DNA of 64,000 nucleotides from NCBI RefSeq assembly GCF_009687865.1, contig NZ_BLAE01000064.1, forward strand, positions 1 through 64,000, written 5' to 3'. This DNA comes from Acrocarpospora macrocephala (GTDB taxonomy: Bacteria; Actinomycetota; Actinomycetes; Streptosporangiales; Streptosporangiaceae). This document shows, piece after piece, positions 1 through 64,000 of the stretch. The notes under the pieces were generated by a model that saw only the letters and a list, made by a program, of their open reading frames with translations, had not been told where the DNA came from and ran no database searches. Every line of letters starts with the position of its first letter. The stretch's first letter is position 1. A program made the position numbers and the translations under genes.

Positions 1-260
1 CCTTCGCGCTGCTTGGTCGGGTACCACAGGGTGACTTTGAGCTCCCTGGTGTCGGCGTCGAGGTTCCAGGGATCGGGGCGGGAGGTGTCCTTCAGGTACA
101 GGGCGGTGGTGCCGACCGGATGGGCGCCGGTGGGGGCGGGCAGGATGGCGGGTCCGGCCGGCGTGGCCGGTGGGGCGTCGGACCGGGGTGGTGCGGGGGC
201 GGAGCAGGCGGACGCGGCCAGGACGGCCAGTCCCGCGGCGAGGGCCAGGAGCTGTCTCAT
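1..260 (-). CDS. Partial lipoprotein alpha/beta hydrolase (PAF-acetylhydrolase-like), N-terminus only
   Basis: The reading frame opens at an ATG and runs off the left edge of the window, so only about 86 N-terminal residues are visible. They begin with a hydrophobic signal peptide ending in a weak lipobox (ASAC). A Pro/Ala-rich spacer follows, then a stretch with HPVGTTALYLKD and LKVTLWYPTK, which resembles the start of actinobacterial PAF-acetylhydrolase/dienelactone-type hydrolases. The catalytic Ser, Asp and His lie outside the window. It sits 12 bp downstream of the S41 peptidase stop on the same strand, so it is probably the last gene of that operon. The family call rests only on the N-terminal pattern. 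Confidence 0.55.
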   Translation of the reverse strand, partial: MRQLLALAAGLAVLAASACSAPAPPRSDAPPATPAGPAILPAPTGAHPVGTTALYLKDTSRPDPWNLDADTRELKVTLWYPTKQRE

Positions 261-272
261 GGAGAGGTCCGT

Positions 273-1691
273 TCACTTGTGCAGCAAGGTCAGGGCCTTG
301 GCCAGCGCGGGGTCGCGTCCGGTGGCCGCGTCTTGCGGGGTCAGGGGCACGTAGTGGTCGGGCGGCACGCCGACCTGGTCGATCACCTCACGGTTGGGCC
401 CCAGGTGGTGCCTGGCGGGGAAGCCCAGGAGGGTGTTGTTGCCGAGCAGGTACGACTGCGCCGGGCCGGAGATGACCCCGGCGGTCCTGGTGCCGACCAG
501 CCGGCCGATGCGCAGGTCCTTGACGGCCGCGCTGACGTGTTCGCACGCCGAGGCGCAGCTCCGGTCGGTGAGCACCACCAGCGGCAGCTCGAGCAGTTCG
601 ACCGTGTCGTCGGTCCGGGCGGTCGAGCATCTTCCGCCCGCGGCGCATTGGTAGGCGGTGATCTTGCCGTGGACGAACGCGCTCAGCAGCCGGGTGGCCT
701 CCACGGGGCTGCCGCCGCCGTTGCCGCGCAGGTCCAGCACGACACCGGCCAGGGTCCGGCCGATACGCAGCCGGGAGATCGCCTTGAGCACCCTGTTCGC
801 GGAGTCGGGAGCGAATCCGGTCAGCCGTACATAGGCGACGTCGTCGTCCAGCAGCTTCGACCGCACCACCTGCAGTGCCGCCAGATCCCGCTGGTAGAGG
901 CCGGGCTTGATCGTGACCGTCCAGCGGCGGCCGGTGGCCTGCCGCAGGAGCCGCAGCTCGACCGGGCGCGCTTCCGGGTATCGCGGGTAGAGGGCGGCGA
1001 TCGCGGGAGTGGGCGTCCCATCGATGAAGGGCGCGGATCCGTTGATCGACTCGATGACGTCGCCGGGGCGCAGCCCCGCCGCATTCGCCGCGCCGCCCTG
1101 CACGGTGGTGACGAACAGCGGGGCGAGCGCGACGCCCGGGTTGCCGTCCACCTGAGGGCCGTTGACGTTCGCCTGGAACCCCAGGCCGTAGCCGTCGCCG
1201 TCGTAGTAGTCGGGCGGACGCTTCACATCATGCGTCCACCGGGCGTGGTTGTCGCCGAGGGCGGCCACGATGCCCTCAAGGGTGACGACGGCCAGCTTGT
1301 CGCGCAGGTCGGGGACCTGATCGGTGATCTTCCGGTAGGCGGTCTCGAAGGTGGCCCAGTCGGCTTTCCGGTCACCGGTCAGCGCCGGCATGATCGCGTC
1401 GGGCACGTCGCGTCCGCCGCGGTTGAGCTCCTGCGTCAGGGCGACGAATCCGGCGGTCAGCAGCGATCGGGCATCCAGCGTGGCGCCGCTGTAGTAGTTG
1501 CCGAGAATGCAGAAGTACGCCTGCTCGATGACGTCGATCGTGGTGGCCGTCTCCGCTTCGGGGGGCGCCTGGGGTGGCGCGCAGACCGTACCGGCTGCCG
1601 TGCTCGCCTGGCTGCGCGGCGGCGTGGGTGCCGTGCAGGCGGCCGCCAGGAGGAGGGCGAGCCCGGAGGCCGCGGTCCTGAGGATGGTCAT
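273..1691 (-). CDS. S41 family (C-terminal processing/tricorn-type) peptidase, lipoprotein
   Basis: A 472-residue secreted serine peptidase, probably anchored outside the membrane. The N-terminus has a signal peptide with a lipobox-like AAAC. The middle holds a PDZ-like segment (GLRPGDVIESING). The C-terminal half carries S41 landmarks: LDLRGNGGG, then SCASACEH with the likely nucleophile Ser, followed by GTRTAG near the expected Lys. The ATG overlaps the upstream permease stop by 4 bp, so translation is probably coupled. Coupling of a secreted peptidase to an ABC-2 transporter suggests the two act on the same exported or envelope substrate, which is inference. Confidence 0.85.
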   Translation of the reverse strand: MTILRTAASGLALLLAAACTAPTPPRSQASTAAGTVCAPPQAPPEAETATTIDVIEQAYFCILGNYYSGATLDARSLLTAGFVALTQELNRGGRDVPDAIMPALTGDRKADWATFETAYRKITDQVPDLRDKLAVVTLEGIVAALGDNHARWTHDVKRPPDYYDGDGYGLGFQANVNGPQVDGNPGVALAPLFVTTVQGGAANAAGLRPGDVIESINGSAPFIDGTPTPAIAALYPRYPEARPVELRLLRQATGRRWTVTIKPGLYQRDLAALQVVRSKLLDDDVAYVRLTGFAPDSANRVLKAISRLRIGRTLAGVVLDLRGNGGGSPVEATRLLSAFVHGKITAYQCAAGGRCSTARTDDTVELLELPLVVLTDRSCASACEHVSAAVKDLRIGRLVGTRTAGVISGPAQSYLLGNNTLLGFPARHHLGPNREVIDQVGVPPDHYVPLTPQDAATGRDPALAKALTLLHK

Positions 1692-2740
1692 GACAGGCGT
1701 CTCCGGATCCACCAGAAGGAGAACCAGGTGAGGCCGAGGGTGAGCAGGGCGTAGATCCCGGTCTCGATCCACTGGAGGGGCCAGAAGCGCTCCAGGGGCT
1801 GGTAGGTCGCCTGCTGCCGGTAGCCGAGCCGGTTGATCTCGACCCAGCACGCGTCCAAGTTCGGTGGTCCCCCCTGCCGTCCGCAGGGTCCCGACGTCGT
1901 GGAGACGGGGACGGGCGCTTCTTCGCCGCTGCCGGCGATCGTACGTCCGGACGGATCGAGGAGGTCGCTGGCCAGGACCCAGGCGCCCGCGTGGCCGGGA
2001 ACGGCCGGCTCCAGGGAAATATGCACAGGCCCGCCTCCCTGCTCTCGTATGGAGATGCCGCCCACATTCACCCGGCCGAGCTCGAAGGTCGCGGTGACCG
2101 GGGGTATCAGGTGGGGCCGGACCAGCAGCGGCATGGCGAGCTGGATCGCGACGAAAACGGTCAAAGTGAGGGCCATGGCGGGCAGCGTGCGGCGCACCAG
2201 CATGCCCACGGTCACGCCGAGGACGAAGGCGAAGGCCGCATACCCCATCGGGACGATGCCACGCGCGCCGAACACCAGCGGAGCCATCAGAGCCAGCTCC
2301 GGAACGGCCGACTTGTCCAGGGGGTCGGACCACCAGGTCACCGCGAGGCCGCTCACGGTGGCGGCGGCCATGGCGACCAGGCCGGTGAGCCCGAGCTTGA
2401 CCGCCAGCCAGCGGCCGCGGGCGACGCTCTGGTTCCACACCAGCAGGTGCGTGCCCGCCTCCAGTTCGCGGGTGATCAACGGGGCTCCCCAGAAAAGCCC
2501 GACGAGAGCGGGCAGGGCCAGCACGACGAAGCTGACGGCGATGAAGGGGAGCTGGTACTCACCGAAGAAGCGGTCGAAGAACCGGTCGCAGGTGTTGTCC
2601 GGGGTGCAGTCGGCGATCCCGGCGGCGTAGCGGGAGGCCAGGTCCGGGCCGGTCAGGGCCAGGGCGGCGGTGAGGACGGCGAGCACGGCGGCCATCAGCG
2701 CGGCGGCGGCGCGGAACTGGCGCCAGGTCAGCCAGATCAT
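1688..2740 (-). CDS. ABC-2 type transporter permease
   Basis: A 350-residue integral membrane protein with about six hydrophobic segments. The first follows the N-terminal MIWLTWRQFRAA motif common in actinobacterial ABC-2 permeases. The last lies just before a basic tail (WIRRRLS). A roughly 90-residue hydrophilic part between the last two segments contains two Cys and is probably extracytoplasmic. The start overlaps the stop of the ATPase gene by 4 bp and the stop overlaps the S41 peptidase start, so the three genes form one transcript. Substrate and direction are unknown; the YtrA-type regulator upstream favours export linked to envelope stress. Confidence 0.85.
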   Translation of the reverse strand: MIWLTWRQFRAAAALMAAVLAVLTAALALTGPDLASRYAAGIADCTPDNTCDRFFDRFFGEYQLPFIAVSFVVLALPALVGLFWGAPLITRELEAGTHLLVWNQSVARGRWLAVKLGLTGLVAMAAATVSGLAVTWWSDPLDKSAVPELALMAPLVFGARGIVPMGYAAFAFVLGVTVGMLVRRTLPAMALTLTVFVAIQLAMPLLVRPHLIPPVTATFELGRVNVGGISIREQGGGPVHISLEPAVPGHAGAWVLASDLLDPSGRTIAGSGEEAPVPVSTTSGPCGRQGGPPNLDACWVEINRLGYRQQATYQPLERFWPLQWIETGIYALLTLGLTWFSFWWIRRRLS

Positions 2741-3627
2741 CGCTGCACCTCCAGGGCGACCCGCCGGTTCTCGGCGGCGTGCTTGTCCATGTAGGCCAGG
2801 ACGAGGTCTTCCAGGCTGAGCTGGGTGACCGTCCAGGCGGGGTCGTGAATGGGGGCGTCGGTGCGTACCACGAACGTGCTCTGCCGGTCGGTGTGACGCT
2901 GGAAGACCACGTGCTGGTCGGCGGGGAGCCGGTCGGGATCGCGGCGTGGGCCGGTGAGCCGGTGATGGGTGGCCAGCAGCTTGTCGGTCTCCCCGGCGAC
3001 CTGCACGCGGGAGTCGACGAGCACGATCAGGAAGTCGCAGACCCGTTCCAGGTCCGAGACCAGGTGGGAGGAGAGCACGACGCTGAACTCGTGCTCGACG
3101 GTGGCCTCCATCAGCCCCCGCAGGAAGTCGCGGCGGGCCAGCGGGTCGAGCGAGGCCACGGGCTCGTCCAGGATCAGCAGCTCGGGACGCTTGGCCAGGC
3201 CCAGGGTGAGAGCGAGCTGGGCGCGCTCGCCGCCCGACAGCTTGCCCGCCCGATGCGTGGGGACGAGATCGAGCTGGGCGATGCGCTCCCGCGCCATGCC
3301 GTCGTCCCAGCGGGGGTTGAGGCGCGCGCCCAACCGGAGGTGATCGGCGACGGTCAGCCCCGCGTAGACGGGGGTGTCCTGGGCAACGAACCCGACCCTG
3401 GCCAGTTGCGCGGGCGTGCCCCCGGGCCGACCGCCGAGCACCGAGATGTCCCCCGCCGTCGGTTCGAGCTGACCGCTCGCCAGCTTCAGCAGCGTGGTCT
3501 TGCCGGCTCCGTTGGGTCCCACTAACCCCACGACGTGGCCTGCCGGGATGTCGACGGTGCAGTCGCGCAGCGCCCAGCGCTTGCCGTACTTCTTGCCCAG
3601 TGCCTGGGCCTGCAGGACAGAAGTCAC
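2737..3627 (-). CDS. ABC transporter ATP-binding protein
   Basis: A 296-residue cytoplasmic ATPase that would power the adjacent permease. Visible motifs: Walker A GPNGAGKTT near residue 39, Q-loop VAQDTPVY, signature LSGGE, Walker B LLILDEP, and an H-loop in VLSSHLVSDLE. About 80 extra residues follow the ATPase fold and may contact the permease or sense ligand. It overlaps the GntR gene stop by 4 bp on its upstream side. The arrangement regulator-ATPase-permease is typical of YtrA-controlled operons that respond to cell-wall antibiotics in Gram-positive bacteria; the ligand here is unknown. Confidence 0.9.
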   Translation of the reverse strand: MTSVLQAQALGKKYGKRWALRDCTVDIPAGHVVGLVGPNGAGKTTLLKLASGQLEPTAGDISVLGGRPGGTPAQLARVGFVAQDTPVYAGLTVADHLRLGARLNPRWDDGMARERIAQLDLVPTHRAGKLSGGERAQLALTLGLAKRPELLILDEPVASLDPLARRDFLRGLMEATVEHEFSVVLSSHLVSDLERVCDFLIVLVDSRVQVAGETDKLLATHHRLTGPRRDPDRLPADQHVVFQRHTDRQSTFVVRTDAPIHDPAWTVTQLSLEDLVLAYMDKHAAENRRVALEVQR

Positions 3628-4016
3628 GCTATGTCCTCCTGAGCGATGGTCCGAAAGGTGGTCTTGAAGAGGGCCTCGATGCTTTCGTCGTCGAGGCCGG
3701 CCCGGCGGGCCTTGGCCAGCCAGCGCTCCAGTTCCAGCCGCAGCGGGCCGTGCGCGGCCAGCGAGGTGTTGGTGAGCGTCGCCGTCACGAACGTCCCCAC
3801 CCCTGGCCGGGCGGCGACCAGGCCCTCGTGCTCGAGTTCCCGGTAGGCCCTCAGGACGGTGTTGGCGTTGATCGCCAATTGCGCCACGGCCTCCTTGACG
3901 GTCGGCAGCTGGTCGCCCTCGCGCAGCAGGCCGAGCCGGAGCGCGTGCCGTACTTGCTGGACCAGCTGCTGGTACGGCGACAGGCCGGACTTGGCATCCA
4001 GGTAGAACTCGATCAC
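3624..4016 (-). CDS. GntR family transcriptional regulator, YtrA subfamily
   Basis: A 130-residue DNA-binding repressor. The N-terminal winged helix (PYQQLVQQVRHALRLG, PTVKEAVAQLAINANTVLRAYRELE) is the GntR fold. The short C-terminal tail of about 50 residues, without an FCD or UTRA domain, marks the YtrA subfamily. It is the first gene of the operon and its stop overlaps the ATPase start. An imperfect 24-bp palindrome lies just upstream of its ATG, so autorepression of the operon is likely. The inducer cannot be predicted. Confidence 0.88.
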   Translation of the reverse strand: MIEFYLDAKSGLSPYQQLVQQVRHALRLGLLREGDQLPTVKEAVAQLAINANTVLRAYRELEHEGLVAARPGVGTFVTATLTNTSLAAHGPLRLELERWLAKARRAGLDDESIEALFKTTFRTIAQEDIA

Positions 4017-4029
4017 CGTTTCTCCATTT

Positions 4030-4053
4030 ATCTAGCGTCCTAGTACTTTAGAT
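4030..4053. promoter_or_regulatory. Candidate YtrA-type operator palindrome
   Basis: Outer arms ATCTA and TAGAT enclose a 24-bp near-palindrome in which 9 of 12 base pairs are symmetric. It lies 14 bp upstream of the GntR start codon. Its position in the promoter of an autoregulated GntR/ABC operon makes it the natural repressor site. Confidence 0.55.
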
Positions 4054-4288
4054 CATCGCATGTAAGGAGACGGTTAGAAAACGCCCGGCGGGCGCCACGA
4101 AATCACTTCACGAAAGGGTGATCGGCCTGCGTCGGGGGTCGACGACAGCAGCCCCTATAACGGCGGCTTCTGGATCATCGACCCCAAGGCCTGGATCGCG
4201 GTGAAGCCCAAGCACGCGCTCAGTTTGCGGAGCATCCAGGACATGCTCGGCACCCGATCAAACGCAAAGCCCAGCCTGCGGCCTCTTG

Positions 4289-4921
4289 TCAGTACTGATT
4301 CATCTTGGCGTCCAGGGCGAGACCCGCGTCGATCATTCTCGCGGGGACGCCCTTGATGCCCATCTGGTCCTTGGCGATGCGCCCGAGCGTGGGCAGGCTC
4401 TTGCGGTCCGGCCAGGTCTCGGGCTTCCACAGCGATGAGCGGAGGAACGCCTTCGCGCAGTGCATGTACAGTTCCCCGACCTCGATGAGGATCGCCAGCC
4501 GCGGCCGTTTGCCGCGGACCGCCAGGTCGTCGAAGAACGGCGCGTCCGACACGAGCGTCGCGCGCCCGTTCACGCGCAGGGTCTCGTTCATCCCCGGCAC
4601 GATGAACAGCAGCCCGGCGTGGGGGTTGCGCAGGATGTTGCGGAGGCTGTCGAGCCGCTGGTTGCCGGGCCGGTCGGCGAGCACCAGCCGGTGGTCGTCG
4701 AGGACCAGCACCGATCCGGCGGGATCCCCCCGGGGCGAGACGTCGCAGGTTCCGTCCGTGTTCGAGGTCGCCAGCAGCACGAACGGCGAGTGCGCGATGA
4801 TCGTGCGCGCGTGTTCGTCGATCCGGGCGATGTCCTTGTCCCAGATGGCCTGCGGTGGCTCCTTCACGATCTCCCGGAGCTCGGCCTCGCTGGCCACCGT
4901 ACGAATCTCAGAGGGATCCAT
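4289..4921 (-). CDS. Pyridoxamine 5'-phosphate oxidase family flavoprotein (DR2398-like)
   Basis: A 210-residue cytoplasmic FMN-binding split-barrel protein of the PPOX family. Family features include the segment FVLLATSNTDGTCDVSPRGDPAG, which binds FMN phosphate, then RNILRNPHAGLLFIVPGMNETLRVNGRATL. I chose the ATG at 4921 because homology begins there; the frame stays open upstream without family resemblance. An IdeR/DmdR-like iron box lies 11 bp upstream, so expression is probably iron-repressed. That points to a role in iron or haem handling rather than vitamin B6 synthesis, which is inference. Confidence 0.85.
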   Translation of the reverse strand: MDPSEIRTVASEAELREIVKEPPQAIWDKDIARIDEHARTIIAHSPFVLLATSNTDGTCDVSPRGDPAGSVLVLDDHRLVLADRPGNQRLDSLRNILRNPHAGLLFIVPGMNETLRVNGRATLVSDAPFFDDLAVRGKRPRLAILIEVGELYMHCAKAFLRSSLWKPETWPDRKSLPTLGRIAKDQMGIKGVPARMIDAGLALDAKMNQY

Positions 4922-4931
4922 CAGGCAAATA

Positions 4932-4950
4932 TAAGGTAAGCCTAACCTTG
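4932..4950. promoter_or_regulatory. IdeR/DmdR1-type iron box
   Basis: On the minus strand this reads as a 19-bp element with core AAGGTTAGGCTTACCTT. It matches the well-known IdeR/DmdR consensus (TTAGGTTAGGCTAACCTAA) at 15 of 19 positions. It sits between the divergent PPOX gene (11 bp away) and a 24-codon ORF on the plus strand, so it may repress both under iron sufficiency. Confidence 0.75.
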
Positions 4951-4981
4951 CTGTCTGCAGCCGTTCCCGAGGAGGTACCCC

Positions 4982-5056
4982 ATGACAACACCTGAGTTGG
5001 CGACAGGGACCACCGCCGCCGGAAAACCGTTTGAGCTTCCTTCCTCGTTCCCGTAG
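4982..5056 (+). CDS. 24-residue small ORF (possible leader peptide)
   Basis: A short ATG frame beginning MTTPELATG and ending LPSSFP. It is preceded by a strong ribosome binding site (GAGGAGG, 6 bp before the ATG). The divergent iron box lies about 32 bp upstream. It precedes the structured element and DUF1062 gene on the same strand. No family is recognised and there is no signal peptide. It could be a leader peptide coupling iron status to the downstream RNA structure, a small regulatory peptide, or the start of a decayed gene. The strong RBS is the main reason to list it. Confidence 0.4.
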   Translation: MTTPELATGTTAAGKPFELPSSFP

Positions 5057-5116
5057 GTTGCCTGCGGCCCGTCGCTGTGAGGACAGAGGACAAACCGCGT
5101 GACCCCGCCTGCTCTT

Positions 5117-5240
5117 TAGACCTGACACCTTCTTCCGCTCACCTTCAAGCCGACCCTCAGGTCGGCTCTGCCGGGCTGCCCGTGTGCGCCCGGTCATGCA
5201 GCGTTTGAGGCCGCGCGCAATCGGCCTCGTGTCAGGTCTA
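5117..5240 (+). ncRNA. Cloverleaf-like structured leader upstream of DUF1062 gene
   Basis: A perfect 12-bp inverted repeat (TAGACCTGACAC at 5117-5128 and its complement at 5229-5240) encloses three further hairpins. Hairpin 1 is 5148-5167 (8-bp stem, CTCA loop), hairpin 2 is 5171-5193 (6-bp CCGGGC stem), and hairpin 3 is 5207-5228 (7-bp GAGGCCG stem). Hairpin 3 abuts the outer stem, so the two could stack. The outer stem ends 8 bases before the DUF1062 ATG, right at the ribosome binding region, which suggests control of translation initiation. A DNA inverted repeat left by a mobile element is an alternative. Confidence 0.45.
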
Positions 5241-5248
5241 GAGAGATC

Positions 5249-5809
5249 ATGTCTTCACAACCTCATACTGTGCTGCCCTGGGTCGTTCGCCGGACCAGGC
5301 TGCCGCTGCTGTCGTTGCGGTGCGTGGACTGCCGGTCGGAGTCGGCCACCACCGGCGAGGGCAGGTTCCGCGTCAACGCCAACGGCAAGCTGCTGGACGT
5401 GTGGCTGCTGGTCCGCTGCGTGTCCTGCGATCGGACGAGCAAGCTCACCGTGCACGAGCGAGCACCCGTCAGATCCTTCGATCCGGCCGAGCTCGACGGC
5501 TACCACACCAGCGATCCGGAACTGGTGGCGTCCACGCTGCTGGATCCGCTACTCGCCCGGCGCAACCGCTTCACCCTGGACTGGGAGGGGGCCTGGCGGC
5601 TGGACACCCCGTCGGCATGGCTCGACGAGGCGTGGCCGGTCCAGGTGGAGGTCGCCTTCGAGGACCCGGTGCCGGTGCGCCCGGAGCGGCTCATCGCCCA
5701 GGGGCTCGGCTTCAGCAGGAACGAGGTGCTGCGCCGGATCAAATGCGACATTCCGCTGCGCCGTCCGACGAGCGCCAGATTCACCTTCACCGTGATGGCC
5801 GGGGACTAG
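5249..5809 (+). CDS. DUF1062 domain-containing protein
   Basis: A 186-residue protein of the uncharacterised DUF1062 family. The N-terminal half shows the family pattern: CVDC, then FRVNANGKLLDVWLLVRC, then CVSC, so four cysteines could form a zinc ribbon. The C-terminal half is charged and lacks recognised motifs. It is the only gene following a branched inverted-repeat element that ends at its ribosome binding region. Nothing around it states a function; the iron box and 24-codon ORF 0.2 kb upstream hint at metal-responsive control. Confidence 0.8.
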   Translation: MSSQPHTVLPWVVRRTRLPLLSLRCVDCRSESATTGEGRFRVNANGKLLDVWLLVRCVSCDRTSKLTVHERAPVRSFDPAELDGYHTSDPELVASTLLDPLLARRNRFTLDWEGAWRLDTPSAWLDEAWPVQVEVAFEDPVPVRPERLIAQGLGFSRNEVLRRIKCDIPLRRPTSARFTFTVMAGD

Positions 5810-5874
5810 CGGGGATGTAGCCGCGGCGCGCGATCCCACCGAGGCGGCCACGCATGAGCACACAGGGCTCCGCG

Positions 5875-6615
5875 TCAGGACGGGGCGAGGACGCAGAACT
5901 CGTGGCCCTCCGGGTCGGCCAGGCACGTCCACGGGACGTCGCCCTGGCCGAGGTCGAGGTCGGTGGCGCCGAGGGCCCGCAGCCGGGCCACCTCCGCCGC
6001 CTTGTCGTCACCGGGGTACGGCAGCAGGTCAAGATGGACGCGGTCTGGCACGGTCTTCACGCCGGGCGTACGGAGGAACTCGAGATACGGGCCGACACCC
6101 TTGGCGGAGCGCAACGCCGCCTGATCGTCAGTCACCTCGTGCAGGGTCCAGTCCATCGCCTCACCCCAGAACCGGGCCATGGCCCGCGGATCCGCGCAGT
6201 CGACCACCACCGCGGCGATCGGCCCGGTGTCCCGGTAGATCTCCCGGGGCTCCAGCACGCAGAACTCGTTGCCCTCGGGGTCGGCGAGGACCGTCCACGG
6301 CACTTCGCCCTGGCCCACGTGGGCGGGCGTCGCACCGAGAGCCTTCAGGCACGCGACCAACTCCGCCTGGTGGGCCGCGGAGGTGGTGGCGAGATCGAGG
6401 TGCACACGGTTCTTCGTCGTTGTCTTGGGCTCAGGGACGGGAACAACGTCGACGCCGACGGCGACCGGGTCCGGCCAAACGAGGCCGCCGGCGGGTCCGA
6501 CGTAGGTGGTCACGCCGGGTCGGTAAGCACTCCAGCCGAGCGCCTCCGCCCAGAACCGGCCGACCGCCGAGGCATCAAGAGCCTTTATGTTCACCTGAAC
6601 AGGTCGCAGCGCCAT
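5875..6615 (-). CDS. VOC family protein with two glyoxalase-like domains
   Basis: A 246-residue protein made of two tandem vicinal-oxygen-chelate modules. Each ends with the same pattern: WTVLADPEGNEFCVLEP near residue 120 and WTCLADPEGHEFCVLAP at the C-terminus. Each also has an RVHLDL strand. The start is set at MALRPVQVNIKALD, because the longer frame adds 15 residues without family similarity. Such proteins bind metals or act as lyases, dioxygenases or drug-binding proteins; the substrate is unknown here. Confidence 0.85.
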   Translation of the reverse strand: MALRPVQVNIKALDASAVGRFWAEALGWSAYRPGVTTYVGPAGGLVWPDPVAVGVDVVPVPEPKTTTKNRVHLDLATTSAAHQAELVACLKALGATPAHVGQGEVPWTVLADPEGNEFCVLEPREIYRDTGPIAAVVVDCADPRAMARFWGEAMDWTLHEVTDDQAALRSAKGVGPYLEFLRTPGVKTVPDRVHLDLLPYPGDDKAAEVARLRALGATDLDLGQGDVPWTCLADPEGHEFCVLAPS

Positions 6616-6695
6616 GCCGGCGATCCTATGCAGCCCGCTCAGCAACGACATCTCGGGCAACGTCCGTTGGCGCCTTGGGACAGACGGCCTGGCGG

Positions 6696-7193
6696 CTACG
6701 AGGAGTTGGTGGCAGCGAGGTAGGCCGCGTTCAGGCGCTCGCGAACACTCGGTGATCGCGCTGGGAGTTTGGAGCCAAGGTGCTCGCGGCGAAGTTCGTC
6801 CATGAACTCTTGCCAGAGCGCGGGGCCGCCTTGTTCAAGCAGCACGGCGCGAACGCGCAGTGCGCTGCTCGTGGGCCGGTGGCGAAGTCCCCAGCTGCCC
6901 AGCTGCGCGAACACGGGGACGAGTTGGATCGCGGGTTCGGTCAGGCTGTAGCGTGCCCGCTGGCCGGGTCGCGTGTCCTCGCGGGTGAGCAGTCCCGACT
7001 TGACGAGTCGCTTGAGTCGGTCGGCGAGAATATTTGAGGCGATCCCCTCGATTGAGTTGGCCTGCAGCTCTCGGAAATAGCGGCGGTCTCCGAAGACGAT
7101 GTCGCGGAGGACGATCAGGCTCCAGCGATCGCCGAACGCCTCGATGGCGGCGTTGATCGGGCACTCCGACCGCGGCTCGTTCACTTCGCCCAT
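6696..7193 (-). CDS. HxlR family transcriptional regulator
   Basis: A 165-residue winged-helix regulator. The N-terminus carries the HxlR signature: CPINAAIEAFGDRWSLIVLRDIVFGDRRYFRELQ with a Cys at the position often redox-sensitive in this family, then ILADRLKRLVKSGLL and the wing RYSLTEPA. It is divergent from a metallo-hydrolase gene across about 75 bp containing two TTGCAA boxes. It probably controls itself and that gene. Confidence 0.88.
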   Translation of the reverse strand: MGEVNEPRSECPINAAIEAFGDRWSLIVLRDIVFGDRRYFRELQANSIEGIASNILADRLKRLVKSGLLTREDTRPGQRARYSLTEPAIQLVPVFAQLGSWGLRHRPTSSALRVRAVLLEQGGPALWQEFMDELRREHLGSKLPARSPSVRERLNAAYLAATNSS

Positions 7194-7198
7194 ACTGC

Positions 7199-7246
7199 TT
7201 GCAATCTACCACCGCCCGGTACTACCGTCTCGACGAGTGGTTGCAA
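7199..7246. promoter_or_regulatory. Paired TTGCAA boxes in HxlR/hydrolase divergent promoter
   Basis: Two identical TTGCAA palindromes occur at 7199-7204 and 7241-7246, spaced 42 bp centre to centre (four helical turns). One abuts the HxlR start; the other is 23 bp before the hydrolase start. The spacing suits two dimers bound on one face of the DNA. Assignment to HxlR is inferred from position. Confidence 0.4.
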
Positions 7247-7268
7247 ATCACAAGCGGAAGGGGCCACC

Positions 7269-8105
7269 GTGCTGAGGCAGGTCGCGGAGGGCGTGCTGAT
7301 CCACGAGAGCGAGTTCTGCCAGAGCAACGCCGTTGTCGTGCAAGGCCGCGCTGGCGTGCTGCTCATCGACCCCGGGGTGCAGGGCCACGAAATGGCCTGC
7401 CTCGCCAACGACCTTCGCGAATTGAGCCAGCCCGTTGTGGCGGGTTTCTCGACGCATCCGCATTGGGATCACCTGCTCTGGCACGCCGGGCTCGGCTCGG
7501 CGCCTCGCTACGGCACGGCCCGCTGCGCGGCCACTGTCCGAGATCGGTTGTCGGACGCGGGTGCGAAGGCCCGCATCGCCGCCCACCTGATACCGCCGGA
7601 CATCGTCGAGCAGGTACCGCTGGACCTGCTCGGCCTCATTGCCGGCTTGCCCGCCGGTACCGCGCGGATTCCTTGGGATGGCCCCCAAGTCCGGATCATC
7701 GAGCATCAGGCGCATGCCTCGGGCCATGCGGCGCTGTTGATCGAGGAGCGCGGCGTTCTCGTCGCCGGCGACATGCTGTCTGATGTCCTGATTCCGATGC
7801 TCGACTTGAACGGCACCGCGGACCCGGTCGAGGACTACCTCGCCGCGCTGCGGCTGCTCGAGGGCGCGGCGGACGACGTCGATGTCCTCGTCCCCGGCCA
7901 CGGGTCCATCGGCAGAGCTGATCAGGTACACGCACGGATCGACCAGGATCGCGCGTACGTGCTCGCCCTGCGTGAGGGCCATGTTCCCAGTGACCCGCGG
8001 GTCGGCCCATCGGCTAAGCCCGGCTGGGAGTGGGTAAGCGATGTGCACAACGGGCAAGCCCAGCGCCTCGCCCAACGAAGCGAGCGCGACGGGACGCCCG
8101 GCTAG
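7269..8105 (+). CDS. MBL fold metallo-hydrolase
   Basis: A 278-residue metallo-beta-lactamase-fold hydrolase. The metal-binding motif HPHWDH is present near residue 64 and is followed by further ligands in HASGHAAL, VAGDML and VPGHGS, so a binuclear zinc site looks complete. The GTG start has AAGGGG 5 bp upstream. It is divergent from an HxlR regulator, which suggests control by an electrophile or small-molecule signal. Family members act on thioesters, lactones or beta-lactams; the substrate is not deducible. Confidence 0.87.
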   Translation: MLRQVAEGVLIHESEFCQSNAVVVQGRAGVLLIDPGVQGHEMACLANDLRELSQPVVAGFSTHPHWDHLLWHAGLGSAPRYGTARCAATVRDRLSDAGAKARIAAHLIPPDIVEQVPLDLLGLIAGLPAGTARIPWDGPQVRIIEHQAHASGHAALLIEERGVLVAGDMLSDVLIPMLDLNGTADPVEDYLAALRLLEGAADDVDVLVPGHGSIGRADQVHARIDQDRAYVLALREGHVPSDPRVGPSAKPGWEWVSDVHNGQAQRLAQRSERDGTPG

Positions 8106-8138
8106 CTCGCGGTAGTGCCAGCCCAGCCGGTCGGTCGT

Positions 8139-8668
8139 CTACCGTTCCGACGAGCGACCGGATCCGGAATCGACAGCCTCGGCGAGGCGGGCGGCGAGGA
8201 ACTCGCGTTCGGCCTGGTTGTCGGCGAGGTCCAACGCCGCGCGGTAGGCGACGGCGGCCTCGCGGGGGCGGCCGAGCCGGCGCGGGAGGTCGGCCCGGAT
8301 GGCCGGAAGGTAGTGGTAGGCGGCGAGCCGGTCATCGCGGGCCAGGGCGTCGACCTCCTCGAGGGCGGCCTGGAGACCGTGCACCATCGAGATGGCCACG
8401 GCCCGGTTGAGCGCGACGACCGGAGAAGGCCACACCTTCAGCAGTTCGTCGTAGAGCCACAGGATCTGGCGCCAGTCGGTCGCGGCGTAGTCGGCGGTGG
8501 TGGTGAGCCAGGCACCGGGCTTGCGGGGCACGCCGTCGCGCGCCCACGCCTCCAGCGCGGCGAGATAGGCGTCCTGGACGCATTCCTCGGCCAGGTCGAG
8601 ATCGCCGGCGACGCGCGCCGTCGCGGCGAGCACGAAGGCCCACTCGCGACGAGGGTGTTGCGCGTGTG
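8139..8668 (-). pseudogene. Decayed ECF sigma factor (ECF42-like) with internal deletion
   Basis: The frame contains a sigma2-like N-terminal part (REWAFVLAATARVAGDLDLAEECVQDAY ... GVPRKPGAWLTTTA). It then jumps directly to the C-terminal extension of the same family (DWRQILWLYDELLKVWPSPVVALNRAVA through FLAARLAEA). About 200 residues, including the rest of sigma2 and all of sigma4, are missing without a change of frame. No start codon is available before the first homologous residue. The truncated start and missing promoter-binding domain argue that it no longer makes a working sigma factor. A complete relative lies at 20.8-22 kb. Confidence 0.75.
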
Positions 8669-8692
8669 GCCTTTCAGGTGGGGCGGAATGCG

Positions 8693-9724
8693 CTACGGGG
8701 TGAGAACGATCTTTCCGGCGATAGTGCCGGATTCGGCCAGTCGCATGGCGTCGGCGACGCGGGTGAGCGGCAGTTGGGCGGCGATCTGGGCGGTGACGTC
8801 TCCGTGCTGGAGGGCGGTGAAGACCTGGGTGAGGTCGGCGCGTAGGCGGGCCCGGAACCGGTTCTTGGCCAGAGAGCGCCCGGCCCAGATGTTGAAGAAG
8901 TAGGCGCGGCGGCGGTTGGGCAGCGCGTTCCACAGCCATACCCGGCCGAGCAGCTTGAGTACGGGCCACTGCTTGGACCCCTCGTCATCCCGGGTGGAGG
9001 CGCTGCCGTAGGAGACGAGCGTGCCGCCGGGCGCGAGCAGGCGCCAGGAGTCGACGACGCCGCGGCCGCCGACGTGATCGAAGACGGCGTCCACCCCGCC
9101 GGGGGCGAGTTCGCGGACGCGTGCGGGGACGTTCTCGGTGCGGTAGTCGACCGGGATGACGCCGCGCTCGCGCAAGGCGTCGTGGTGGCGCGCGGACGCT
9201 GTGCCGATCACCTGCACGCCCGCGGCCTGCGCCAGCTGGACCAGGACCGAGCCCACGCCGCCGTTGGCGCCGTGCACCAGGATGGTCTGCCCGGCGCGGA
9301 TCCGTGCCTTGCGGTGCAGCATCTGCCAGGCGGTGATGCCGTTGACCACCATGGTCTCCGCCTCCGCCGGGCCGATCCCGTGGGGAACCTCCACCACGTC
9401 GGCCGCGTCGACGAGTACGTGGCTGGCCCAGCCGCCGACCTTGACCAGCGCGGCCACCCGCGTGCCGGCCAGGCTGGGTTCGACACCCGCACCGGTCGCC
9501 AGCACCGTGCCGACCAGGTCGTAGCCGGGCACGAACGGGAACGGCGGCTGGTCGTAGTAACGGCCGCGGCGCATCTGCTGTTCGGCGAAGGAGACCCCGG
9601 TCGCCTCCATCCGGATCAGGACCTGGCCAGGGCCGGGGTTGGGGACGGCTCCGTGCCGGATCTCCAGGCCTTCCGGCTCCACCTTGCCCGGCAGGACGAC
9701 CTCGACGAGTCCCTCGGTGTTCAT
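8693..9724 (-). CDS. Medium-chain dehydrogenase/quinone oxidoreductase
   Basis: A 343-residue NADPH-dependent oxidoreductase of the zinc-independent quinone reductase type. An N-terminal GroES-like domain (PGPGQVLIRMEATGVSFAEQQMRRG) is followed by a Rossmann domain with VHGANGGVGSVLVQLAQAAG. The zinc-binding Cys set of alcohol dehydrogenases is absent. I chose the ATG at 9724 because GGAGG lies 5 bp upstream. It diverges from a TetR gene over a promoter with a 17-bp palindrome, so TetR control is likely. The substrate is probably a quinone or enone. Confidence 0.87.
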   Translation of the reverse strand: MNTEGLVEVVLPGKVEPEGLEIRHGAVPNPGPGQVLIRMEATGVSFAEQQMRRGRYYDQPPFPFVPGYDLVGTVLATGAGVEPSLAGTRVAALVKVGGWASHVLVDAADVVEVPHGIGPAEAETMVVNGITAWQMLHRKARIRAGQTILVHGANGGVGSVLVQLAQAAGVQVIGTASARHHDALRERGVIPVDYRTENVPARVRELAPGGVDAVFDHVGGRGVVDSWRLLAPGGTLVSYGSASTRDDEGSKQWPVLKLLGRVWLWNALPNRRRAYFFNIWAGRSLAKNRFRARLRADLTQVFTALQHGDVTAQIAAQLPLTRVADAMRLAESGTIAGKIVLTP

Positions 9725-9769
9725 GACGACCTCCACTGCGCTGCGCGTTGAGTTATGAGCTTTCACGTT

Positions 9770-9786
9770 CGTTAGAAGTTGTAACG
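9770..9786. promoter_or_regulatory. Candidate TetR operator
   Basis: A 17-bp near-perfect palindrome with arms CGTTA and TAACG and symmetric inner AA/TT. It lies 45 bp upstream of the oxidoreductase start and 91 bp upstream of the divergent TetR gene. Size and placement fit a TetR-family operator. Confidence 0.5.
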
Positions 9787-9876
9787 CACGGAGGTGGAGA
9801 GTGTCAATAAGTTTCGTGATAGCCTCTAACTAAATCTTGAAGATGTAGCCGCCCAGGTGCGGGAAGGTGGCAGGTC

Positions 9877-10524
9877 ATGGCGGAAACAGACACCACGTCC
9901 CCGCGCGAGCGCTACCGCGCTCAGGTGCGTACGGAGATCAAGGACCGCGCATGGGAGCAGATCGCCACGGCGGGGGCGTCCGCGCTCTCCCTCAACGCGA
10001 TCGCCAAGCAGATGGGCATGAGCGGACCCGCGCTCTACCGGTACTTCGCCAGCCGTGACGAGCTGATCACCGAGCTCATCAGGGACGCGTACCGAAGTCT
10101 GGCCGACACCTTCCGCGCAGCCTGGGGGTCCGGCTCGGACCACGCCGCGCTGGCGCACGCACTGCGCGAGTGGGCGCTTGACGACCCCCAGCGATACTTC
10201 CTCATCTACGGCACACCCGTTCCCGGCTACCACGCGCCCGACGACGTCACCGCGATCGCGGCCGAGATCATGACGATCTTGCTCGACGCCTGCGCCGCGC
10301 TGCCCGCCGACGGCCCCGCGACGCCGTTCGACGCGCACCTCGAAGGCCACCGGCAGTGGGCGGGCGACCACCCCGCCCCGCCTGAGGCCCTTCGCCGGGC
10401 CCTGGCCTTCTGGACCCGGCTGCATGGCGTCCTGTCCCTGGAGCTCGCCGGCCACTTCACCGGAATGAGATTCGACCCCGCGCTGCTCTTCACCGCCGAA
10501 TTGGACGACCTGCTGGCGCACTGA
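9877..10524 (+). CDS. TetR/AcrR family transcriptional regulator
   Basis: A 215-residue repressor. The N-terminal helix-turn-helix (ASALSLNAIAKQMGMSGPALYRYFASRDELITELI) lies at about residues 30-65. The C-terminal ligand domain has YGTPVPGYHAP and LEGHRQWAGDHP, typical of the TetR C-terminal WHG/TetR_C_13-like group. It is divergent from the quinone oxidoreductase gene and probably represses it until an electrophilic ligand binds. Confidence 0.88.
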   Translation: MAETDTTSPRERYRAQVRTEIKDRAWEQIATAGASALSLNAIAKQMGMSGPALYRYFASRDELITELIRDAYRSLADTFRAAWGSGSDHAALAHALREWALDDPQRYFLIYGTPVPGYHAPDDVTAIAAEIMTILLDACAALPADGPATPFDAHLEGHRQWAGDHPAPPEALRRALAFWTRLHGVLSLELAGHFTGMRFDPALLFTAELDDLLAH

Positions 10525-10595
10525 CCGGCCGGACAGCAAGGCACGACGTCACCTCAGCGCCCCTGTGCAGGTCAGGGTTGCGATCGCCGGACGGC

Positions 10596-11006
10596 TCAGC
10601 GCAGTTCCTGGATGCGGATCAGGTTGCCCGCGGGATCGCGGACGGCGCAGTCGCGAATCCCCCACGGCTGCTCGGTCGGCTCCTGGACGACCTCGGCGTC
10701 GCCGGCCTGAAGCCGCGCGAAGGCGGCGTCGAGGTCGGTGGTGGCCAGGACGATGCCGGCGTAGGTGCCCTTGGCCATCATCTCGATGATGGTGCGGCGT
10801 TCGTCGTCGGTGACACCGGGGTCGATGACCGGCGGCTCCAGGACGATGGACGTGCTGGTCTGGTCGGCGGGACCGACCGTGATCCAGCGCATCCCGTCGT
10901 ATCCGACATCGCTGCGGACCTCGAAGCCGAGGGTGTCGCGGTAGAAGGCCAGGGATGCGTCCGGATCGTCGTGCGGGAGGAAGCTCGCGTGAATGGTGAT
11001 GTCCAT
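10596..11006 (-). CDS. VOC family (glyoxalase-like) protein
   Basis: A 136-residue single-subunit VOC protein. The pattern ASLAFYRDTLGFEVRSDV near residue 20 and the C-terminal RDCAVRDPAGNLIRIQEL are typical. I set the start at MDITIHASF, after which the family alignment begins. It stands alone between the TetR gene and a non-coding stretch. It may bind or isomerise a small metabolite or act as an antibiotic-binding protein; there is no decisive context. Confidence 0.82.
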   Translation of the reverse strand: MDITIHASFLPHDDPDASLAFYRDTLGFEVRSDVGYDGMRWITVGPADQTSTSIVLEPPVIDPGVTDDERRTIIEMMAKGTYAGIVLATTDLDAAFARLQAGDAEVVQEPTEQPWGIRDCAVRDPAGNLIRIQELR

Positions 11007-11375
11007 GGCGGTCACGCTAGGTGCGGCTCGGTAAGCGGCGCTTCTCGATTCCTGACCGGTCTGGCCACCTGTTTCGTGACACACGTCAGGATCCCCGCCA
11101 TCGCGCGCTCGATGCGCCGTGTGATCAGGTCGGTAAATCCTTTCTGAATGTTGCAGGAGGGAACGCGACCTGAAATTGTCAGCGAACTACGCGCCTGACG
11201 GGCATTTCGGCTTGATTTCCGGCATGCCGGACTCCGGACGTGCGCAATCGTCATTTTAGGCGAAAGTCCTCGGTGACGGTTTCGGACTGACTGAAATGTC
11301 CTGATATTGACCGTCGTCCAGGAAGGTGGCTGGATTCGCGGTGGATGAATGTCGGACGCGTAGAAAGGGACCTCG
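11007..11375. other. Non-coding stretch
   Basis: This 369-bp gap has no frame resembling a protein on either strand. Its right half is less GC-rich than the flanks and probably holds the promoter of the secreted-protein gene. No convincing inverted repeat longer than about 7 bp was seen. Confidence 0.4.
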
Positions 11376-11858
11376 ATGTTCGCTGGGAAATTGGCGCGAC
11401 GGGCGCTGGCGCTCGGTTCGGCGCTGGTCACGACCGGCGCGGCGATCGTCGCCTTCCAACAGCCGGCCGCCGCCGTCAACGTCACGCTGCAGGCCACGGT
11501 TGACTGCACCTCATCCAACTATTCGGGGAACACCAGCGACTGGTACCCCAACACCCTGGCGGTCGTCACCTCACCGCCGTCCACGTCGACGCCGGTGCCC
11601 AACGGCAGCCTGGTCGCGAATCCGGCCAACCACTCCTACCAGTTCTCTCAGGCGTTGCCGAGCGGAGCCACGTCGGTGACGATCAACGCCAAGTGCAGCA
11701 GCGGGCACCAGTACGACCTCTACGGCGTGTCGAACGGCAGCGCCAGCATCCCGGCCGGGTACACGACCGTCACCGCCAGCTGGGCCTGCGCCGCCTGGCA
11801 GGTCTACCCCGGGCCGTATGTCACCAACTGCTCCCTGCAGTCGGTCTCGTACAGCTGA
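11376..11858 (+). CDS. Small secreted protein of unknown function
   Basis: A 160-residue exported protein. The N-terminus is basic (MFAGKLARRAL), followed by a hydrophobic stretch and a likely signal peptidase site after AAA near residue 33. The mature part is rich in Ser, Thr, Asn and Tyr and contains four cysteines (DCTSS, KCSSG, WACAAW, NCSLQ), enough for two disulfides. The composition suggests a beta-rich extracellular domain. I do not recognise the family. Confidence 0.7.
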   Translation: MFAGKLARRALALGSALVTTGAAIVAFQQPAAAVNVTLQATVDCTSSNYSGNTSDWYPNTLAVVTSPPSTSTPVPNGSLVANPANHSYQFSQALPSGATSVTINAKCSSGHQYDLYGVSNGSASIPAGYTTVTASWACAAWQVYPGPYVTNCSLQSVSYS

Positions 11859-11890
11859 CCACCTGGTACGGCGTCGCTTTTCCGCAAGGC

Positions 11891-13231
11891 TTACTGAGGC
11901 CGGATGTTGTGGTTGCGGGCGAACAGATTGTCAGGGTCGTACTGACGCTTGACCGCCGCGAGCCGCTTGTAGGTCTGCGTTGGATAGATCGCGGCAATGT
12001 CCTCCTCGGTGGCAGAAGTGAGGAAGTTGGCGTAGACGCCGTTGACGTGAGGTGCGAGTCTCGCCCAGATCGTTTCCAGCGCGGGCCGAGCGGCCTCGAC
12101 GACCGGCTGCGGACCCGCGATGGTGGTCACGAACATCAACTCCGCCTGGCGATGCGCGTAGGCGGTGGCATCGTGCGGGACTCGGGAAACCGCACCGCCG
12201 ACGCTGCGAACGGCGATGAACGGTGACCCCTCCGATGCCCCGACCTCAGCGAGGATCTGAAGGACCTCGGGCACGGATTCCTTGTCGGCGAATGCGCTTC
12301 GGGTGACCAGGTGGATGCCCGGCGGCGGGGTGGCGCCGTCCACGAGCGTGTCGGCATAGGGTTTCAGCGCGATATCGTCGCCGATCACTGTGCCGAGCCG
12401 GCGGATCGGGTCGATGGCCTGGGCCGCGAGTTCCGGGTCATCGCCGTCGAAGGCGACGTGGATCTCGACCGGCGCTTCGGGCCCGCCGGCGAAGGGATTG
12501 GCGAAGTTCGCGACGGAGGTGAGCTCCTCGGGGGCGGTGCGGAGGTAGTCCGCCCAGCCCTGGAGCACCTCGGCCGCCGCCGACGCCGGGAAGGCGATCT
12601 TGCCGTAGAAGACGTCTGTCGTCGGGTGTGCCGCGAACTCGAAGGCGGTCACGATCCCGAAATTGCCGCCGCCACCGCGAATCGCCCAGAACAGCTCCGG
12701 GTTCTCCCCCGCGCTCGCATGCACGACCTCTCCGCTGGCGGTGACCACCTCGGCGGCGACCACGTTGTCCAACGCGAGGCCGTACTTCCTGACTTTCCAG
12801 CCGATGCCACCGGTCAACGTCAGCCCACCGACACCGACGCCCTTGGTGTCACCTGAGGAGATCGCGAGTCCATTCGGGGCCAGGACGGCCGCGACCTGAC
12901 CCCAGGTGGCGCCGCCGCCGATCCGTACGTGGTGACGTTCCTTGTCGATGATCTCGACGTTCGCGAGCTCGCTGAGGTCGATCACGACGCCGTCGTCGTT
13001 GGTGCCGAAGCCCGAAAAACCGTGGCCGCCGCCTCGCACGGACAGCACAAGCCCTGCGCCGGCAGCGAATCTGATACCTGCTTGCACGTCCCCGACGCTC
13101 TTGGGCCGCAGCACATAGGCCGGACTACCCGAAGCCAATACCGAGCGGCTGGCCGATGCGTACTCCGCCGCTCCCGGTTCGATGATGTCGCCGGCGAAGT
13201 CGCGGCGAAGGGTTTCAAGCGCTGAGCTCAT
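11891..13231 (-). CDS. FAD-binding oxidoreductase, BBE (berberine-bridge) type
   Basis: A 446-residue flavoprotein oxidase. The PP-loop FAD domain includes LSVRGGGHGFSGFG, with the His that commonly bonds covalently to FAD, and GGATWGQVAAVL. At the site of the second covalent attachment (a Cys in bicovalent enzymes) it reads GGIGWKVRKYGL, so only mono-covalent FAD is expected. The BBE tail ends YDPDNLFARNHNIRP. The start ATG has GAGGAA 5 bp upstream. It is divergent from an ECF41 sigma gene; ECF41 sigma factors are usually genomically linked to an oxidoreductase-type partner, so this is the probable target. Confidence 0.88.
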   Translation of the reverse strand: MSSALETLRRDFAGDIIEPGAAEYASASRSVLASGSPAYVLRPKSVGDVQAGIRFAAGAGLVLSVRGGGHGFSGFGTNDDGVVIDLSELANVEIIDKERHHVRIGGGATWGQVAAVLAPNGLAISSGDTKGVGVGGLTLTGGIGWKVRKYGLALDNVVAAEVVTASGEVVHASAGENPELFWAIRGGGGNFGIVTAFEFAAHPTTDVFYGKIAFPASAAAEVLQGWADYLRTAPEELTSVANFANPFAGGPEAPVEIHVAFDGDDPELAAQAIDPIRRLGTVIGDDIALKPYADTLVDGATPPPGIHLVTRSAFADKESVPEVLQILAEVGASEGSPFIAVRSVGGAVSRVPHDATAYAHRQAELMFVTTIAGPQPVVEAARPALETIWARLAPHVNGVYANFLTSATEEDIAAIYPTQTYKRLAAVKRQYDPDNLFARNHNIRPQ

Positions 13232-13302
13232 GACGTTCCTCACTCGTGGTGTCCTGACGAGCAAGAGATCCCGGCGACCCGATCCTTGTGACAGCGCGGG
13301 TG

Positions 13303-13343
13303 TGTGACGTGCATCACGTCACAAAGCGGTGAGGACCGGCGTC
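13303..13343 (+). promoter_or_regulatory. ECF41 promoter and perfect 21-bp palindrome
   Basis: A perfect palindrome with arms TGTGACGTG and CACGTCACA around CAT lies at 13303-13323. Its right half provides CGTCACA, followed by exactly 16 bp and CGTC (13340-13343). As I recall, the ECF41 consensus is TGTCACA-N16-CGTC, so this is a one-mismatch match placed 42 bp before the sigma gene start. Autoregulation is therefore likely. The palindrome may also bind another regulator shared with the divergent oxidoreductase. Confidence 0.65.
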
Positions 13344-13385
13344 ATATGCATGGCACGGTCGAGAACGAACAGGCAGGAACCAGCG

Positions 13386-14300
13386 ATGAGCGAACGCGGC
13401 GAGCAACCGACGGACACAGCTCGTGGCAGCCGCATTGACTCGGCTACCGAGGCGTTCGTCGCTCACCGCAACCTGCTGTTCACGGTCGCGTACGAGATGC
13501 TTGGCTCGGCCGCCGACGCCGAGGACGTCCTGCAGGAAGCATGGTTGCTGTGGGCGGGCGTCGACCTCGACACGGTACGGGATCAGCGTGCCTACCTGGT
13601 CCGGATCACCACCCGCCAGGCGCTGAAACGGCTGCGTACGCTCGGCCGGCGCAAGGAATCCTACGTCGGCCCCTGGTTGCCCGAGCCGCTGCTGACCGCG
13701 CCCGACGTGGCCGAGGACGTCGAGCTGGCCGACAGCGTATCGATGGCGATGCTGCTGGTGCTGGAGACGCTCACCCCGACCGAGCGGGCGGTGTTCGTGC
13801 TGCGCGAGGTATTCGAGCTGGCCTACGACGAGATCGCCGAAGCCGTCGACAAGAGCCCGGCCGCGGTCCGCCAGATCGCCCACCGGGCACGGGCCCACGT
13901 CGCCGCGCGCCGACCCCGCGGGGTCGTTTCTCCGGTCGAGGCCCGCGGCGCGCTCAAGGCGTTCCAGTGGGCGGTCGAAACGGGTGATCTGCAACGCCTG
14001 CTCGACATCCTCGCGCCGGACGTCGTCCTCCTGGCGGACGGCGGCGGACTCAAGCCGGCCGCGCTGGCGCCCGTCGTGGGGGCCGACCAGGTGGCTCGCG
14101 TGCTGCGCTGGATCTCCCCCGCGGCGTCGCTGCAGCCGGCCCAGGTCAACGGCCAGCCGGCGCTGATCGTCCGGCTCGACGGCGACATCGAAACCGTCGT
14201 GACGGTGCGCATCGACGACGGCCTCATCACCGGGCTCTACGCCGTACGCAATCCCGAGAAGCTGTCACATATGGAGCGGGAGACGACCGTGAGCCGCTGA
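13386..14300 (+). CDS. RNA polymerase sigma factor, ECF41 group with C-terminal SnoaL-like domain
   Basis: A 304-residue alternative sigma factor. Sigma2 includes AYEMLGSAADAEDVLQEAWLLW. The linker has the group-specific WLPEPL motif near residue 100. Sigma4 covers LTPTERAVFVLREVFELAYDEIAEAVDKSPAAVRQIAHRAR. The C-terminal 100 residues form a SnoaL-like domain and contain NPEKL near residue 290, a close match to the conserved NPDKL motif. ECF41 proteins lack a separate anti-sigma factor; the C-terminal domain controls activity. The ATG at 13386 has AGGAA upstream. Probable targets are itself and the divergent flavoprotein. Confidence 0.9.
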   Translation: MSERGEQPTDTARGSRIDSATEAFVAHRNLLFTVAYEMLGSAADAEDVLQEAWLLWAGVDLDTVRDQRAYLVRITTRQALKRLRTLGRRKESYVGPWLPEPLLTAPDVAEDVELADSVSMAMLLVLETLTPTERAVFVLREVFELAYDEIAEAVDKSPAAVRQIAHRARAHVAARRPRGVVSPVEARGALKAFQWAVETGDLQRLLDILAPDVVLLADGGGLKPAALAPVVGADQVARVLRWISPAASLQPAQVNGQPALIVRLDGDIETVVTVRIDDGLITGLYAVRNPEKLSHMERETTVSR

Positions 14301-14319
14301 GCCCGAGGCTCTGCCAGCA

Positions 14320-14351
14320 AGTGGAAAGGGGAGGACCCGCTCCTTTCCACT
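14320..14351 (+). terminator. Hairpin terminator after ECF41 gene
   Basis: Arms AGTGGAAAGG and CCTTTCCACT form a perfect 10-bp stem with a 12-base loop, 20 bp after the sigma gene stop. There is no long U tract, as is usual in actinobacteria. It would insulate the following rifamycin-type element from read-through. Confidence 0.6.
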
Positions 14352-14371
14352 CTCAACGTATAGCGCACCGG

Positions 14372-14390
14372 GGGGCTTGCGGCAAGGCCC
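14372..14390 (+). promoter_or_regulatory. 19-bp inverted repeat resembling the rifamycin-associated element (RAE)
   Basis: The 19-mer GGGGCTTGCGGCAAGGCCC has two 9-base arms around one central base, with 8 of 9 pairs symmetric. It lies 57 bp upstream of the glycosyltransferase-helicase start. Length, dyad symmetry and position agree with the RAE described upstream of actinobacterial rifamycin-inactivating genes. I recall the class but have not verified the exact consensus. A TATAGC-like -10 lies just before it, so it could act as an operator or activator site. Confidence 0.65.
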
Positions 14391-14447
14391 GGGTCATGCC
14401 GCAGAATCGCTGGCCGAGGCCAGAACCTGCGGAAATGGGGATGCGAC

Positions 14448-17400
14448 GTGCGGGTGTTGTTGTCGACGTACGGGTCGCGCGGGGACGTCGAACCGATGGT
14501 GGGACTCGCGGTGCGGTTGCGGGAACTCGGCGCGGAGGTGCGGGTGTGCGCGCCGCCGGACGAGGAGTTCGCGCAGCGGCTGGCCGGTGCCGGCGTGCCG
14601 CTGGTGCCGGTCGGCCAGTCGGCGCGCGCGCTGACGAACGCGGCGCCGCCGCCGTCATCCATGCCCCGGCGCGCGGCCGAGTTGATCGCCAGCCAGTTCG
14701 ACGCGGTCACCGCGGCGGCCGAGGGATGCGATGTGCTGGTGGCGACCGGCATGATGCCGGCCGCGGCCGGCGCGCGGTCGGTGGCCGAGAAACTGGGCAT
14801 CCGCTCCGTGTCCGTGACCTTCCAGCAGCTCACCCTGCCGTCGCCGTACCGCCCGCCGCTGGCGTATCCGGGCCGGCCGTTCCCGCCGGAGGTGACCGAC
14901 AACCGGGTGCTGTGGGACCTGGACGCCCACAGCATCAACACGCTGTTCGGTGCGGCGCTCAACACGAACCGGGCATCGATCGGCCTGCCACCGGTGGGCA
15001 ACGTCCGCGACTACGTCATCGGCGACCGGCCGTGGCTGGCGACGGACCCGATCCTGGATCCGTGGCAGAAGACTCCGGACCTCGACGTCGTCCAGACCGG
15101 CGCGTGGATCCTGCCCGACGTTCGCCCGCTCCCGGCCGAGCTGGTGGCATTCCTGGACGCCGGCACGCCACCGGTGTACGTGGGCTTCGGCAGCATGCCC
15201 GTACGGACATCGACGGACGTCGCCCAGGTGGCCATCGAGGCGATCCGAGCGCAGGGCCGCCGCGCGGTGGTGGCCCGCGGCTGGGCCGACCTGGCCCTGA
15301 TCGACGACCGGGACGACTGCTTCGCCGTCGGCGAGGTCAACCAGCAGGCGCTGTTCGGCCGGGTGGCCGCCGTCGTGCACCACGGCGGCGCGGGCACGAC
15401 GACGACCGCCGCCCGGGCCGGCGCGCCTCAGGTGGTGGTACCCCAGCTGGCGGACCAGCCTTATTGGGCCGGCCGGGTGGCCAAGCTGGGCATCGGCACG
15501 GCACACGACGGCCCGACTCCGACCACCGAATCCCTGTCAGCCGCGCTCACGACGGCGCTGACCCCCGAGACCCGCGCGCGAGCGACCGCGGTGGCCGCCG
15601 CGATCCGCACCGACGGGGCGACGGTGGCCGCGAAGCTGCTGCTCGACGCGGTCAATGTCCGCGTGAACCACGCGAGATCGTCGAGCCGGATCGGAGCTGA
15701 TGTCGTGGAACCCTTGACTACCAGCGCGTTCGACCTACCCGACCACCTCTCCCCCAAGGCCGACCCGGCGCTGATCGCCGGCGACGAGCAGCACTTCGCG
15801 GCCATCGCGGAGAGCCTCGAGCAGTCGATCACCGACCTGTCCGGCCGCCTCGATGCCGAGCGCAAGGCGCCCGGCGGCAAAGGCCGGCAGGCGCTGGACC
15901 GTGACCTGGAGGTCCACCGGCTGACCGCTCGCCTGCGCGCCCTGCGTCGCTTCGGCCTGGACCTGTGCCTCGGACACATGGTCAACGCGGACGACCCCGA
16001 ACCCGTGTACGTCGGACGGCTTGGCCTCACCGACAGCGCGGGCCGCCGGCTGCTGCTCGACTGGCGCTCCCCCGCGGCCGAGCCGTTCTTCGGAGCCACC
16101 CACGCCAACCCGATGGGCCTGGCAAGCCGCCGCAGATATCGCTGGACCCGCGGCCGGATCAGCGACTACTGGGACGAGGTGTTCACCCCGGAGGGGCTGG
16201 TCGGGCACGCCGCGCTCGATGACCAGTCCGCCTTCATCGCCAGCCTGGGCGGCAACCGGTCGGCACGGATGCGCGACGTGCTCGGCACCATCCAGGCCGA
16301 CCAGGACGCCATCATCCGCGCGGGATCCCGCGGCGCTCTCGTCGTCGACGGCGGTCCGGGCACGGGGAAGACCGTCGTCGCGCTGCACCGCTCCGCCTAC
16401 CTGCTCTACTCCGACCCTCGCCTCGGTCACCGCCGGGGCGGCGTGCTGTTCGTCGGTCCGCACCAGCCGTACCTGGCCTACGTCGCCGACGTACTCCCCA
16501 GCCTGGGAGAGGAAGGCGTGCAGACCTGCACCCTGCGGGACCTCGTCGCCGAGGGAGCCGCGGCGGCGATCGAGACCGACCCGGACGTGGCCCTCCTGAA
16601 GTCGTCGGCGAGCCTGGTGAAGGCGATCGAGCCGGCCGTCAGGTTCTACGAGAACCCGCCTGCCAAGGGGATGACGGTCACGACCCCCTGGTCCGACATC
16701 TGGCTGAGCGCCGACGATTGGGCCGAGGCCTTTGACGCACCAGAACCCGGTACGCCGCACAACGAGGCGCGCGACCAGATCTGGGAGGAGCTGCTCACGA
16801 TCCTGATGGACAAGCACGACGGCGAGGCGTCGGCTGACCTGCTCCGCAAATCGCTGCTGCGGGACAGGGAGTTGCTCACGACTTTCAACCGGGCGTGGCC
16901 GCTGATCGAGGCGGCCGACCTCGTCGGAGATCTGTGGTCGGTGCCCGCCTACCTGCGGATGTGCGCTCCCTGGCTCAGCCCGGACGACGTTCGGGCGCTG
17001 CAACGCGAGGACGCTCAGGCCTGGACGGTGTCCGACCTGCCGCTTCTGGACGTGGCACGGCAGCGGCTCGGCGACCCCGAGGCGTCGCGACGTAAGCGCT
17101 GGCACGACGCCGCAGTCGCCGCCGAACGCGAGCACCGGGCCAGGGTGACCGAGATCCTGATCGAGGCGGATGACGACGGTGAAGGTCTGGTGACGATGCT
17201 GCGCGGACAGGACCTGCAGGACACCCTGATCGACGGGACTCCGCCGCCTGGCACCGACCCGGACCTGCTCGCCGGCCCGTTCGCGCACATCGTCGTGGAC
17301 GAGGCTCAGGAACTGACCGACGCGGAGTGGCAGATGTTACTGGTCCGCTGCCCGTCCCGGAGCTTCACCATCGTCGGGGACCGCGCCCAGGCCAGGCACG

Positions 17401-17852
17401 GGTTCACGGAGTCGTGGCAGGAACGGCTCGAGCGGATCGGGCTCGACCGGATCAACCTGGCCTCCCTGAGCATCAACTACCGGACGCCGGAACAGATCAT
17501 GGCGGAAGCCGAGCCGGTCATCCGGGCCGTGCTCCCGGACGCCAACGTGCCGACCTCCATCCGCAGCGGCGACGTCCCCGTCGTACACGGATCCGCTTCG
17601 GATCTGGACTCGATCCTCGACACCTGGCTCGCCACGCACGCCGACGGGATCGCCTGCGTCATCGGCGATCCCACATTCCGGGCGACGTCCCGCGTCCGGT
17701 CCCTGACCCCGGAGCTGTCGAAAGGGCTCGAGTTCGACCTGGTCGTCCTCATCGACCCGGAGGCGTTCGGCGAGGGCATCGAAGGGGCGGTCGACCGCTA
17801 TGTCGCGATGACCCGAGCGACCCAGCAACTCGTCATCCTCACGAGCTCCTGA
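14448..17852 (+). CDS. helR: Fused GT1 glycosyltransferase (Rgt-like) and HelR-like RNA polymerase helicase
   Basis: One open frame of 1134 codons with two complete proteins in series. Residues 1 to about 400 are a GT-B glycosyltransferase: STYGSRGDVEPM at the N-terminus and the UDP-sugar motif HHGGAGTTTTAARAG near residue 311. This family includes rifamycin glycosyltransferases that inactivate the drug. Residues 420-1134 match HelR, a HelD/UvrD-like ATPase that binds RNA polymerase and expels rifamycins: Walker A GGPGTGKT near 634, Walker B VVDEAQEL near 951, and the terminal GLEFDLVVL ... VAMTRAT motif. No stop codon separates them. An internal GTG at codon 420 has a good ribosome site, so HelR alone may also be made. 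An RAE-like repeat lies upstream. The fusion is unknown to me and could be an artefact of a lost stop codon. Confidence 0.88.
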   Translation: MRVLLSTYGSRGDVEPMVGLAVRLRELGAEVRVCAPPDEEFAQRLAGAGVPLVPVGQSARALTNAAPPPSSMPRRAAELIASQFDAVTAAAEGCDVLVATGMMPAAAGARSVAEKLGIRSVSVTFQQLTLPSPYRPPLAYPGRPFPPEVTDNRVLWDLDAHSINTLFGAALNTNRASIGLPPVGNVRDYVIGDRPWLATDPILDPWQKTPDLDVVQTGAWILPDVRPLPAELVAFLDAGTPPVYVGFGSMPVRTSTDVAQVAIEAIRAQGRRAVVARGWADLALIDDRDDCFAVGEVNQQALFGRVAAVVHHGGAGTTTTAARAGAPQVVVPQLADQPYWAGRVAKLGIGTAHDGPTPTTESLSAALTTALTPETRARATAVAAAIRTDGATVAAKLLLDAVNVRVNHARSSSRIGADVVEPLTTSAFDLPDHLSPKADPALIAGDEQHFAAIAESLEQSITDLSGRLDAERKAPGGKGRQALDRDLEVHRLTARLRALRRFGLDLCLGHMVNADDPEPVYVGRLGLTDSAGRRLLLDWRSPAAEPFFGATHANPMGLASRRRYRWTRGRISDYWDEVFTPEGLVGHAALDDQSAFIASLGGNRSARMRDVLGTIQADQDAIIRAGSRGALVVDGGPGTGKTVVALHRSAYLLYSDPRLGHRRGGVLFVGPHQPYLAYVADVLPSLGEEGVQTCTLRDLVAEGAAAAIETDPDVALLKSSASLVKAIEPAVRFYENPPAKGMTVTTPWSDIWLSADDWAEAFDAPEPGTPHNEARDQIWEELLTILMDKHDGEASADLLRKSLLRDRELLTTFNRAWPLIEAADLVGDLWSVPAYLRMCAPWLSPDDVRALQREDAQAWTVSDLPLLDVARQRLGDPEASRRKRWHDAAVAAEREHRARVTEILIEADDDGEGLVTMLRGQDLQDTLIDGTPPPGTDPDLLAGPFAHIVVDEAQELTDAEWQMLLVRCPSRSFTIVGDRAQARHGFTESWQERLERIGLDRINLASLSINYRTPEQIMAEAEPVIRAVLPDANVPTSIRSGDVPVVHGSASDLDSILDTWLATHADGIACVIGDPTFRATSRVRSLTPELSKGLEFDLVVLIDPEAFGEGIEGAVDRYVAMTRATQQLVILTSS
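15693..15707 (+). promoter_or_regulatory. Internal ribosome site and GTG start for separate HelR
   Basis: GGAG at 15693-15696 is followed after 8 bases by an in-frame GTG (15705-15707, codon 420 of the fused frame). The peptide then reads VEPLTTSAFDLPDHLSPKAD, which is how stand-alone HelR proteins begin as I recall. This supports a second, 715-residue product from the same mRNA. Confidence 0.55.
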
Positions 17853-17933
17853 CGCCGACGGCAGCGTGCACAGCTGGACGGCCAGCCCCGCGTGCCGCAG
17901 GTCGAATCACTTGCTTGCGCCCTCAGCTATTCA

Positions 17934-17986
17934 GTGTTGCTAGATACCGGTAGTCAGTGTTACTTTGTACCAGTAGTCAGCAACAC
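17934..17986 (+). promoter_or_regulatory. PadR operator region with direct and inverted repeats
   Basis: Outer inverted repeat GTGTTGCT (17934-17941) and AGCAACAC (17979-17986) frame a 13-bp direct repeat, TACCGGTAGTCAG and TACCAGTAGTCAG, at 23-bp spacing. The block ends 23 bp before the PadR start. Such symmetric AT-richer elements are typical PadR binding sites, so the four-gene operon downstream is probably autorepressed. Confidence 0.55.
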
Positions 17987-18009
17987 CAAGTAGCTGAAGG
18001 GGGTGATCC

Positions 18010-18339
18010 GTGGGCAAGCAGGTGACGGAGATGCTCAAAGGAACGCTGGAGGGCATCGTCCTGGCGATCCTGTCCGGCCGGTCCGCGTACGGCTACGAGA
18101 TCACGGCGTGGCTGCGGGATCAGGGCTTCTCCGACATCGCCGAAGGCACCATCTACGCGCTGCTCATCAGGATCGAGCAGCGCGGCCTCGTCGACGTGGA
18201 GAAGGTCCCATCCGAGAAGGGGCCGCCGCGCAAGGTGTATTCCCTGAACGCTCAGGGACGCGAATATCTCGAAGAGTTCTGGAGGACCTGGAGCTTCCTC
18301 ACCGAACGGCTCGAACAGCTCCGCGAAGGAGGTAAGTAG
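18010..18339 (+). CDS. PadR family transcriptional regulator
   Basis: A 109-residue single-domain PadR repressor. Family motifs: LKGTLEGIVLAILSGRSAYGYEI, then IAEGTIYALLIRIEQRGLV and the wing GPPRKVYSLNAQGREYL. The GTG start follows AGGGGGTG at a suitable distance. It leads an operon with DUF1048, ATPase and permease genes, the layout in which PadR (LmrR-like) proteins sense drugs and derepress an exporter. Confidence 0.9.
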   Translation: MGKQVTEMLKGTLEGIVLAILSGRSAYGYEITAWLRDQGFSDIAEGTIYALLIRIEQRGLVDVEKVPSEKGPPRKVYSLNAQGREYLEEFWRTWSFLTERLEQLREGGK

Positions 18340-18341
18340 CC

Positions 18342-18746
18342 ATGGACACAGAGTCGAACGAGTCGAAGAGCCGCTACCTGAAGTACCTGGAGCTGGTCAC
18401 CGGGCCGATCGAGGACAAGAGGCGCTGGCGGCAATACAAGGCGCGCATCAGACAGCTTCCCGAGAACTATCGCACCGCGGTCGAAGCGCTGGAGCGGTAC
18501 CTGATGCACTTCGGGCCGGGGGACGGCGCCGACGCGGCCTCGATGTTCGAGGACCTCGCCGATCTGTTCGAGCGGAGCGCGGCCGACGGAACCCCGATCC
18601 GCGACATCTTCGGGGCGGACCCCGTGGAGTTCGTCGAGGCGTTCGTTCAGAACTACTCGGTGGGACGGTACATCAGGCGGGAGCGGGAGCGGTTCACCAG
18701 CGCCATCGAGCGCGCAGCCGGTGAGAAAGAAGACGGGACAGTCTGA
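18342..18746 (+). CDS. DUF1048 domain-containing protein
   Basis: A 134-residue soluble, mostly helical protein. The central part (DIFGADPVEFVEAFVQNY) matches the DUF1048 pattern and the N-terminus is rich in charged residues. It starts 3 bp after the PadR stop and its own stop overlaps the ATPase start. DUF1048 proteins regularly accompany PadR/ABC operons but their role is unknown; an accessory regulatory function is possible. Confidence 0.82.
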   Translation: MDTESNESKSRYLKYLELVTGPIEDKRRWRQYKARIRQLPENYRTAVEALERYLMHFGPGDGADAASMFEDLADLFERSAADGTPIRDIFGADPVEFVEAFVQNYSVGRYIRRERERFTSAIERAAGEKEDGTV

Positions 18747-19540
18747 TGACGGCACAGAACGTAATCCATGTGCAGGGCCTGGAGAAGTCGTACAAGCAAC
18801 TGCAGGTGCTGCGCGGCGTGGACTTCGACGTGGCGCGGGGCAGCATTTTCGCCCTGCTCGGCTCGAACGGGGCGGGCAAGACCACGGTCGTGAAAATCCT
18901 GTCCACGCTGCTCAAGGCCGACGCGGGGACCGCCAGCGTCAACGGCTTGGACGTCGCCACGCACCCAGCGAATGTGCGGGAGTCCATCAGCCTCACCGGG
19001 CAGTTCGCCGCCGTCGACGAGATCCTCAGCGGGCGGGAAAACCTCGTGCTGGTCGCCCGGTTACGGCACCTCAAGGACCCGGGCAAGATCGCCGATGACC
19101 TGCTCGAGCGTTTCTCGCTGACCGACGCGGGCGCGCGGAAGGTGTCGACGTATTCCGGTGGCATGCGCCGCCGCCTCGACATCGCGATGAGCCTCATCGG
19201 GAATCCGCCGGTCATCTTCCTCGACGAGCCGACGACCGGGCTCGACCCCCAGGCGCGCATCGAGGTGTGGCAGGCAGTCAAGGAACTCGCCGGCCGGGGT
19301 ACGACGGTGCTGCTCACGACGCAGTATCTGGACGAGGCCGAACAACTCGCCGACCGGATCGCGATCCTCCACGAGGGCCGGATCATCGTGAACGGCACCC
19401 TCACCGAGCTCAAGCAGCTGCTCCCGCCCGCCAAGGTCGAATACGTCGAAAAGCAGCCGACCCTCGAGGACGTCTTCCTCACACTCGTCGGCGCCAACGG
19501 CAAGAACAGCCATGACCGCAACGCCGGCACAGACGCGTAA
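18746..19540 (+). CDS. ABC transporter ATP-binding protein, DrrA-like
   Basis: A 264-residue ATPase. Walker A GSNGAGKTT near residue 40, signature YSGGMRRRLDIAMSL, Walker B VIFLDEPTTGLDPQ, and an H-loop replaced by TTQYLDEAEQLADRIA. The Gln in place of the usual His is characteristic of daunorubicin-resistance DrrA-type exporters. The C-terminal motif VEKQPTLEDVFLTL also fits that group. It pairs with the permease that follows after 9 bp. The probable role is export of a drug or lipid-like compound. Confidence 0.9.
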   Translation: MTAQNVIHVQGLEKSYKQLQVLRGVDFDVARGSIFALLGSNGAGKTTVVKILSTLLKADAGTASVNGLDVATHPANVRESISLTGQFAAVDEILSGRENLVLVARLRHLKDPGKIADDLLERFSLTDAGARKVSTYSGGMRRRLDIAMSLIGNPPVIFLDEPTTGLDPQARIEVWQAVKELAGRGTTVLLTTQYLDEAEQLADRIAILHEGRIIVNGTLTELKQLLPPAKVEYVEKQPTLEDVFLTLVGANGKNSHDRNAGTDA

Positions 19541-19549
19541 GGAACAACG

Positions 19550-20311
19550 ATGACCAAGCATTTCTTCGGCGACACCGCCGCCCTGTTAGGACGATCCCTG
19601 CGCCACGTCACCCGCAGCGTGGACACCATCGTCACGACCGCGATCACGCCGATCGCCATGATGCTGATGTTCGTCTACGTCTTCGGCGGCGCGATCGAAA
19701 CAGGGTCGGATTCGTATGTGAATTACATGCTGCCCGGCATCCTGCTCATCACGATCGCCTCGGGCATCGCCTACACCGCATTCCGGCTCTTCACGGACAT
19801 GAAGAGCGGCATCTTCGAGCGATTCCAGTCCATGCCGATCGCCCGCTCGTCCGTGCTGTGGGCGCACGTGCTGACCTCGCTGATCGCCAATCTGCTCTCG
19901 CTCGTGGTGGTCGTGCTCGTCGCCCTGCTCATGGGCTTCCGCTCGGCGGCGGGAGTGCTCGCCTGGCTCGGGGTCGCCGGCATCCTGATCCTGTTCACCC
20001 TGGCGTTGACGTGGATCGCCGTCATCCCCGGTCTCACCGCGAAGAGCGTGGACGGCGCGAGCGCGTTCTCCTACCCGCTCATCTTCCTGCCGTTCCTCAG
20101 CTCGGCCTTCGTGCCCACCGACACCATGCCCGGCCCCGTGCGCGCCTTCGCCGACCACCAGCCGGTGACCTCCATCGTCAACACGATCCGCGACCTGTTC
20201 ACCCAGCAGCCGGTCAGCACCGACATCTGGATCGCCCTGGCCTGGTGTGTCGGCATCCTCATCGTCGCGTACGTCTTCGCCATGAACACCTACCGCCGCA
20301 AAATCGCCTAG
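19550..20311 (+). CDS. ABC-2 transporter permease, DrrB-like
   Basis: A 253-residue membrane protein with about six transmembrane segments. It has the ABC-2 hallmark YVNYMLPGILLITIASG in the first third and FLSSAFVPTDTMPGPVRAFADHQPVT near residue 185, which matches DrrB-type exporters. It completes the PadR-controlled operon. The operon begins 157 bp after the GT-HelR gene, so a drug-export role next to rifamycin defence is plausible but unproven. Confidence 0.88.
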   Translation: MTKHFFGDTAALLGRSLRHVTRSVDTIVTTAITPIAMMLMFVYVFGGAIETGSDSYVNYMLPGILLITIASGIAYTAFRLFTDMKSGIFERFQSMPIARSSVLWAHVLTSLIANLLSLVVVVLVALLMGFRSAAGVLAWLGVAGILILFTLALTWIAVIPGLTAKSVDGASAFSYPLIFLPFLSSAFVPTDTMPGPVRAFADHQPVTSIVNTIRDLFTQQPVSTDIWIALAWCVGILIVAYVFAMNTYRRKIA

Positions 20312-20327
20312 GCCGTCCGCCAGGAAA

Positions 20328-20354
20328 TGTCGAGAACTCGCGTGTGGTTTCGTC
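20328..20354 (+). promoter_or_regulatory. Candidate ECF42 promoter
   Basis: TGTCGA at 20328-20333 is followed after 17 bp by CGTC (20351-20354), about 47 bp before the DGPF-protein start. ECF42 sigma factors are reported to recognise a TGTCGA-type -35 element. The downstream operon encodes such a sigma factor, which would then control its own synthesis. Confidence 0.5.
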
Positions 20355-20400
20355 CCCGCGGTGAACACGGCCACAATGGGCGTGCCGTACGGAGGAGAAC

Positions 20401-20811
20401 ATGATGGCCAAGTACCTGCTGCTCAAGCACTACCGGGGCGCGCCGGCGGCGGTCAACGACGTACCGATGGACCAGTGGACGCCGGAGGAGCTTTCGGCCC
20501 ACGTGCAGTACATGCGGGACTTCGCCGCTCGGCTGGAGGGTACGGGCGAGTTCGTCGACGGTCAGGCGCTCTCCCCGGAGGGGACGTTCGTCCGCTACGA
20601 CGGCGAAGGGCGGCCGCCGGTCACCGACGGCCCGTTCGCGGAGACCAAGGACCTGATCGCCGGCTGGATGGTGATCGACACCGAGACCTACGAGCGGGCG
20701 CTCGAGCTGGCAGGCGAGTTGTCCGCGGCTCCGGGTGCGGGTGGCAAGCCGATCCACGAGTGGCTCGAGGTGCGCCCGTTCATGGCCGAGCACCCCCCGG
20801 TGATCGAGTGA
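20401..20811 (+). CDS. YCII/DGPF domain protein
   Basis: A 136-residue protein of the YCII-related superfamily. It contains the DGPFAETKDLIAGW motif near residue 78 that gives DGPF proteins their name. Strong RBS GGAGGAG precedes the ATG. Its stop overlaps the GTG of the sigma gene, so the two are co-translated. DGPF proteins are the standard partners of ECF42 sigma factors and are proposed to feed the signal to them; the biochemical role is not established. Confidence 0.9.
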   Translation: MMAKYLLLKHYRGAPAAVNDVPMDQWTPEELSAHVQYMRDFAARLEGTGEFVDGQALSPEGTFVRYDGEGRPPVTDGPFAETKDLIAGWMVIDTETYERALELAGELSAAPGAGGKPIHEWLEVRPFMAEHPPVIE

Positions 20812-21953
20812 ACGAGTCGCTGCTGCGGGAGCTGGTGCCCGTGGTGATCGGTGTTCTCGTCCGTCGCGGAGCCGACTTCGCGGCGGCCGAGGATGCCGTG
20901 CAGGACGCCCTGGTCGAGGCCGTACGTGTGTGGCCGGACGACCCGCTGCGGGATCCCAAGGGCTGGCTGATCACCGTGGCTTGGCGGAAGTTCCTCGACG
21001 CCGCCCGCGCGGAAACCTCGCGACGGCACCGCGAGCTACGCGTCGAGAGCGAGCCCGCGCCGGGTCCGGGCGAATCGGCCGACGACACGCTCCGGCTGTA
21101 CTTCCTGTGCGCGCACCCGTCCCTGACGCCGGCTTCGGCCGTCGCGCTCACGCTGCGGGCGGTCGGCGGTCTGACCTCGCGTCAGATCGCGCAGGCCTAC
21201 CTGGTGCCGGAGGCGACCATGGCCCAGCGGATCAGCAGGGCCAAGCGCACCGTCTCGGGCGTACGGTTCGACCAGCCAGGCGACGTCGCCACGGTGCTGC
21301 GCGTGCTCTATCTGGTCTTCAACGAGGGCTACTCCGGCGACGTCGACCTCGCCGCCGAGGCGATCCGGCTCACTCGCCAGCTGGCCGTCATGACCAAGCA
21401 TGAGGAGGTCGCGGGCCTGCTCGCGCTCATGCTGCTGCACCACGCCCGGCGTCCGGCCCGGACCGCTCCCGACGGCAGGCTCGTGCCGCTGGCCGAGCAG
21501 GACCGCGGCCTGTGGAACACCCGCCTGATCGCCGAGGGGGTCGACGTGCTCCAGGCGGCCCTGGCCCGCGACCGGCTGGGCGAGTTCCAGGCCCAGGCCG
21601 CCATCGCCGCGCTCCACGCCGACGCCAGGACGGCCGAGGAGACCGACTGGGTGCAGATCGTCGAGTGGTACGACGAGCTGGTGCGCCTCACCGGCAACCC
21701 GGTGGCCCGCCTCAACCGGGCCGTCGCGGTCGGTGCAGCCGACGGCGCGCGGGCCGGTCTGGCCGCGCTGGCTGAGCTCGACCCCGCCCTGCCCCGCTAT
21801 ACCGCCGTCGCGGCGTACTTGCACGAGCGTGACGGCGACCCGGTGACCGCGGCCCGCCGCTACGCCGAAGCCGCCCGGCAGGCGCCCAGCCTCCCCGAAC
21901 GCGACCACCTCACGCGACAGGCCGCACGGCTCAACGCGCAGCTGCGCAGTTGA
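20808..21953 (+). CDS. RNA polymerase sigma factor, ECF42 group
   Basis: A 381-residue sigma factor. Sigma2 covers LVRRGADFAAAEDAVQDALVEAVRVWP. Sigma4 covers LTLRAVGGLTSRQIAQAYLVPEATMAQRISRAKRTV. The C-terminal 200 residues form the TPR-like extension of this group (QIVEWYDELVRLTGNPVARLNRAVAVG), required for activity in ECF42 proteins. No anti-sigma gene is adjacent. It overlaps the DGPF gene by 4 bp. The decayed sigma gene at 8.1-8.7 kb is a relative, which suggests past duplication or transfer of this module. Confidence 0.9.
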   Translation: MNESLLRELVPVVIGVLVRRGADFAAAEDAVQDALVEAVRVWPDDPLRDPKGWLITVAWRKFLDAARAETSRRHRELRVESEPAPGPGESADDTLRLYFLCAHPSLTPASAVALTLRAVGGLTSRQIAQAYLVPEATMAQRISRAKRTVSGVRFDQPGDVATVLRVLYLVFNEGYSGDVDLAAEAIRLTRQLAVMTKHEEVAGLLALMLLHHARRPARTAPDGRLVPLAEQDRGLWNTRLIAEGVDVLQAALARDRLGEFQAQAAIAALHADARTAEETDWVQIVEWYDELVRLTGNPVARLNRAVAVGAADGARAGLAALAELDPALPRYTAVAAYLHERDGDPVTAARRYAEAARQAPSLPERDHLTRQAARLNAQLRS

Positions 21954-21973
21954 GCGCCGACGCGAGGTGGTCC

Positions 21974-22642
21974 TCAAACGTTGCGCAGGACCGACACCAC
22001 GATGCCCAGCACCACGGCGCCGGCACCGTCGATGACGTCGTAGGCGGGGTTGCGCGGTTCGAGAACGACATGCTCGCCGCGTCGGCGGTACACCTTGACG
22101 GTCGCCTCCCCGTCGATCATCGCGGCGACGATCTGACCCGAGTGCGCCTCGGGCTGCTGCCGGACCACGACGATGTCGCCGTCGCAGATCGCCGCGTCGA
22201 TCATCGAATCGCCCCGCACCCGCAGCCCGAAGACGGTGCCCCGGCCGGTGAGGTCGCGGGGCAGGGTCAGCGTGTCGTCCACGTACTGCTCGGCCGGGAT
22301 GGGAGTGCCCGCGGCGATGTCGCCGACCACGGGCACGCTCACCAGGTCGGCGGCAGGGTGCGGCGCCGAGGAGCGCAGGAACAGCCGCACGTCGATCGGC
22401 CTGGTCATGGCCGTGCCCCGGCGGAGGAAGCCCTGCTCTTCCAGGCTCTTGAGGTGTTTCGACACCGACGAGGGTGAGCGCAGCCCGACCGCGTGGCCGA
22501 TCTCACGGGTGCTCGGCGGGTATCCGTACCTGACCACCCAGTCCCGGATCGTGGCCAGGATCCGCTGCTGGCGCTGCGGCAGGACCGAGGAATCCAGGTA
22601 TTCGAACATGTCAGCATCGTCGTAGGCGGTCACCTGCGACAT
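21974..22642 (-). CDS. lexA: LexA-family SOS repressor (probable paralogue)
   Basis: A 222-residue self-cleaving repressor. The N-terminal winged helix has YGYPPSTREIGHAVGLRSPSSVSKHLKSLEEQGFL. The cleavage site Ala-Gly is in GDIAAGTPIPAEQ. The catalytic Ser is in VRGDSMIDAAICDGDIVVV and the Lys in DGEATVKVYRR. It lacks the long N-terminal extension of the Streptomyces LexA and differs in its DNA-binding helix, so I suspect a second LexA. The ATG at 22642 is assumed. It lies 75 bp downstream of rpoB on the same strand with no obvious terminator between, so co-transcription is possible. Confidence 0.85.
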   Translation of the reverse strand: MSQVTAYDDADMFEYLDSSVLPQRQQRILATIRDWVVRYGYPPSTREIGHAVGLRSPSSVSKHLKSLEEQGFLRRGTAMTRPIDVRLFLRSSAPHPAADLVSVPVVGDIAAGTPIPAEQYVDDTLTLPRDLTGRGTVFGLRVRGDSMIDAAICDGDIVVVRQQPEAHSGQIVAAMIDGEATVKVYRRRGEHVVLEPRNPAYDVIDGAGAVVLGIVVSVLRNV

Positions 22643-22717
22643 GCTAAGGTCCAGCGCCCACCGCAGTGCCATCGGTCGAGGAAGCCATCCGCATCATTGT
22701 TCTTCCTTGGGATGTCG

Positions 22718-26185
<3,468 letters not shown>

Positions 26186-26237
26186 TAGATGTCCTTCCGG
26201 AGGGCACGGATGGAATCGAGCTGCGCGCACGCCAAAA

Positions 26238-26259
26238 CGCCCCGACAGAATTCGGGGCG
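26238..26259 (-). terminator. Intrinsic-terminator-like hairpin in the rpoB leader
   Basis: Read on the minus strand, CGCCCCGA and TCGGGGCG form a perfect 8-bp stem with a 6-base loop and are followed directly by TTTT. It lies between the likely promoter and the rpoB start, 53 bp before the start codon. A GC stem plus U run is rare in actinobacteria and could attenuate rpoB transcription. Confidence 0.55.
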
Positions 26260-26300
26260 TCGAAAGGCAGCGCGAAGGAGCAGCATAACGCAAACTGAAA

Positions 26301-26329
26301 CGTATGTCCACACATACTATAAGCGTCAA
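26301..26329 (-). promoter_or_regulatory. Candidate rpoB promoter with overlapping palindrome
   Basis: On the minus strand TTGACG (26329-26324) is followed after 17 bp by CATACG (26306-26301). The spacer and -10 overlap an inverted repeat with arms GTATGT and ACATAC (26302-26317). The -35 is strong and the -10 is weak, a pattern compatible with activation or repression at the palindrome. Confidence 0.4.
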
Positions 26330-26420
26330 CCTCGGTGCCGCCTTCAGCTTCCCACAGCCGGGTGGACTCGTCAACTCTTACGATCGCGCGTTGACTTGTG
26401 CCGGAAACTGGTCCTTGCGT

Positions 26421-26432
26421 TCAAGCGCTTGA
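26421..26432 (+). promoter_or_regulatory. MerR-type operator
   Basis: The perfect 12-bp palindrome TCAAGCGCTTGA follows a TTGCGT -35-like element and lies 19 bp before the GTG of the MerR gene. MerR regulators bind dyads of this kind (CAAG-type half-sites) in the spacer of their promoters. Confidence 0.5.
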
Positions 26433-26451
26433 GGTGTGCCAGGCTGCCCGC

Positions 26452-26886
26452 GTGACAGCCTTCACCATCCAAGAGGTGGCACGGCGCAGCGGGCTGAGCG
26501 AACCGACGCTGCGCTATTACGAGCAGGTCGGGCTGGTCGGCCCGATCGACCGCGACGAGAACAGCGGGCATCGCCGTTACCGTGCCGAGGACCTCCACAC
26601 GCTCGAGTCGCTGGCCTGTCTTCGCGCGACCGGCGTGGGCATCGAGGACATGCGCACCTACCAGGCCAACCGCACCCGCGGGCAGGCGGCGGCCGAGCAG
26701 CGCGATCTGCTGCTGCGCCATGCGGAGCGCATCGAGGCCGAGATCGTCGCCCAGCAGGCGCGACTGGGCTACCTGCGCGAGAAGGCGGCCCTGTGGGAGG
26801 CCCGCGACCGCGGCGACACCGCCGCGGAGGCCGAGGCGATGCGGCGTTCCATGGACGCGGCCGTTCGCTTGAGGGTGCTGCGATGA
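26452..26886 (+). CDS. MerR family transcriptional regulator
   Basis: A 144-residue MerR-type regulator. The N-terminal helix-turn-helix reads FTIQEVARRSGLSEPTLRYYEQVGLVGP, the wing contains HRRYRAEDLHTLESLACLRATG. A long dimerisation helix follows (QRDLLLRHAERIEAEIVAQQARLGYLREK). There is no Cys-rich metal loop, so it belongs to the small-molecule-sensing type. The GTG start is preceded by a MerR dyad. Its stop overlaps the next gene (ATGA), so the reductase is its likely target. Confidence 0.9.
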   Translation: MTAFTIQEVARRSGLSEPTLRYYEQVGLVGPIDRDENSGHRRYRAEDLHTLESLACLRATGVGIEDMRTYQANRTRGQAAAEQRDLLLRHAERIEAEIVAQQARLGYLREKAALWEARDRGDTAAEAEAMRRSMDAAVRLRVLR

Positions 26887-27860
26887 GCCCGGTCCTGGTC
26901 ACCGGCGGGTCCGGTTACGTGGGCACGCAGCTGATCGCCGCGCTGCTGCGGGCCGGGAACCCGGTGCGCGCCACGGTGCGCTCGACGGCCCAGGAGGCCG
27001 AACTGCGCGCGGCGGTGCGCCGCGGCGGCGCCGACGACGCCGGCTTGCAGATCGTCGCCGCGGACCTGACGGCCGACGACGGTTGGCCCGCCGCCGTGGC
27101 CGGCTGCGAGGAGGTCCATCACGTCGCCTCACCCATCCCGTCCGTCCAGCCCGAGGACCCCGACGAATTGATCGTCCCCGCCCGCGAGGGCGCGCTGCGG
27201 GTCCTGCGTGCCGCGCGCGACGCGGGTGCCCGGCGTGTCGTGCTGACCTCGTCGTTCGCGGCGATCGGCTACACGCCCAAGCCGGGCGCGGAGTTCACCG
27301 AAGACGACTGGACCGATCCCGACACGCCGGGCTTGGCGCCCTACCCGCGCTCCAAGACGATCGCCGAGCGTGCCGCGTGGGACCTGATGGAGCGCGACGG
27401 CGGTGACACCGAACTGGTCGTGGTCAACCCGACGGCGATCTTCGGGCCGACCCTGACGACCCAGGTCCGCTCCACGATGCTGCTGGTCAAGGCGATGCTC
27501 GACGGGACGATGAGCGTCGCTCCCCGGGCCCGTTTCGGTGTCGCCGACGTACGCGACGTGGCTGACCTGCACATCCGCGCGATGGCCGCGCCGGAGGCCG
27601 CGGGCAAGCGCTTCCTGGCCCTCGCCGACGACCCCGCGATGAGCTTCGTCGAGGTGGCCGACATCCTGCGCCGGCGGCTCGGCCCGCTGGCCGCGCGCGT
27701 GCCTACGCCGGAGGCGCCGGGGGACGATCCGCCGCGGCCGATCATCCACAACGGGCCCGCGAGGAGCTCGGCTGGCGTCCGCGCGCCGCCGAGACGACGA
27801 TCGTGGAGTCAGCCGAGAGCCTGCGCGACCTCGGCCTCCTGGCGGGTTAAGTACTACTAG
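26883..27860 (+). CDS. NAD-dependent epimerase/dihydroflavonol-reductase-like protein with 3' frameshift
   Basis: An extended SDR: VLVTGGSGYVGTQLIAALL at the N-terminus binds NAD(P), and the catalytic pattern appears as YPRSKTIAERAAW. It resembles dihydroflavonol-4-reductases and aldehyde reductases. About 36 codons before the end the frame breaks: after IIHN near 27752 the expected continuation (RAREELGWRPRAAETTIVE) is found one base out of register and ends at a TAA at 27850. The frame as written instead gives an unrelated basic tail ending at 27860. Loss of one C in the DNA, or a sequencing error, explains this. Activity may survive because the Rossmann core is intact. Confidence 0.8.
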   Translation: MSPVLVTGGSGYVGTQLIAALLRAGNPVRATVRSTAQEAELRAAVRRGGADDAGLQIVAADLTADDGWPAAVAGCEEVHHVASPIPSVQPEDPDELIVPAREGALRVLRAARDAGARRVVLTSSFAAIGYTPKPGAEFTEDDWTDPDTPGLAPYPRSKTIAERAAWDLMERDGGDTELVVVNPTAIFGPTLTTQVRSTMLLVKAMLDGTMSVAPRARFGVADVRDVADLHIRAMAAPEAAGKRFLALADDPAMSFVEVADILRRRLGPLAARVPTPEAPGDDPPRPIIHNGPARSSAGVRAPPRRRSWSQPRACATSASWRVKYY

Positions 27861-28594
27861 CGCTTGCTGAACACCGTCTCGGGGCGCTCCTCCTTCACTC
27901 CGTCCACGATGATGTCGACGAACTCGTTGTAGAACGCGACGTGGTCCTTGATCGGCGCCGCGGCCGGGATCGGGTCGTGGTATGCCCATGCCACGTCGGC
28001 GGGCACGCCCTCGACGGGTTCGCGCAGGGACCAGTAGGACGCCTCGCCCTTGTACGGGCAACGCGTGCTGCTGTCGGTCGGCTCCAGCAGCGAGAAGTCC
28101 ACGTCGCCGGGCGGCACGTAGTAGCGCGTCGGCAGCCCGGTCTCGTACAGCAGCACCGGGGCGCGCGTGTCGGCGACCACCCGGCCGCCGATCTCGACCC
28201 GTACGTGCCGGGAACTGGGAATCGGGTCCACCCGCTTGTACGGATCGCGTGGGTGCACGAAAATCTCCTCCTCTTCCTCGTACCAGTGGTCCAGGACCGG
28301 CACCGCGTGCCGGAACCAGGCGATCGACAGGTGGCCGGGCAACCGCGGGTGGACGAACGCCGCGTCCGGCAGCGTCTGCCCGTCGACGGTCAGGTCGAAG
28401 TGATCGGGCCGGTCCTTGGCGGGCGTGAGCAGGTCGGTGCGCACGTCCTCGATCGGGAAGGCGTAGCGAGGGACCGGGTAATCGGGCTCCCACACCAGCA
28501 GCGGCGCCTTGCTGTCGACGACCGTGGTGCCGCCCTTGACGCCGCGCACCCAGCGGCGGCTCGGCTCCCAGTTGAACGTCCCGTCGTAAGGCAT
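27857..28594 (-). CDS. DUF427 domain-containing protein (two DUF427 repeats)
   Basis: A 245-residue protein with two tandem DUF427 modules. The signature of this domain, here YYVPPGDVDFSLLEPTDSSTRCPYKGEASYWSL, is complete in the C-terminal copy. The N-terminal copy has PRYAFPIEDVRTDLL. DUF427 folds are small beta-barrels of unknown activity. It lies 1 bp after the oxygenase stop and is the last gene of the importer/oxygenase operon. Confidence 0.87.
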   Translation of the reverse strand: MPYDGTFNWEPSRRWVRGVKGGTTVVDSKAPLLVWEPDYPVPRYAFPIEDVRTDLLTPAKDRPDHFDLTVDGQTLPDAAFVHPRLPGHLSIAWFRHAVPVLDHWYEEEEEIFVHPRDPYKRVDPIPSSRHVRVEIGGRVVADTRAPVLLYETGLPTRYYVPPGDVDFSLLEPTDSSTRCPYKGEASYWSLREPVEGVPADVAWAYHDPIPAAAPIKDHVAFYNEFVDIIVDGVKEERPETVFSKR

Positions 28595-28595
28595 C

Positions 28596-29603
28596 TCAGA
28601 CCTCCGCGAGTTCCGCCACGTACGGCCGGCCTTCGCGCCACGCCGCCACCTGGTCGGGGCGGCCGAAGACCTGGAGGTAGTCCTCCACCTGGTTCTTCGC
28701 CTTGTCCCACAGTAGCGCCAGTTCGTAATCGGTGCCGTCGTCGCCGACGAACGGCGCCAGCGGCTCGATGACCGTGTCCAGCGACGGGTGCCAGAACACG
28801 CCGGTCGAGCGCCGCGTCACCGTACCCCCGGCGACGACGCGGTGGCGGCCGGCGGTGAGCCGGTCGTTGGTCCACTTGGCCAGGATGTGGCCGGAGAACA
28901 CCTGGAGCGCGCCGGGCACGATCGGCACCGGGATCCAGCTGCCGTCGGGCGCCTGCCCCTGCAGGCCGGCATAGTCGCCGCGCTGGTGCAGCACCGTCAG
29001 GGCCGAGCCGTCGGCGTGCTCCAGGAGCAGCAGCTTGTCGTCGTCCTCCTGGTCGACCGGCCAGGTCGGGTAGTCGTTGACGACGAAGCTCGTGTAGTAG
29101 GGGCGGCCGCCGACCGGGAACGTGTCCACGGAGACGCCGAGGACCTTGGCGTACAGGGCGAGGACCTGCTCGGCGACGCCGACCGAGGCGTCGTGGTAGG
29201 CGCGGGCCACCGCGCGCAGGCCCTCGGGCCACACGTTCGGGTGCTTGTACAGCGTGGCGTGCTCCTCGGCGAGGCCGGCCGCGCGTGCCTCCTCCGGGGA
29301 ATCGAACTGGCCGATGTTGAAGCGCTCCAGCTCGAGGCGGCCGAAGTCGTCGGGCCACTGCCGCCAGCCGCGGAACGGGTGCCCGGTGGGGCTGGCCAGC
29401 TTGGCCTTCTCCGCGCGCGGCAGGTCGAGCACGGCGCCGATCCGGTCGTGGAAGTCGTCGATCAGCTCCGGCGCGACGCCGTGGTTCACCACCTGGATGA
29501 TGCCGACCCGCTCGGCGGTCTGGAGCACGGAGTCGAGCAGGGCCGGCGGGGCGTCGTCGCTGAGGGCGAGCTGGAGGTCGACGACGGGAATCTGGACGGT
29601 CAC
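28596..29603 (-). CDS. Isopenicillin N synthase-family non-haem iron dioxygenase
   Basis: A 335-residue Fe(II) oxygenase. The N-terminal DIOX_N region reads IPVVDLQLALSD ... VGIIQVVNHGV. The iron ligands are visible as HAD in LEHADGSALTVLH and a distal His in LTAGRHRVVAGG; the Arg of RRSTGVFW can bind 2-oxoglutarate. The GTG start has GGAGG 5 bp upstream and overlaps the upstream hydrolase stop. It shares an operon with a peptide/nickel-type importer, so it may oxidise an imported substrate. It is unlikely to make penicillin since no NRPS is near. Confidence 0.88.
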   Translation of the reverse strand: MTVQIPVVDLQLALSDDAPPALLDSVLQTAERVGIIQVVNHGVAPELIDDFHDRIGAVLDLPRAEKAKLASPTGHPFRGWRQWPDDFGRLELERFNIGQFDSPEEARAAGLAEEHATLYKHPNVWPEGLRAVARAYHDASVGVAEQVLALYAKVLGVSVDTFPVGGRPYYTSFVVNDYPTWPVDQEDDDKLLLLEHADGSALTVLHQRGDYAGLQGQAPDGSWIPVPIVPGALQVFSGHILAKWTNDRLTAGRHRVVAGGTVTRRSTGVFWHPSLDTVIEPLAPFVGDDGTDYELALLWDKAKNQVEDYLQVFGRPDQVAAWREGRPYVAELAEV

Positions 29604-30388
29604 GGGGTTCCTCCGAGGGTCGTGTGCAGATCGGTGGTCACGTGGGCATCGGGCACGCGGGATTCGAACTCCTCGACGGCGGCGGCGTCGATAAGAGGCC
29701 CGCGCACCAGGACGACGGGCGCTTGCACGGCGGTCAGCGGGGACCACAGGGTCTCGTCGTCGAGGACGGGCGCGGCCGGCAGCTGGTGCCGCCACGCCCA
29801 CCGGCCGTCGGCCTCCTGGATCAGTTCGGTGCGCGCGTCGTCGGCCGCGCCTGGACGGTGCTCCGCGAGCCACGCGCGCACCTCCTCCGGCGAGGAGTGC
29901 GCCTGGTAGGCGGGGAACGGGCCGAGCGTCCCTGGCAGCGTGTCGACGAGGACCAGCCGCTCGATCAGCTCGGGGTGGCGGATGGACAGGGCGATCGCGG
30001 TCAACGCGCCGAGCCCGGCACCGGCGACGACCTTCCGGCCGGGCGCGAACGAGCGGATCGCCTCGGCGACCGGACCGGCCAGCCGGCGCGGCGCGTACAC
30101 GCCGTTCTCGCGCCGGTCGGACCGGCCGTGGCCCGGCAGGTCGATGGCCAGCGCGGGCCGGTCCAGGGCCAGCAGCAGCCGGTCCCACTGCCGCGCGCTG
30201 CGCCCGGCCTCGTGCAGCAGCACCAGGCCGGACGGCGGCGCTCCCCAGGTCAGGCCGCTCACGTGACCGCCCGCGACGGTGCTCACCCAGCGGCGCTTGA
30301 CGTGGCGCGGCCCGGGGGCCTGGACGCCGATTTCCGCCGCGACCTCGGCGAGCGAGGCGAACTCCCGCTCGGCTACTTCAGTGGACAT
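29600..30388 (-). CDS. Alpha/beta-hydrolase fold protein lacking the nucleophile Ser
   Basis: A 262-residue protein with the alpha/beta hydrolase pattern: LVLLHEAGRSARQWDRLL for the oxyanion region and AIDLPGHGRSD. At the nucleophile elbow, where GxSxG is expected, it reads GAGLG, so Gly replaces the Ser. Some fold members (cofactorless dioxygenases, hydroxynitrile lyases, sensors) dispense with hydrolysis, but most keep the Ser. The start overlaps the ATPase stop by 11 bp and the stop overlaps the oxygenase start. It may bind the substrate rather than cut it. Confidence 0.82.
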   Translation of the reverse strand: MSTEVAEREFASLAEVAAEIGVQAPGPRHVKRRWVSTVAGGHVSGLTWGAPPSGLVLLHEAGRSARQWDRLLLALDRPALAIDLPGHGRSDRRENGVYAPRRLAGPVAEAIRSFAPGRKVVAGAGLGALTAIALSIRHPELIERLVLVDTLPGTLGPFPAYQAHSSPEEVRAWLAEHRPGAADDARTELIQEADGRWAWRHQLPAAPVLDDETLWSPLTAVQAPVVLVRGPLIDAAAVEEFESRVPDAHVTTDLHTTLGGTP

Positions 30389-31901
30389 GACGCCTCCGTT
30401 GAGAGGGCTCGTGACCGGCCGCCCGCAGCAGGCCGATCGTGTACGGGTGACGGGGCTCGCGCAGGATCCGCTCCGCGGGCCCTTCTTCGACGATCCGGCC
30501 GCCGCTCATGACCACCACGCGGTCGGCCAGCTGGTAGACGACGGCCAGGTCGTGGGAGATGAACAGGTAGGAGACGCCGGTGCGCGCCTGCTGGTCGGCC
30601 AGCGTGCGCAGCACCCCGGCCTGCACGCTGACGTCCAGCGCCGACACCGGCTCGTCGCAGACGATCAGGTCGGGCCGCCCGGCGAACGCGCGGGCGATGG
30701 CCACGCGCTGCTTCTGCCCGCCCGACAGCCGGCTCGGGCGCACGTCGAGCAGGTGCGGCTCCAGCGCGGCGAGCGCGGCCAGCTCCGCGACACCGCCGCC
30801 GTCGCCGAGGGCTCGCGTGAGGATCGTGCGGACCGTGTGCGACGGGTTGAGCGAGGCGTCGGGGTCCTGGAACACCATGGAGATGCGCCGCCGGGTGGCC
30901 GGGTCGCGCCGTCCGACCTCGGTGGGCAGCTCGGCGCCGTCCAGGGTGATGGCGCCGCCGCCGCGGCGTCCCAGGCCGGCGACGGCGCGGGCGAGCGTGG
31001 TCTTGCCGCTGCCCGACTCGCCGACCAGCCCGACGATCTCGCCCCGCCCGATCGCCAGCGACACGTCGTCGAGCACCTTGGTCTTCCCGTAGGCCCGGGT
31101 CAGCCCCCGGACCTCCAGCAGCGGCGTGACGTCGTGCCCGCGGTGCGCGCGCTCGGCTCCGATCCGCGGCGCGCTGTCGAGCAGGGCCCGCGTGTACGGG
31201 TGCCGGGGCTCCGACAGCACCCGGGCAGCCGGGCCCTCCTCCACGAGGCGGCCCGCGTACAGCACGCCGACGTCGTCGCAGAGGCGGCCGACCAGGGCCA
31301 GATCGTGACTGATCAGCACGATGGCCGCGCCGATCTCGGCGCGCAGCGCCCAGATGAGATTGAGGATCTCGCGTTCGACGGTCGCGTCCAGGCCGCTCGT
31401 CGGCTCGTCCAGGACCAGCAGCCGGGGACGGCCGGCCAGCGCGGCGGCGATGACGACGCGCTGCTGCTGGCCGCCCGACAGCTGGTGCGGGTAGCGGCGG
31501 GCCACCTCGCCCGGCAGCCTGACCTTGGCCAGCAGCCCGGTCACGTCGCCGCGCGGGCGGCCCTGGATCCGCAGCGCCTCGGCGAGCTGGGCGCCGACGC
31601 GCATCGTCGGGTCGAGCGCGCTGCCCGCCTCCTGGTGCACGACCGCCAGCGCGGACGCCCGCCAGGCGCGCAGCTCCCGGGGCGGCAGCGCGAGCACGTC
31701 GGCGCCGTCCACCTCGATCCGGCCCGCCGTGACCGCGCCGCCGGACGGCAGGTGCCGGCCCAGCGCCCGGCCCAGCGTCGTCTTGCCGCTGCCCGACTCC
31801 CCCACCAGCCCGTACGTCCGGCCCGGCGCGATCGAGAACGACACGTCGTGAACGACCGCCACGCCCTGGTAGGCGACCGACAGGCCGTCGACGGTGATCA
31901 C
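30378..31901 (-). CDS. Fused dual ATPase of a peptide/nickel-type ABC importer (DppD-DppF-like)
   Basis: A 507-residue protein with two ATPase domains in one chain. Each has its own Walker A (GESGSGKTT), signature (LSGGQQQRV and LSGGQKQRV) and Walker B (LLVLDEPTS and LIVCDEPVS). Both end with the family motif EPRHPYT. The GTG start overlaps the permease stop by 4 bp. It energises the two permeases and the binding protein encoded upstream in the operon. Confidence 0.92.
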   Translation of the reverse strand: MITVDGLSVAYQGVAVVHDVSFSIAPGRTYGLVGESGSGKTTLGRALGRHLPSGGAVTAGRIEVDGADVLALPPRELRAWRASALAVVHQEAGSALDPTMRVGAQLAEALRIQGRPRGDVTGLLAKVRLPGEVARRYPHQLSGGQQQRVVIAAALAGRPRLLVLDEPTSGLDATVEREILNLIWALRAEIGAAIVLISHDLALVGRLCDDVGVLYAGRLVEEGPAARVLSEPRHPYTRALLDSAPRIGAERAHRGHDVTPLLEVRGLTRAYGKTKVLDDVSLAIGRGEIVGLVGESGSGKTTLARAVAGLGRRGGGAITLDGAELPTEVGRRDPATRRRISMVFQDPDASLNPSHTVRTILTRALGDGGGVAELAALAALEPHLLDVRPSRLSGGQKQRVAIARAFAGRPDLIVCDEPVSALDVSVQAGVLRTLADQQARTGVSYLFISHDLAVVYQLADRVVVMSGGRIVEEGPAERILREPRHPYTIGLLRAAGHEPSQRRRHVH

Positions 31902-32734
31902 GCGTGCTCCCGGCGTCCGCGCAGCGCGTCGGCGGTCAGCGCGATGCCGACCACGAGCGAGGCGATGGCCAGGGCGGGCGCGAGCACCGTCCACGGGGCG
32001 ACGGTCAGCCAGAGCCGGTTGTCCGACACCGACGCGCCCCAGTCGGGCGAGCCGGGCGGCTGGCCGAGGCCGAGGAACGACAGGGTGGCCGCCGCGAAGA
32101 TCGCGTCGCCGAACCGGGAGGTGGCCTCCACCAGCACGGTCGGGCCGATGTTGGGCAGGATCTCCCGCACGGTCGAGCCGCCTCTGAGCCGGACCGCCTC
32201 GACGTAGGCCTTCTCGCGTTCCACCAGGGTCGCCGCCCGCACGCTGCGCGCCACGATCGGCGTGAACGCGCCTGCGATGACCAGCACCATGACCGTCACC
32301 GACCGGCCGGCCAGCGCCACGAACAGCACGGTCGCGATGACCGCGGGGAAGATCGCGACCGCGTCCAGGACGCGCATGATGATCTCGTCGACGAGCCCGC
32401 CCAGCGTCCCCGCGGCCAGCCCGATCGCCGTGCCGAGCAGCACGCCCAGCACCGTCGCGGGCGGTGCGACCTGCAGGACCGGCCGCGCGCCCGCGAGCAT
32501 CCGGGAGAACGTGTCGCGCCCGAACTGGTCGGTGCCCAGCAGATGCGCGCCGCCGGGCGCGAGGAACCGGGCCAGCGGATCCTGCGCCTCCGGGTCGTAC
32601 GGCGCGAGCGCCGGCCACAGCGCGGCGACGACGGTCCAGGCCGCGATGAGCGCCACGCCGACGCTCAGCGCGACCCGGAACCGCCCACGGGTCCGGGTGA
32701 CTGCTCGGACGGCAGTCGCATCCGCCGCGCTCAC
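31898..32734 (-). CDS. ABC importer permease, DppC-like
   Basis: A 278-residue membrane protein. The N-terminal segment ends in LAPGGAHLLGTDQFGRDTFSRMLAGAR, the hallmark of DppC/OppC permeases. The EAA loop appears as EAVRLRGGSTVREILPNIGPTVLV. About five or six transmembrane helices are visible. It overlaps both neighbours by 4 bp (GTGA). Substrate class is di- or oligopeptide, nickel chelate or a similar amphipathic molecule. Confidence 0.92.
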   Translation of the reverse strand: MSAADATAVRAVTRTRGRFRVALSVGVALIAAWTVVAALWPALAPYDPEAQDPLARFLAPGGAHLLGTDQFGRDTFSRMLAGARPVLQVAPPATVLGVLLGTAIGLAAGTLGGLVDEIIMRVLDAVAIFPAVIATVLFVALAGRSVTVMVLVIAGAFTPIVARSVRAATLVEREKAYVEAVRLRGGSTVREILPNIGPTVLVEATSRFGDAIFAAATLSFLGLGQPPGSPDWGASVSDNRLWLTVAPWTVLAPALAIASLVVGIALTADALRGRREHA

Positions 32735-33687
32735 GACGTCACCGCCCCAAGCCGGACCCGCGGGTCTAGCAGCCGGTACGCCACGTCGGCGCCCAGCACG
32801 ATCACCATGTACAGCAGGCCGAGCACCAGCGCCGCCGCCTGCAGCACCGGCAGGTCCTTGTCCACGGCGGCCTGCAGCAGCAGCGCCCCGATGCCCGGGT
32901 AGGTGAACAGCAGCTCCACCGACACCAGCCCGCCGAGCAGAAACTGCAACTGCACGCCCAGCGCGCTCGCCGCCGGCACCGTGGAGTTGCGCAGCACGTG
33001 CCGCCGCACCACCTGTCCCCGCGTCAGTCCCCGCAGCTCGGCCGCGCGCGCGTACGGGCTCTCCACCGAGGCGACCGTGCCGGCGCGGACGTGCCTGGCC
33101 ACGTAGCCGGTGCACAGCAGCACCAGTGACAGCGCCGGCAACGCCAGGTGCCACAGCACGATCAGCGGCCCCGACCCCTCGGGAGCCTGCGCGCCCGAGG
33201 GGAACCAGCGCAGCTTCACCGCGAACACCACCAGCAGGATCACCCCGGTGACGAACTCGGGCACCGCGCCGAAGGCCAGCCCGCCGACGCTGATCACCCG
33301 GTCGGCGGCCCGGTCGTGCCGTACCCCTGCCCACAGCCCCAGGCCCACCGCGACCGGGGCGAGCAGCGCGAACGCGACGCCGGCCAGGAGCAGCGAGTGC
33401 CCGAGGCGGTCCAGCACCAGGTCGTGGACCGGCACGCCGAGCGTGTACGACTCGCCCCAGTCGCCAGTGAGGAAGCCGCCCAGCCAGTCGGCGTAGCGCT
33501 GGATCCACGGCCGGTCCAGGCCGAGCTGCTCCCGCAACGCCGTCACCGACGCCTGGCTCGCCTCGCGGCCCAGGATGGTGCGCGCCACGTCGCCGGGCAC
33601 CAGCTCGGTGGCGGCGAACACCAGCAGCGACACGCCGAGCAGCGTGAGCGGCACGGTGGCGGCGCGGCGCAGCAGGAAGCCCTTCAC
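32731..33687 (-). CDS. ABC importer permease, DppB-like
   Basis: A 318-residue membrane protein starting VKGFLLRRAATVPLTLLGVSLLVF, a typical DppB N-terminus, followed by LVPGDVARTILG. The EAA loop reads ARAAELRGLTRGQVVRRHVLRNSTVP. It pairs with the DppC-like permease. The GTG start overlaps the stop of the binding-protein gene. Confidence 0.92.
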   Translation of the reverse strand: MKGFLLRRAATVPLTLLGVSLLVFAATELVPGDVARTILGREASQASVTALREQLGLDRPWIQRYADWLGGFLTGDWGESYTLGVPVHDLVLDRLGHSLLLAGVAFALLAPVAVGLGLWAGVRHDRAADRVISVGGLAFGAVPEFVTGVILLVVFAVKLRWFPSGAQAPEGSGPLIVLWHLALPALSLVLLCTGYVARHVRAGTVASVESPYARAAELRGLTRGQVVRRHVLRNSTVPAASALGVQLQFLLGGLVSVELLFTYPGIGALLLQAAVDKDLPVLQAAALVLGLLYMVIVLGADVAYRLLDPRVRLGAVTS

Positions 33688-35273
33688 AAGGCCGTTACCT
33701 CGCTGAAGTCGACGTAGCTGGCCGGGTGGGCCTGGACGCCCGCGAACTTCGTCCCGTTGTAGGCGCGCACGGTGCCCGCCCACACCGAGATGATCACCGG
33801 CACGTCCTCGTGTAACGCGGTGGCGATGATCGCCGCCTGCGCGCGCCGATCCTCCTCCGTGGTGGCCGCGTCATACGCCTGGGCGGCCTCGTCGAGGGCC
33901 GGGTTGGCGTACTTGGAGCCGTTCCAGACGCCGTCGCTCCTGACCATCGGGATGATGAACTGGCTGGGCACCGCGCGGCCCGCCCAGCCGACCAGGTTGG
34001 CGGCGGTGAACAGCCACGGCGTGTCCTTCTCCTGGTCGCCGCCGTAGAAGTCGGCCGACGTGCGCTGGTCCAGCTGCACCTCGATGCCCGCCTGCTTGAG
34101 CTGATTCTGCAGGGTGAGCGCGAGGTCCTTGCTGGGCGGGTCGAAGGTCAGGTCGAAGCTGAGCTTCTGCCCGCCGAGCAGCTCGGCGACCTTGGCCGGG
34201 TCCTTGGCCCGCTGCGGGATGTCGGTCGGCGCGGCCGGGAAGAGGGCGGCGAACAGGTGGTCGTTGCCGAGCGCGCCGACGCCGTCGTAGATCGTGGTGT
34301 TCACGCCCGGCCGGTCCAGCGCGTACGCCACGGCCTGCCGGTTCTCCTTGCGGTCGAACGGCGGCTGGTCGGTGCGCAGCGTGAACGCGGTCAGGCCGGT
34401 GCCCGGCACCTGGTCCACCACGATGTCGCCGGCGCCCTTGAGCGGCCCGACGAGCTGCGGCCGGCTGAGGATCTGCGCGTCGATCTCACCGCTCTGCAAC
34501 GCCAGCAGGTCGGCCTGGTCGTCGGCGTAGAACTTGATCTCCACGCCGTCCAGGTACGGCTTGCCCTCCTGCCAGTACGTCGGGTTGCGGGTGAACACGG
34601 CGCCCGTCGACACGTCGTACGTCGTGAGCGTGAAGGGCCCGGTGCCGATGATGTCGCCGCCGCCGGTGTAGTCCTTCTTGAGGATCAGCGCGTTGTAGTT
34701 GCCGGCCGAGACCAGGTACGGGAAGTCGGAGAAGGCCCGCTCCAGCGTGAACGTCACGGTGTGCGTGTCCGGCGCGGCGACGCCGCCCGCCTTGAGCACG
34801 CCGTCGAACGCCGACAGGGCGGCGGACTTGGAATCCGGGTCGAGCAGGCGGTCGAAGGACGCCTTGACGGTCTCGGCGTCCAGCGGGGTGCCGTCGGAGA
34901 AGGTGACGCCCTGGCGGATCGTGAACGTCCACGTCGTGCCGCCGTCGGTGGTCTCCCACTTCTCCGCCAGGCGCGGCTCGAGGGTGAAGTCCTTGTCGAG
35001 CCAGATCAGGTAGTCGGCCACGAGCTGCACGATCGCGATGGCGGTGCCGTCGTACATGGTGACCGGGTCGACCTTGGTCGGCGGCGGGGGTGACCCGGCC
35101 TTGAGCACGCCGCCGCGCTTGGGCGTCTTCGCGGGCTCGGTGGTCGGAGTGGTCTGGGCGGTCGTCCCGGTACCGCAGGCGGCGAGGAGGGCGGTCAGTG
35201 CCGCCCCGCCGATGAACACGCGTCGGGACAGGCCGGGAAGGCGGGTGAGTACGGCGTTACCGGGGTCATCCAT
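33684..35273 (-). CDS. ABC transporter substrate-binding lipoprotein, family 5 (DppA/OppA-like)
   Basis: A 529-residue extracytoplasmic binding protein. A twin-Arg-like start (SRRVFIGGAALTALLAACG) holds a lipobox ending at Cys. The family 5 pattern is clear: AEKWETTDGGTTWTFTIRQGVTFSDGTPLDAETVKASFDRLLDP. I prefer the ATG at 35273 because the alternative TTG at 35309 is itself the -35 box of a good promoter. First gene of the seven-gene operon down to DUF427. Ligand unknown. Confidence 0.9.
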   Translation of the reverse strand: MDDPGNAVLTRLPGLSRRVFIGGAALTALLAACGTGTTAQTTPTTEPAKTPKRGGVLKAGSPPPPTKVDPVTMYDGTAIAIVQLVADYLIWLDKDFTLEPRLAEKWETTDGGTTWTFTIRQGVTFSDGTPLDAETVKASFDRLLDPDSKSAALSAFDGVLKAGGVAAPDTHTVTFTLERAFSDFPYLVSAGNYNALILKKDYTGGGDIIGTGPFTLTTYDVSTGAVFTRNPTYWQEGKPYLDGVEIKFYADDQADLLALQSGEIDAQILSRPQLVGPLKGAGDIVVDQVPGTGLTAFTLRTDQPPFDRKENRQAVAYALDRPGVNTTIYDGVGALGNDHLFAALFPAAPTDIPQRAKDPAKVAELLGGQKLSFDLTFDPPSKDLALTLQNQLKQAGIEVQLDQRTSADFYGGDQEKDTPWLFTAANLVGWAGRAVPSQFIIPMVRSDGVWNGSKYANPALDEAAQAYDAATTEEDRRAQAAIIATALHEDVPVIISVWAGTVRAYNGTKFAGVQAHPASYVDFSEVTAL

Positions 35274-35281
35274 ATTCACAC

Positions 35282-35309
35282 TATTTAGGTAGGGATTGAG
35301 GGTTGTCAA
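35282..35309 (-). promoter_or_regulatory. Promoter of importer/oxygenase operon, probably leaderless
   Basis: On the minus strand TTGACA (35309-35304) is followed after 16 bp by TAAATA (35287-35282). The predicted transcription start lies within a few bases of the ATG at 35273, and no Shine-Dalgarno sequence precedes that ATG. A leaderless mRNA is therefore likely. Confidence 0.5.
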
Positions 35310-35352
35310 TGGCCTAAATCTCTACCAGTAGTACATGAAATATGACAACGTT

Positions 35353-35399
35353 GCCACCCTCGCCGGGCCGGGCATGGCATGCCTCAACCGGAGGGTGGC
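35353..35399 (-). terminator. Long hairpin after DUF3068 gene
   Basis: Arms GCCACCCTC and GAGGGTGGC form a perfect 9-bp stem around a 29-base GC-rich loop, 12 bp after the stop of the DUF3068 gene at 35411. It lacks a U tract. It would separate the envelope locus from the importer operon. Confidence 0.5.
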
Positions 35400-35410
35400 T
35401 GCAACGCGTT

Positions 35411-36364
35411 CTACTCTGAAGCCTCTGCCGGGTCTCCGGCCTGAACGTGTTCCACCTGGCGGCGCGAGCGGGTCAAGATCACGCCGAAGGCCAGCGCGAG
35501 CGCGCCGAAGATGAGCGCCGCCAGCGGGAGGGTGGACCTGATCAGCCGGACCTGGTCGGCGCTCGCCCGGACGGTGGCGACCTGCGCGTCCACGGTGGCC
35601 GGGGTGAACTTCGCGGTGGCGATGAAGGCGGGCATGCGCTCCACGCCGTCCGCCGTCTTCAGCACCTCGTGGCGCTGCTGCTGCTGGTCGACGGGGGCGC
35701 CGGTGGTGGGCTCCACCCAGTACGTCACCACGCCGTCGTACACCCGGTCGACCTTGACGTTGCCGGTCTCCGGCAGGTCGAACAGGGAGGCGGGCGCGTC
35801 CAGCGTGTCGATGACGGTCGGGGGGACCTTCTGCTCGAACTTGTAGACCTGGAGCCCGCCGACCGTCTCCTCGCCGACGAACACCGCGTCGTACGCCTTC
35901 TTGGTGGTCGGGTTGAAGACCTTGTACGTCTTCTTCTCCACCCCGAACGGGAACAGGTAGATCTGGCCTTCCAGCTTCACCGGCACCTTGTCGATGTTGG
36001 CGTTGCAGCAGTTCACGCCGACGCCGTTGTACTTGTTGAAGGCGCTGCGGAACTCGGAGAGCGAGATGCCCTCCTTGTTGTTGGTGATGTCGTTGACGGC
36101 GGTGAACTGGTCCCAGACGACGTGGTCGCCGGTGGCCTGGGCCACGTCGCCGCGGGTGGTGACGGTGATGTCCAGGTTTCCGGTGAGGACCTTCAGGTCG
36201 CCGATGCTGAAGTAGGTGGCGTTCTGGGCGGCCAGCTTGGTGATGCCGTACTGGTCGCCGGGGGCCTGGACCAGGCGGTCGGCCACGGGATACCTGAGCA
36301 GCGGCGCGAGGACGACGAGAAAAGCCCCGAGTGCGATGAGGGTGATTCCGAGCCCGCGGCGCAT
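35411..36364 (-). CDS. DUF3068 membrane-anchored protein
   Basis: A 317-residue protein with an N-terminal membrane helix (MRRGLGITLIALGAFLVVLAPLL). A large extracytoplasmic domain follows, with a CC pair (VNCCNAN) near residue 118, and a second helix lies near residue 285 before a basic cytoplasmic tail. This two-helix layout with the YWVEPTTGAPV motif is the DUF3068 (PorA-like) family. GGAGGAG precedes the ATG. A paralogue lies 0.8 kb upstream in the same direction. It probably works in envelope assembly; the biochemistry is unknown. Confidence 0.87.
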   Translation of the reverse strand: MRRGLGITLIALGAFLVVLAPLLRYPVADRLVQAPGDQYGITKLAAQNATYFSIGDLKVLTGNLDITVTTRGDVAQATGDHVVWDQFTAVNDITNNKEGISLSEFRSAFNKYNGVGVNCCNANIDKVPVKLEGQIYLFPFGVEKKTYKVFNPTTKKAYDAVFVGEETVGGLQVYKFEQKVPPTVIDTLDAPASLFDLPETGNVKVDRVYDGVVTYWVEPTTGAPVDQQQQRHEVLKTADGVERMPAFIATAKFTPATVDAQVATVRASADQVRLIRSTLPLAALIFGALALAFGVILTRSRRQVEHVQAGDPAEASE

Positions 36365-36452
36365 CGCTCCTCCATGACCTGAAACATGGTTCTATTTCGC
36401 GTCATGGTAGAGCTTGTTGTGACTTGCGTCACTGGGGATACTGAAAAGTAAC

Positions 36453-36466
36453 CGAAACATGTTCTA
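36453..36466. promoter_or_regulatory. TAGAAC-type palindromic motif (copy 1)
   Basis: CGAAACATGTTCTA fits the pattern TnnAACnnGTTnnA at all fixed positions but the first. It lies about 90 bp upstream of the DUF3068 gene and overlaps the methyltransferase stop. A looser copy with one extra central base (TGAAACATGGTTCTA) is at 36380-36394. Confidence 0.4.
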
Positions 36467-37186
36467 GGGCGCTTTGCGGGCGTGCACGGTCAGGATCGCG
36501 GCCGCCGGCGGCCAGTGGCGAAGCAGGCGGTCGACCGGTTTCAGGGGTTTGGGGACGTCGTGGTAACCCGCCCCTCGCACGATCAACTCCGCGAAGCCGT
36601 ACGCGAGGAGGAACTCGCGGAGCGCGGGGAGCGTGAACAGCCGCAGGTGCCCGGCCACCGAACTGCCCGGGCGGCCGAACACGTGCACCATGCTGACCTC
36701 GGAGAACACCGGCTGCATGCCGAGTAGCAGCATGCCTCGGTTGAACCAAGCTGCCAGGTTGGGCGTCGACAGCAGCAGATGCCCGCCGGGCCGGAGCACC
36801 CGCCGCAGCTCCACGATCGCCGCGTCCGGATCGACCAGGTGCTCGATCACCTCCGAGAAGATCACCACATCCACCCGGCCGGAGGCCACCGGCAGCCCGG
36901 GATGGGCGGCGCCCCCGCGCACCACCGTCAACCCCTTGCGACTGGCCGTCCGCAACGGCGCCGCCGCCCAGTCCATGCCGACCACCCGATGTCCGGGCGC
37001 GGCCTCGACCGCCATCCGGGTGATCCCGCCGTCCCCGCAGCCCACGTCGAGAATCGTCAGCGGCTCACTCGCCGCCCCTGCGATCTGCCGGAGAAACCCG
37101 ACGATCCGCGCGGTCCGATCCTCGGCCGCCGACACCGGCGTCTCCGGATTCTCGTAAAAGTCACGCAGCTCGGCCATCTGCCTCAT
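36464..37186 (-). CDS. SAM-dependent methyltransferase
   Basis: A 240-residue class I methyltransferase. Motif I reads ILDVGCGDGGITRMA near residue 46, followed by VVGMDWA and VVIFSEVIEHLVDPDAAIVELRRVLRPGGHLLLSTPNLAAWFNR, the Methyltransf_11-like core. A Tyr/Pro-rich tail follows. The start overlaps the 3' end of the second DUF3068 gene by up to 26 bp, so the exact start is uncertain. It sits between two DUF3068 genes, suggesting methylation of a cell-envelope glycan or lipid carrier. Confidence 0.87.
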   Translation of the reverse strand: MRQMAELRDFYENPETPVSAAEDRTARIVGFLRQIAGAASEPLTILDVGCGDGGITRMAVEAAPGHRVVGMDWAAAPLRTASRKGLTVVRGGAAHPGLPVASGRVDVVIFSEVIEHLVDPDAAIVELRRVLRPGGHLLLSTPNLAAWFNRGMLLLGMQPVFSEVSMVHVFGRPGSSVAGHLRLFTLPALREFLLAYGFAELIVRGAGYHDVPKPLKPVDRLLRHWPPAAAILTVHARKAP

Positions 37187-38105
37187 TCGGTATCGATGTT
37201 TCTGGTTCGCGCAGGCCTTCCGGCCGGTACAGCACGAGGCCCACCACCAAGGCGATCGCCGCCGATCCCCCGCACACCCAGGGCGCGGGACCTCGGGCGA
37301 AGCCGAGCACGATGATCGTGGGGCGGAGGTCGTTCGCGTGGGTGGTCGTTTCCTCGGGTGGGGTGTGGAAGTCGGCGGCGAGGGCGGTCAGGCGGGGGAC
37401 CCCGTCGGCGGTTCTGATGGTCTGGTTCTGGGTTTCGCGGACGCGGAGCGGGGTTCCGGTAACCGGTTCCACCCAGTAGGTGCGGTCGACGGAGGCGTAC
37501 AGGTAGGCGGGGACGTCCTTGTAGGCGGGCAGTCTGCCGCCGGGGACCGGGCCGACGCGGCGGTCGGGGATCGTCTGGTGGTAGCGGTATACGGTCAGCC
37601 CCGAAATACGCTCCTCGCCCTCGTAGCGCATGGGCTGGGTCTGCAGCGTGACCGGATCGAAGAACGGATAATCCCGGCGCCCGGCGAAATATGGCCACTT
37701 GTAGGCCAAGCCCGACTGCTCGACGTCGGTCTCCCCGACGTACGCCCCGCAGCACGTCACGACCAGTCCCGACGTCTTGTCGAACGCGACCCGGCGATCG
37801 CTGTAGGCGAGCACGATCCCGGTCGACGTCTGCACGGTCGTCGTCCCGTCCCAGACGACAAGATCGGCGGTGGCCGCGTTCGGATCACCGCGAACGGTCG
37901 AAACGGCCTCCACGTCGAGCCCGGTCAGCACCTTCCCGCTCGCCTGATCGAGACCTTCCGCCCCAACGGCGCGCAGCCGGAAAACCCCGTAATAGTCCTC
38001 CGGCGCCACCGCCAGCGCCCCCAGCAGGTAGGTGGGCACGACCACCGCGAGCACCCCGAGAAACCCCGCCACCGCGAGCAGGAGGAGACCCGCCGACCGC
38101 CGCAT
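37161..38105 (-). CDS. DUF3068 membrane-anchored protein (paralogue)
   Basis: A 314-residue paralogue of the neighbouring DUF3068 protein with the same plan: N-terminal helix (MRRSAGLLLLAVAGF), extracytoplasmic domain with a CC pair (VTCCGAYVG), YWVEPVTGTPLRVRE, and a second helix near residue 275. I chose the ATG at 38105 because GGGGAG lies 5 bp upstream and the N-terminus then matches the paralogue; an ATG at 38117 has no ribosome site. It diverges from the acyltransferase operon over a TAGAAC-type palindrome. Confidence 0.86.
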   Translation of the reverse strand: MRRSAGLLLLAVAGFLGVLAVVVPTYLLGALAVAPEDYYGVFRLRAVGAEGLDQASGKVLTGLDVEAVSTVRGDPNAATADLVVWDGTTTVQTSTGIVLAYSDRRVAFDKTSGLVVTCCGAYVGETDVEQSGLAYKWPYFAGRRDYPFFDPVTLQTQPMRYEGEERISGLTVYRYHQTIPDRRVGPVPGGRLPAYKDVPAYLYASVDRTYWVEPVTGTPLRVRETQNQTIRTADGVPRLTALAADFHTPPEETTTHANDLRPTIIVLGFARGPAPWVCGGSAAIALVVGLVLYRPEGLREPETSIPNEADGRAA

Positions 38106-38123
38106 CCGACTCCCCATCCGCAG

Positions 38124-38137
38124 TAGAACAGATTCTA
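38124..38137. promoter_or_regulatory. TAGAAC-type palindromic motif (copy 2)
   Basis: TAGAACAGATTCTA has perfect 5-base arms (TAGAA/TTCTA). It lies in the short divergent space between the DUF3068 paralogue (18 bp away) and the acyltransferase gene, where it could control both. Confidence 0.5.
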
Positions 38138-38196
38138 GTTAGGAGGTAGGGTAATGCGACTTGTCACCTTCCGCCGCACCCCTGGCCAGGCGCCTG

Positions 38197-39399
38197 ATGC
38201 ACGTCGACCAGCCCACCGCGACCACCCCGGACACCCGGCTGAACGCGGTCGACGGCCTTCGCGTGCTCGCCGCCCTGGCGGTCCTGGTCTTCCACATCGC
38301 CGGCATCACCGGCCTGCAGTACGGCGACGGCCCGCTGGCCTGGCTGCTCTCCCGGGGCGAGGCCCGCGTGGCGGTCTTCTTCGCCATCTCCGGCCTGCTC
38401 CTCTACCGCCCCTGGGTCAAACACCTCCTGACCGCCGCGGAACCCCCCGGCACCCGGGTCTACCTGACCCGCCGGGTCCTGCGCATCTTCCCGCTCTACT
38501 GGGTGGTCGCGATCACCGCGCTGGTCGCCTTCAACCTCGACGCCGCGAAGACCGTCTGGGACTGGGCCGAAGTGCTCCTCCTGGTGTACGTCTTCGACCC
38601 CACCCCGTGGTGGCCGGTGGTCCAGCTGGCCCCCATCGGCCTCCAGCAGATGTGGACGCTCTCCATCGACGTCAGCTTCTACCTGCTCCTCCCCCTGCTG
38701 GCCGCCGCCCTCGGCCGGGCCGCGCGCGCGGGCGGCGCGTCCGTCGACACCCGGGCGAAACGCCTGCTCATCCTGCTCGCCGCGCTGTCCCTGACGTCCT
38801 TCGCCTACATGTACGCCGTGCACCACCCCGTCTACACCATGCGCATGGAATGGTGGCTCCCGCGCTTCTTCCCGTGGTTCGCCGTGGGCATGGCGACCTG
38901 CGTGCTCGCCGTCTGGGCCAGGGCCGACTCCCCCGGCGCCGAACGGGTCCGCCGCTGGGGCGCCGAGATCGCCGCCAACGCGGGCACCTGCTTCGTGCTC
39001 GCCGCGATGGTGTTCGGCCTGGCCGCGACCCCGCTCGGCGGGCCGAAGACCCCGCAGTCACTCGCCCCCGACCTGCTCCCCGACATGTTCCGGCTGGTCG
39101 CGTACGCGGTGATGGCGTTCCTGATCGTCGCGCCGGTGGCCCTGCAACCGCCCGGGCGGACCTGGGTGACCGTGCTGCTCGGCAACCGGGCGATGCGGTG
39201 GCTGGCCAACCTGTCGTACGGGGTGTTCGCGTGGCAGATCATCGTGGTCTGGGCGTACTACGACATCAGCGGGCGGGCGTACCTCGATCAGCAGTTCTTT
39301 CCGGTGTTCTTCGTTGTGCTGGCGGTGAGTGTGGTGCTCGCGTGGGTGACGTACCAGCTGGTGGAGAAGCCCGCGCGCGGGTTCGGGAAGCGCGCGTGA
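38197..39399 (+). CDS. Acyltransferase 3 family membrane protein
   Basis: A 400-residue integral membrane O-acyltransferase of the OafA/NodX type with about ten helices. Family signatures: RLNAVDGLRVLAALAVLVFHIAG at the N-terminus (catalytic His), VAVFFAISGLLLYRPW, and QMWTLSIDVSFYLLLPLL. The start is uncertain: ATG 38197 fits the family but has a weak RBS, while a TTG at 38161 lies 14 bp after a strong AGGAGG. Such enzymes acylate surface glycans. The next acyltransferase gene overlaps by 4 bp. Confidence 0.87.
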   Translation: MHVDQPTATTPDTRLNAVDGLRVLAALAVLVFHIAGITGLQYGDGPLAWLLSRGEARVAVFFAISGLLLYRPWVKHLLTAAEPPGTRVYLTRRVLRIFPLYWVVAITALVAFNLDAAKTVWDWAEVLLLVYVFDPTPWWPVVQLAPIGLQQMWTLSIDVSFYLLLPLLAAALGRAARAGGASVDTRAKRLLILLAALSLTSFAYMYAVHHPVYTMRMEWWLPRFFPWFAVGMATCVLAVWARADSPGAERVRRWGAEIAANAGTCFVLAAMVFGLAATPLGGPKTPQSLAPDLLPDMFRLVAYAVMAFLIVAPVALQPPGRTWVTVLLGNRAMRWLANLSYGVFAWQIIVVWAYYDISGRAYLDQQFFPVFFVVLAVSVVLAWVTYQLVEKPARGFGKRA

Positions 39400-41840
39400 C
39401 GCGGCGGATCGACGCGATCAGCGGGCTCCGGGCGCTCGCCGCGCTCGGCATCCTGGTGTTCCACGTGGCGGCGATGACCAACTTCACGATGACCGGCGGG
39501 GTGCCGGGCGCGGTCGTCGCGCGGCTGGACGTGGCTGTGTCGATCTTCTTCGCGCTGTCCGGGCTGCTGCTTTTCCGGCCGTGGGCGCGGGAGATCCTGC
39601 TGGCGGAGCCCCGGCCCGCCGTGCGGAAATATCTGTGGCGGCGGGCGTTGCGCATCCTGCCCGCGTACTGGATCACCGTCGTGGTGGCGATGACGATGCT
39701 CGCCGAATCGACCGGGTACACGGCCCGCCAGTGGATCCAGATGCTGCTGCTGGTCCAGGTCTACGACCCCGACCCCGGCTGGCCGAACGGCGGGCTCGGC
39801 CCGACCGCGCTCGGCCAGATGTGGAGCCTGGCCGTCGAGGCCGCCTTCTACCTGGTGCTTCCGCTGCTCGCGTGGGCGGCCCGCCGCTTCATCCGGTCGG
39901 GCACCACCGATTCCCGCGCGGTACGGCTGCTCGCCGCGCTGGGCGGTCTCGGCGCCACCTCGTTCGTTTATGCGATCTTCATGCACGTGCCGGAACGGGT
40001 GTTCTGGATCCAGTTCCTGTTACCGCACTACCTGGTCTTCTTCGCCCTGGGCATGGCGATCGCCACCCTGCTGACCTGGGCGGAGGCCGACTCGCCCGGC
40101 GGGCTCCGGGCGCGCGCGGCGCGGGACACGGCGGCTTCGGCGGCCGGGACGCTGCTGGTCACGGCTGCTGCGGCGTACTGGCTGCTGATGACGCCGGTGG
40201 CCGGGCGGTTTGGGGATCCGTTCACGGGGTTGCGGGACGAGGAGCTCCGGCTGCTGCTGCACACGCTGATCACGCTGCTGGTGGTGCTGCCGGTGGCCTG
40301 CCAGCCGGCCGGGCGGACCGGGGTCAACCGGGTGCTCGGCAGCGGGCCGATGCGCTTTCTCGGGCAGGTGTCCTTCGGCATCTTCCTGTGGCAGTTCGTG
40401 GTGATGGAGGCGGTCTTCCGGGTCACCGGACTGCCGTACTTCGGAGGAAATTTTCTGACGGTGCTGGGATTGTCGCTGCTGGGCACGGTGGCGCTGGCGG
40501 CGGCCACCTACTACCTGGTGGAGCGGCCCCTCCTTGGACGCCCGGCCGAACCTCGGGCGGCCGCACCGCCAGAACCAGTCACGAAAAAACGGGAAATATC
40601 GGTTAAGCCACCTAGGCGGCCGCGGCAGCGGGACGTCGCTCGTCAGGATGCCCATCAGGACGCGCTGGACGGAATCCGGGCCCTCGCCGCTCTGGCAGTG
40701 CTCGTCTACCACGTCGGCGGCAAGACCGGGCTGACCGAAGGCTGGGGCGCGTGGGCGGTGTCGCGCGGGGACGTCGGTGTGGCGATCTTCTTCACCCTGT
40801 CCGGGTTGTTGTTGTACCGGCCCTGGGCCCGCGCCGCCCTGGACGCCGGAAACAGCCCGGAGACCACCGCCTACCTGTGGCGGCGGGCGTTCCGCATCCT
40901 GCCCGCCTACTGGCTGGTGGCCGTCATCGCGATGATCTTCTTCAACTCCGGCTACAACGCCTCCCAGTGGGTCTGGGCGAAATGGCTGTTGTTGCTCCAG
41001 ATCTATGACGTCGGCTCGTGGTGGGGCGGCACCGAAGGCCGCGGCCTGGAGCAGATGTGGTCGCTCTCCGTCGAAGTGGCCTTCTATCTGGCCCTGCCGC
41101 TCATCGCCGCCGCGCTGGCCGGGTTCGCCAGGAGCAGTGTCGCCAGGAGAGGGGCGGCGACCGGGACGCGCGCGCTGGCGCTCCTGGCCGGAGTCGGCGC
41201 GCTCGGCGTGATTTCGGTCATCTGGACGGTGGTCGCGCACCAGCCCGGCATGCCGCCCGAGTTCAACATGCTGCTCCCCCGGTATTTCCTGTGGTTCGGG
41301 GCCGGCATGGCGCTGGCCATCGGGTCGGCCTGGGCCGCGACGGACGAGCGGGCGCGGTCGTTCTGCGCGGCTGTGGCCGGGCGACCCGCCCTGTCCTGGG
41401 CGCTCGCGGCGATCGCCTTCGCCGTCGGCAGCACTCCGCTGACCGGGCCCATGCACCTGGGCGCGCTCCCCGCCACCGAAGGCACCACGAAAGCCGTCCT
41501 GTGGGCGGTGGTCGGCCTCTTCCTGGTGGCGCCCTCGGCGTTCAGCACCGGCCGCCGGGGGCTGACCCACCTCGTCTTCGGCAACCCGGTCGTCCGCTAC
41601 CTGGGACGCATCTCGTACGGGATCTTCCTGTGGCAGTTCGTCGTCATCTACGGCTACTACGAGCTGACCGGCAACGAGGCGTCCTTGGGCGGCGGCTTCG
41701 CGACGGTCCTGGTCGTCGCCGCGGCGGGCACGCTGGCCCTGGCGGCCCTCACCCACCACCTGATCGAGCAGCCCTTCCACCAGCTCGGCCGGGCGATCAC
41801 TGCGGACGCGGCGCCGGTGACCCGATCCGTATCCCGCTGA
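39396..41840 (+). CDS. Double acyltransferase 3 protein (two fused OafA-like domains)
   Basis: An 814-residue membrane protein in which two full acyltransferase-3 domains follow each other in one frame. Domain 1 (residues 1 to about 375) begins RIDAISGLRALAALGILVFHVAA and ends YYLVERPLLG. Domain 2 (about 420-814) begins ALDGIRALAALAVLVYHVGG and ends HHLIEQPFHQLG. Both keep the catalytic His and the FLSGLLL-type and QMWSL motifs. The linker of about 45 residues is basic and Pro-rich. No in-frame ATG or GTG with a ribosome site occurs in the linker, so a true fusion is likely. About 20 helices are expected. Confidence 0.85.
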   Translation: MTRRIDAISGLRALAALGILVFHVAAMTNFTMTGGVPGAVVARLDVAVSIFFALSGLLLFRPWAREILLAEPRPAVRKYLWRRALRILPAYWITVVVAMTMLAESTGYTARQWIQMLLLVQVYDPDPGWPNGGLGPTALGQMWSLAVEAAFYLVLPLLAWAARRFIRSGTTDSRAVRLLAALGGLGATSFVYAIFMHVPERVFWIQFLLPHYLVFFALGMAIATLLTWAEADSPGGLRARAARDTAASAAGTLLVTAAAAYWLLMTPVAGRFGDPFTGLRDEELRLLLHTLITLLVVLPVACQPAGRTGVNRVLGSGPMRFLGQVSFGIFLWQFVVMEAVFRVTGLPYFGGNFLTVLGLSLLGTVALAAATYYLVERPLLGRPAEPRAAAPPEPVTKKREISVKPPRRPRQRDVARQDAHQDALDGIRALAALAVLVYHVGGKTGLTEGWGAWAVSRGDVGVAIFFTLSGLLLYRPWARAALDAGNSPETTAYLWRRAFRILPAYWLVAVIAMIFFNSGYNASQWVWAKWLLLLQIYDVGSWWGGTEGRGLEQMWSLSVEVAFYLALPLIAAALAGFARSSVARRGAATGTRALALLAGVGALGVISVIWTVVAHQPGMPPEFNMLLPRYFLWFGAGMALAIGSAWAATDERARSFCAAVAGRPALSWALAAIAFAVGSTPLTGPMHLGALPATEGTTKAVLWAVVGLFLVAPSAFSTGRRGLTHLVFGNPVVRYLGRISYGIFLWQFVVIYGYYELTGNEASLGGGFATVLVVAAAGTLALAALTHHLIEQPFHQLGRAITADAAPVTRSVSR

Positions 41841-43545
41841 CGCACACCCCGGCGCCGGCGGTGATCCCGGAGATCCGGACCGCCGGGCCGCCGCCGACCG
41901 CCTGGAGGTAACGCACGCCGCTGCCCCGGTCCAGGCTGATCGGCACGCGGGCGCCGCCGAGGGAGAAGGTGGCGAGGGCGGCGCGGGTCGCGGTGTAGGA
42001 GAAGGCCACCGTGTACTTCCTGGGCGGCAGGTCGTGGGCGAGCGGGATGTCGATCCGGCCGGCGACCAGCCGGTAGCAGGCGGGCGTCGAGGTCGGCGCG
42101 GCGGCGACCACGGTGGTGAGCGTCATCGGGCGGAGCCGTCCGGTCCGGTCGAAGACCATCGGGTCGGCGGCGGGGGCCGGGCGGCGCATCGCGTCCCGCA
42201 GGTCCGGACCGGCCAGCGGCCCGAGCACCCGGGAGGTCATCCGGTAGTCCCCGAACCAGCTCGACATCAGCTGCCGGGGCACCGGCGTGTCGTAGATCTG
42301 CACGCTTGACGGCGTTCGCGCCAGCTCGGCGGCGGCCGTGGCCAGGTAGTCGCGGGCCGGTTGGGTCCGGATGTTTCCCGTGTACGCCGACGACGACCAC
42401 ACGGCCAGCGCCACCACTCCGGCGATCGCGACCACGGCGCCCAGCCTGGGCAGGCGCGGCCAGGGGTCCGGTCCCAGCGTCGCCAGGCCGAGGCAGAGCG
42501 CGACGACGGGAGCGGTTCCCGCCAGCAGTTCGGTCTGCGCGCCGAGGATCTCCCCCACCGAGGCCACCGAACCGAGCAGCGCGGGGAGGGCTCCGGCGGC
42601 CAGGACGTATCCGAGCAGCATCAGCCATGCGGCGGCCGCGTTCGCGCGCGCCCGCACGGTGACCGCGACGACGATCAGGATGACGATCCATGCGGCCACT
42701 ACGAGCGCGGGGGCGGGTAACGCGATCCCGTGGTCCGGCCGCCCGAAGTACCACCGGCCCGGCCCGCCGATCAGGCCGGTCGCGAAGGTCTGGCCGATCA
42801 GCCGCCAGAGGAACCTGACGCCGGTGGCCGGGTCCGGCGCGTGCCACCCCGATGTCGCCAGGCGTGCGACGACGCTGACGGTCACCACGAATCCGTACAG
42901 GGTCCACAGGACAGGCGCACGCCGTAGTCGCAGGTAGACGCGGGATAGCACGAACAGCAGGACGGGCACCATCGCGACGGACAGGGAGAACAGCGCGCCC
43001 GCGACCACCCAGGACACGGCGGCTATCGCGTGCACCCGTCGTCCTGTCCTCTCCCACAGCACGTGCGAGGCGACGGCCATGGCCACCGCCAGCTGCGGGA
43101 CCAGCGCGGACAACGACGCCGACCACCAGGTCAGGACTGGCAACGTGAGCGGCGTCACCAGGAAGATCACAAAGGGTCCCAGAATCGCCGGACGCCGTCC
43201 GAAGATGACGACCAGCATGCGCAAGACCGCCAGCGACACCAGCGCCTGCACCACCAGCATGATGACCGCGACGACTGTCCAGTCGTAGGCGTCCGCGCGG
43301 GCCGGGAACCATCCCAGCAGCAGCCCGCCTGGCGTCAGCCGCCCGCCCAGCGGCGTGAACAGATAGCTCCATCCGAGATCCTGCTCATGCGCCCTGACGA
43401 TCAGGACGAAGTCGTCCTCGCGGAAGAACGACCGCAGCACTCCGGGCGCCCGCCACCCAAGCTGCACGGCCACCAGCACGACGCCCACCAGGACGGGCAG
43501 CCGGGAACCTGTGAGGACGGCGGGCCGGATCTCGGTCTGGGTCAT
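41797..43545 (-). CDS. Large polytopic membrane protein, envelope-glycan locus
   Basis: A 582-residue protein with about ten hydrophobic segments in the first 400 residues. A C-terminal extracytoplasmic domain of about 160 residues includes the pattern YTGNIRTQPARDYLATAAAEL and a beta-rich end. An acidic pair near the first loop (FFREDDF) resembles the first-loop acidic motif of GT-C glycosyltransferases. The ATG overlaps the AftD-like gene stop by 4 bp, so the two are co-translated. Its 3' end overlaps the convergent acyltransferase by 44 bp. A polyprenyl-phosphate-sugar glycosyltransferase is plausible; I do not recognise a named family. Confidence 0.75.
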   Translation of the reverse strand: MTQTEIRPAVLTGSRLPVLVGVVLVAVQLGWRAPGVLRSFFREDDFVLIVRAHEQDLGWSYLFTPLGGRLTPGGLLLGWFPARADAYDWTVVAVIMLVVQALVSLAVLRMLVVIFGRRPAILGPFVIFLVTPLTLPVLTWWSASLSALVPQLAVAMAVASHVLWERTGRRVHAIAAVSWVVAGALFSLSVAMVPVLLFVLSRVYLRLRRAPVLWTLYGFVVTVSVVARLATSGWHAPDPATGVRFLWRLIGQTFATGLIGGPGRWYFGRPDHGIALPAPALVVAAWIVILIVVAVTVRARANAAAAWLMLLGYVLAAGALPALLGSVASVGEILGAQTELLAGTAPVVALCLGLATLGPDPWPRLPRLGAVVAIAGVVALAVWSSSAYTGNIRTQPARDYLATAAAELARTPSSVQIYDTPVPRQLMSSWFGDYRMTSRVLGPLAGPDLRDAMRRPAPAADPMVFDRTGRLRPMTLTTVVAAAPTSTPACYRLVAGRIDIPLAHDLPPRKYTVAFSYTATRAALATFSLGGARVPISLDRGSGVRYLQAVGGGPAVRISGITAGAGVCVSGIRIGSPAPRPQ

Positions 43546-46500
43546 GTGCGCACTCCCGCCAGGGCAGGAACCTCTTCGGGTTCCGGCACAGGGAGTTCCT
43601 CCGGCTCCAGCAGCCCGGCCACCAGCCGCCCCAGCACCGGCAGGCAGAGCAACTGGGCCACGACATCCCGGAGCACCTCGGCCGGTGCCTCCTGGCCGAG
43701 CGAGGCGAGGTAGTGGCCGAGCCCGGCCGACAGACCGGCCAGCCCGAGGAAGACCGCCACCAGGAGGGGCGAATCGACGACCCTGGACGCGCGGAGCGCT
43801 GGTGCCCGCCGCAGGCCCACGACCAGGGCGTGCGTGCCTAGCACCAGCAGCAACCCGAACAGCCCGCCCGTCCAAACCCCGACCACGACGGCCAGCCCGG
43901 CTGCCGCGCGGGCGGTCACCCCGGCGGGGACAGCCGCCGGGATCGCCACCACCGGCCGCCGCCACCTGGCCAGCGCCACCAGCACCATCACCAGCAGGAA
44001 CCCGACCACCAGCGCGGCGCGGTAGCTCGTATCCGGCGGGTACTCGAGCGTGACCCGATGGGCGGACGCTCCCGGTGGCAGGATCCACGCCTGCCGCCAA
44101 CCATCGAGGCGGACGGAGGTCAGCTCGGTGTCACCCAGCCTGGCCCGCCACGCGCCATTGAAGTTCTCGTTGACCACCAGGTAGCCGGGTTCGTCGGTCC
44201 GCGGCCAGAACGCCCGCTCACCGCCCGTCCACTTCTCGGTGACGACGGAGGTGGGCATGACGGGAGGCAGAGGGCGGTCCAGCGGATCCTTAATGGCCAT
44301 CGACAGAATGCGATAAGGGTCCCGCGCGGCCACCCTGATACGGTTCTCCCCCGCCGCCAGCGTCCACTTCTGGCAGCTGGCGAAGGTCAGCGGCCGCCCG
44401 CTGATCAGGTCGGCCACCGTGCCGCCGACGATCCGGGTCGCTACGGGATACCCGTTGACCGACAACGCCGGCCCCACCCCGCAGATCGTCCGGACCGGGA
44501 ACGACCCCAGCACGCCCGCCGGGCTCACCCCCGGGATGCGGATGTCGGCGATGTGCACGGCCTGGCTGCGCCGCGGCAGGAACTGGAGCACCACCTTCCT
44601 GGTGGTGACCGGCTTGAACCGGAAGACGCCGTCCGCCGGCACGTACCCGCCGCGCAGCGCCTTGTCCGCCCAGACCAGCAGCTGCATGGGCGCGGCCCCG
44701 GTGATCGTCTCCGGATACGTGATCTCGATCTGGTCGATCTTGCGTCGCTTGCCGAAATCGATGGTCAGGGTGGGCTTGGCGTCGAAGGCTCCCGCGTACC
44801 AGATGGTCTTGGGGTCGCCGTCGAAGGCGGACAGGCCGACCGCGGCCGGGTGGTCGACGAGCGTCGAGGAGGCCGAGACGTGCGGGTAGATGTTCGGGAA
44901 CGTGGTCGCGGTCTCGATCGCGTGCGGCTCTGTGAGCACGGTCTGCCCGACCGCCTCCCTGAGCGCGGAGGCGGGCGAGGTGATCGTACGGTCGAAGCCG
45001 AACCCGTCCTCGCCGCGCATCTGCAACTGACCGGAACAGGTCCAGATGAACGACCCCTGCATGCACCCGGGCGCCGCCCCGGTGCTGCCCCCCAGCACGT
45101 ACGTCGGAATCACCCGGTTGGCGGCCACCCCCGGCACCAGCACGGTCCGCCCGGCGACCACACCGGGAATGGCCAGCTCGGTGATGCCCACCCGGCTGCC
45201 GAGGTTCGACTTCGGCCGCCAGGCGACCCGGGTCACGGTGATCCGCACCCGATCGGTCGCTCCCGGCGGAACGTGCACGAGCTGGGCGGCGCCGGTGTTC
45301 TTCAGCGTCTGCCGGACCTTCCCGGCCGAGGTCTCCACCTCGATCTCGGTCACGGCGGGCCCGACGAACTGGGTGAAGGCCACCGCCAGCTGCGGGATCG
45401 ACAACTTCCTGACCAGGTCCACCTGAAGCCACTCGCCGACCGCGCCGTCCCACCCGCCGGACCGCCACGACGTACGGGCGTCACCGTCCACGGCCGCGAA
45501 CGGCAGGTTGCCGGTGTCCCGGGTGTCCGGCAGCGCGGTCACGTCGGAGGCCGACGAGGACGCGGTGATCGCCTTGATCCCGGCCAGGCGGGCCGGGGAG
45601 GTGTAGGAGTCCCAGCCGGGATCGAGCAGGTCGTGCTCGGCGGCCGGGCGCCGGAACTCCTCGCCGGCGGTGAGCGTCGGGGAGTTCGCGAAGCGCAGCT
45701 CGCTGAAGGCCACCTCGCGGCGGCGCAGCGTGTCGGTGACGATCGTCCGGCTTCCGGGCACCGCCGCGGCACCGGGGTCGTCACCGAGCAGCACCGGCCG
45801 CCCGTCCGCGAGCAACCCCAGGTCGGCCAGGGTGAGCAGGGCCTCGGGCCCGCCGGTGACCCGGAGCGGGTCACCGTTGAGGGTCGCGGCGAGCGGTGCC
45901 GGGCGGTCGACCCGGTAGACCTCCAGCGCCTGGGACGGCTGGTTGAACCAGGTGGTCGCGTTCGCGGTCTTCGGGTCGCCGACCACCGGGCCGAAGCTCT
46001 TGACCAGGGTGAGCCCGGACTCGGCGACCGCCTCGTGCACGCGTGGCGGCCAGGCCCCCCGGATGGAGAACTTATCCAGATCATTGCGGACCAGGACATA
46101 GCCGACCCCCATCCGGCGCAGGACCTCGGCCAGGCCCGCCGACCCCTGCCCGGTGGCGAAACGCTGGTCGATCGCGTCCAGCAGCCGGGTCAGGCCCGCC
46201 GACCCCCACGGCACGATCATCCGGCTGGCCCAGCGCGCTTTCAGCAGGGGTTGCAGGGGCTCGTCCATCGGGCGGCCCCACAGGTACTCCCCCCACCGCG
46301 CGCCCGGCTGCGCCAGCACCATCGAGTCGCCCGCGTTCTGGTTCAGCCAGGTCGCCGCCTCCCGCCAGTATCCGGGAATTTCCTGGTACGACCCGCGGGC
46401 GGCCAGCCCCACCGTCGCGATCGGCAGGAACGTGACGCCGAGCAGCACGGACGAGGTCGCCGCGATCGGCGCCCTGAACCGGGGCACGGCGGAGACCGGC

Positions 46501-47645
46501 AGGTACGCAAGACCCAGCGCCACCGGCAGCCGGACCAGGGCGTCGAACTTGTGGACGTTCCGGAACACCGCCAGGGTGCCGTCGAAGAGGTCGCGCAGGT
46601 TCCCGGCCAGCGGGTTGGCGATCACGCTGAGGTGGCCGGTGACCATGATCGCCGTCCCGGCCAGCACGAGCAGGATCAGGAAGGCGCGTTCCGGGAGGCC
46701 GCGCCGTACCAGGCCGACCAGGCCGAGACCGGCCACCAGCGCGGTGAGCACCACCAGCCACGGGCGGACCGAGTGCTCGTAGGCGGCCGGCCACCAGGGC
46801 AGGCCGTCGATGGGCAGGTAGCCGATCCAGTTGTTGGCGCCGCGCAGGGTGTTGCCGAGCGAGGTCACGCCGGTGGTGGCGGCGGCGTTCTCGGTGTACG
46901 GCATGAACGAGAAGGCGTGGCGCCCCAGGATGGCCAGCGGCACCAGCCACCAGAAGGAGGCGGCGGCGGTGCAGCCGAGCCACCACAGCAGCAGGCGAGT
47001 GCGGCGCGGGCCCCGGCCGCGGGTGAGCAGGTAGAGGAACGGGATGATCAGGACGGCCAGCTCGGCGGTGGCGTTGACGCCGCCGCAGCTCGCGATCGCG
47101 AGCGCGGAGAGCGCGGCGGCCCGGCGCGGGCTCGCCCCCTCCCGGGCTCCCCTGACCAGCGGGATCAGCATCCAGGGGACGAGCGCGCTGGGCAGGAACT
47201 CGGAGGAGTTGACGCCGATCAGGGCCTGCGCGTGGGGGGCGAGGGCGTAGGCGAACCCGGCGATGACGCGGGTGTTGGCGGAGCCGATGCCGAGCGCGTC
47301 GGCGAGGAGCACGATGCCGAGAAAGGCGGCACTGAGGACCAGGGCCATCCAGAGGCGTTGCAGCACCCATGGCGGCAGGCCGAGCTCGGTGCCGGCCACG
47401 TAGAAGGGGCCCATCGGGAAGAGGTAGCCGTAGGCCTGGTTCTGGATATATCCGAAATGGGTGCTGTCCCAGAGGGTGAGGGCCCGGGTCAGGAAACCCC
47501 ATGGATTGATCGGCATGTCCAGCTTGGTCTCCGAGATGATCCTCTCGGGGGCGACCGAGAAGGCGATCACGAAGAGCGCGAGGCAGGAGGCGAGCAGGCG
47601 CGACCGGCGGCGGAACCGGGAGTCGGCCTGCTCCGGAACGATCAA
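43542..47645 (-). CDS. aftD: AftD-like alpha-(1->3)-arabinofuranosyltransferase
   Basis: A 1367-residue GT-C membrane glycosyltransferase, close to the usual AftD length of about 1400. The N-terminal 450 residues hold about ten helices with TLWDSTHFGYIQNQAYGYLFPMGPFY, the DUF3367-type arabinofuranosyltransferase signature. The long extracytoplasmic part carries two carbohydrate-binding-like modules (for instance DARTSWRSGGWDGAVGEWLQVDL near residue 725) before C-terminal helices. The TTG start has GGAGGAG 4 bp upstream. In mycobacteria AftD extends arabinan of the cell wall; here the acceptor is unknown because mycolate genes are not seen. Confidence 0.88.
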   Translation of the reverse strand: MIVPEQADSRFRRRSRLLASCLALFVIAFSVAPERIISETKLDMPINPWGFLTRALTLWDSTHFGYIQNQAYGYLFPMGPFYVAGTELGLPPWVLQRLWMALVLSAAFLGIVLLADALGIGSANTRVIAGFAYALAPHAQALIGVNSSEFLPSALVPWMLIPLVRGAREGASPRRAAALSALAIASCGGVNATAELAVLIIPFLYLLTRGRGPRRTRLLLWWLGCTAAASFWWLVPLAILGRHAFSFMPYTENAAATTGVTSLGNTLRGANNWIGYLPIDGLPWWPAAYEHSVRPWLVVLTALVAGLGLVGLVRRGLPERAFLILLVLAGTAIMVTGHLSVIANPLAGNLRDLFDGTLAVFRNVHKFDALVRLPVALGLAYLPVSAVPRFRAPIAATSSVLLGVTFLPIATVGLAARGSYQEIPGYWREAATWLNQNAGDSMVLAQPGARWGEYLWGRPMDEPLQPLLKARWASRMIVPWGSAGLTRLLDAIDQRFATGQGSAGLAEVLRRMGVGYVLVRNDLDKFSIRGAWPPRVHEAVAESGLTLVKSFGPVVGDPKTANATTWFNQPSQALEVYRVDRPAPLAATLNGDPLRVTGGPEALLTLADLGLLADGRPVLLGDDPGAAAVPGSRTIVTDTLRRREVAFSELRFANSPTLTAGEEFRRPAAEHDLLDPGWDSYTSPARLAGIKAITASSSASDVTALPDTRDTGNLPFAAVDGDARTSWRSGGWDGAVGEWLQVDLVRKLSIPQLAVAFTQFVGPAVTEIEVETSAGKVRQTLKNTGAAQLVHVPPGATDRVRITVTRVAWRPKSNLGSRVGITELAIPGVVAGRTVLVPGVAANRVIPTYVLGGSTGAAPGCMQGSFIWTCSGQLQMRGEDGFGFDRTITSPASALREAVGQTVLTEPHAIETATTFPNIYPHVSASSTLVDHPAAVGLSAFDGDPKTIWYAGAFDAKPTLTIDFGKRRKIDQIEITYPETITGAAPMQLLVWADKALRGGYVPADGVFRFKPVTTRKVVLQFLPRRSQAVHIADIRIPGVSPAGVLGSFPVRTICGVGPALSVNGYPVATRIVGGTVADLISGRPLTFASCQKWTLAAGENRIRVAARDPYRILSMAIKDPLDRPLPPVMPTSVVTEKWTGGERAFWPRTDEPGYLVVNENFNGAWRARLGDTELTSVRLDGWRQAWILPPGASAHRVTLEYPPDTSYRAALVVGFLLVMVLVALARWRRPVVAIPAAVPAGVTARAAAGLAVVVGVWTGGLFGLLLVLGTHALVVGLRRAPALRASRVVDSPLLVAVFLGLAGLSAGLGHYLASLGQEAPAEVLRDVVAQLLCLPVLGRLVAGLLEPEELPVPEPEEVPALAGVRT

Positions 47646-47682
47646 GAATCTCCTCCGAGTCGCGCGCGAGTAGCCCCGAGGC

Positions 47683-47696
47683 TAGAACTCGTTCCA
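47683..47696. promoter_or_regulatory. TAGAAC-type palindromic motif (copy 3)
   Basis: TAGAACTCGTTCCA fits TnnAACnnGTTnnA at every fixed position. It lies 38 bp upstream of the AftD-like gene start. Confidence 0.5.
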
Positions 47697-47746
47697 GTCA
47701 AGAGCCAGGTCGTTCCCCGAATTGTGACGGAACGCCCATCGGCGCC

Positions 47747-47760
47747 TGAAACAGGTACCA
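47747..47760. promoter_or_regulatory. TAGAAC-type palindromic motif (copy 4)
   Basis: TGAAACAGGTACCA fits TnnAACnnGTTnnA with one mismatch. It ends 14 bp before the GTG of the methyltransferase gene at 47775. Confidence 0.35.
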
Positions 47761-47774
47761 GTAAGCTGCCCGCC

Positions 47775-48512
47775 GTGGACATCCCGCCCTTCCGCGCCGA
47801 CCTCGCCCGGTCGGTACGGCTGTTCGCCGCGTTCCGCAAGGAGCAAAGCGATCCGGAGTTCTTCTACGGCCTGCTCGCGCGGGACACGGTCGCCCAGCTG
47901 AGTGCCTTCGTCCCGCTGGACGGGCAGCTCGTGGTGGACGTCGGGGGCGGTGCCGGATATTTCGCCGAGGCGTTGCGGGGCGCGGGGGCGCGGATCGTCT
48001 GCGTGGACGTGGACGCCGGGGAGATGACCGCGCGGAACGGGGTCATGCCGGCGGGATCCGTCCTGGGCAGCGCGTTGCGGCTGCCGCTGCGGAGCGGGAC
48101 GGTGGACGTCTGCTTCTCGTCCAACGTGCTGGAACACGTTCCGGATCCGTACCTGATGGCCGGGGAGATGGTGCGGGTGACCCGGCCGGGCGGGCTGGTG
48201 TACCTGTCGTTCACCAATTGGCTGTCGCCGTGGGGCGGGCACGAGACCTCGCCGTGGCACTACCTGGGCGGGCATCGCGCCGCGCGCCGCTACCAGCGCC
48301 GTCATGGGCGGCCGCCCAAGAACGTGTACGGCGAGAGCATGTTCGGGGTGTCGATCGCGTCCGCGATCCGCTGGACGCGGCGGCAGACCCAGGCGGACGT
48401 GGTCGCGGTGCTGCCCCGGTACCTGCCATCCTGGGCGTGGTGGGTGACCAGAGTTCCGGGGGTTCGCGAGTTCGTGACCTGGAACCTGGTGCTCGTGCTG
48501 CGCCGCCGATAG
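47775..48512 (+). CDS. SAM-dependent methyltransferase
   Basis: A 245-residue class I methyltransferase. Motif I is LVVDVGGGAGYFAEALRGAGARIVCVDVD near residue 58. The post-motif region reads DVCFSSNVLEHVPDPYLMAGEMVRVTRPGGLVYLSFTNW, as in Methyltransf_11 proteins. The C-terminal part has a hydrophobic stretch rich in Trp, compatible with a membrane-associated lipid or glycolipid substrate. The GTG start is chosen because homology begins there. It diverges from the AftD-like gene. Confidence 0.87.
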   Translation: MDIPPFRADLARSVRLFAAFRKEQSDPEFFYGLLARDTVAQLSAFVPLDGQLVVDVGGGAGYFAEALRGAGARIVCVDVDAGEMTARNGVMPAGSVLGSALRLPLRSGTVDVCFSSNVLEHVPDPYLMAGEMVRVTRPGGLVYLSFTNWLSPWGGHETSPWHYLGGHRAARRYQRRHGRPPKNVYGESMFGVSIASAIRWTRRQTQADVVAVLPRYLPSWAWWVTRVPGVREFVTWNLVLVLRRR

Positions 48513-48513
48513 A

Positions 48514-49725
48514 TCATGAAATTTCCGGAGATACCCGGGATTCGGGGACGATCGCGGGCGTGAAACGCGCGGCCAGTTCCGATTCGACGAGGGTCGCCAT
48601 GAGGGTGACCGTACGTTCCCAGGTGAACTCCCCCGCCCAGGCGCGGCAGGCGGCGCCGATCTCGGCCCGGGCCGACGGTTCGGAAAGTTCCTTCAGCGCG
48701 CGGGCCACCACGTCGGCCAGGTGTTCCCCTTCGGCCGCGAGCCAGCCTGTCACGCCGTCCCGGACGGAGTCGCGTAAGCCCGCCACGCCGTACGCGACGG
48801 TCGGGACGCCGAGGGCGGCGGCCTCGATCACGGTGAGGCCCCAGCCCTCGAATTCGGAGGCGGTGACGTGCAGGGTCGCCGCGCCGAGCAGGCGGATCTT
48901 CGCCTCTTCCGGCAGATGGCCATGCAAGACGACTTTTCCGGATAATCGGCGGGCTTCCACCATTTGGGCGAGCGGTTCGAACTCCGGCCCCCGGCCGATG
49001 ACGTGCACCCGCAGCCCCGGCCACCGGTCGGCGAGCAGGTCGGCCAGCTCGACCACGCGCGCCACCCGCTTGTGCCCGACCAGCCGCCCCAGAAAGACCA
49101 GCGCGGGTTCGCCGAGCGCCGGATCGGGCCGCACGCCCTCGCCGACGGTCGCGCCCCCGTTCGGGATGACCTGGATCGGCGCGGTCCAGCCGAGCCGCTC
49201 GCGCAGGTCGCGCATCGACGATTCGGACACGGTGACCGTCCGGCACCGGCGGTAGAGCCGCCGCGCCACCGGCCCTTCGACGAAACATCCGATCCGCGCC
49301 AGCCACGGCGGGAAGAACGACCAGAACTGCCGGCCGTGCACGTGGTGGATGAGCGAGATCACCGGGGTACGGCGGGGCAGCACGGCGGGGGCGAAGAACG
49401 GGATGCCGTTCATGCAGTCGACGACCAGGTCGAGCCGGCGGCGGCGGAGCAGCAACCAGAGCGCGGCGAGCGGGTAGAGGGTGTAGCGGTTGCCCATCCG
49501 GCGCAACGTGACGCCGTGCCGTACCTCGGATCTGGGCTGGTCGGGTTCGCGGGCGGTGACGAACCAGACCTGGGCGCCCGCGGCGCTCAGGTGCCTGGCG
49601 ACCCGCCAGGCGTACTCCTCGGCGCCGCCCGCGACGGACTGCAGCGGTTCGCGGAAGTTCAGGATGGCCACCCTAGCGCCCGATAAACCAGGGTTAATAT
49701 GAGCCTTGCTCATGTTTTGTACCAC
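48514..49725 (-). CDS. Glycosyltransferase family 4 protein
   Basis: A 403-residue cytoplasmic GT-B enzyme. The acceptor loop reads SVAGGAEEYAWRVARHLSAAGAQVWFVTA. The donor domain contains IPNGG, LVFLGRLVGHKRVARVVEL and the GT4 motif EFEGWGLTVIEAAALGVPTVAYGVAGL with the catalytic Glu pair. I chose GTG 49725 because GGGAGGAG lies 5 bp upstream. ATG codons at 49758 and 49713 are alternatives. It probably adds a sugar to a lipid-linked glycan of this locus. Confidence 0.88.
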   Translation of the reverse strand: MVQNMSKAHINPGLSGARVAILNFREPLQSVAGGAEEYAWRVARHLSAAGAQVWFVTAREPDQPRSEVRHGVTLRRMGNRYTLYPLAALWLLLRRRRLDLVVDCMNGIPFFAPAVLPRRTPVISLIHHVHGRQFWSFFPPWLARIGCFVEGPVARRLYRRCRTVTVSESSMRDLRERLGWTAPIQVIPNGGATVGEGVRPDPALGEPALVFLGRLVGHKRVARVVELADLLADRWPGLRVHVIGRGPEFEPLAQMVEARRLSGKVVLHGHLPEEAKIRLLGAATLHVTASEFEGWGLTVIEAAALGVPTVAYGVAGLRDSVRDGVTGWLAAEGEHLADVVARALKELSEPSARAEIGAACRAWAGEFTWERTVTLMATLVESELAARFTPAIVPESRVSPEIS

Positions 49726-49810
49726 AACGTCTCCTCCCGGAGCGGTGCTTTCGGGCATGGCTCACGCCAAGGTCAGACCTGAAGGGGATCTCCGGCGCGG
49801 ACGGGAAAGG

Positions 49811-49942
49811 TCAGCGGGTGCCGTAGTTGTAGAGGGGCCTGTCCGGCGGCTGCAAGCTTGGCGAGGCGACATTGATGACGGCCACCGAGGCGACGCCCGC
49901 GAGCACAGCCCCGATCGCCACAGCCACGAGCACCTTCAACAC
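49811..49942 (-). CDS. DUF2613 family mini membrane protein
   Basis: A 43-residue protein: one hydrophobic helix (VLVAVAIGAVLAGVASVAVI) followed by a short outside tail ending LYNYGTR. The tail motif matches the DUF2613 family as I recall it. The GTG start has GGGAG 6-7 bp upstream. In mycobacteria a DUF2613 gene lies next to aftD, so its presence in this locus is conserved context. It may be a small partner of the glycosyltransferase machinery. Confidence 0.72.
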   Translation of the reverse strand: MLKVLVAVAIGAVLAGVASVAVINVASPSLQPPDRPLYNYGTR

Positions 49943-49983
49943 CGGCTTCTCCCTTCTGCGGGTTGCCGCGCAGTGTGCCGAGA

Positions 49984-49997
49984 GTAGAACGTGATCC
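49984..49997. promoter_or_regulatory. TAGAAC-type palindromic motif (copy 5)
   Basis: TAGAACGTGATCCA fits TnnAACnnGTTnnA with one mismatch, 41 bp upstream of the DUF2613 gene start and facing the same way as the copy before the AftD-like gene. Confidence 0.4.
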
Positions 49998-50079
49998 AGG
50001 TAATAGCCAGAGACCTTCCCCAAACCGTGATAAAGAAAGTTACCGCTGGGTATGTCCCGAAATTTCGTGTCATTGCTAG

Positions 50080-51642
50080 TCACAGGCGCAGCAGGAGGAG
50101 TCCCTCGCCACGGAAAATCGGGGTCGCATCCTGGAGCTTCAACAGGAACTCGTTCTCGTTGCCGTCGCTGATGAGGACGTAGCGGATCCCGGCGGCGGCC
50201 AGCCGGGCCCCGGCCGGTCCCGGCCCGGCGAGCAGCGCGCCCACCCGGCGCGTCAGCGGGTCCTCGGCGGTGACCCGGATCGGCCCGTGCTCCCGCGATT
50301 CGACCACCAGCGTGTCGTTCCAGATCACCCGGCGGGCGAAGAGCTTGGTCGCCGGGTCGAGGATGACCCGGCCGCCCGTCCACCGGAACACCCGGTGCGC
50401 CCGCCACGGCAACGACACCAGCGCGCCCGGCGCTGGATCCGCGTTGACGATCCGCTGCACCTGCCGCCATTCGGCCGGATAGTCGACCGCCGCCAGCCGC
50501 CCGAACGCCCCGATCGCCAGTGTCGGCAACACCAGCACGGGCACCGCGACCGCCGCCAGGCCGATCCTGCCGCGGGCGAACGACGCGAGACCGAGGGCCA
50601 GAACCAGGGCCAGCGGCGCCAGGTACACCTGCCCATCCCGGAGCGGCCCGAAGCCCGGCCACCAGCTGATCAGGCCTTTCGGCACCGCCGGCACGAAAGC
50701 CCCGAGGCAGGCGATCGCCAGCCCGAGCAGGGCGGCCACGGCGAGCCCGAACAGCGCCGGATCGCGCCGGCCGTGCCGGAGCAGCCGGACGAAACCCCAG
50801 ACGGCGACGGCCGAGACGAGGAGGCGGATGGTCGCCGACGCCCAGAAGCCCTGGCCCGGCACGCCCGCCTCGGCGTTCCAGATGCCGCCCAGCGAGAGCA
50901 GGCTGCCGACGACGCCGAAGGGGCCGTCCGCGCGGGCGGCGAAGGCGTCCACCCCGGCCGGATCGGTGGCCGCGCCCGAGCGCAGGGCCGGGATCAGCCA
51001 CGGCAGGCTGAGCACGGCGGCGACCGTACCGGTGACGCCGATCGCGCGCCACCGCTCGGCGCGCCGGGCGGTGACCGGAAGCACGGCGAGGAGGGTGACC
51101 AGCATGGCCTGGAATCCGCCCACGGCCGCGGGAATCAGGGCGATCGCGAACCGCCGTACCCCGCCTTGGGCGGCGGCGCGGACGGCCCACGGCAGTCCGG
51201 CGTAGCCCAGCAGGAGCGCCCACTGGCCGAGCAGCAGCCGCTGGGCCAGGTACAGGTTCCAGGCGTAGAAGGCCGCGGCCACCAGGCGGGCGGCCGTCCG
51301 GTCGGCGGGCATCAGCGCCGCCGCTCCGGTCGCGGCCAGCAGGAAGATCCCGACCAGGATCAGCTTCTGCACCACCATGGCCGGAATCGGGTACGACAAC
51401 ACGGCCACGACCAGATCGCTGGGAACCGCCCTAGGAAATCCCCCTAAATCACGAAATATGGGTGGATCCGGGACGAAGACCATGTCGTACCGGAGGGCGA
51501 ACCCCGGGCCCAGAGCGGGGCCGAGAGCGAGCGCGCCGAGCAGCACTCCGAGCAGGCCCGGCGAGAGCCGTACGAGCAGGGAGCGCTGCTTTTCGACGCT
51601 GCTTTCCGGGCTCCGGGTCTCTGACCCTCCGCGCTTGGACAT
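50080..51642 (-). CDS. Polytopic membrane protein of the AftD locus
   Basis: A 520-residue protein with roughly ten hydrophobic segments. The first loop contains RYDMVFVPDPP, acidic residues in the position typical of GT-C enzymes. The last 130 residues form an extracytoplasmic domain. A similar-sized membrane protein lies beside aftD in mycobacteria (Rv0235c, from memory). It may be a glycan flippase partner or a GT-C glycosyltransferase using a polyprenyl donor. No named family is assigned. Confidence 0.75.
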   Translation of the reverse strand: MSKRGGSETRSPESSVEKQRSLLVRLSPGLLGVLLGALALGPALGPGFALRYDMVFVPDPPIFRDLGGFPRAVPSDLVVAVLSYPIPAMVVQKLILVGIFLLAATGAAALMPADRTAARLVAAAFYAWNLYLAQRLLLGQWALLLGYAGLPWAVRAAAQGGVRRFAIALIPAAVGGFQAMLVTLLAVLPVTARRAERWRAIGVTGTVAAVLSLPWLIPALRSGAATDPAGVDAFAARADGPFGVVGSLLSLGGIWNAEAGVPGQGFWASATIRLLVSAVAVWGFVRLLRHGRRDPALFGLAVAALLGLAIACLGAFVPAVPKGLISWWPGFGPLRDGQVYLAPLALVLALGLASFARGRIGLAAVAVPVLVLPTLAIGAFGRLAAVDYPAEWRQVQRIVNADPAPGALVSLPWRAHRVFRWTGGRVILDPATKLFARRVIWNDTLVVESREHGPIRVTAEDPLTRRVGALLAGPGPAGARLAAAGIRYVLISDGNENEFLLKLQDATPIFRGEGLLLLRL

Positions 51643-51647
51643 TGCGC

Positions 51648-51854
51648 GGAATCATATTCCAGGAGCTGACGCAGCGTGCGTGACAGGCCGAGCGCGGCCG
51701 TTCGCACCGCCGGGGCCAGGTGGGTCGGCCGGAACCGTTCGCGCGGGACCGCCACCGACAGCGCCGCGACAGGCACGGCGCCGGAGAACACCGGTGCCGC
51801 GATGCAACCGACCCCGAGCGCTGCTTCCTGTTCCTCGTACGCGAGTCCGGACAC
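51648..51854 (-). pseudogene. Remnant of an IclR-family regulator (C-terminal end)
   Basis: About 68 codons read SGLAYEEQEAALGVGCIAAP, then VAALSVAVP and ALGLSRTLRQLL, which is the end of an IclR effector-binding domain. Directly upstream in the same frame is a TGA preceded by TSRTR, and no DNA-binding domain is found. The rest of the gene is gone. It lies between the envelope locus and the catabolic locus, which suggests a deletion or rearrangement boundary. Confidence 0.65.
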
Positions 51855-51949
51855 GCTCTCTCAGCGGGTACGGCTCGTCATCGGCATGCATGCGATCCTC
51901 ATTCCGGCGGACCCGGTGTCCGAATCCGTCACGGTGCTCACGAGCTGAG

Positions 51950-52975
51950 TCAGCCGACGCGAACGACCGCCTTGCCCACGTTGGAACCCTTCAGCATGCC
52001 GATGAAGCCGCCCGCGAGGTCGTCCAGGCCCTCGATGATCGTGTGCGGCGAGACGAGCCCGCCCTCATCGATGAGCCCACCGAAGTAGGCGTTCGACCGT
52101 TCGAACCGGTGCTCGTACATCCAGGCCAGGAAGCCGCGCAGGGTCAAGCCCTTGGCGGTCGCCAGGAACAGGTTGGACGGCCCCGGTGTCCCCGCCGAGT
52201 TGTAGGAGGAGACGGCTCCGCAGAGTGCGACCCTTCCCCCGGGCCGCATCACGCTGATGGCCGCCTCCAGATGGTCACCGCCGACATTGTCGAAGTACAC
52301 GTCCACCCCCTTCGTCGCCACGGCCGGCAGCAGATCCCGGATGTCCCCGTCGCGGTAACAGATCGCCTCGTGAGCCCCCAGGTCCTCGACTGCGAACCGG
52401 GCCTTCTCCCGGCTCCCCACGCTGGCGATCACGCGGGCTCCGGCCCGGCGCGCCAGCTGCACGACCAGGCTGCCCACGCCGCCGACCGCGCCGGACACGA
52501 ACACGGTCTCACCCGGACGGAGTTCACCGACATCGAAGAGCCCGGCATACGCGGTCAACCCCGGCCATCCCATGGGCCCGAGGAAGTCGACCTCCCGGAT
52601 CCGGCCGGAGGGCACGACCACGCGCGGCTTCCGGCCGCCCGCCAGGCTCACGATCGAGTGCTCCTGCCAGCCCGCGTTGTGGAGCACGAGATCGCCGACC
52701 TCGAAACCGGCCAGGCGCGACTCCAGGACCATCCCGACCGCCCAGCTCGCTGGTACGGCACCGAGCGCGAACGCCGGCAGATATCCGGCCGCGGCCGGAT
52801 TCATCCGCACCCGTTGCGCCGGGTCGATCGACACCCACCGATTGCCGACCAGCAGCTGTCCGTCCCGCAGCGCGGGCAGGTCACGTTCGACGACAGCGAA
52901 GTCGCTCTCGGCGGGAAGCCCGTCGGGATACGCGACCAGCTGGATCTCCCGCGTGGTGATCGGCCGGGTGCTCAT
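51950..52975 (-). CDS. NADP-dependent medium-chain oxidoreductase (CurA/LTB4-dehydrogenase-like)
   Basis: A 341-residue MDR protein. The N-terminal part (NRWVSIDPAQRVRMN) and the nucleotide motif VFVSGAVGGVGSLVVQLARRAGARVIASVGSREKA match enone reductases of the CurA/leukotriene B4 dehydrogenase type. Later motifs YFDNVGGDHLEA and ALCGAVSSYNS agree. I set the start at ATG 52975. It is the last gene of the long minus-strand catabolic run and probably reduces an alpha,beta-unsaturated ketone or CoA intermediate. Confidence 0.87.
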   Translation of the reverse strand: MSTRPITTREIQLVAYPDGLPAESDFAVVERDLPALRDGQLLVGNRWVSIDPAQRVRMNPAAAGYLPAFALGAVPASWAVGMVLESRLAGFEVGDLVLHNAGWQEHSIVSLAGGRKPRVVVPSGRIREVDFLGPMGWPGLTAYAGLFDVGELRPGETVFVSGAVGGVGSLVVQLARRAGARVIASVGSREKARFAVEDLGAHEAICYRDGDIRDLLPAVATKGVDVYFDNVGGDHLEAAISVMRPGGRVALCGAVSSYNSAGTPGPSNLFLATAKGLTLRGFLAWMYEHRFERSNAYFGGLIDEGGLVSPHTIIEGLDDLAGGFIGMLKGSNVGKAVVRVG

Positions 52976-53041
52976 TCCCCTCGTCTCCACTGGTACCTGA
53001 TGGTCCTGGACCGGAAGCTGGTAGCGGTCCGGCTCGGCACG

Positions 53042-53851
53042 TCAGGCGCTCTGTTCGCGCATCGTCGCCGGGTGGCCAGTGCCACCGCCGACCGCCGGCA
53101 TCAGGGCCGTCGACAGGCCACCGTCGACCATGAGGTCGACGCCCGTGATGTGCCGTGCGTCGTCGCCCGCGAGGAACAGCACCGCGCGGGCGACGTCCTC
53201 GGCGGTTCCGACTCTCCTCAGGGGAATGTGGGCCTCGCGGGCCTCGCGGTTCGCCCGCTGCTCAAAGCTCTCCAGGTCGGCGAAGACATCCTTGGTCATG
53301 CCGCTCAGGGTGGGCCCCGGCGAGACCGTGTTGCAGCGGATCCCGTCCGGCCCCCACTCCAGCGCCATCTGCTTGACGAGCATGACCACGGCCGCCTTGC
53401 TCGCCGAATACGCGCCCGTGCCGGGGGTAGGATGCGTGGCCGCCATCGAGGCGGTGGCGACGAGCGCGCCGCGACTCCGTTTGAGCAGGGGGTACGCCGC
53501 CCGGCCGAGCAGCCAGGTGGCTCGGGCGTTGACGGCGAAGGACAGATCGAACGAATCGGCGCTCATCTCGGCGAGCGGCGCGCCGACGATCAGGCCGGCG
53601 TTGCTGACCACGGCGGCGATGGCCCCGTACTCTTCGGCCGCCGCGGCGACGATCTCGTCGGCCGCCTCGGGCGTCGCCAGATCCACGACCAGGGGCAGCG
53701 CACGGGCGCCCCGGGCGCGGACGAGCTCCGCGGTCTCGTCGAGCCGGGCCGCGTCCCGGTCGGCCAGGACGAGCTCGGCCCCGGGGCGGGCGGCGAGCTC
53801 GGCGACCGCCCGGCCGATGCCGCTCGCGGCGCCGGTGATGACGATGGACAT
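53042..53851 (-). CDS. Short-chain dehydrogenase/reductase
   Basis: A 269-residue classical SDR. Cofactor motif ITGAASGIGRAV, structural motif SNAG, catalytic Ser and the YSASKAA Tyr/Lys pair, then SPGPTLSGMT. The Asp at the end of beta-2 (LADRD) favours NAD. GGAGG lies 8 bp before the ATG. It follows the binding-protein gene on the same strand and probably oxidises a hydroxyacyl intermediate in the pathway. Confidence 0.9.
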   Translation of the reverse strand: MSIVITGAASGIGRAVAELAARPGAELVLADRDAARLDETAELVRARGARALPLVVDLATPEAADEIVAAAAEEYGAIAAVVSNAGLIVGAPLAEMSADSFDLSFAVNARATWLLGRAAYPLLKRSRGALVATASMAATHPTPGTGAYSASKAAVVMLVKQMALEWGPDGIRCNTVSPGPTLSGMTKDVFADLESFEQRANREAREAHIPLRRVGTAEDVARAVLFLAGDDARHITGVDLMVDGGLSTALMPAVGGGTGHPATMREQSA

Positions 53852-53925
53852 CGTCCGACCCTCCATTCGGGCCGCCGCGCCGCGGACGAGGGCAGGCTCG
53901 TCCGCGACCCGGCCGCGGGGGTTCG

Positions 53926-55143
53926 TTACTTGGCGGTTTCGATGGCTTCGCAGCTGCCCTTGCCCGCCAGGACCCGGCAGACCGCGATCGGCGCTTCGAG
54001 CACGTGCGTCGTCGCGTTGAAGCCGGCCTCGCCGGTCGGGGCCTCCACCTTGAGGCCGCCGGCGAGCGCCTTCGTGATGGCGGGGATGTCGTCGACCGTA
54101 CCGGCCTGCTGGATCGCGGCGGCGAGGAGCTGGACCGGGGAGGTGAACTCCGAGGCGTACTGGGTGGCGTCCTTGGCGACTTCCTGGCCGCCGTTCGACG
54201 CCGCGAAGTCCTTGTAGAACTGTTCGACCTGCGGCGTGCCCACGTTGGGGTCGATGCCCCGGTTGACCAGGTACATGAACGGGAACGGCAGCGGGTTGCC
54301 GTTGTCCCCGGTCATGCCGATCCCGGAGGTGACGCCCTGGGCGATGATCGCCTTGAACGGCGAGCCGAGGTCCACCGCCTGCGAGGCGATGGCGGAGACC
54401 GACGGCGTCGACGTGCCCGTGAAGACGATGTCCGGCGACTTCGACTTGAGGCGGGTGATCACGGCGCTGAAGTCCTGCGTGGCGGGGTCGAATCGCACCG
54501 TGTCGACGACCTTGATGCCCTGCTCCTCGAAGGAGGTCTCGATCATCTTGGCGAAGGGGTCGAGCGAGGACCCGGCCGGCCACAGGACCGCGGCGGTCTT
54601 GAGCTCGGGCATGAAGCGCAGGGCGCCCTTGACCCCGGCCGAGTAGGCCGTCGCGGCGCTGGGATTGGTCGCGAACGTGTTCTCGTAGCCGGTCGAGGCC
54701 TTGGTCTCCTCCAGCCGCCCGGCCAGGTAGGTCGACCCGCCGATCCACAGGATGTTCTGCTTGACGAGCAGCGGCTCGATCGCCAGCAGCGTCGGGGTGT
54801 CGCCGGTGCCCAGCAGGAACTTCACGCCCTCATCGCGCAGCAGGGTCTGCGCGGCGGCGCTCGCCTTGGCGGGATCGGTCGCGGCGTCGCCGGCCACGAG
54901 CTCCAGCTTGTACTTCTTGCCGCCGACGTCGACGCCGCCGGCCTGGTTCACCTTGTCGACGCCGAGCTGGGCGCTCGCGACGTGGGTCTTGCCGGCAGCC
55001 GCCTGCAGACCGGTCTGGGACACAAGAATTCCCACTCGGATGACGTCGCCACCGGAGGCGGCTTCGTCGCTGTTCGTCCCACAAGCAGAGAGCACCAGGC
55101 TCCCCGCCGCGGCCGCAATGGCCAGTTTCCCGAATCGCAGCAC
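53926..55143 (-). CDS. Branched-chain-amino-acid-type ABC substrate-binding lipoprotein
   Basis: A 405-residue periplasmic-binding-protein of the LivK/Peripla_BP_6 family. A signal peptide ends in the lipobox LSACG. The mature part has IRVGILVSQTGLQAAAGK and LGVDKVNQAGGVDVGGKKYKLELVAGDAATDP. I chose GTG 55143, with GAAGGAAG just upstream, over a GTG at 55161. It lies 63 bp after livF. This class binds amino acids but also aromatic or terpenoid acids; the neighbours favour the latter. Confidence 0.88.
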   Translation of the reverse strand: MLRFGKLAIAAAAGSLVLSACGTNSDEAASGGDVIRVGILVSQTGLQAAAGKTHVASAQLGVDKVNQAGGVDVGGKKYKLELVAGDAATDPAKASAAAQTLLRDEGVKFLLGTGDTPTLLAIEPLLVKQNILWIGGSTYLAGRLEETKASTGYENTFATNPSAATAYSAGVKGALRFMPELKTAAVLWPAGSSLDPFAKMIETSFEEQGIKVVDTVRFDPATQDFSAVITRLKSKSPDIVFTGTSTPSVSAIASQAVDLGSPFKAIIAQGVTSGIGMTGDNGNPLPFPFMYLVNRGIDPNVGTPQVEQFYKDFAASNGGQEVAKDATQYASEFTSPVQLLAAAIQQAGTVDDIPAITKALAGGLKVEAPTGEAGFNATTHVLEAPIAVCRVLAGKGSCEAIETAK

Positions 55144-55206
55144 TGCTCTTCCTTCTTTCACTTACTTGGTTGTTCAGACCCCCGAGACCGTTGACTGGGC
55201 CGCAAT

Positions 55207-55920
55207 TCAGTGGCTCAGGTAGGCGTTCTTCAGCGCGTCCCCGGCGCTGAGCTCGTCACTCCTCCCCTCGAACACGATGCTGCCGTTCTTGAGCAGGTAG
55301 CCGTATGAGGCGACCCGCAGGGCCAGCGACGTGTACTGCTCGACGATGAGTACCGACGCGCCGAGCACCGAACGTGCCCAGTTCACGAGTTCCACCACGA
55401 TGGGCAGCATCACCGGGGCCAGGCCGAGGGATGGCTCGTCGAGGAGGAGCAGACGGGGGCGGGACATGAAGGCGCGGGAGATGGCGACCATCTGCTGCTG
55501 GCCCCCGGAGAGTTGTCCCGCGCGCTGGCCTTCCTTCTCCTGGAGGATCGGAAACCGCTCGAAGAGCATCTCAATGGATTCGGCGCATTCGGCTCTGCCG
55601 CGTTTGGTCGCGCCGAGCTCCAGGTTCTGCCGTACGGTCATCGTGGCGAAGACCTGCCGGCCCTCCAGAACGTGGGCGATGCCCCGGTCCAGGGTCTGGT
55701 CAGGGCGGAGCCCCACGAGGTCCTCCCCGTCGAACCGGACCTTGCCCTTGCGGGGCCGGACCTGCCCGGTGATCGTCCGTAGCATCGTGCTCTTCCCGGC
55801 GCCGTTCGCCCCGAGCAGGGCGACGACCGAGCCGGGCTCCACCGAGAGGCTGGCGCCCTTGAGCGCCATGGCCTCCCCGTAGCCGGACCAGACGGAGTCG
55901 ATTTCGAGAGAGCCCGTCAC
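55207..55920 (-). CDS. livF: ABC transporter ATPase, LivF-like
   Basis: A 237-residue ATPase. Walker A GANGAGKST, signature LSGGQQQMVAISRA, Walker B LLLLDEPSLGLAP and the LivF-specific HVLEGRQVFATMTVRQNLELGA. The GTG start overlaps the LivG stop by 4 bp. It forms the importer with LivG, the fused permease and the binding protein. Confidence 0.92.
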   Translation of the reverse strand: MTGSLEIDSVWSGYGEAMALKGASLSVEPGSVVALLGANGAGKSTMLRTITGQVRPRKGKVRFDGEDLVGLRPDQTLDRGIAHVLEGRQVFATMTVRQNLELGATKRGRAECAESIEMLFERFPILQEKEGQRAGQLSGGQQQMVAISRAFMSRPRLLLLDEPSLGLAPVMLPIVVELVNWARSVLGASVLIVEQYTSLALRVASYGYLLKNGSIVFEGRSDELSAGDALKNAYLSH

Positions 55921-56666
55921 GAGGCCTCCTCAGCGTCGAAGGAGAGCGGTGAACCGAGGTAGGCGTCGATGACCGCCGGATCCTTGATGACGTCGTGCGG
56001 CTCGCCCTGGGCGAGGATCTGGCCGACGTCCAGCACGATGACGCGATCGCACAGCGCCACCATGAGCGTCATGTCGTGGTCGACGATCCCCACCGTCAGA
56101 CCCGCTTCCCTGAGCCGCAGGATCAGCTCCCGCAGCGACTCGGTCTCCTCGTCGTTGAGTCCCGCGGCGGGCTCGTCGAGGAGCAGGATGTCGGGCTGCA
56201 CCCCGATGGCGAGCGCGATGCCCACCCGCCGCAGGTAGCCGAGGGGCAGCTCTTCGACGGTGTCGTCGAGGACCTCGCCGAGGTGCAGCATCTCGACGAT
56301 CTGGGCGGTGGTGAGGCCGGCGTTCCGGGTGTCGCGGCGGCAGGCTTCGCCGATCTGCAACGCCTCGCGGACGGACACACCGCCGAACACCATCTGGTTC
56401 TGCGAGGTCATGACCAGTCCCGCGCGGGCCAGCCGGTCGGTCTTCCACCGGGTGACGTCCGAGCCGCGCAGGCGGATCGAGCCCGCGGTGGGCCGCAGGT
56501 GCCCGGCCAGCATCTTCAGGAGCGTGCTCTTGCCCGATCCGTTCGGGCCGATGATGCCCAGGATCTCGCCGCCCCTGATCTGGACGTCCAGGTCGGTGCA
56601 CGCCTTGACGGCACCGTAGTGCATGGTGAGCCCGGTAGCTTCGAGCAGCGGTGTTCCGTCGCTCAT
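55917..56666 (-). CDS. livG: ABC transporter ATPase, LivG-like
   Basis: A 249-residue ATPase. Walker A GPNGSGKST, Walker B ILLLDEPAAGLNDEETESL and an H-loop in VDHDMTLMVALCDRVIVLDVG mark the LivG branch. The signature region is degenerate (LPLGYLRRVGIALAI in place of LSxGxQ), so the ATPase site may be asymmetric. The start shares one base with the permease stop. Confidence 0.9.
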   Translation of the reverse strand: MSDGTPLLEATGLTMHYGAVKACTDLDVQIRGGEILGIIGPNGSGKSTLLKMLAGHLRPTAGSIRLRGSDVTRWKTDRLARAGLVMTSQNQMVFGGVSVREALQIGEACRRDTRNAGLTTAQIVEMLHLGEVLDDTVEELPLGYLRRVGIALAIGVQPDILLLDEPAAGLNDEETESLRELILRLREAGLTVGIVDHDMTLMVALCDRVIVLDVGQILAQGEPHDVIKDPAVIDAYLGSPLSFDAEEAS

Positions 56667-58594
56667 CACACGACCTCCTTCTGGGGCGCGACCTGGGGGG
56701 CCGGATCGACGATGTTGTACGTTTCCGCCGGTCGGCGGCTGATCATCCGGACCAGCCGGTTGTAGCCGGCGCGAAAGGTGGGGACGAACCCGTCCGGGCT
56801 CAGCAGGATCACCGCGATGAGCCCGGCGCCGAACACCAGCTGCTGGTCGATGGGGGTCAGGCCGAGCAGTTCCGGCACGACCACGAACACCACCGCTCCG
56901 ATGGCGGGGCCGAGCAGTCCCCGGCCGCCCAGCACGAGCATGATCACGATCTCGATGCTCAGTGCCGTCTCGAAGGACGCGGGCGCGATGACGCGCTGCG
57001 AGTAGAGGTAGAGCACCCCGCCGACCGCGGACACCACGCCGCTGAGGGCGAAGATCGTGGTCTTCAGGAAGCCCACCCGGAGTCCGAGAGAACGGGCGAG
57101 GCTCTCGTTCTCGCGGATGGCCAGGAGCTGGCGTCCATACCGCGTCCTGCGCAGTATGGCGAGCCCGCCGACGGCGAGCGCCGCCGCGACCGCGATGACG
57201 TAGAACTGCTCCCGGAGCGACTCGAACCCGAACGGGCCGAACGAGGGCAGCTCCTGGGCGAGGATGATGCCGTTGTCGCCGTTCGTCAGGCTCTGCGCGG
57301 TCAACGCCACCTGGTAGAGGAGCGCGCTGAACGCGAGGGTGGTCAGCAGCAGGTAGTGGCCGGTGCACCGGGCGACGATGAATCCCAGGGCCCCGCCGAA
57401 CAGTGCCGTCACGGGGACGGCGACCAGCAGCGCCCACCAGAAGCCGAGCCCGAGGTGCATGGCCAGAACGCCGCCCGTGTACGCGCCGACCAGCATCAGC
57501 CCGGCCTGGGCGATGGACAGGATGCCGGTGGTCTCGTACACGTAGGACAGCGCGTAGACCTGGACGGCGTAGAGGGCGGCGACCACGAGCAGCGCCTGCG
57601 CGTGCGAGTCGGGCGCGAGTTCGAACAGCATCGGAGCGCATGCCAGGGCGACCAGCAGGACGGTCAGCCGCTCCCCGCGGGTGAGGTCGCGCTGCCGATG
57701 GATCCGCCCGATCGAGTTGCGGGAGAAGGTCTGCTCGCTCCCCTGCCCCTTCTCGAACAGCCCGCCCGGCCGGAACACCAGCACGACGATGATGACGCCG
57801 TAGGTGAAGATCGGGACGAAGTCCGGGATCAGGTAGGACGCGACCAGCGTCTCGCCGACGCCGTAGAGCACGCTCGCCTTCATGGCGCCCGACAGGTTGC
57901 CGAGCCCGCCGAGCAGCGCCACGGCGAAACCCTTGATGATCAGGCCGTGCCCGTCGAAGGCGCTCATCGGCTGGAGCGTTCCGAGCAGCACGCCGCCCAG
58001 GCCCGCGAGCCCCGAGCCGACGATGAACGCGTAGGTGACCATCCGGCCGACGTTGATGCCGACGTGCGCCGCCGCCACCGGGTTCTCGTGGGCCGCCTGG
58101 AGTTGCTGCCCAAGACGGGACGACTTCAGCAGCCGGAACAGCACCGCGGCCAGCGCCACCGCGATGGCCAGCACGGTGATGCGGTTGTAGGAGAAGAAGG
58201 AGGACCCGACCCCGAAACCCCCGCTGAACGAGGCCGGCACCCGGACCGGGAAACCTCCCCAGATCTTGAGCGCCACCGCTTCCAGGACGAGCAGCAGGCC
58301 CAGGCCGACGATCAGGCCGTTGTACGGATTCGCCGACGTGAACCGGAAGAGCAGCCGCTCGCTCAGGTACCCGAGGAGCGCCCCGACGACGATCGCGGCC
58401 GCCGCCGCCACGAAGAAGTTCAGGCCCAGGCGGGTCAGCTCGTACGCGACGAACATCGCCAGCACGAAGAACTGGCCATGCGCGAAATTGATCAGCTTGG
58501 TGAGCCCGAAGACGAACGTGATCCCAGCTGCGATCAAGAAGTAGACAGCGCTCGCGACGACGCCGTTGAACACCGTCTGTATCAAGATATCCAT
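56666..58594 (-). CDS. Fused LivH-LivM permease
   Basis: A 642-residue membrane protein combining both Liv permeases. Residues 1 to about 295 are LivH-like (FGLTKLINFAHGQFFVLAMFVAYE and GLGGVLLGTLQPMSAFDGHGLIIKGFAVALLGGLGNLSGA). Residues about 310-642 are LivM-like (YETTGILSIAQAGLMLVGAYTGG, RRTRYGRQLLAIRENESLARSLGL, LVLGGRGLLGPAIGA). A hydrophilic linker of about 25 residues joins them (FEKGQGSEQTFSRNS). LivH and LivM are usually separate genes. Confidence 0.92.
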   Translation of the reverse strand: MDILIQTVFNGVVASAVYFLIAAGITFVFGLTKLINFAHGQFFVLAMFVAYELTRLGLNFFVAAAAAIVVGALLGYLSERLLFRFTSANPYNGLIVGLGLLLVLEAVALKIWGGFPVRVPASFSGGFGVGSSFFSYNRITVLAIAVALAAVLFRLLKSSRLGQQLQAAHENPVAAAHVGINVGRMVTYAFIVGSGLAGLGGVLLGTLQPMSAFDGHGLIIKGFAVALLGGLGNLSGAMKASVLYGVGETLVASYLIPDFVPIFTYGVIIVVLVFRPGGLFEKGQGSEQTFSRNSIGRIHRQRDLTRGERLTVLLVALACAPMLFELAPDSHAQALLVVAALYAVQVYALSYVYETTGILSIAQAGLMLVGAYTGGVLAMHLGLGFWWALLVAVPVTALFGGALGFIVARCTGHYLLLTTLAFSALLYQVALTAQSLTNGDNGIILAQELPSFGPFGFESLREQFYVIAVAAALAVGGLAILRRTRYGRQLLAIRENESLARSLGLRVGFLKTTIFALSGVVSAVGGVLYLYSQRVIAPASFETALSIEIVIMLVLGGRGLLGPAIGAVVFVVVPELLGLTPIDQQLVFGAGLIAVILLSPDGFVPTFRAGYNRLVRMISRRPAETYNIVDPAPQVAPQKEVV

Positions 58595-58693
58595 GCGGTT
58601 TGCACCCTTGGTTGGACTGCGGAGATGAGATCGTCCGACCAGTCGGTCTGGTTCTCTGGCAGTGCCATACTCACGGTGAAGTGCTCATGCGCT

Positions 58694-59353
58694 TCAGCTG
58701 ATGGCGGGGATGATTCGGTACAGGGAGTCGTGCCTGTGCTCGTAGCCGATGGCCACGAGACCGGCGGTGTCACCCCGCCTCAGAGCGTCGATCATTCTGT
58801 CGTGGTCCGAGGCGATCCGGGACCGGTCGGGCGACGTGGTCACCGACAGGGCCCGGTAGGCGGTCGACATGTGCCACCAGCGCCGCGTTTCCTCGGCAAT
58901 GATCTGTAGCGGAGAGAGCTCGAACATCTTGAGGTGAAATTCGTCGTTGAGCGTGAGAATCGCGTGCGGCTGGTCGAGGGACGCCTTGATCTGGTCGTTG
59001 ATCTCCACCAGGACGGCGATGTCGTCGTCGCCGACCGTCGTCGGGATCGACTCCAGCAGCCGTTGCTCGGCGAAGTCGCGGAGCTCGTACAGCTGCCGCA
59101 TCTCGTCGGCCTCGAACTTGGCGACCGTGTAGCCGCGGTTGCGGGTGTAGGAGACCAGGCGCTCCACGGCGAGCACCTGGAGAGCCTCCCGGAGGGTGCC
59201 TCGGCTGGTCTGCGTCAGGCGCGAGAGGTCCTCTTGCTTCAACTGCTCGCCGGGGAGCAGCTTACGACCGGCGATGAGAGCTCGAAGAGCCTGCACGGCG
59301 CGTTCAACACTACCGAGGTCCAGGCTTGCGACCCCGTCGATTTCTGTCGTCAT
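58694..59353 (-). CDS. GntR family regulator with FCD domain
   Basis: A 219-residue regulator. The N-terminal winged helix has LLPGEQLKQEDLSRLTQTSRGTLREALQVLAVERLV. The C-terminal all-helical FCD domain follows with DEFHLKMFEL, containing a likely metal-ligand Asp and His, and a late His near DHDRMIDAL. FCD regulators bind carboxylic acids, which fits control of the acid-uptake and degradation genes on both sides. Confidence 0.9.
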   Translation of the reverse strand: MTTEIDGVASLDLGSVERAVQALRALIAGRKLLPGEQLKQEDLSRLTQTSRGTLREALQVLAVERLVSYTRNRGYTVAKFEADEMRQLYELRDFAEQRLLESIPTTVGDDDIAVLVEINDQIKASLDQPHAILTLNDEFHLKMFELSPLQIIAEETRRWWHMSTAYRALSVTTSPDRSRIASDHDRMIDALRRGDTAGLVAIGYEHRHDSLYRIIPAIS

Positions 59354-59383
59354 CTGCTGCTCCGTTGATCCGTTGGGGGGAGT

Positions 59384-60550
59384 TCAGCCCTGGCGGCCGG
59401 CCCGCTCCTGGCGGTAGGCCGCGGTCGCGTCCGCCTGGGCCCGCGCGGTGACCTCGGCGGCCTCGGTGCCGCTCGCGACGACCGCGTCGTAGCTGGCCCG
59501 CACCACGTCGAGCTGGCCGGTGAAGTGCGGGATGACCTCCTCGGCGAACAGTTCGTAGCTGCGCTGCGTGGCCGGCCACCGCGCCGCGTTGAAGCCCTGG
59601 ATCAGGTAGGTGCCGAAGCCGCCCGACTTCTCGTCGAGGCGTTCCAGCTGCGCGATGGCCATCTCGGGAGTGCCGATGACGCCGGCGCCCGACTCGTTCA
59701 TGTCGTCGACCAGCTTGTCCAGGTTGTCGTAGGTGCCCCGCGAGTGAGGCGAGATGTGGCGTAGGTACTGCGTGATCCACAGGAGACCGTACTCGACGTC
59801 CTTCTTGGCCTGCTCCAGAGTTTCGGCGATGTGCATGGGGCCGACCAGGCGCCACGACGAGCGGTCGATGACCTGGCCGTGCTCCTTGGCCTCGGTCTGC
59901 ACGATGTCCCAGTGCTGGCCGAGACGCTCGACGCCGACGGGGTCGGTGGCCGCCAGCGACAACATGCCGGTGCCCAGCCGTCCGGCCAGCTTCGGCCCGG
60001 ACGGCGAGACGGCCGCGGTCACCGCGACGTCGAAGTCCGAGTACGGCTTCATCTGCAGCACGGCGTCCCGCAACTCGAACCAGTCGGACTTGTGGGTGAC
60101 CGTCTCGCCCTTGAAGAGGCGCAGGATCACCTGCAGTGCCTCCTCCATGCGCTCCCGCTGGGTCGAGGTCTCGATGCCCATCATCCGGGCGTCCTTCAGC
60201 AGCTGGCCCGGCCCCACACCGAACATCATGCGGCCGCGGGTCAGATGGTCGAGCTGCAGAATACGGTCGGCCAGCATGAACGGCTGATGGTACGGCAGCG
60301 AGGCCACGCCCGTGCCGAGCTTGATGCGCCGGGTGCGCTGGGCGGCGGCGGCGATCATCAGCTCGGGCGAGGCCAGGATCTCAACGCCTCCGGAGTGGTG
60401 CTCGCCGTACCACGCCTCGTCGAAGCCGAGGCGGTCCAGCAGCTCGATCAGTTCGAGGTCGCGCTGGAGCGCGAGCGTCGGGTTCATGCCGACCTTGTGC
60501 CAGGGGCCGAGAAAGATACCGAACTTCATCGGAGGGCCGAAGTATGCCAT
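59384..60550 (-). CDS. LLM class flavin-dependent oxidoreductase
   Basis: A 388-residue luciferase-like monooxygenase. The N-terminus (MKFGIFLGPWHKVG), WYGEHH near residue 48, and RIKLGTGVASLPYHQPFMLADRILQLDHLTRGRMMFGVGPG match bacterial-luciferase-type F420 or FMNH2 oxygenases. A C-terminal GTPEMAIAQLERL motif also fits. It sits 15 bp after the acyl-CoA dehydrogenase gene. A Baeyer-Villiger or hydroxylation step on a terpenoid or ketone is plausible. Confidence 0.9.
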   Translation of the reverse strand: MAYFGPPMKFGIFLGPWHKVGMNPTLALQRDLELIELLDRLGFDEAWYGEHHSGGVEILASPELMIAAAAQRTRRIKLGTGVASLPYHQPFMLADRILQLDHLTRGRMMFGVGPGQLLKDARMMGIETSTQRERMEEALQVILRLFKGETVTHKSDWFELRDAVLQMKPYSDFDVAVTAAVSPSGPKLAGRLGTGMLSLAATDPVGVERLGQHWDIVQTEAKEHGQVIDRSSWRLVGPMHIAETLEQAKKDVEYGLLWITQYLRHISPHSRGTYDNLDKLVDDMNESGAGVIGTPEMAIAQLERLDEKSGGFGTYLIQGFNAARWPATQRSYELFAEEVIPHFTGQLDVVRASYDAVVASGTEAAEVTARAQADATAAYRQERAGRQG

Positions 60551-60565
60551 CTGTTATCTGTCCTA

Positions 60566-61741
60566 TCAGTAGCTGCGCGCAAGGCCGAGCGCGCGCTCGG
60601 CGACGTAGTTGAGGACCATCTCGTTGTTGACCGGCGCGATGCGCTGGAGTCGTGACTCGATCCAGTGCCTGCCGATGTGGTATTCGCGGGCGAAGGAGTA
60701 CCCGCCGAACACCTGCATCGCCGCGTCGTGCGCTTTGAACGAGGCCTCGGTGGCGAGCAGCTTGGCGGCGTTCGCGACCAGCCCGATCTTGGCTGCGCCG
60801 TGCGTTTCGTAGTCCTCCACGGCCCGGTAGACGACCAGGCCGGCGGCGAGCACGTCGAGATAGGCGGCGGCCAGGGGATGCTGGACACCCTGGTTCTTGC
60901 CGATGGGCCGCCCGAACACGGTGCGTTCCTGCGCGTATCTGGACGCGTTCTCCAACGCCCAGCGAGCGAGTCCGAGCGCCTCGCCGGCCAGGTAGAGCCG
61001 CTCGCCGTTGAGGCTGTCCAGGAGATGGTAGAAGCCCAGGCCGACCTGGCCCACGACGTCGGTGTCGGGGACGAAGTGGTCGTGGAAGAAGACCTCGCAG
61101 GAGGCGAGCGCGTTGCGGCCGATTTTCGGGATGGTCCGGATGTCGGTGGTGTCCGCGTGGAGGTCGGTGAGGAAGAGCGTGAGTCCCTCACCCTTGCGCT
61201 GGTGCGCCTCCGGGGTCGAGGTGCGGGCCAGGAGGAGGATCTTCTGTCCCCGGAGGGCGCCGGTGTTCCAGACCTTGGTTCCGTTGACCAGGTAGCCGCC
61301 CTCCGTGGGCGTCGCGCGGGTGGAGGTCTGCGTCGTGTCCGTGCCGGCGTCGGGCTCGGTCACGCCGAACGTCACGAACAGGTCGCCCGCCGCGATCCGG
61401 GGCAAGAAGGACTTGCGCTGCTCCTCGGTGCCGTACTTGAGCAGGGTGGGGACGCAGAGCAGCGGCGTGTGCACGGTGCTACAGGCGTTGAGGGCGCCGC
61501 CTGACGCCCCCACCTCCTCCAGGATGGCGATGAGGTCGCGCATGGTGCCGCCCCCGCCGCCGTACTCCTCGGGGATGGTGGTGCCCAGGAAGCCGGCCTC
61601 GGCGAAGGCGTTGAAGAACTCCTCCGGGAACCGGTGCTCCTTGTCGCAGCTGTCCCAGTACTCGAGGTCGAACCGGCCGCACAGCTGCTTCACAGCGGCG
61701 CGCAGGTCCTTGTTCTGCTCCAGATGAGTGAAAGGTTCCAT
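60566..61741 (-). CDS. Acyl-CoA dehydrogenase
   Basis: A 391-residue FAD enzyme oxidising acyl-CoA to enoyl-CoA. Signatures: VTFGVTEPDAGTDTTQTSTRA (FAD and substrate binding), ERLYLAGEALGLARWALENASRYAQERTVFGRPIGKNQGVQHPLA, and the C-terminal AMQVFGGYSFAREYHIGRHW. It is the first gene of the minus-strand run and diverges from the AtuA-like gene. An assignment to branched acyl-CoA (citronellyl- or isovaleryl-type) is inferred from the AtuA neighbour. Confidence 0.92.
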   Translation of the reverse strand: MEPFTHLEQNKDLRAAVKQLCGRFDLEYWDSCDKEHRFPEEFFNAFAEAGFLGTTIPEEYGGGGGTMRDLIAILEEVGASGGALNACSTVHTPLLCVPTLLKYGTEEQRKSFLPRIAAGDLFVTFGVTEPDAGTDTTQTSTRATPTEGGYLVNGTKVWNTGALRGQKILLLARTSTPEAHQRKGEGLTLFLTDLHADTTDIRTIPKIGRNALASCEVFFHDHFVPDTDVVGQVGLGFYHLLDSLNGERLYLAGEALGLARWALENASRYAQERTVFGRPIGKNQGVQHPLAAAYLDVLAAGLVVYRAVEDYETHGAAKIGLVANAAKLLATEASFKAHDAAMQVFGGYSFAREYHIGRHWIESRLQRIAPVNNEMVLNYVAERALGLARSY

Positions 61742-61891
61742 CGGTTCGTCCCGGTTTCTGTAGGCTCTGCCAGCCCCGCTGGCGTAGGTGGGAGCGGGCG
61801 CTCACAACTACCGAACGGTCTACGGTTGGCACAACGTAACGCCGAAATTTTGGTCGGTCAATAGTGTCGACAATTTCGCCGAGTATCTTGA

Positions 61892-61905
61892 CGAAACTTG
61901 TTTCG
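61892..61905. promoter_or_regulatory. Candidate operator in acyl-CoA dehydrogenase/atuA divergent promoter
   Basis: Perfect 6-base arms CGAAAC and GTTTCG flank a TT centre, overlapping a TTGACG -35-like box that faces the atuA gene. It lies near the middle of the 267-bp divergent region. The FCD-GntR regulator of this locus is the obvious candidate to bind it. Confidence 0.45.
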
Positions 61906-62008
61906 CGTTGGTTGCCTAGGGCTAGGTCCGCTCGCGCACGAGCTGATTCGCTCGACTGAACCGGTCGCCGATCGGCATCTCTGAGCACAGACCCGAAGGG
62001 ATCGCCTC

Positions 62009-63781
62009 ATGACTTCGCGCGACCAGAACGCGCTCCGCGTCGGCCAGTTCTCCGCCTACTACGGCGACCGCCACACCGCCGTCCAGGAGCTCATCGCGAG
62101 CGACTGCGAGGTCCTGACCGGCGACTACCTCGCCGAGCTGACGATGCTGGTGCTGCGGAAGAACCAGATGCGCGGCGGCGTGGGGTACGCCGAAGGCTTC
62201 CTCCACCAGGTCCGCGACAACCTGGCCGACATCAAGGCGCGCGGCATCAAGCTCGTCACCAACGCCGGCGGTCTCGAACCGGAGGCGTGCGCGACTCGGC
62301 TGCGGGAGCTGACCGCGGAGCTCGGGATCGACCTCGACATCATCGCGGTGAGCGGCGACAACCAGATCGACAGCCTGACCGAGCTCCGGGAGGCGGGCGC
62401 CACGTTCGCCAACATCGACACCGGCGAGATCCTGGACATCGACAAACAGCCCGTGCTGACCGCCAACGCCTACCTCGGCGCCTGGCCGATCGTGGCAGCG
62501 CTGCGCCAGGGCGCGGACATCGTCATCTGCCCCCGCGTCACCGACGCCGCCCTGGTCATCGGCGCCGCGGCCTGGAAGTTCGACTGGGCGGCCGACGACT
62601 GGGACGCCCTGGCCGGCGCGCTGGTGGCCGGGCATGTCATCGAATGCGGCTGCCAGGCGACGGGCGGCAACTACGCCAACTTCGACGACTTCGCCGATCT
62701 GGGCCTGCCGGGCATGCCCATCGCCGAGATCAGGGCCGACGGCAGCGCGGTCATCACCAAGTCCCACGGGTCGGGCGGCGTGGTGGACATCGGGACCGTG
62801 ACCGCTCAGCTGCTCTACGAGGTGGGGAGCAGGTACTACCACAATCCCGACGTCATCGCCGATCTGGCCTCGACGGAGCTGGAGCGGGTCGGCCCCGACC
62901 GTGTGCTGGTCAAGGCGACCAAGGGGTTGCCGCCGACGGCTCAGTTGAAGCTCTCGCTCGCGTACGAGGGCGGCTACCGCAACCAGGTGACCATCGGCCT
63001 CACCGGCGGGCGGATCGAACAGAAGGAGGCCTGGCTGCGGCAGCAGGTCACCGCGGCCGTCGGCGCGCCGGAGTCCTTCGACGGCTTCCGCTGGACCAGG
63101 ATCGGCCCGGTCACGCCCACGGCCGGCAGCTACGACGAGTCCACGGCGTTCATCGTCATCAACGCCAAGGACAAGGACCGCGGCCGGGTCTCGCGGGTCA
63201 ACTTCTCCGACCGGATCACCCAGCTCGGCACCTCCAGCATCCCCGGCTTCTACACGTTCACGCCCCCCGCGAAGGAGCGGTTGTTCGGGGTGCAGTGGCC
63301 GACGTTGATCCCGAAGGCGGTCGTCGAGCAGGCGATCGTGCTGGCGGACGGCACCAGGATCGGCGTCCCCTGGCCGGCCTCAGGAACCGAGCTTCCCCCG
63401 CCGGACACCGAGCCCGTGGACGACACCCCGGTCGTCGTGGCCGGCCCCGTCGTCTCGACCCGGCTGGACGCGTTCATCGGCACCCGCTCCGGCGACAAGG
63501 CGGGCCTGGCCAACCTCGGCGTGTGGGCGGAGACGGACGACGCGTTCGAGTGGCTGCGCGCCTTCCTCACCGTGGACAAGCTCAAGGAACTTCTCACCGA
63601 AGCGCGCGACCTGACCGTGCACCGGCACGTCTTCCCCAAGCTCCGCGCCATGAACTTCCTAGTCCACGGGTGGCTGGAGGAGGGCGTCGCGTCCAGCACC
63701 CGGGTGGACGCCCAAGCCAAGGGCCTGGGCGAGTTCCTGGGCTCGATGACCGTCGAAGCGCCTGCCCGGCTCGTCTCCTGA
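62009..63781 (+). CDS. Acyclic terpene utilisation AtuA family protein (DUF1446)
   Basis: A 590-residue cytoplasmic protein. The first 440 residues are the DUF1446/AtuA domain (TNAGGLEPEACATRLRELTAELG, DIVICPRVTDAALVIGAAAWKFDW, HVIECGCQATGGNYANF). The last 110 residues match the AtuA C-terminal ferredoxin-fold domain (ARSGDKAG-like IGTRSGDKAGLANLGVW). The founding gene belongs to the citronellol/geraniol degradation cluster of Pseudomonas; the reaction is not established. It leads an operon with an amidohydrolase. Confidence 0.88.
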   Translation: MTSRDQNALRVGQFSAYYGDRHTAVQELIASDCEVLTGDYLAELTMLVLRKNQMRGGVGYAEGFLHQVRDNLADIKARGIKLVTNAGGLEPEACATRLRELTAELGIDLDIIAVSGDNQIDSLTELREAGATFANIDTGEILDIDKQPVLTANAYLGAWPIVAALRQGADIVICPRVTDAALVIGAAAWKFDWAADDWDALAGALVAGHVIECGCQATGGNYANFDDFADLGLPGMPIAEIRADGSAVITKSHGSGGVVDIGTVTAQLLYEVGSRYYHNPDVIADLASTELERVGPDRVLVKATKGLPPTAQLKLSLAYEGGYRNQVTIGLTGGRIEQKEAWLRQQVTAAVGAPESFDGFRWTRIGPVTPTAGSYDESTAFIVINAKDKDRGRVSRVNFSDRITQLGTSSIPGFYTFTPPAKERLFGVQWPTLIPKAVVEQAIVLADGTRIGVPWPASGTELPPPDTEPVDDTPVVVAGPVVSTRLDAFIGTRSGDKAGLANLGVWAETDDAFEWLRAFLTVDKLKELLTEARDLTVHRHVFPKLRAMNFLVHGWLEEGVASSTRVDAQAKGLGEFLGSMTVEAPARLVS

Positions 63782-63800
63782 CCAGCGGAGGAGTGGAATC

Positions 63801-64000
63801 TTGGAGATCCTGGACGCACAGATCCACTGCTGGCGGACCGACCATCCGACCCGGCCCTGGGTCAAGGAGTACCGGCCGGGCCAGCTGCCCTCCGGGCGTA
63901 ACCAGTTCCTCATCCACGCCGGCCAGTCGGCCGACCCGGAGACGGTCCTGATCGCCATGGCGGAGGTCGGCGTCGACGGCGGAATCCTGACCCCCGTCGG
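63801..64000 (+). CDS. Partial amidohydrolase-family protein
   Basis: A TTG start with GGAGGAG 7 bp upstream opens a frame that runs off the right edge. The visible 66 residues begin MEILDAQIHCWRTDHPTRPW, the typical start of metal-dependent amidohydrolase-2 (TIM-barrel) enzymes, where the equivalent of HxW/HxH binds metal. It lies 19 bp after the AtuA stop, so the two form one operon. Hydrolysis or decarboxylation of a ring or acyl intermediate is likely. Confidence 0.72.
   Translation, partial: MEILDAQIHCWRTDHPTRPWVKEYRPGQLPSGRNQFLIHAGQSADPETVLIAMAEVGVDGGILTPV

Follow-up and report, generated by a model that had tools for sequence, protein, structure and literature searches.

The DUF1062 gene of Acrocarpospora macrocephala is preceded by a conserved six-codon leader open reading frame (ORF), MTPPAL*, which ends inside a long RNA stem, and the element is most plausibly a translation attenuator, with DUF1062 probably switched on when a ribosome stalls on the leader in a peptide-dependent manner. 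The basis of this reading is comparative and consists of coding selection on the leader, a compensated outer stem, and an SD-like site in the 3′ arm of that stem. The mechanism class is already known, and the conserved leader before DUF1062 would be a new case of it. The analysis concerned one stretch of 64,000 nucleotides, referred to below as the window, in which the original prediction had described a four-way, tRNA-like folded element and had missed the leader ORF.

The DUF1062 locus and its predicted fold

The gene product is assigned to the DUF1062 protein family (PF06353, E 5e-34), and the features around the gene are collected in Table 1. The promoter-like pair is absent from the output of a consensus scan. 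No terminator-like site was found in 4900-5900, so control is probably exerted at translation. The functional unit covers about 5077-5270, with the leader ORF upstream and probably codons 2-6 of DUF1062 included; it is larger than the element first noted, whose fold is nonetheless present.

Table 1. Features of the DUF1062 leader region (window coordinates)
Feature	Position	Strand	Description and basis
Promoter-like pair, TTGAGC - 17 nt - TAGGTT	5031..5059	+	Weak candidate from sequence and alignment; kept in close relatives
Two SD-like motifs of the leader ORF	5077..5091	+	GTGAGGAC (5077-5084) and GAGGAC (5086-5091); SD-like tetramer counts
Leader ORF, MTPPAL*	5099..5119	+	GTG ACC CCG CCT GCT CTT TAG; intact leaders and codon-position changes
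Outer stem, 5′ arm	5112..5128	+	Overlaps the end of the leader ORF; fold and alignment, 93.5% of cells paired
Interior	5136..5203	+	Short helix 5136-5141/5197-5203; hairpin a 5148-5167 (8 pairs, 5148-5155/5160-5167); hairpin b 5170-5194 (7+2 pairs, 5170-5176/5188-5194 and 5178-5179/5186-5187); variable between clades
Hairpin c	5207..5228	+	7 pairs, 5207-5213/5222-5228; 99.5% of cells paired in the main clade; missing in the L022-L024 clade
Outer stem, 3′ arm	5229..5245	+	AGAGAG (5240-5245) is the likely SD of DUF1062
DUF1062 gene	5249..5809	+	186 aa; putatively regulated gene; the element seems to extend into codons 2-6

The perfect 12-bp outer stem is recovered at 5117-5128/5229-5240 and extends to 17 pairs (5112-5128/5229-5245), one of which is U-G. 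The three inner hairpins, originally given stems of 8, 6, and 7 bp, are present with 8, 7+2, and 7 pairs. The four-way arrangement is not retained, as in the predicted fold the additional short helix encloses hairpins a and b and produces two nested three-way junctions. The element does end at the ribosome-binding region, with the likely DUF1062 SD lying inside the 3′ arm. The MFE is −75.5 kcal/mol as compared to −48.6 ± 4.25 for shuffled sequences (z −6.3), and none of 200 shuffles is as stable. Folding by itself gives no strand, because the opposite strand folds about equally well (z −6.4). In an alignment of 95 sequences, 285 cells are G-U and 148 are A-C, an excess which favours the + strand as the RNA.

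The original prediction named no known family that would explain the element, and this holds for the collections searched. Rfam covariance models gave no match in the window at gathering score and, at E up to 10, merely four matches with a best E of 0.57; ARAGORN reported no tRNA genes. A known Rfam riboswitch class was dropped as a candidate for want of a covariance-model match at gathering score, and the tRNA or tRNA-like element, including the suggested tRNA mimic, was dropped on the ARAGORN and Rfam results together.

The surroundings hold some features of their own. A small ORF, MTTPELATGTTAAGKPFELPSSFP, with an AGGAGG-like site lies at 4982-5056, and a block common to four other genera (L007-L010) opens at 4980, two bases ahead of it. 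An iron-box-like palindrome, TAAGGTAAGCCTAACCTTG, is found at 4932-4950, just upstream of a minus-strand PPOX flavoprotein gene at 4292-4921 (MSMEG_1061 family, TIGR04025); the palindrome resembles the DtxR/IdeR box consensus and suggests that the flavoprotein gene may be under iron control. A glyoxalase-type (VOC) gene at 5878-6660 adjoins DUF1062, and a relative of it lies inside the 1-kb flanks of 18 of 80 named DUF1062 loci, upstream in 16.

The leader and the stem among relatives

Relatives were gathered in several searches. A DNA search of 100 relatives provided 18 loci for use, from 18 genera including the window's own. Named genomes were scanned with the protein, and of 347 relatives the best 80 were taken; their genera are Microtetraspora, Nonomuraea, Sphaerisporangium, Streptosporangium, Microbispora, Actinomadura, Micromonospora, Dactylosporangium, Plantactinospora, Nocardiopsis, Amycolatopsis, and others. 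DUF1062 occurs, at E up to 1e-10, in 181 of 341 genomes of the window's own family, and 40 further family loci were hand-picked among the less similar matches listed, which makes the homologue set a nonrandom one. A class search adds two loci; with the window, 141 loci are obtained and, once six duplicates are removed, 135 distinct leaders. Ten loci were not counted with these: L227 and nine loci of the Streptomyces type, of which one has no leader. The DUF1062 gene tree has 128 rows; excluded from it are the pseudogenes L018 and L020, all rows lacking a full-length gene, and those of under six codons. Pairing and covariation were counted on 95 main-clade sequences, window included.

The leader ORF is intact in 133 of the 135 distinct leaders. 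The exceptions are L018, in which the DUF1062 gene is decayed and the leader start lost, and L183, in which another short ORF ends at the same place. The start codon is GTG in 104 leaders, ATG in 26, and TTG in 3, and the stop codon is TAG in 80, TGA in 52, and TAA in 1. An SD-like tetramer precedes the start by 4-13 nt in 133/133 leaders as compared to 31/133 for random upstream sites, the background being 17.6% of all upstream positions tried. Changes in codons 2-5, counted by parsimony on the gene tree, fall on codon positions 1, 2, and 3 in the numbers 1, 2, and 30 (binomial P 8e-12). Judged by this pattern, the leader ORF is under coding selection, and the comparison suggests that a small leader gene is probably translated. 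Part of the conservation of codons 5-6 and the stop is due to structure, since these lie within the stem.

Ala5 is kept in 130/130 leaders of at least six codons, and residue 6 varies (Leu, Phe, Arg, and Ile). All 80 leaders of the short form (six codons and a stop) have Ala as the penultimate residue. Fifty leaders end two codons later at a TGA still within the 5′ arm (MTPPALQT*, MTPPALAA*); there, Ala5 is kept and followed by three more residues. The start has moved to ATG-CCT-GCT (MPAL*) in two relatives, and one relative carries MTTPAL*. Against a strict link between leader and gene, L020 and G604 keep the leader intact beside a decayed gene.

The outer stem and hairpins have 93.2% of their cells paired in the main clade. 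The compensatory changes that the original prediction had proposed as a check in homologues are present: double changes affect 12 pairs and 43 cells, the corresponding values being 12.9 in shuffles (0/500 reach the real one) and 5-31 when the partner is slid. Outer pair 5121/5236 changes from C-G to U-A in 9/95 sequences and a pair of hairpin a from A-U to G-C in 15/95. The weakest pair of the 5′ arm (5117/5240) and the innermost pair of hairpin a are each formed in 49/95, and the short helix has 79.5% of its cells paired, with one pair formed in just 15/95.

The spacing between the leader stop and the DUF1062 start is 78-152 nt among leaders. In the L022-L024 clade, the interior is shorter by about 45 nt, with hairpins b and c missing; L021 and L176 belong to a clade whose interior is of a different build. 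The outer stem forms in 6/6 folded examples from two clades with other interiors. Since the interior differs between clades while the outer stem holds, the interior looks like a spacer instead of a conserved aptamer. In the Micromonospora leaders L106, L108, and L141, the 3′ arm is found as a tandem duplicate (TCAGGTCTAGAGATCAGGTCTAGAGATC) upstream of position 1001, which gives the 5′ arm two possible partners.

Of 100 family genomes, 36 were matched by a covariance model of the element at E up to 0.1, with 37 matches in all; 33 of these matches abut, by coordinates, a DUF1062 gene or its remnant. The matches in G434 and G604 also lie before DUF1062 genes, that of G604 being frameshifted; the match in G297 is a decayed remnant, with a truncated DUF1062 lying about 11 kb away, and the match in G031 (E 0.014) looks like chance. 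The promoter-leader-DUF1062 block (4980-5837) is 92-97% identical between several genera. This identity and the patchy presence of DUF1062 in the family suggest that promoter, leader, and gene probably move horizontally as one unit. In L009, the 32 bp of window 5806-5837, located at the DUF1062 stop, recur exactly about 0.9 kb further downstream (3262-3293), as if something had been inserted there.

The first codons of DUF1062 are also conserved. Codons 2-6 are TCT, TCA, CAA, CCT, and CAT in 121, 126, 102, 111, and 129 of 131 relatives, and the same codons make up 0.9, 3.9, 11.8, 7.9, and 10.2% of their synonyms elsewhere in these genes. In GC-rich genomes, gene starts are often AT-rich. In the folding model, codons 2-6 can pair with the leader SD region, and in 25 sampled loci the median number of expected pairs is 12.6 vs 7.4 for synonymous versions. 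At most 1/20 synonymous controls attains the real pairing value in 13 of these loci, most controls attain it in three (L180, L194, and L224), and the total folding energy with the real codons is mostly no better than that of the controls. The modelled pairing is suggestive only of codons 2-6 as a second lock on the element.

A candidate attenuator and competing explanations

The effect of a ribosome on the fold was modelled. In the window, the probability that the SD AGAGAG is unpaired is 0.003 in the free RNA, and a ribosome placed at the leader stop brings it to 0.385. Among the 133 leaders, the modelled median for the SD is 0.163 for the free RNA and 0.636 with the ribosome in place, whereas a footprint of the same size in the middle of the element gives 0.128. 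The value goes up by more than 0.2 in 108/133 leaders with the ribosome at the leader stop and in 0/133 with the mid-element control. Accessibility of the DUF1062 start codon is nearly flat in the same leaders (median 0.363 to 0.396). No SD rise is modelled in 17/133 leaders. Twelve of these come from Micromonospora, Dactylosporangium, and Plantactinospora; their 3′ arm is duplicated in tandem or their spacer is longer, and for this reason the fixed SD window is doubtful in them. As modelled, the stem overlapping the leader would sequester the DUF1062 SD, and a ribosome on the leader would expose it. The cis-regulatory RNA originally predicted ahead of DUF1062 is thus supported by conservation, compensatory changes, and a putatively sequestered SD.

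The proposed mechanism would begin with an mRNA whose start lies upstream of the leader. A ribosome would translate the six codons of MTPPAL* and terminate within the 5′ arm of the long stem. On its prompt departure, the stem would close over the DUF1062 SD and little DUF1062 would be made; the footprint of a stalled ribosome would instead hold the 5′ arm open, leaving the SD free and allowing DUF1062 to be translated. Because amino acids are kept, beyond what mere passage of a ribosome would need, the stall would most likely depend on the peptide (T-P-P-A). The likeliest cue would be a drug or another stress that affects the peptidyl-transferase centre or the synthesis of Pro-Pro, with DUF1062 serving the response. 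In the portion of PMC13410324 available, chloramphenicol arrest is described as preferring Ala in the E-site, with a weaker preference for Ser or Thr, and linezolid as preferring Ala even more. This preference and the penultimate position of Ala5 in MTPPAL* are the ground for the guess at an inducer. As far as the available part of PMC8129111 goes, proline codon pairs do not favour one cue over another.

The foremost competitor is plain translational coupling, in which each ribosome translating the leader would melt the stem and give a proportional output of DUF1062, with no stall or cue. The leader stop inside the stem is in an ideal position for this, and the conserved parts are the leader ORF and the stem. 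Coupling, however, requires no specific peptide, whereas T-P-P-A is kept while third positions vary (30/33 changes), which leaves it an unlikely explanation, although one to be taken seriously.

Autoregulation appears improbable. DUF1062 would here bind the multi-hairpin RNA and repress or activate its own translation, with the leader ORF in a secondary role; its four invariant cysteines (31/31) might form a zinc site, and hairpin a covaries within the main clade. Clades whose proteins share about 65-70% identity, however, have different inner hairpins or lack some of them, and searches with DUF1062 gave no nucleic-acid-binding family at a convincing score.

The ligand-binding riboswitch or tRNA mimic of the original prediction would agree with a very stable branched fold carrying compensatory changes, but it matches neither Rfam nor a tRNA. 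Moreover, the interior is replaced or partly gone in other clades, while the leader ORF and the outer stem are kept; this reading is very improbable. Hardly credible is a MITE-like relic or a DNA-level hairpin without any RNA. The perfect terminal inverted repeat and the near-identity of the promoter-leader-gene block between genera would agree with such a reading, but it is contradicted by the single full copy in the 12.1 Mb genome (the other four BLAST matches are short, E 0.4-0.8), on which a repeated mobile element was dropped, by the fixed place before DUF1062, by the G-U over A-C excess, and by the coding pattern in the leader.

Streptomyces-type leaders, known switches, and the DUF1062 protein

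A second type of leader is found before other DUF1062 genes. In one genus drawn from the class search, 21 of 61 genomes contain DUF1062; this genus was taken as Streptomyces because the named Streptomyces plasmids (L263 and L266) carry the same leader. The ORF TTG TAC ACC NNN TGA (MYTx*) lies upstream of 32 DUF1062 genes, mostly of that genus, with TAC ATC in one; 31/32 have an SD-like tetramer, and Thr stands one residue before the last in 31/32. Left out of the set are L053/L054, which are of the main type, L039, the leaderless second copy in G193, and L050, a leaderless gene of another DUF1062 type. The MYTx* leader is missing from L039, from L050 and L264, which are other DUF1062 types, and from the proteobacterial locus L265. 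Its letters pair with TCTCAC and GGTGTAC directly ahead of the DUF1062 start, and 89.8% of cells are paired, with low variation. Covariation is barely above shuffles (25/500 reach the score, and one slid control is higher), and the modelled SD accessibility rises in just 4/32. The Streptomyces type is similar in layout and unrelated in sequence, and its mechanism, as modelled, is less well supported.

Genome G193, with the two DUF1062 copies L039 and L219, one with and one without a leader, offers a natural comparison. DUF1062 relatives are held by 52 plasmid records, 26 of them Streptomyces; among the 30 plasmid matches listed, 17, all Streptomyces, have DUF1062 at most about 20 kb from one end of the record. 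The plasmid locus L264 belongs to another type without leader.

The protein itself is poorly matched by known families and structures. C25, C28, C57, and C60 are invariant in 31/31 aligned DUF1062 sequences and suggest a zinc site. Pfam gave solely DUF1062 above cut-off, the rest being sub-threshold matches to helix-turn-helix and other families (best E 0.024); an NCBIfam scan gave no match, and a PDB sequence search found no DUF1062 relative. The predicted structure has a pLDDT of 76.9, and Foldseek found no significant match to it in the PDB (best E 0.40). An S4 RNA-binding domain at the C-terminus, perceived by eye in RP-RLIA-G-SR-EV, was dropped as Pfam, PDB, and fold searches gave no support; S4 was found neither in Pfam scans at E up to 10 nor in the best 50 of 137 Foldseek matches, although the two may still be distantly related. 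A defence-system link was rejected as well, PADLOC giving no match for the window protein and one for a homologue at E 0.026. In Rfam and the literature searched, no description of the leader, its peptide, or the role of DUF1062 was found.

As a candidate translation attenuator, the DUF1062 leader has its closest known kind in the ermC/cat-type attenuators. In the case of whiB7, the product is a transcription factor, which differs from the DUF1062 case. In the available text of PMC12121999, the whiB7 leader uORF of actinobacteria is said to sense several classes of ribosome-targeting drugs, and it is, like the present one, an actinobacterial leader ORF. The accessible part of PMC10201436 describes ARE-ABCF switches with uORFs of three to four residues, namely cplR (MRI), vmlR (MIN), vmlR2 (MK[L/Q]), and lsaA (MAGN). 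The DUF1062 leader shares with these and with ermC/cat a very short ORF on which a ribosome is expected to free the SD, and with cplR a stem that hides the downstream SD. It differs from cplR, as described there, in that cplR has a terminator whereas no terminator-like site was found here, and from the whole group, as far as described in that part, in its peptide (MTPPAL* or MTPPAxxx*) and in its gene, DUF1062 being no known resistance factor. For the toiL uORF of the E. coli topAI-yjhQP operon, the authors propose in the same available text of PMC12121999 that stalling anywhere in the uORF unmasks the SD. The leader ORF region pairs with the downstream SD in both cases. By reading of that text, toiL differs in peptide and host, whereas in the DUF1062 leader the arms are split by a branched interior and amino acids 2-5 are almost fixed. 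In the part of the leader-gene survey PMC4833913 at hand, short distances and reinitiation are described, unlike the layout of the DUF1062 leader.

The finding is a first functional clue for DUF1062, which in many actinomycetes would seemingly be made solely when a defined peptide causes difficulty to the ribosome. The leader may serve as a ready-made sensor, as a reporter fusion would reveal the drug or stress that is sensed and hence the possible purpose of DUF1062. The hexapeptide provides a compact test of context-specific stalling (Pro-Pro, and Ala before the last codon). As a tentative thought, which we hold to be well short of probable, DUF1062 might be an unrecognised factor protecting or tuning ribosomes against peptidyl-transferase inhibitors, with MTPPAL* and MYTx* as two sequence-unrelated stalling leaders acquired by the gene. 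The penultimate Ala of the short MTPPAL* form and Thr of MYTx* would then provide the context reported for arrest by chloramphenicol (Ala, Thr less so) and linezolid (Ala), and such drugs or their natural analogues would be the inducers. Should a translation inhibitor prove to be the cue, DUF1062 would become a candidate for a new factor of intrinsic resistance or ribosome maintenance in bacteria that produce antibiotics.
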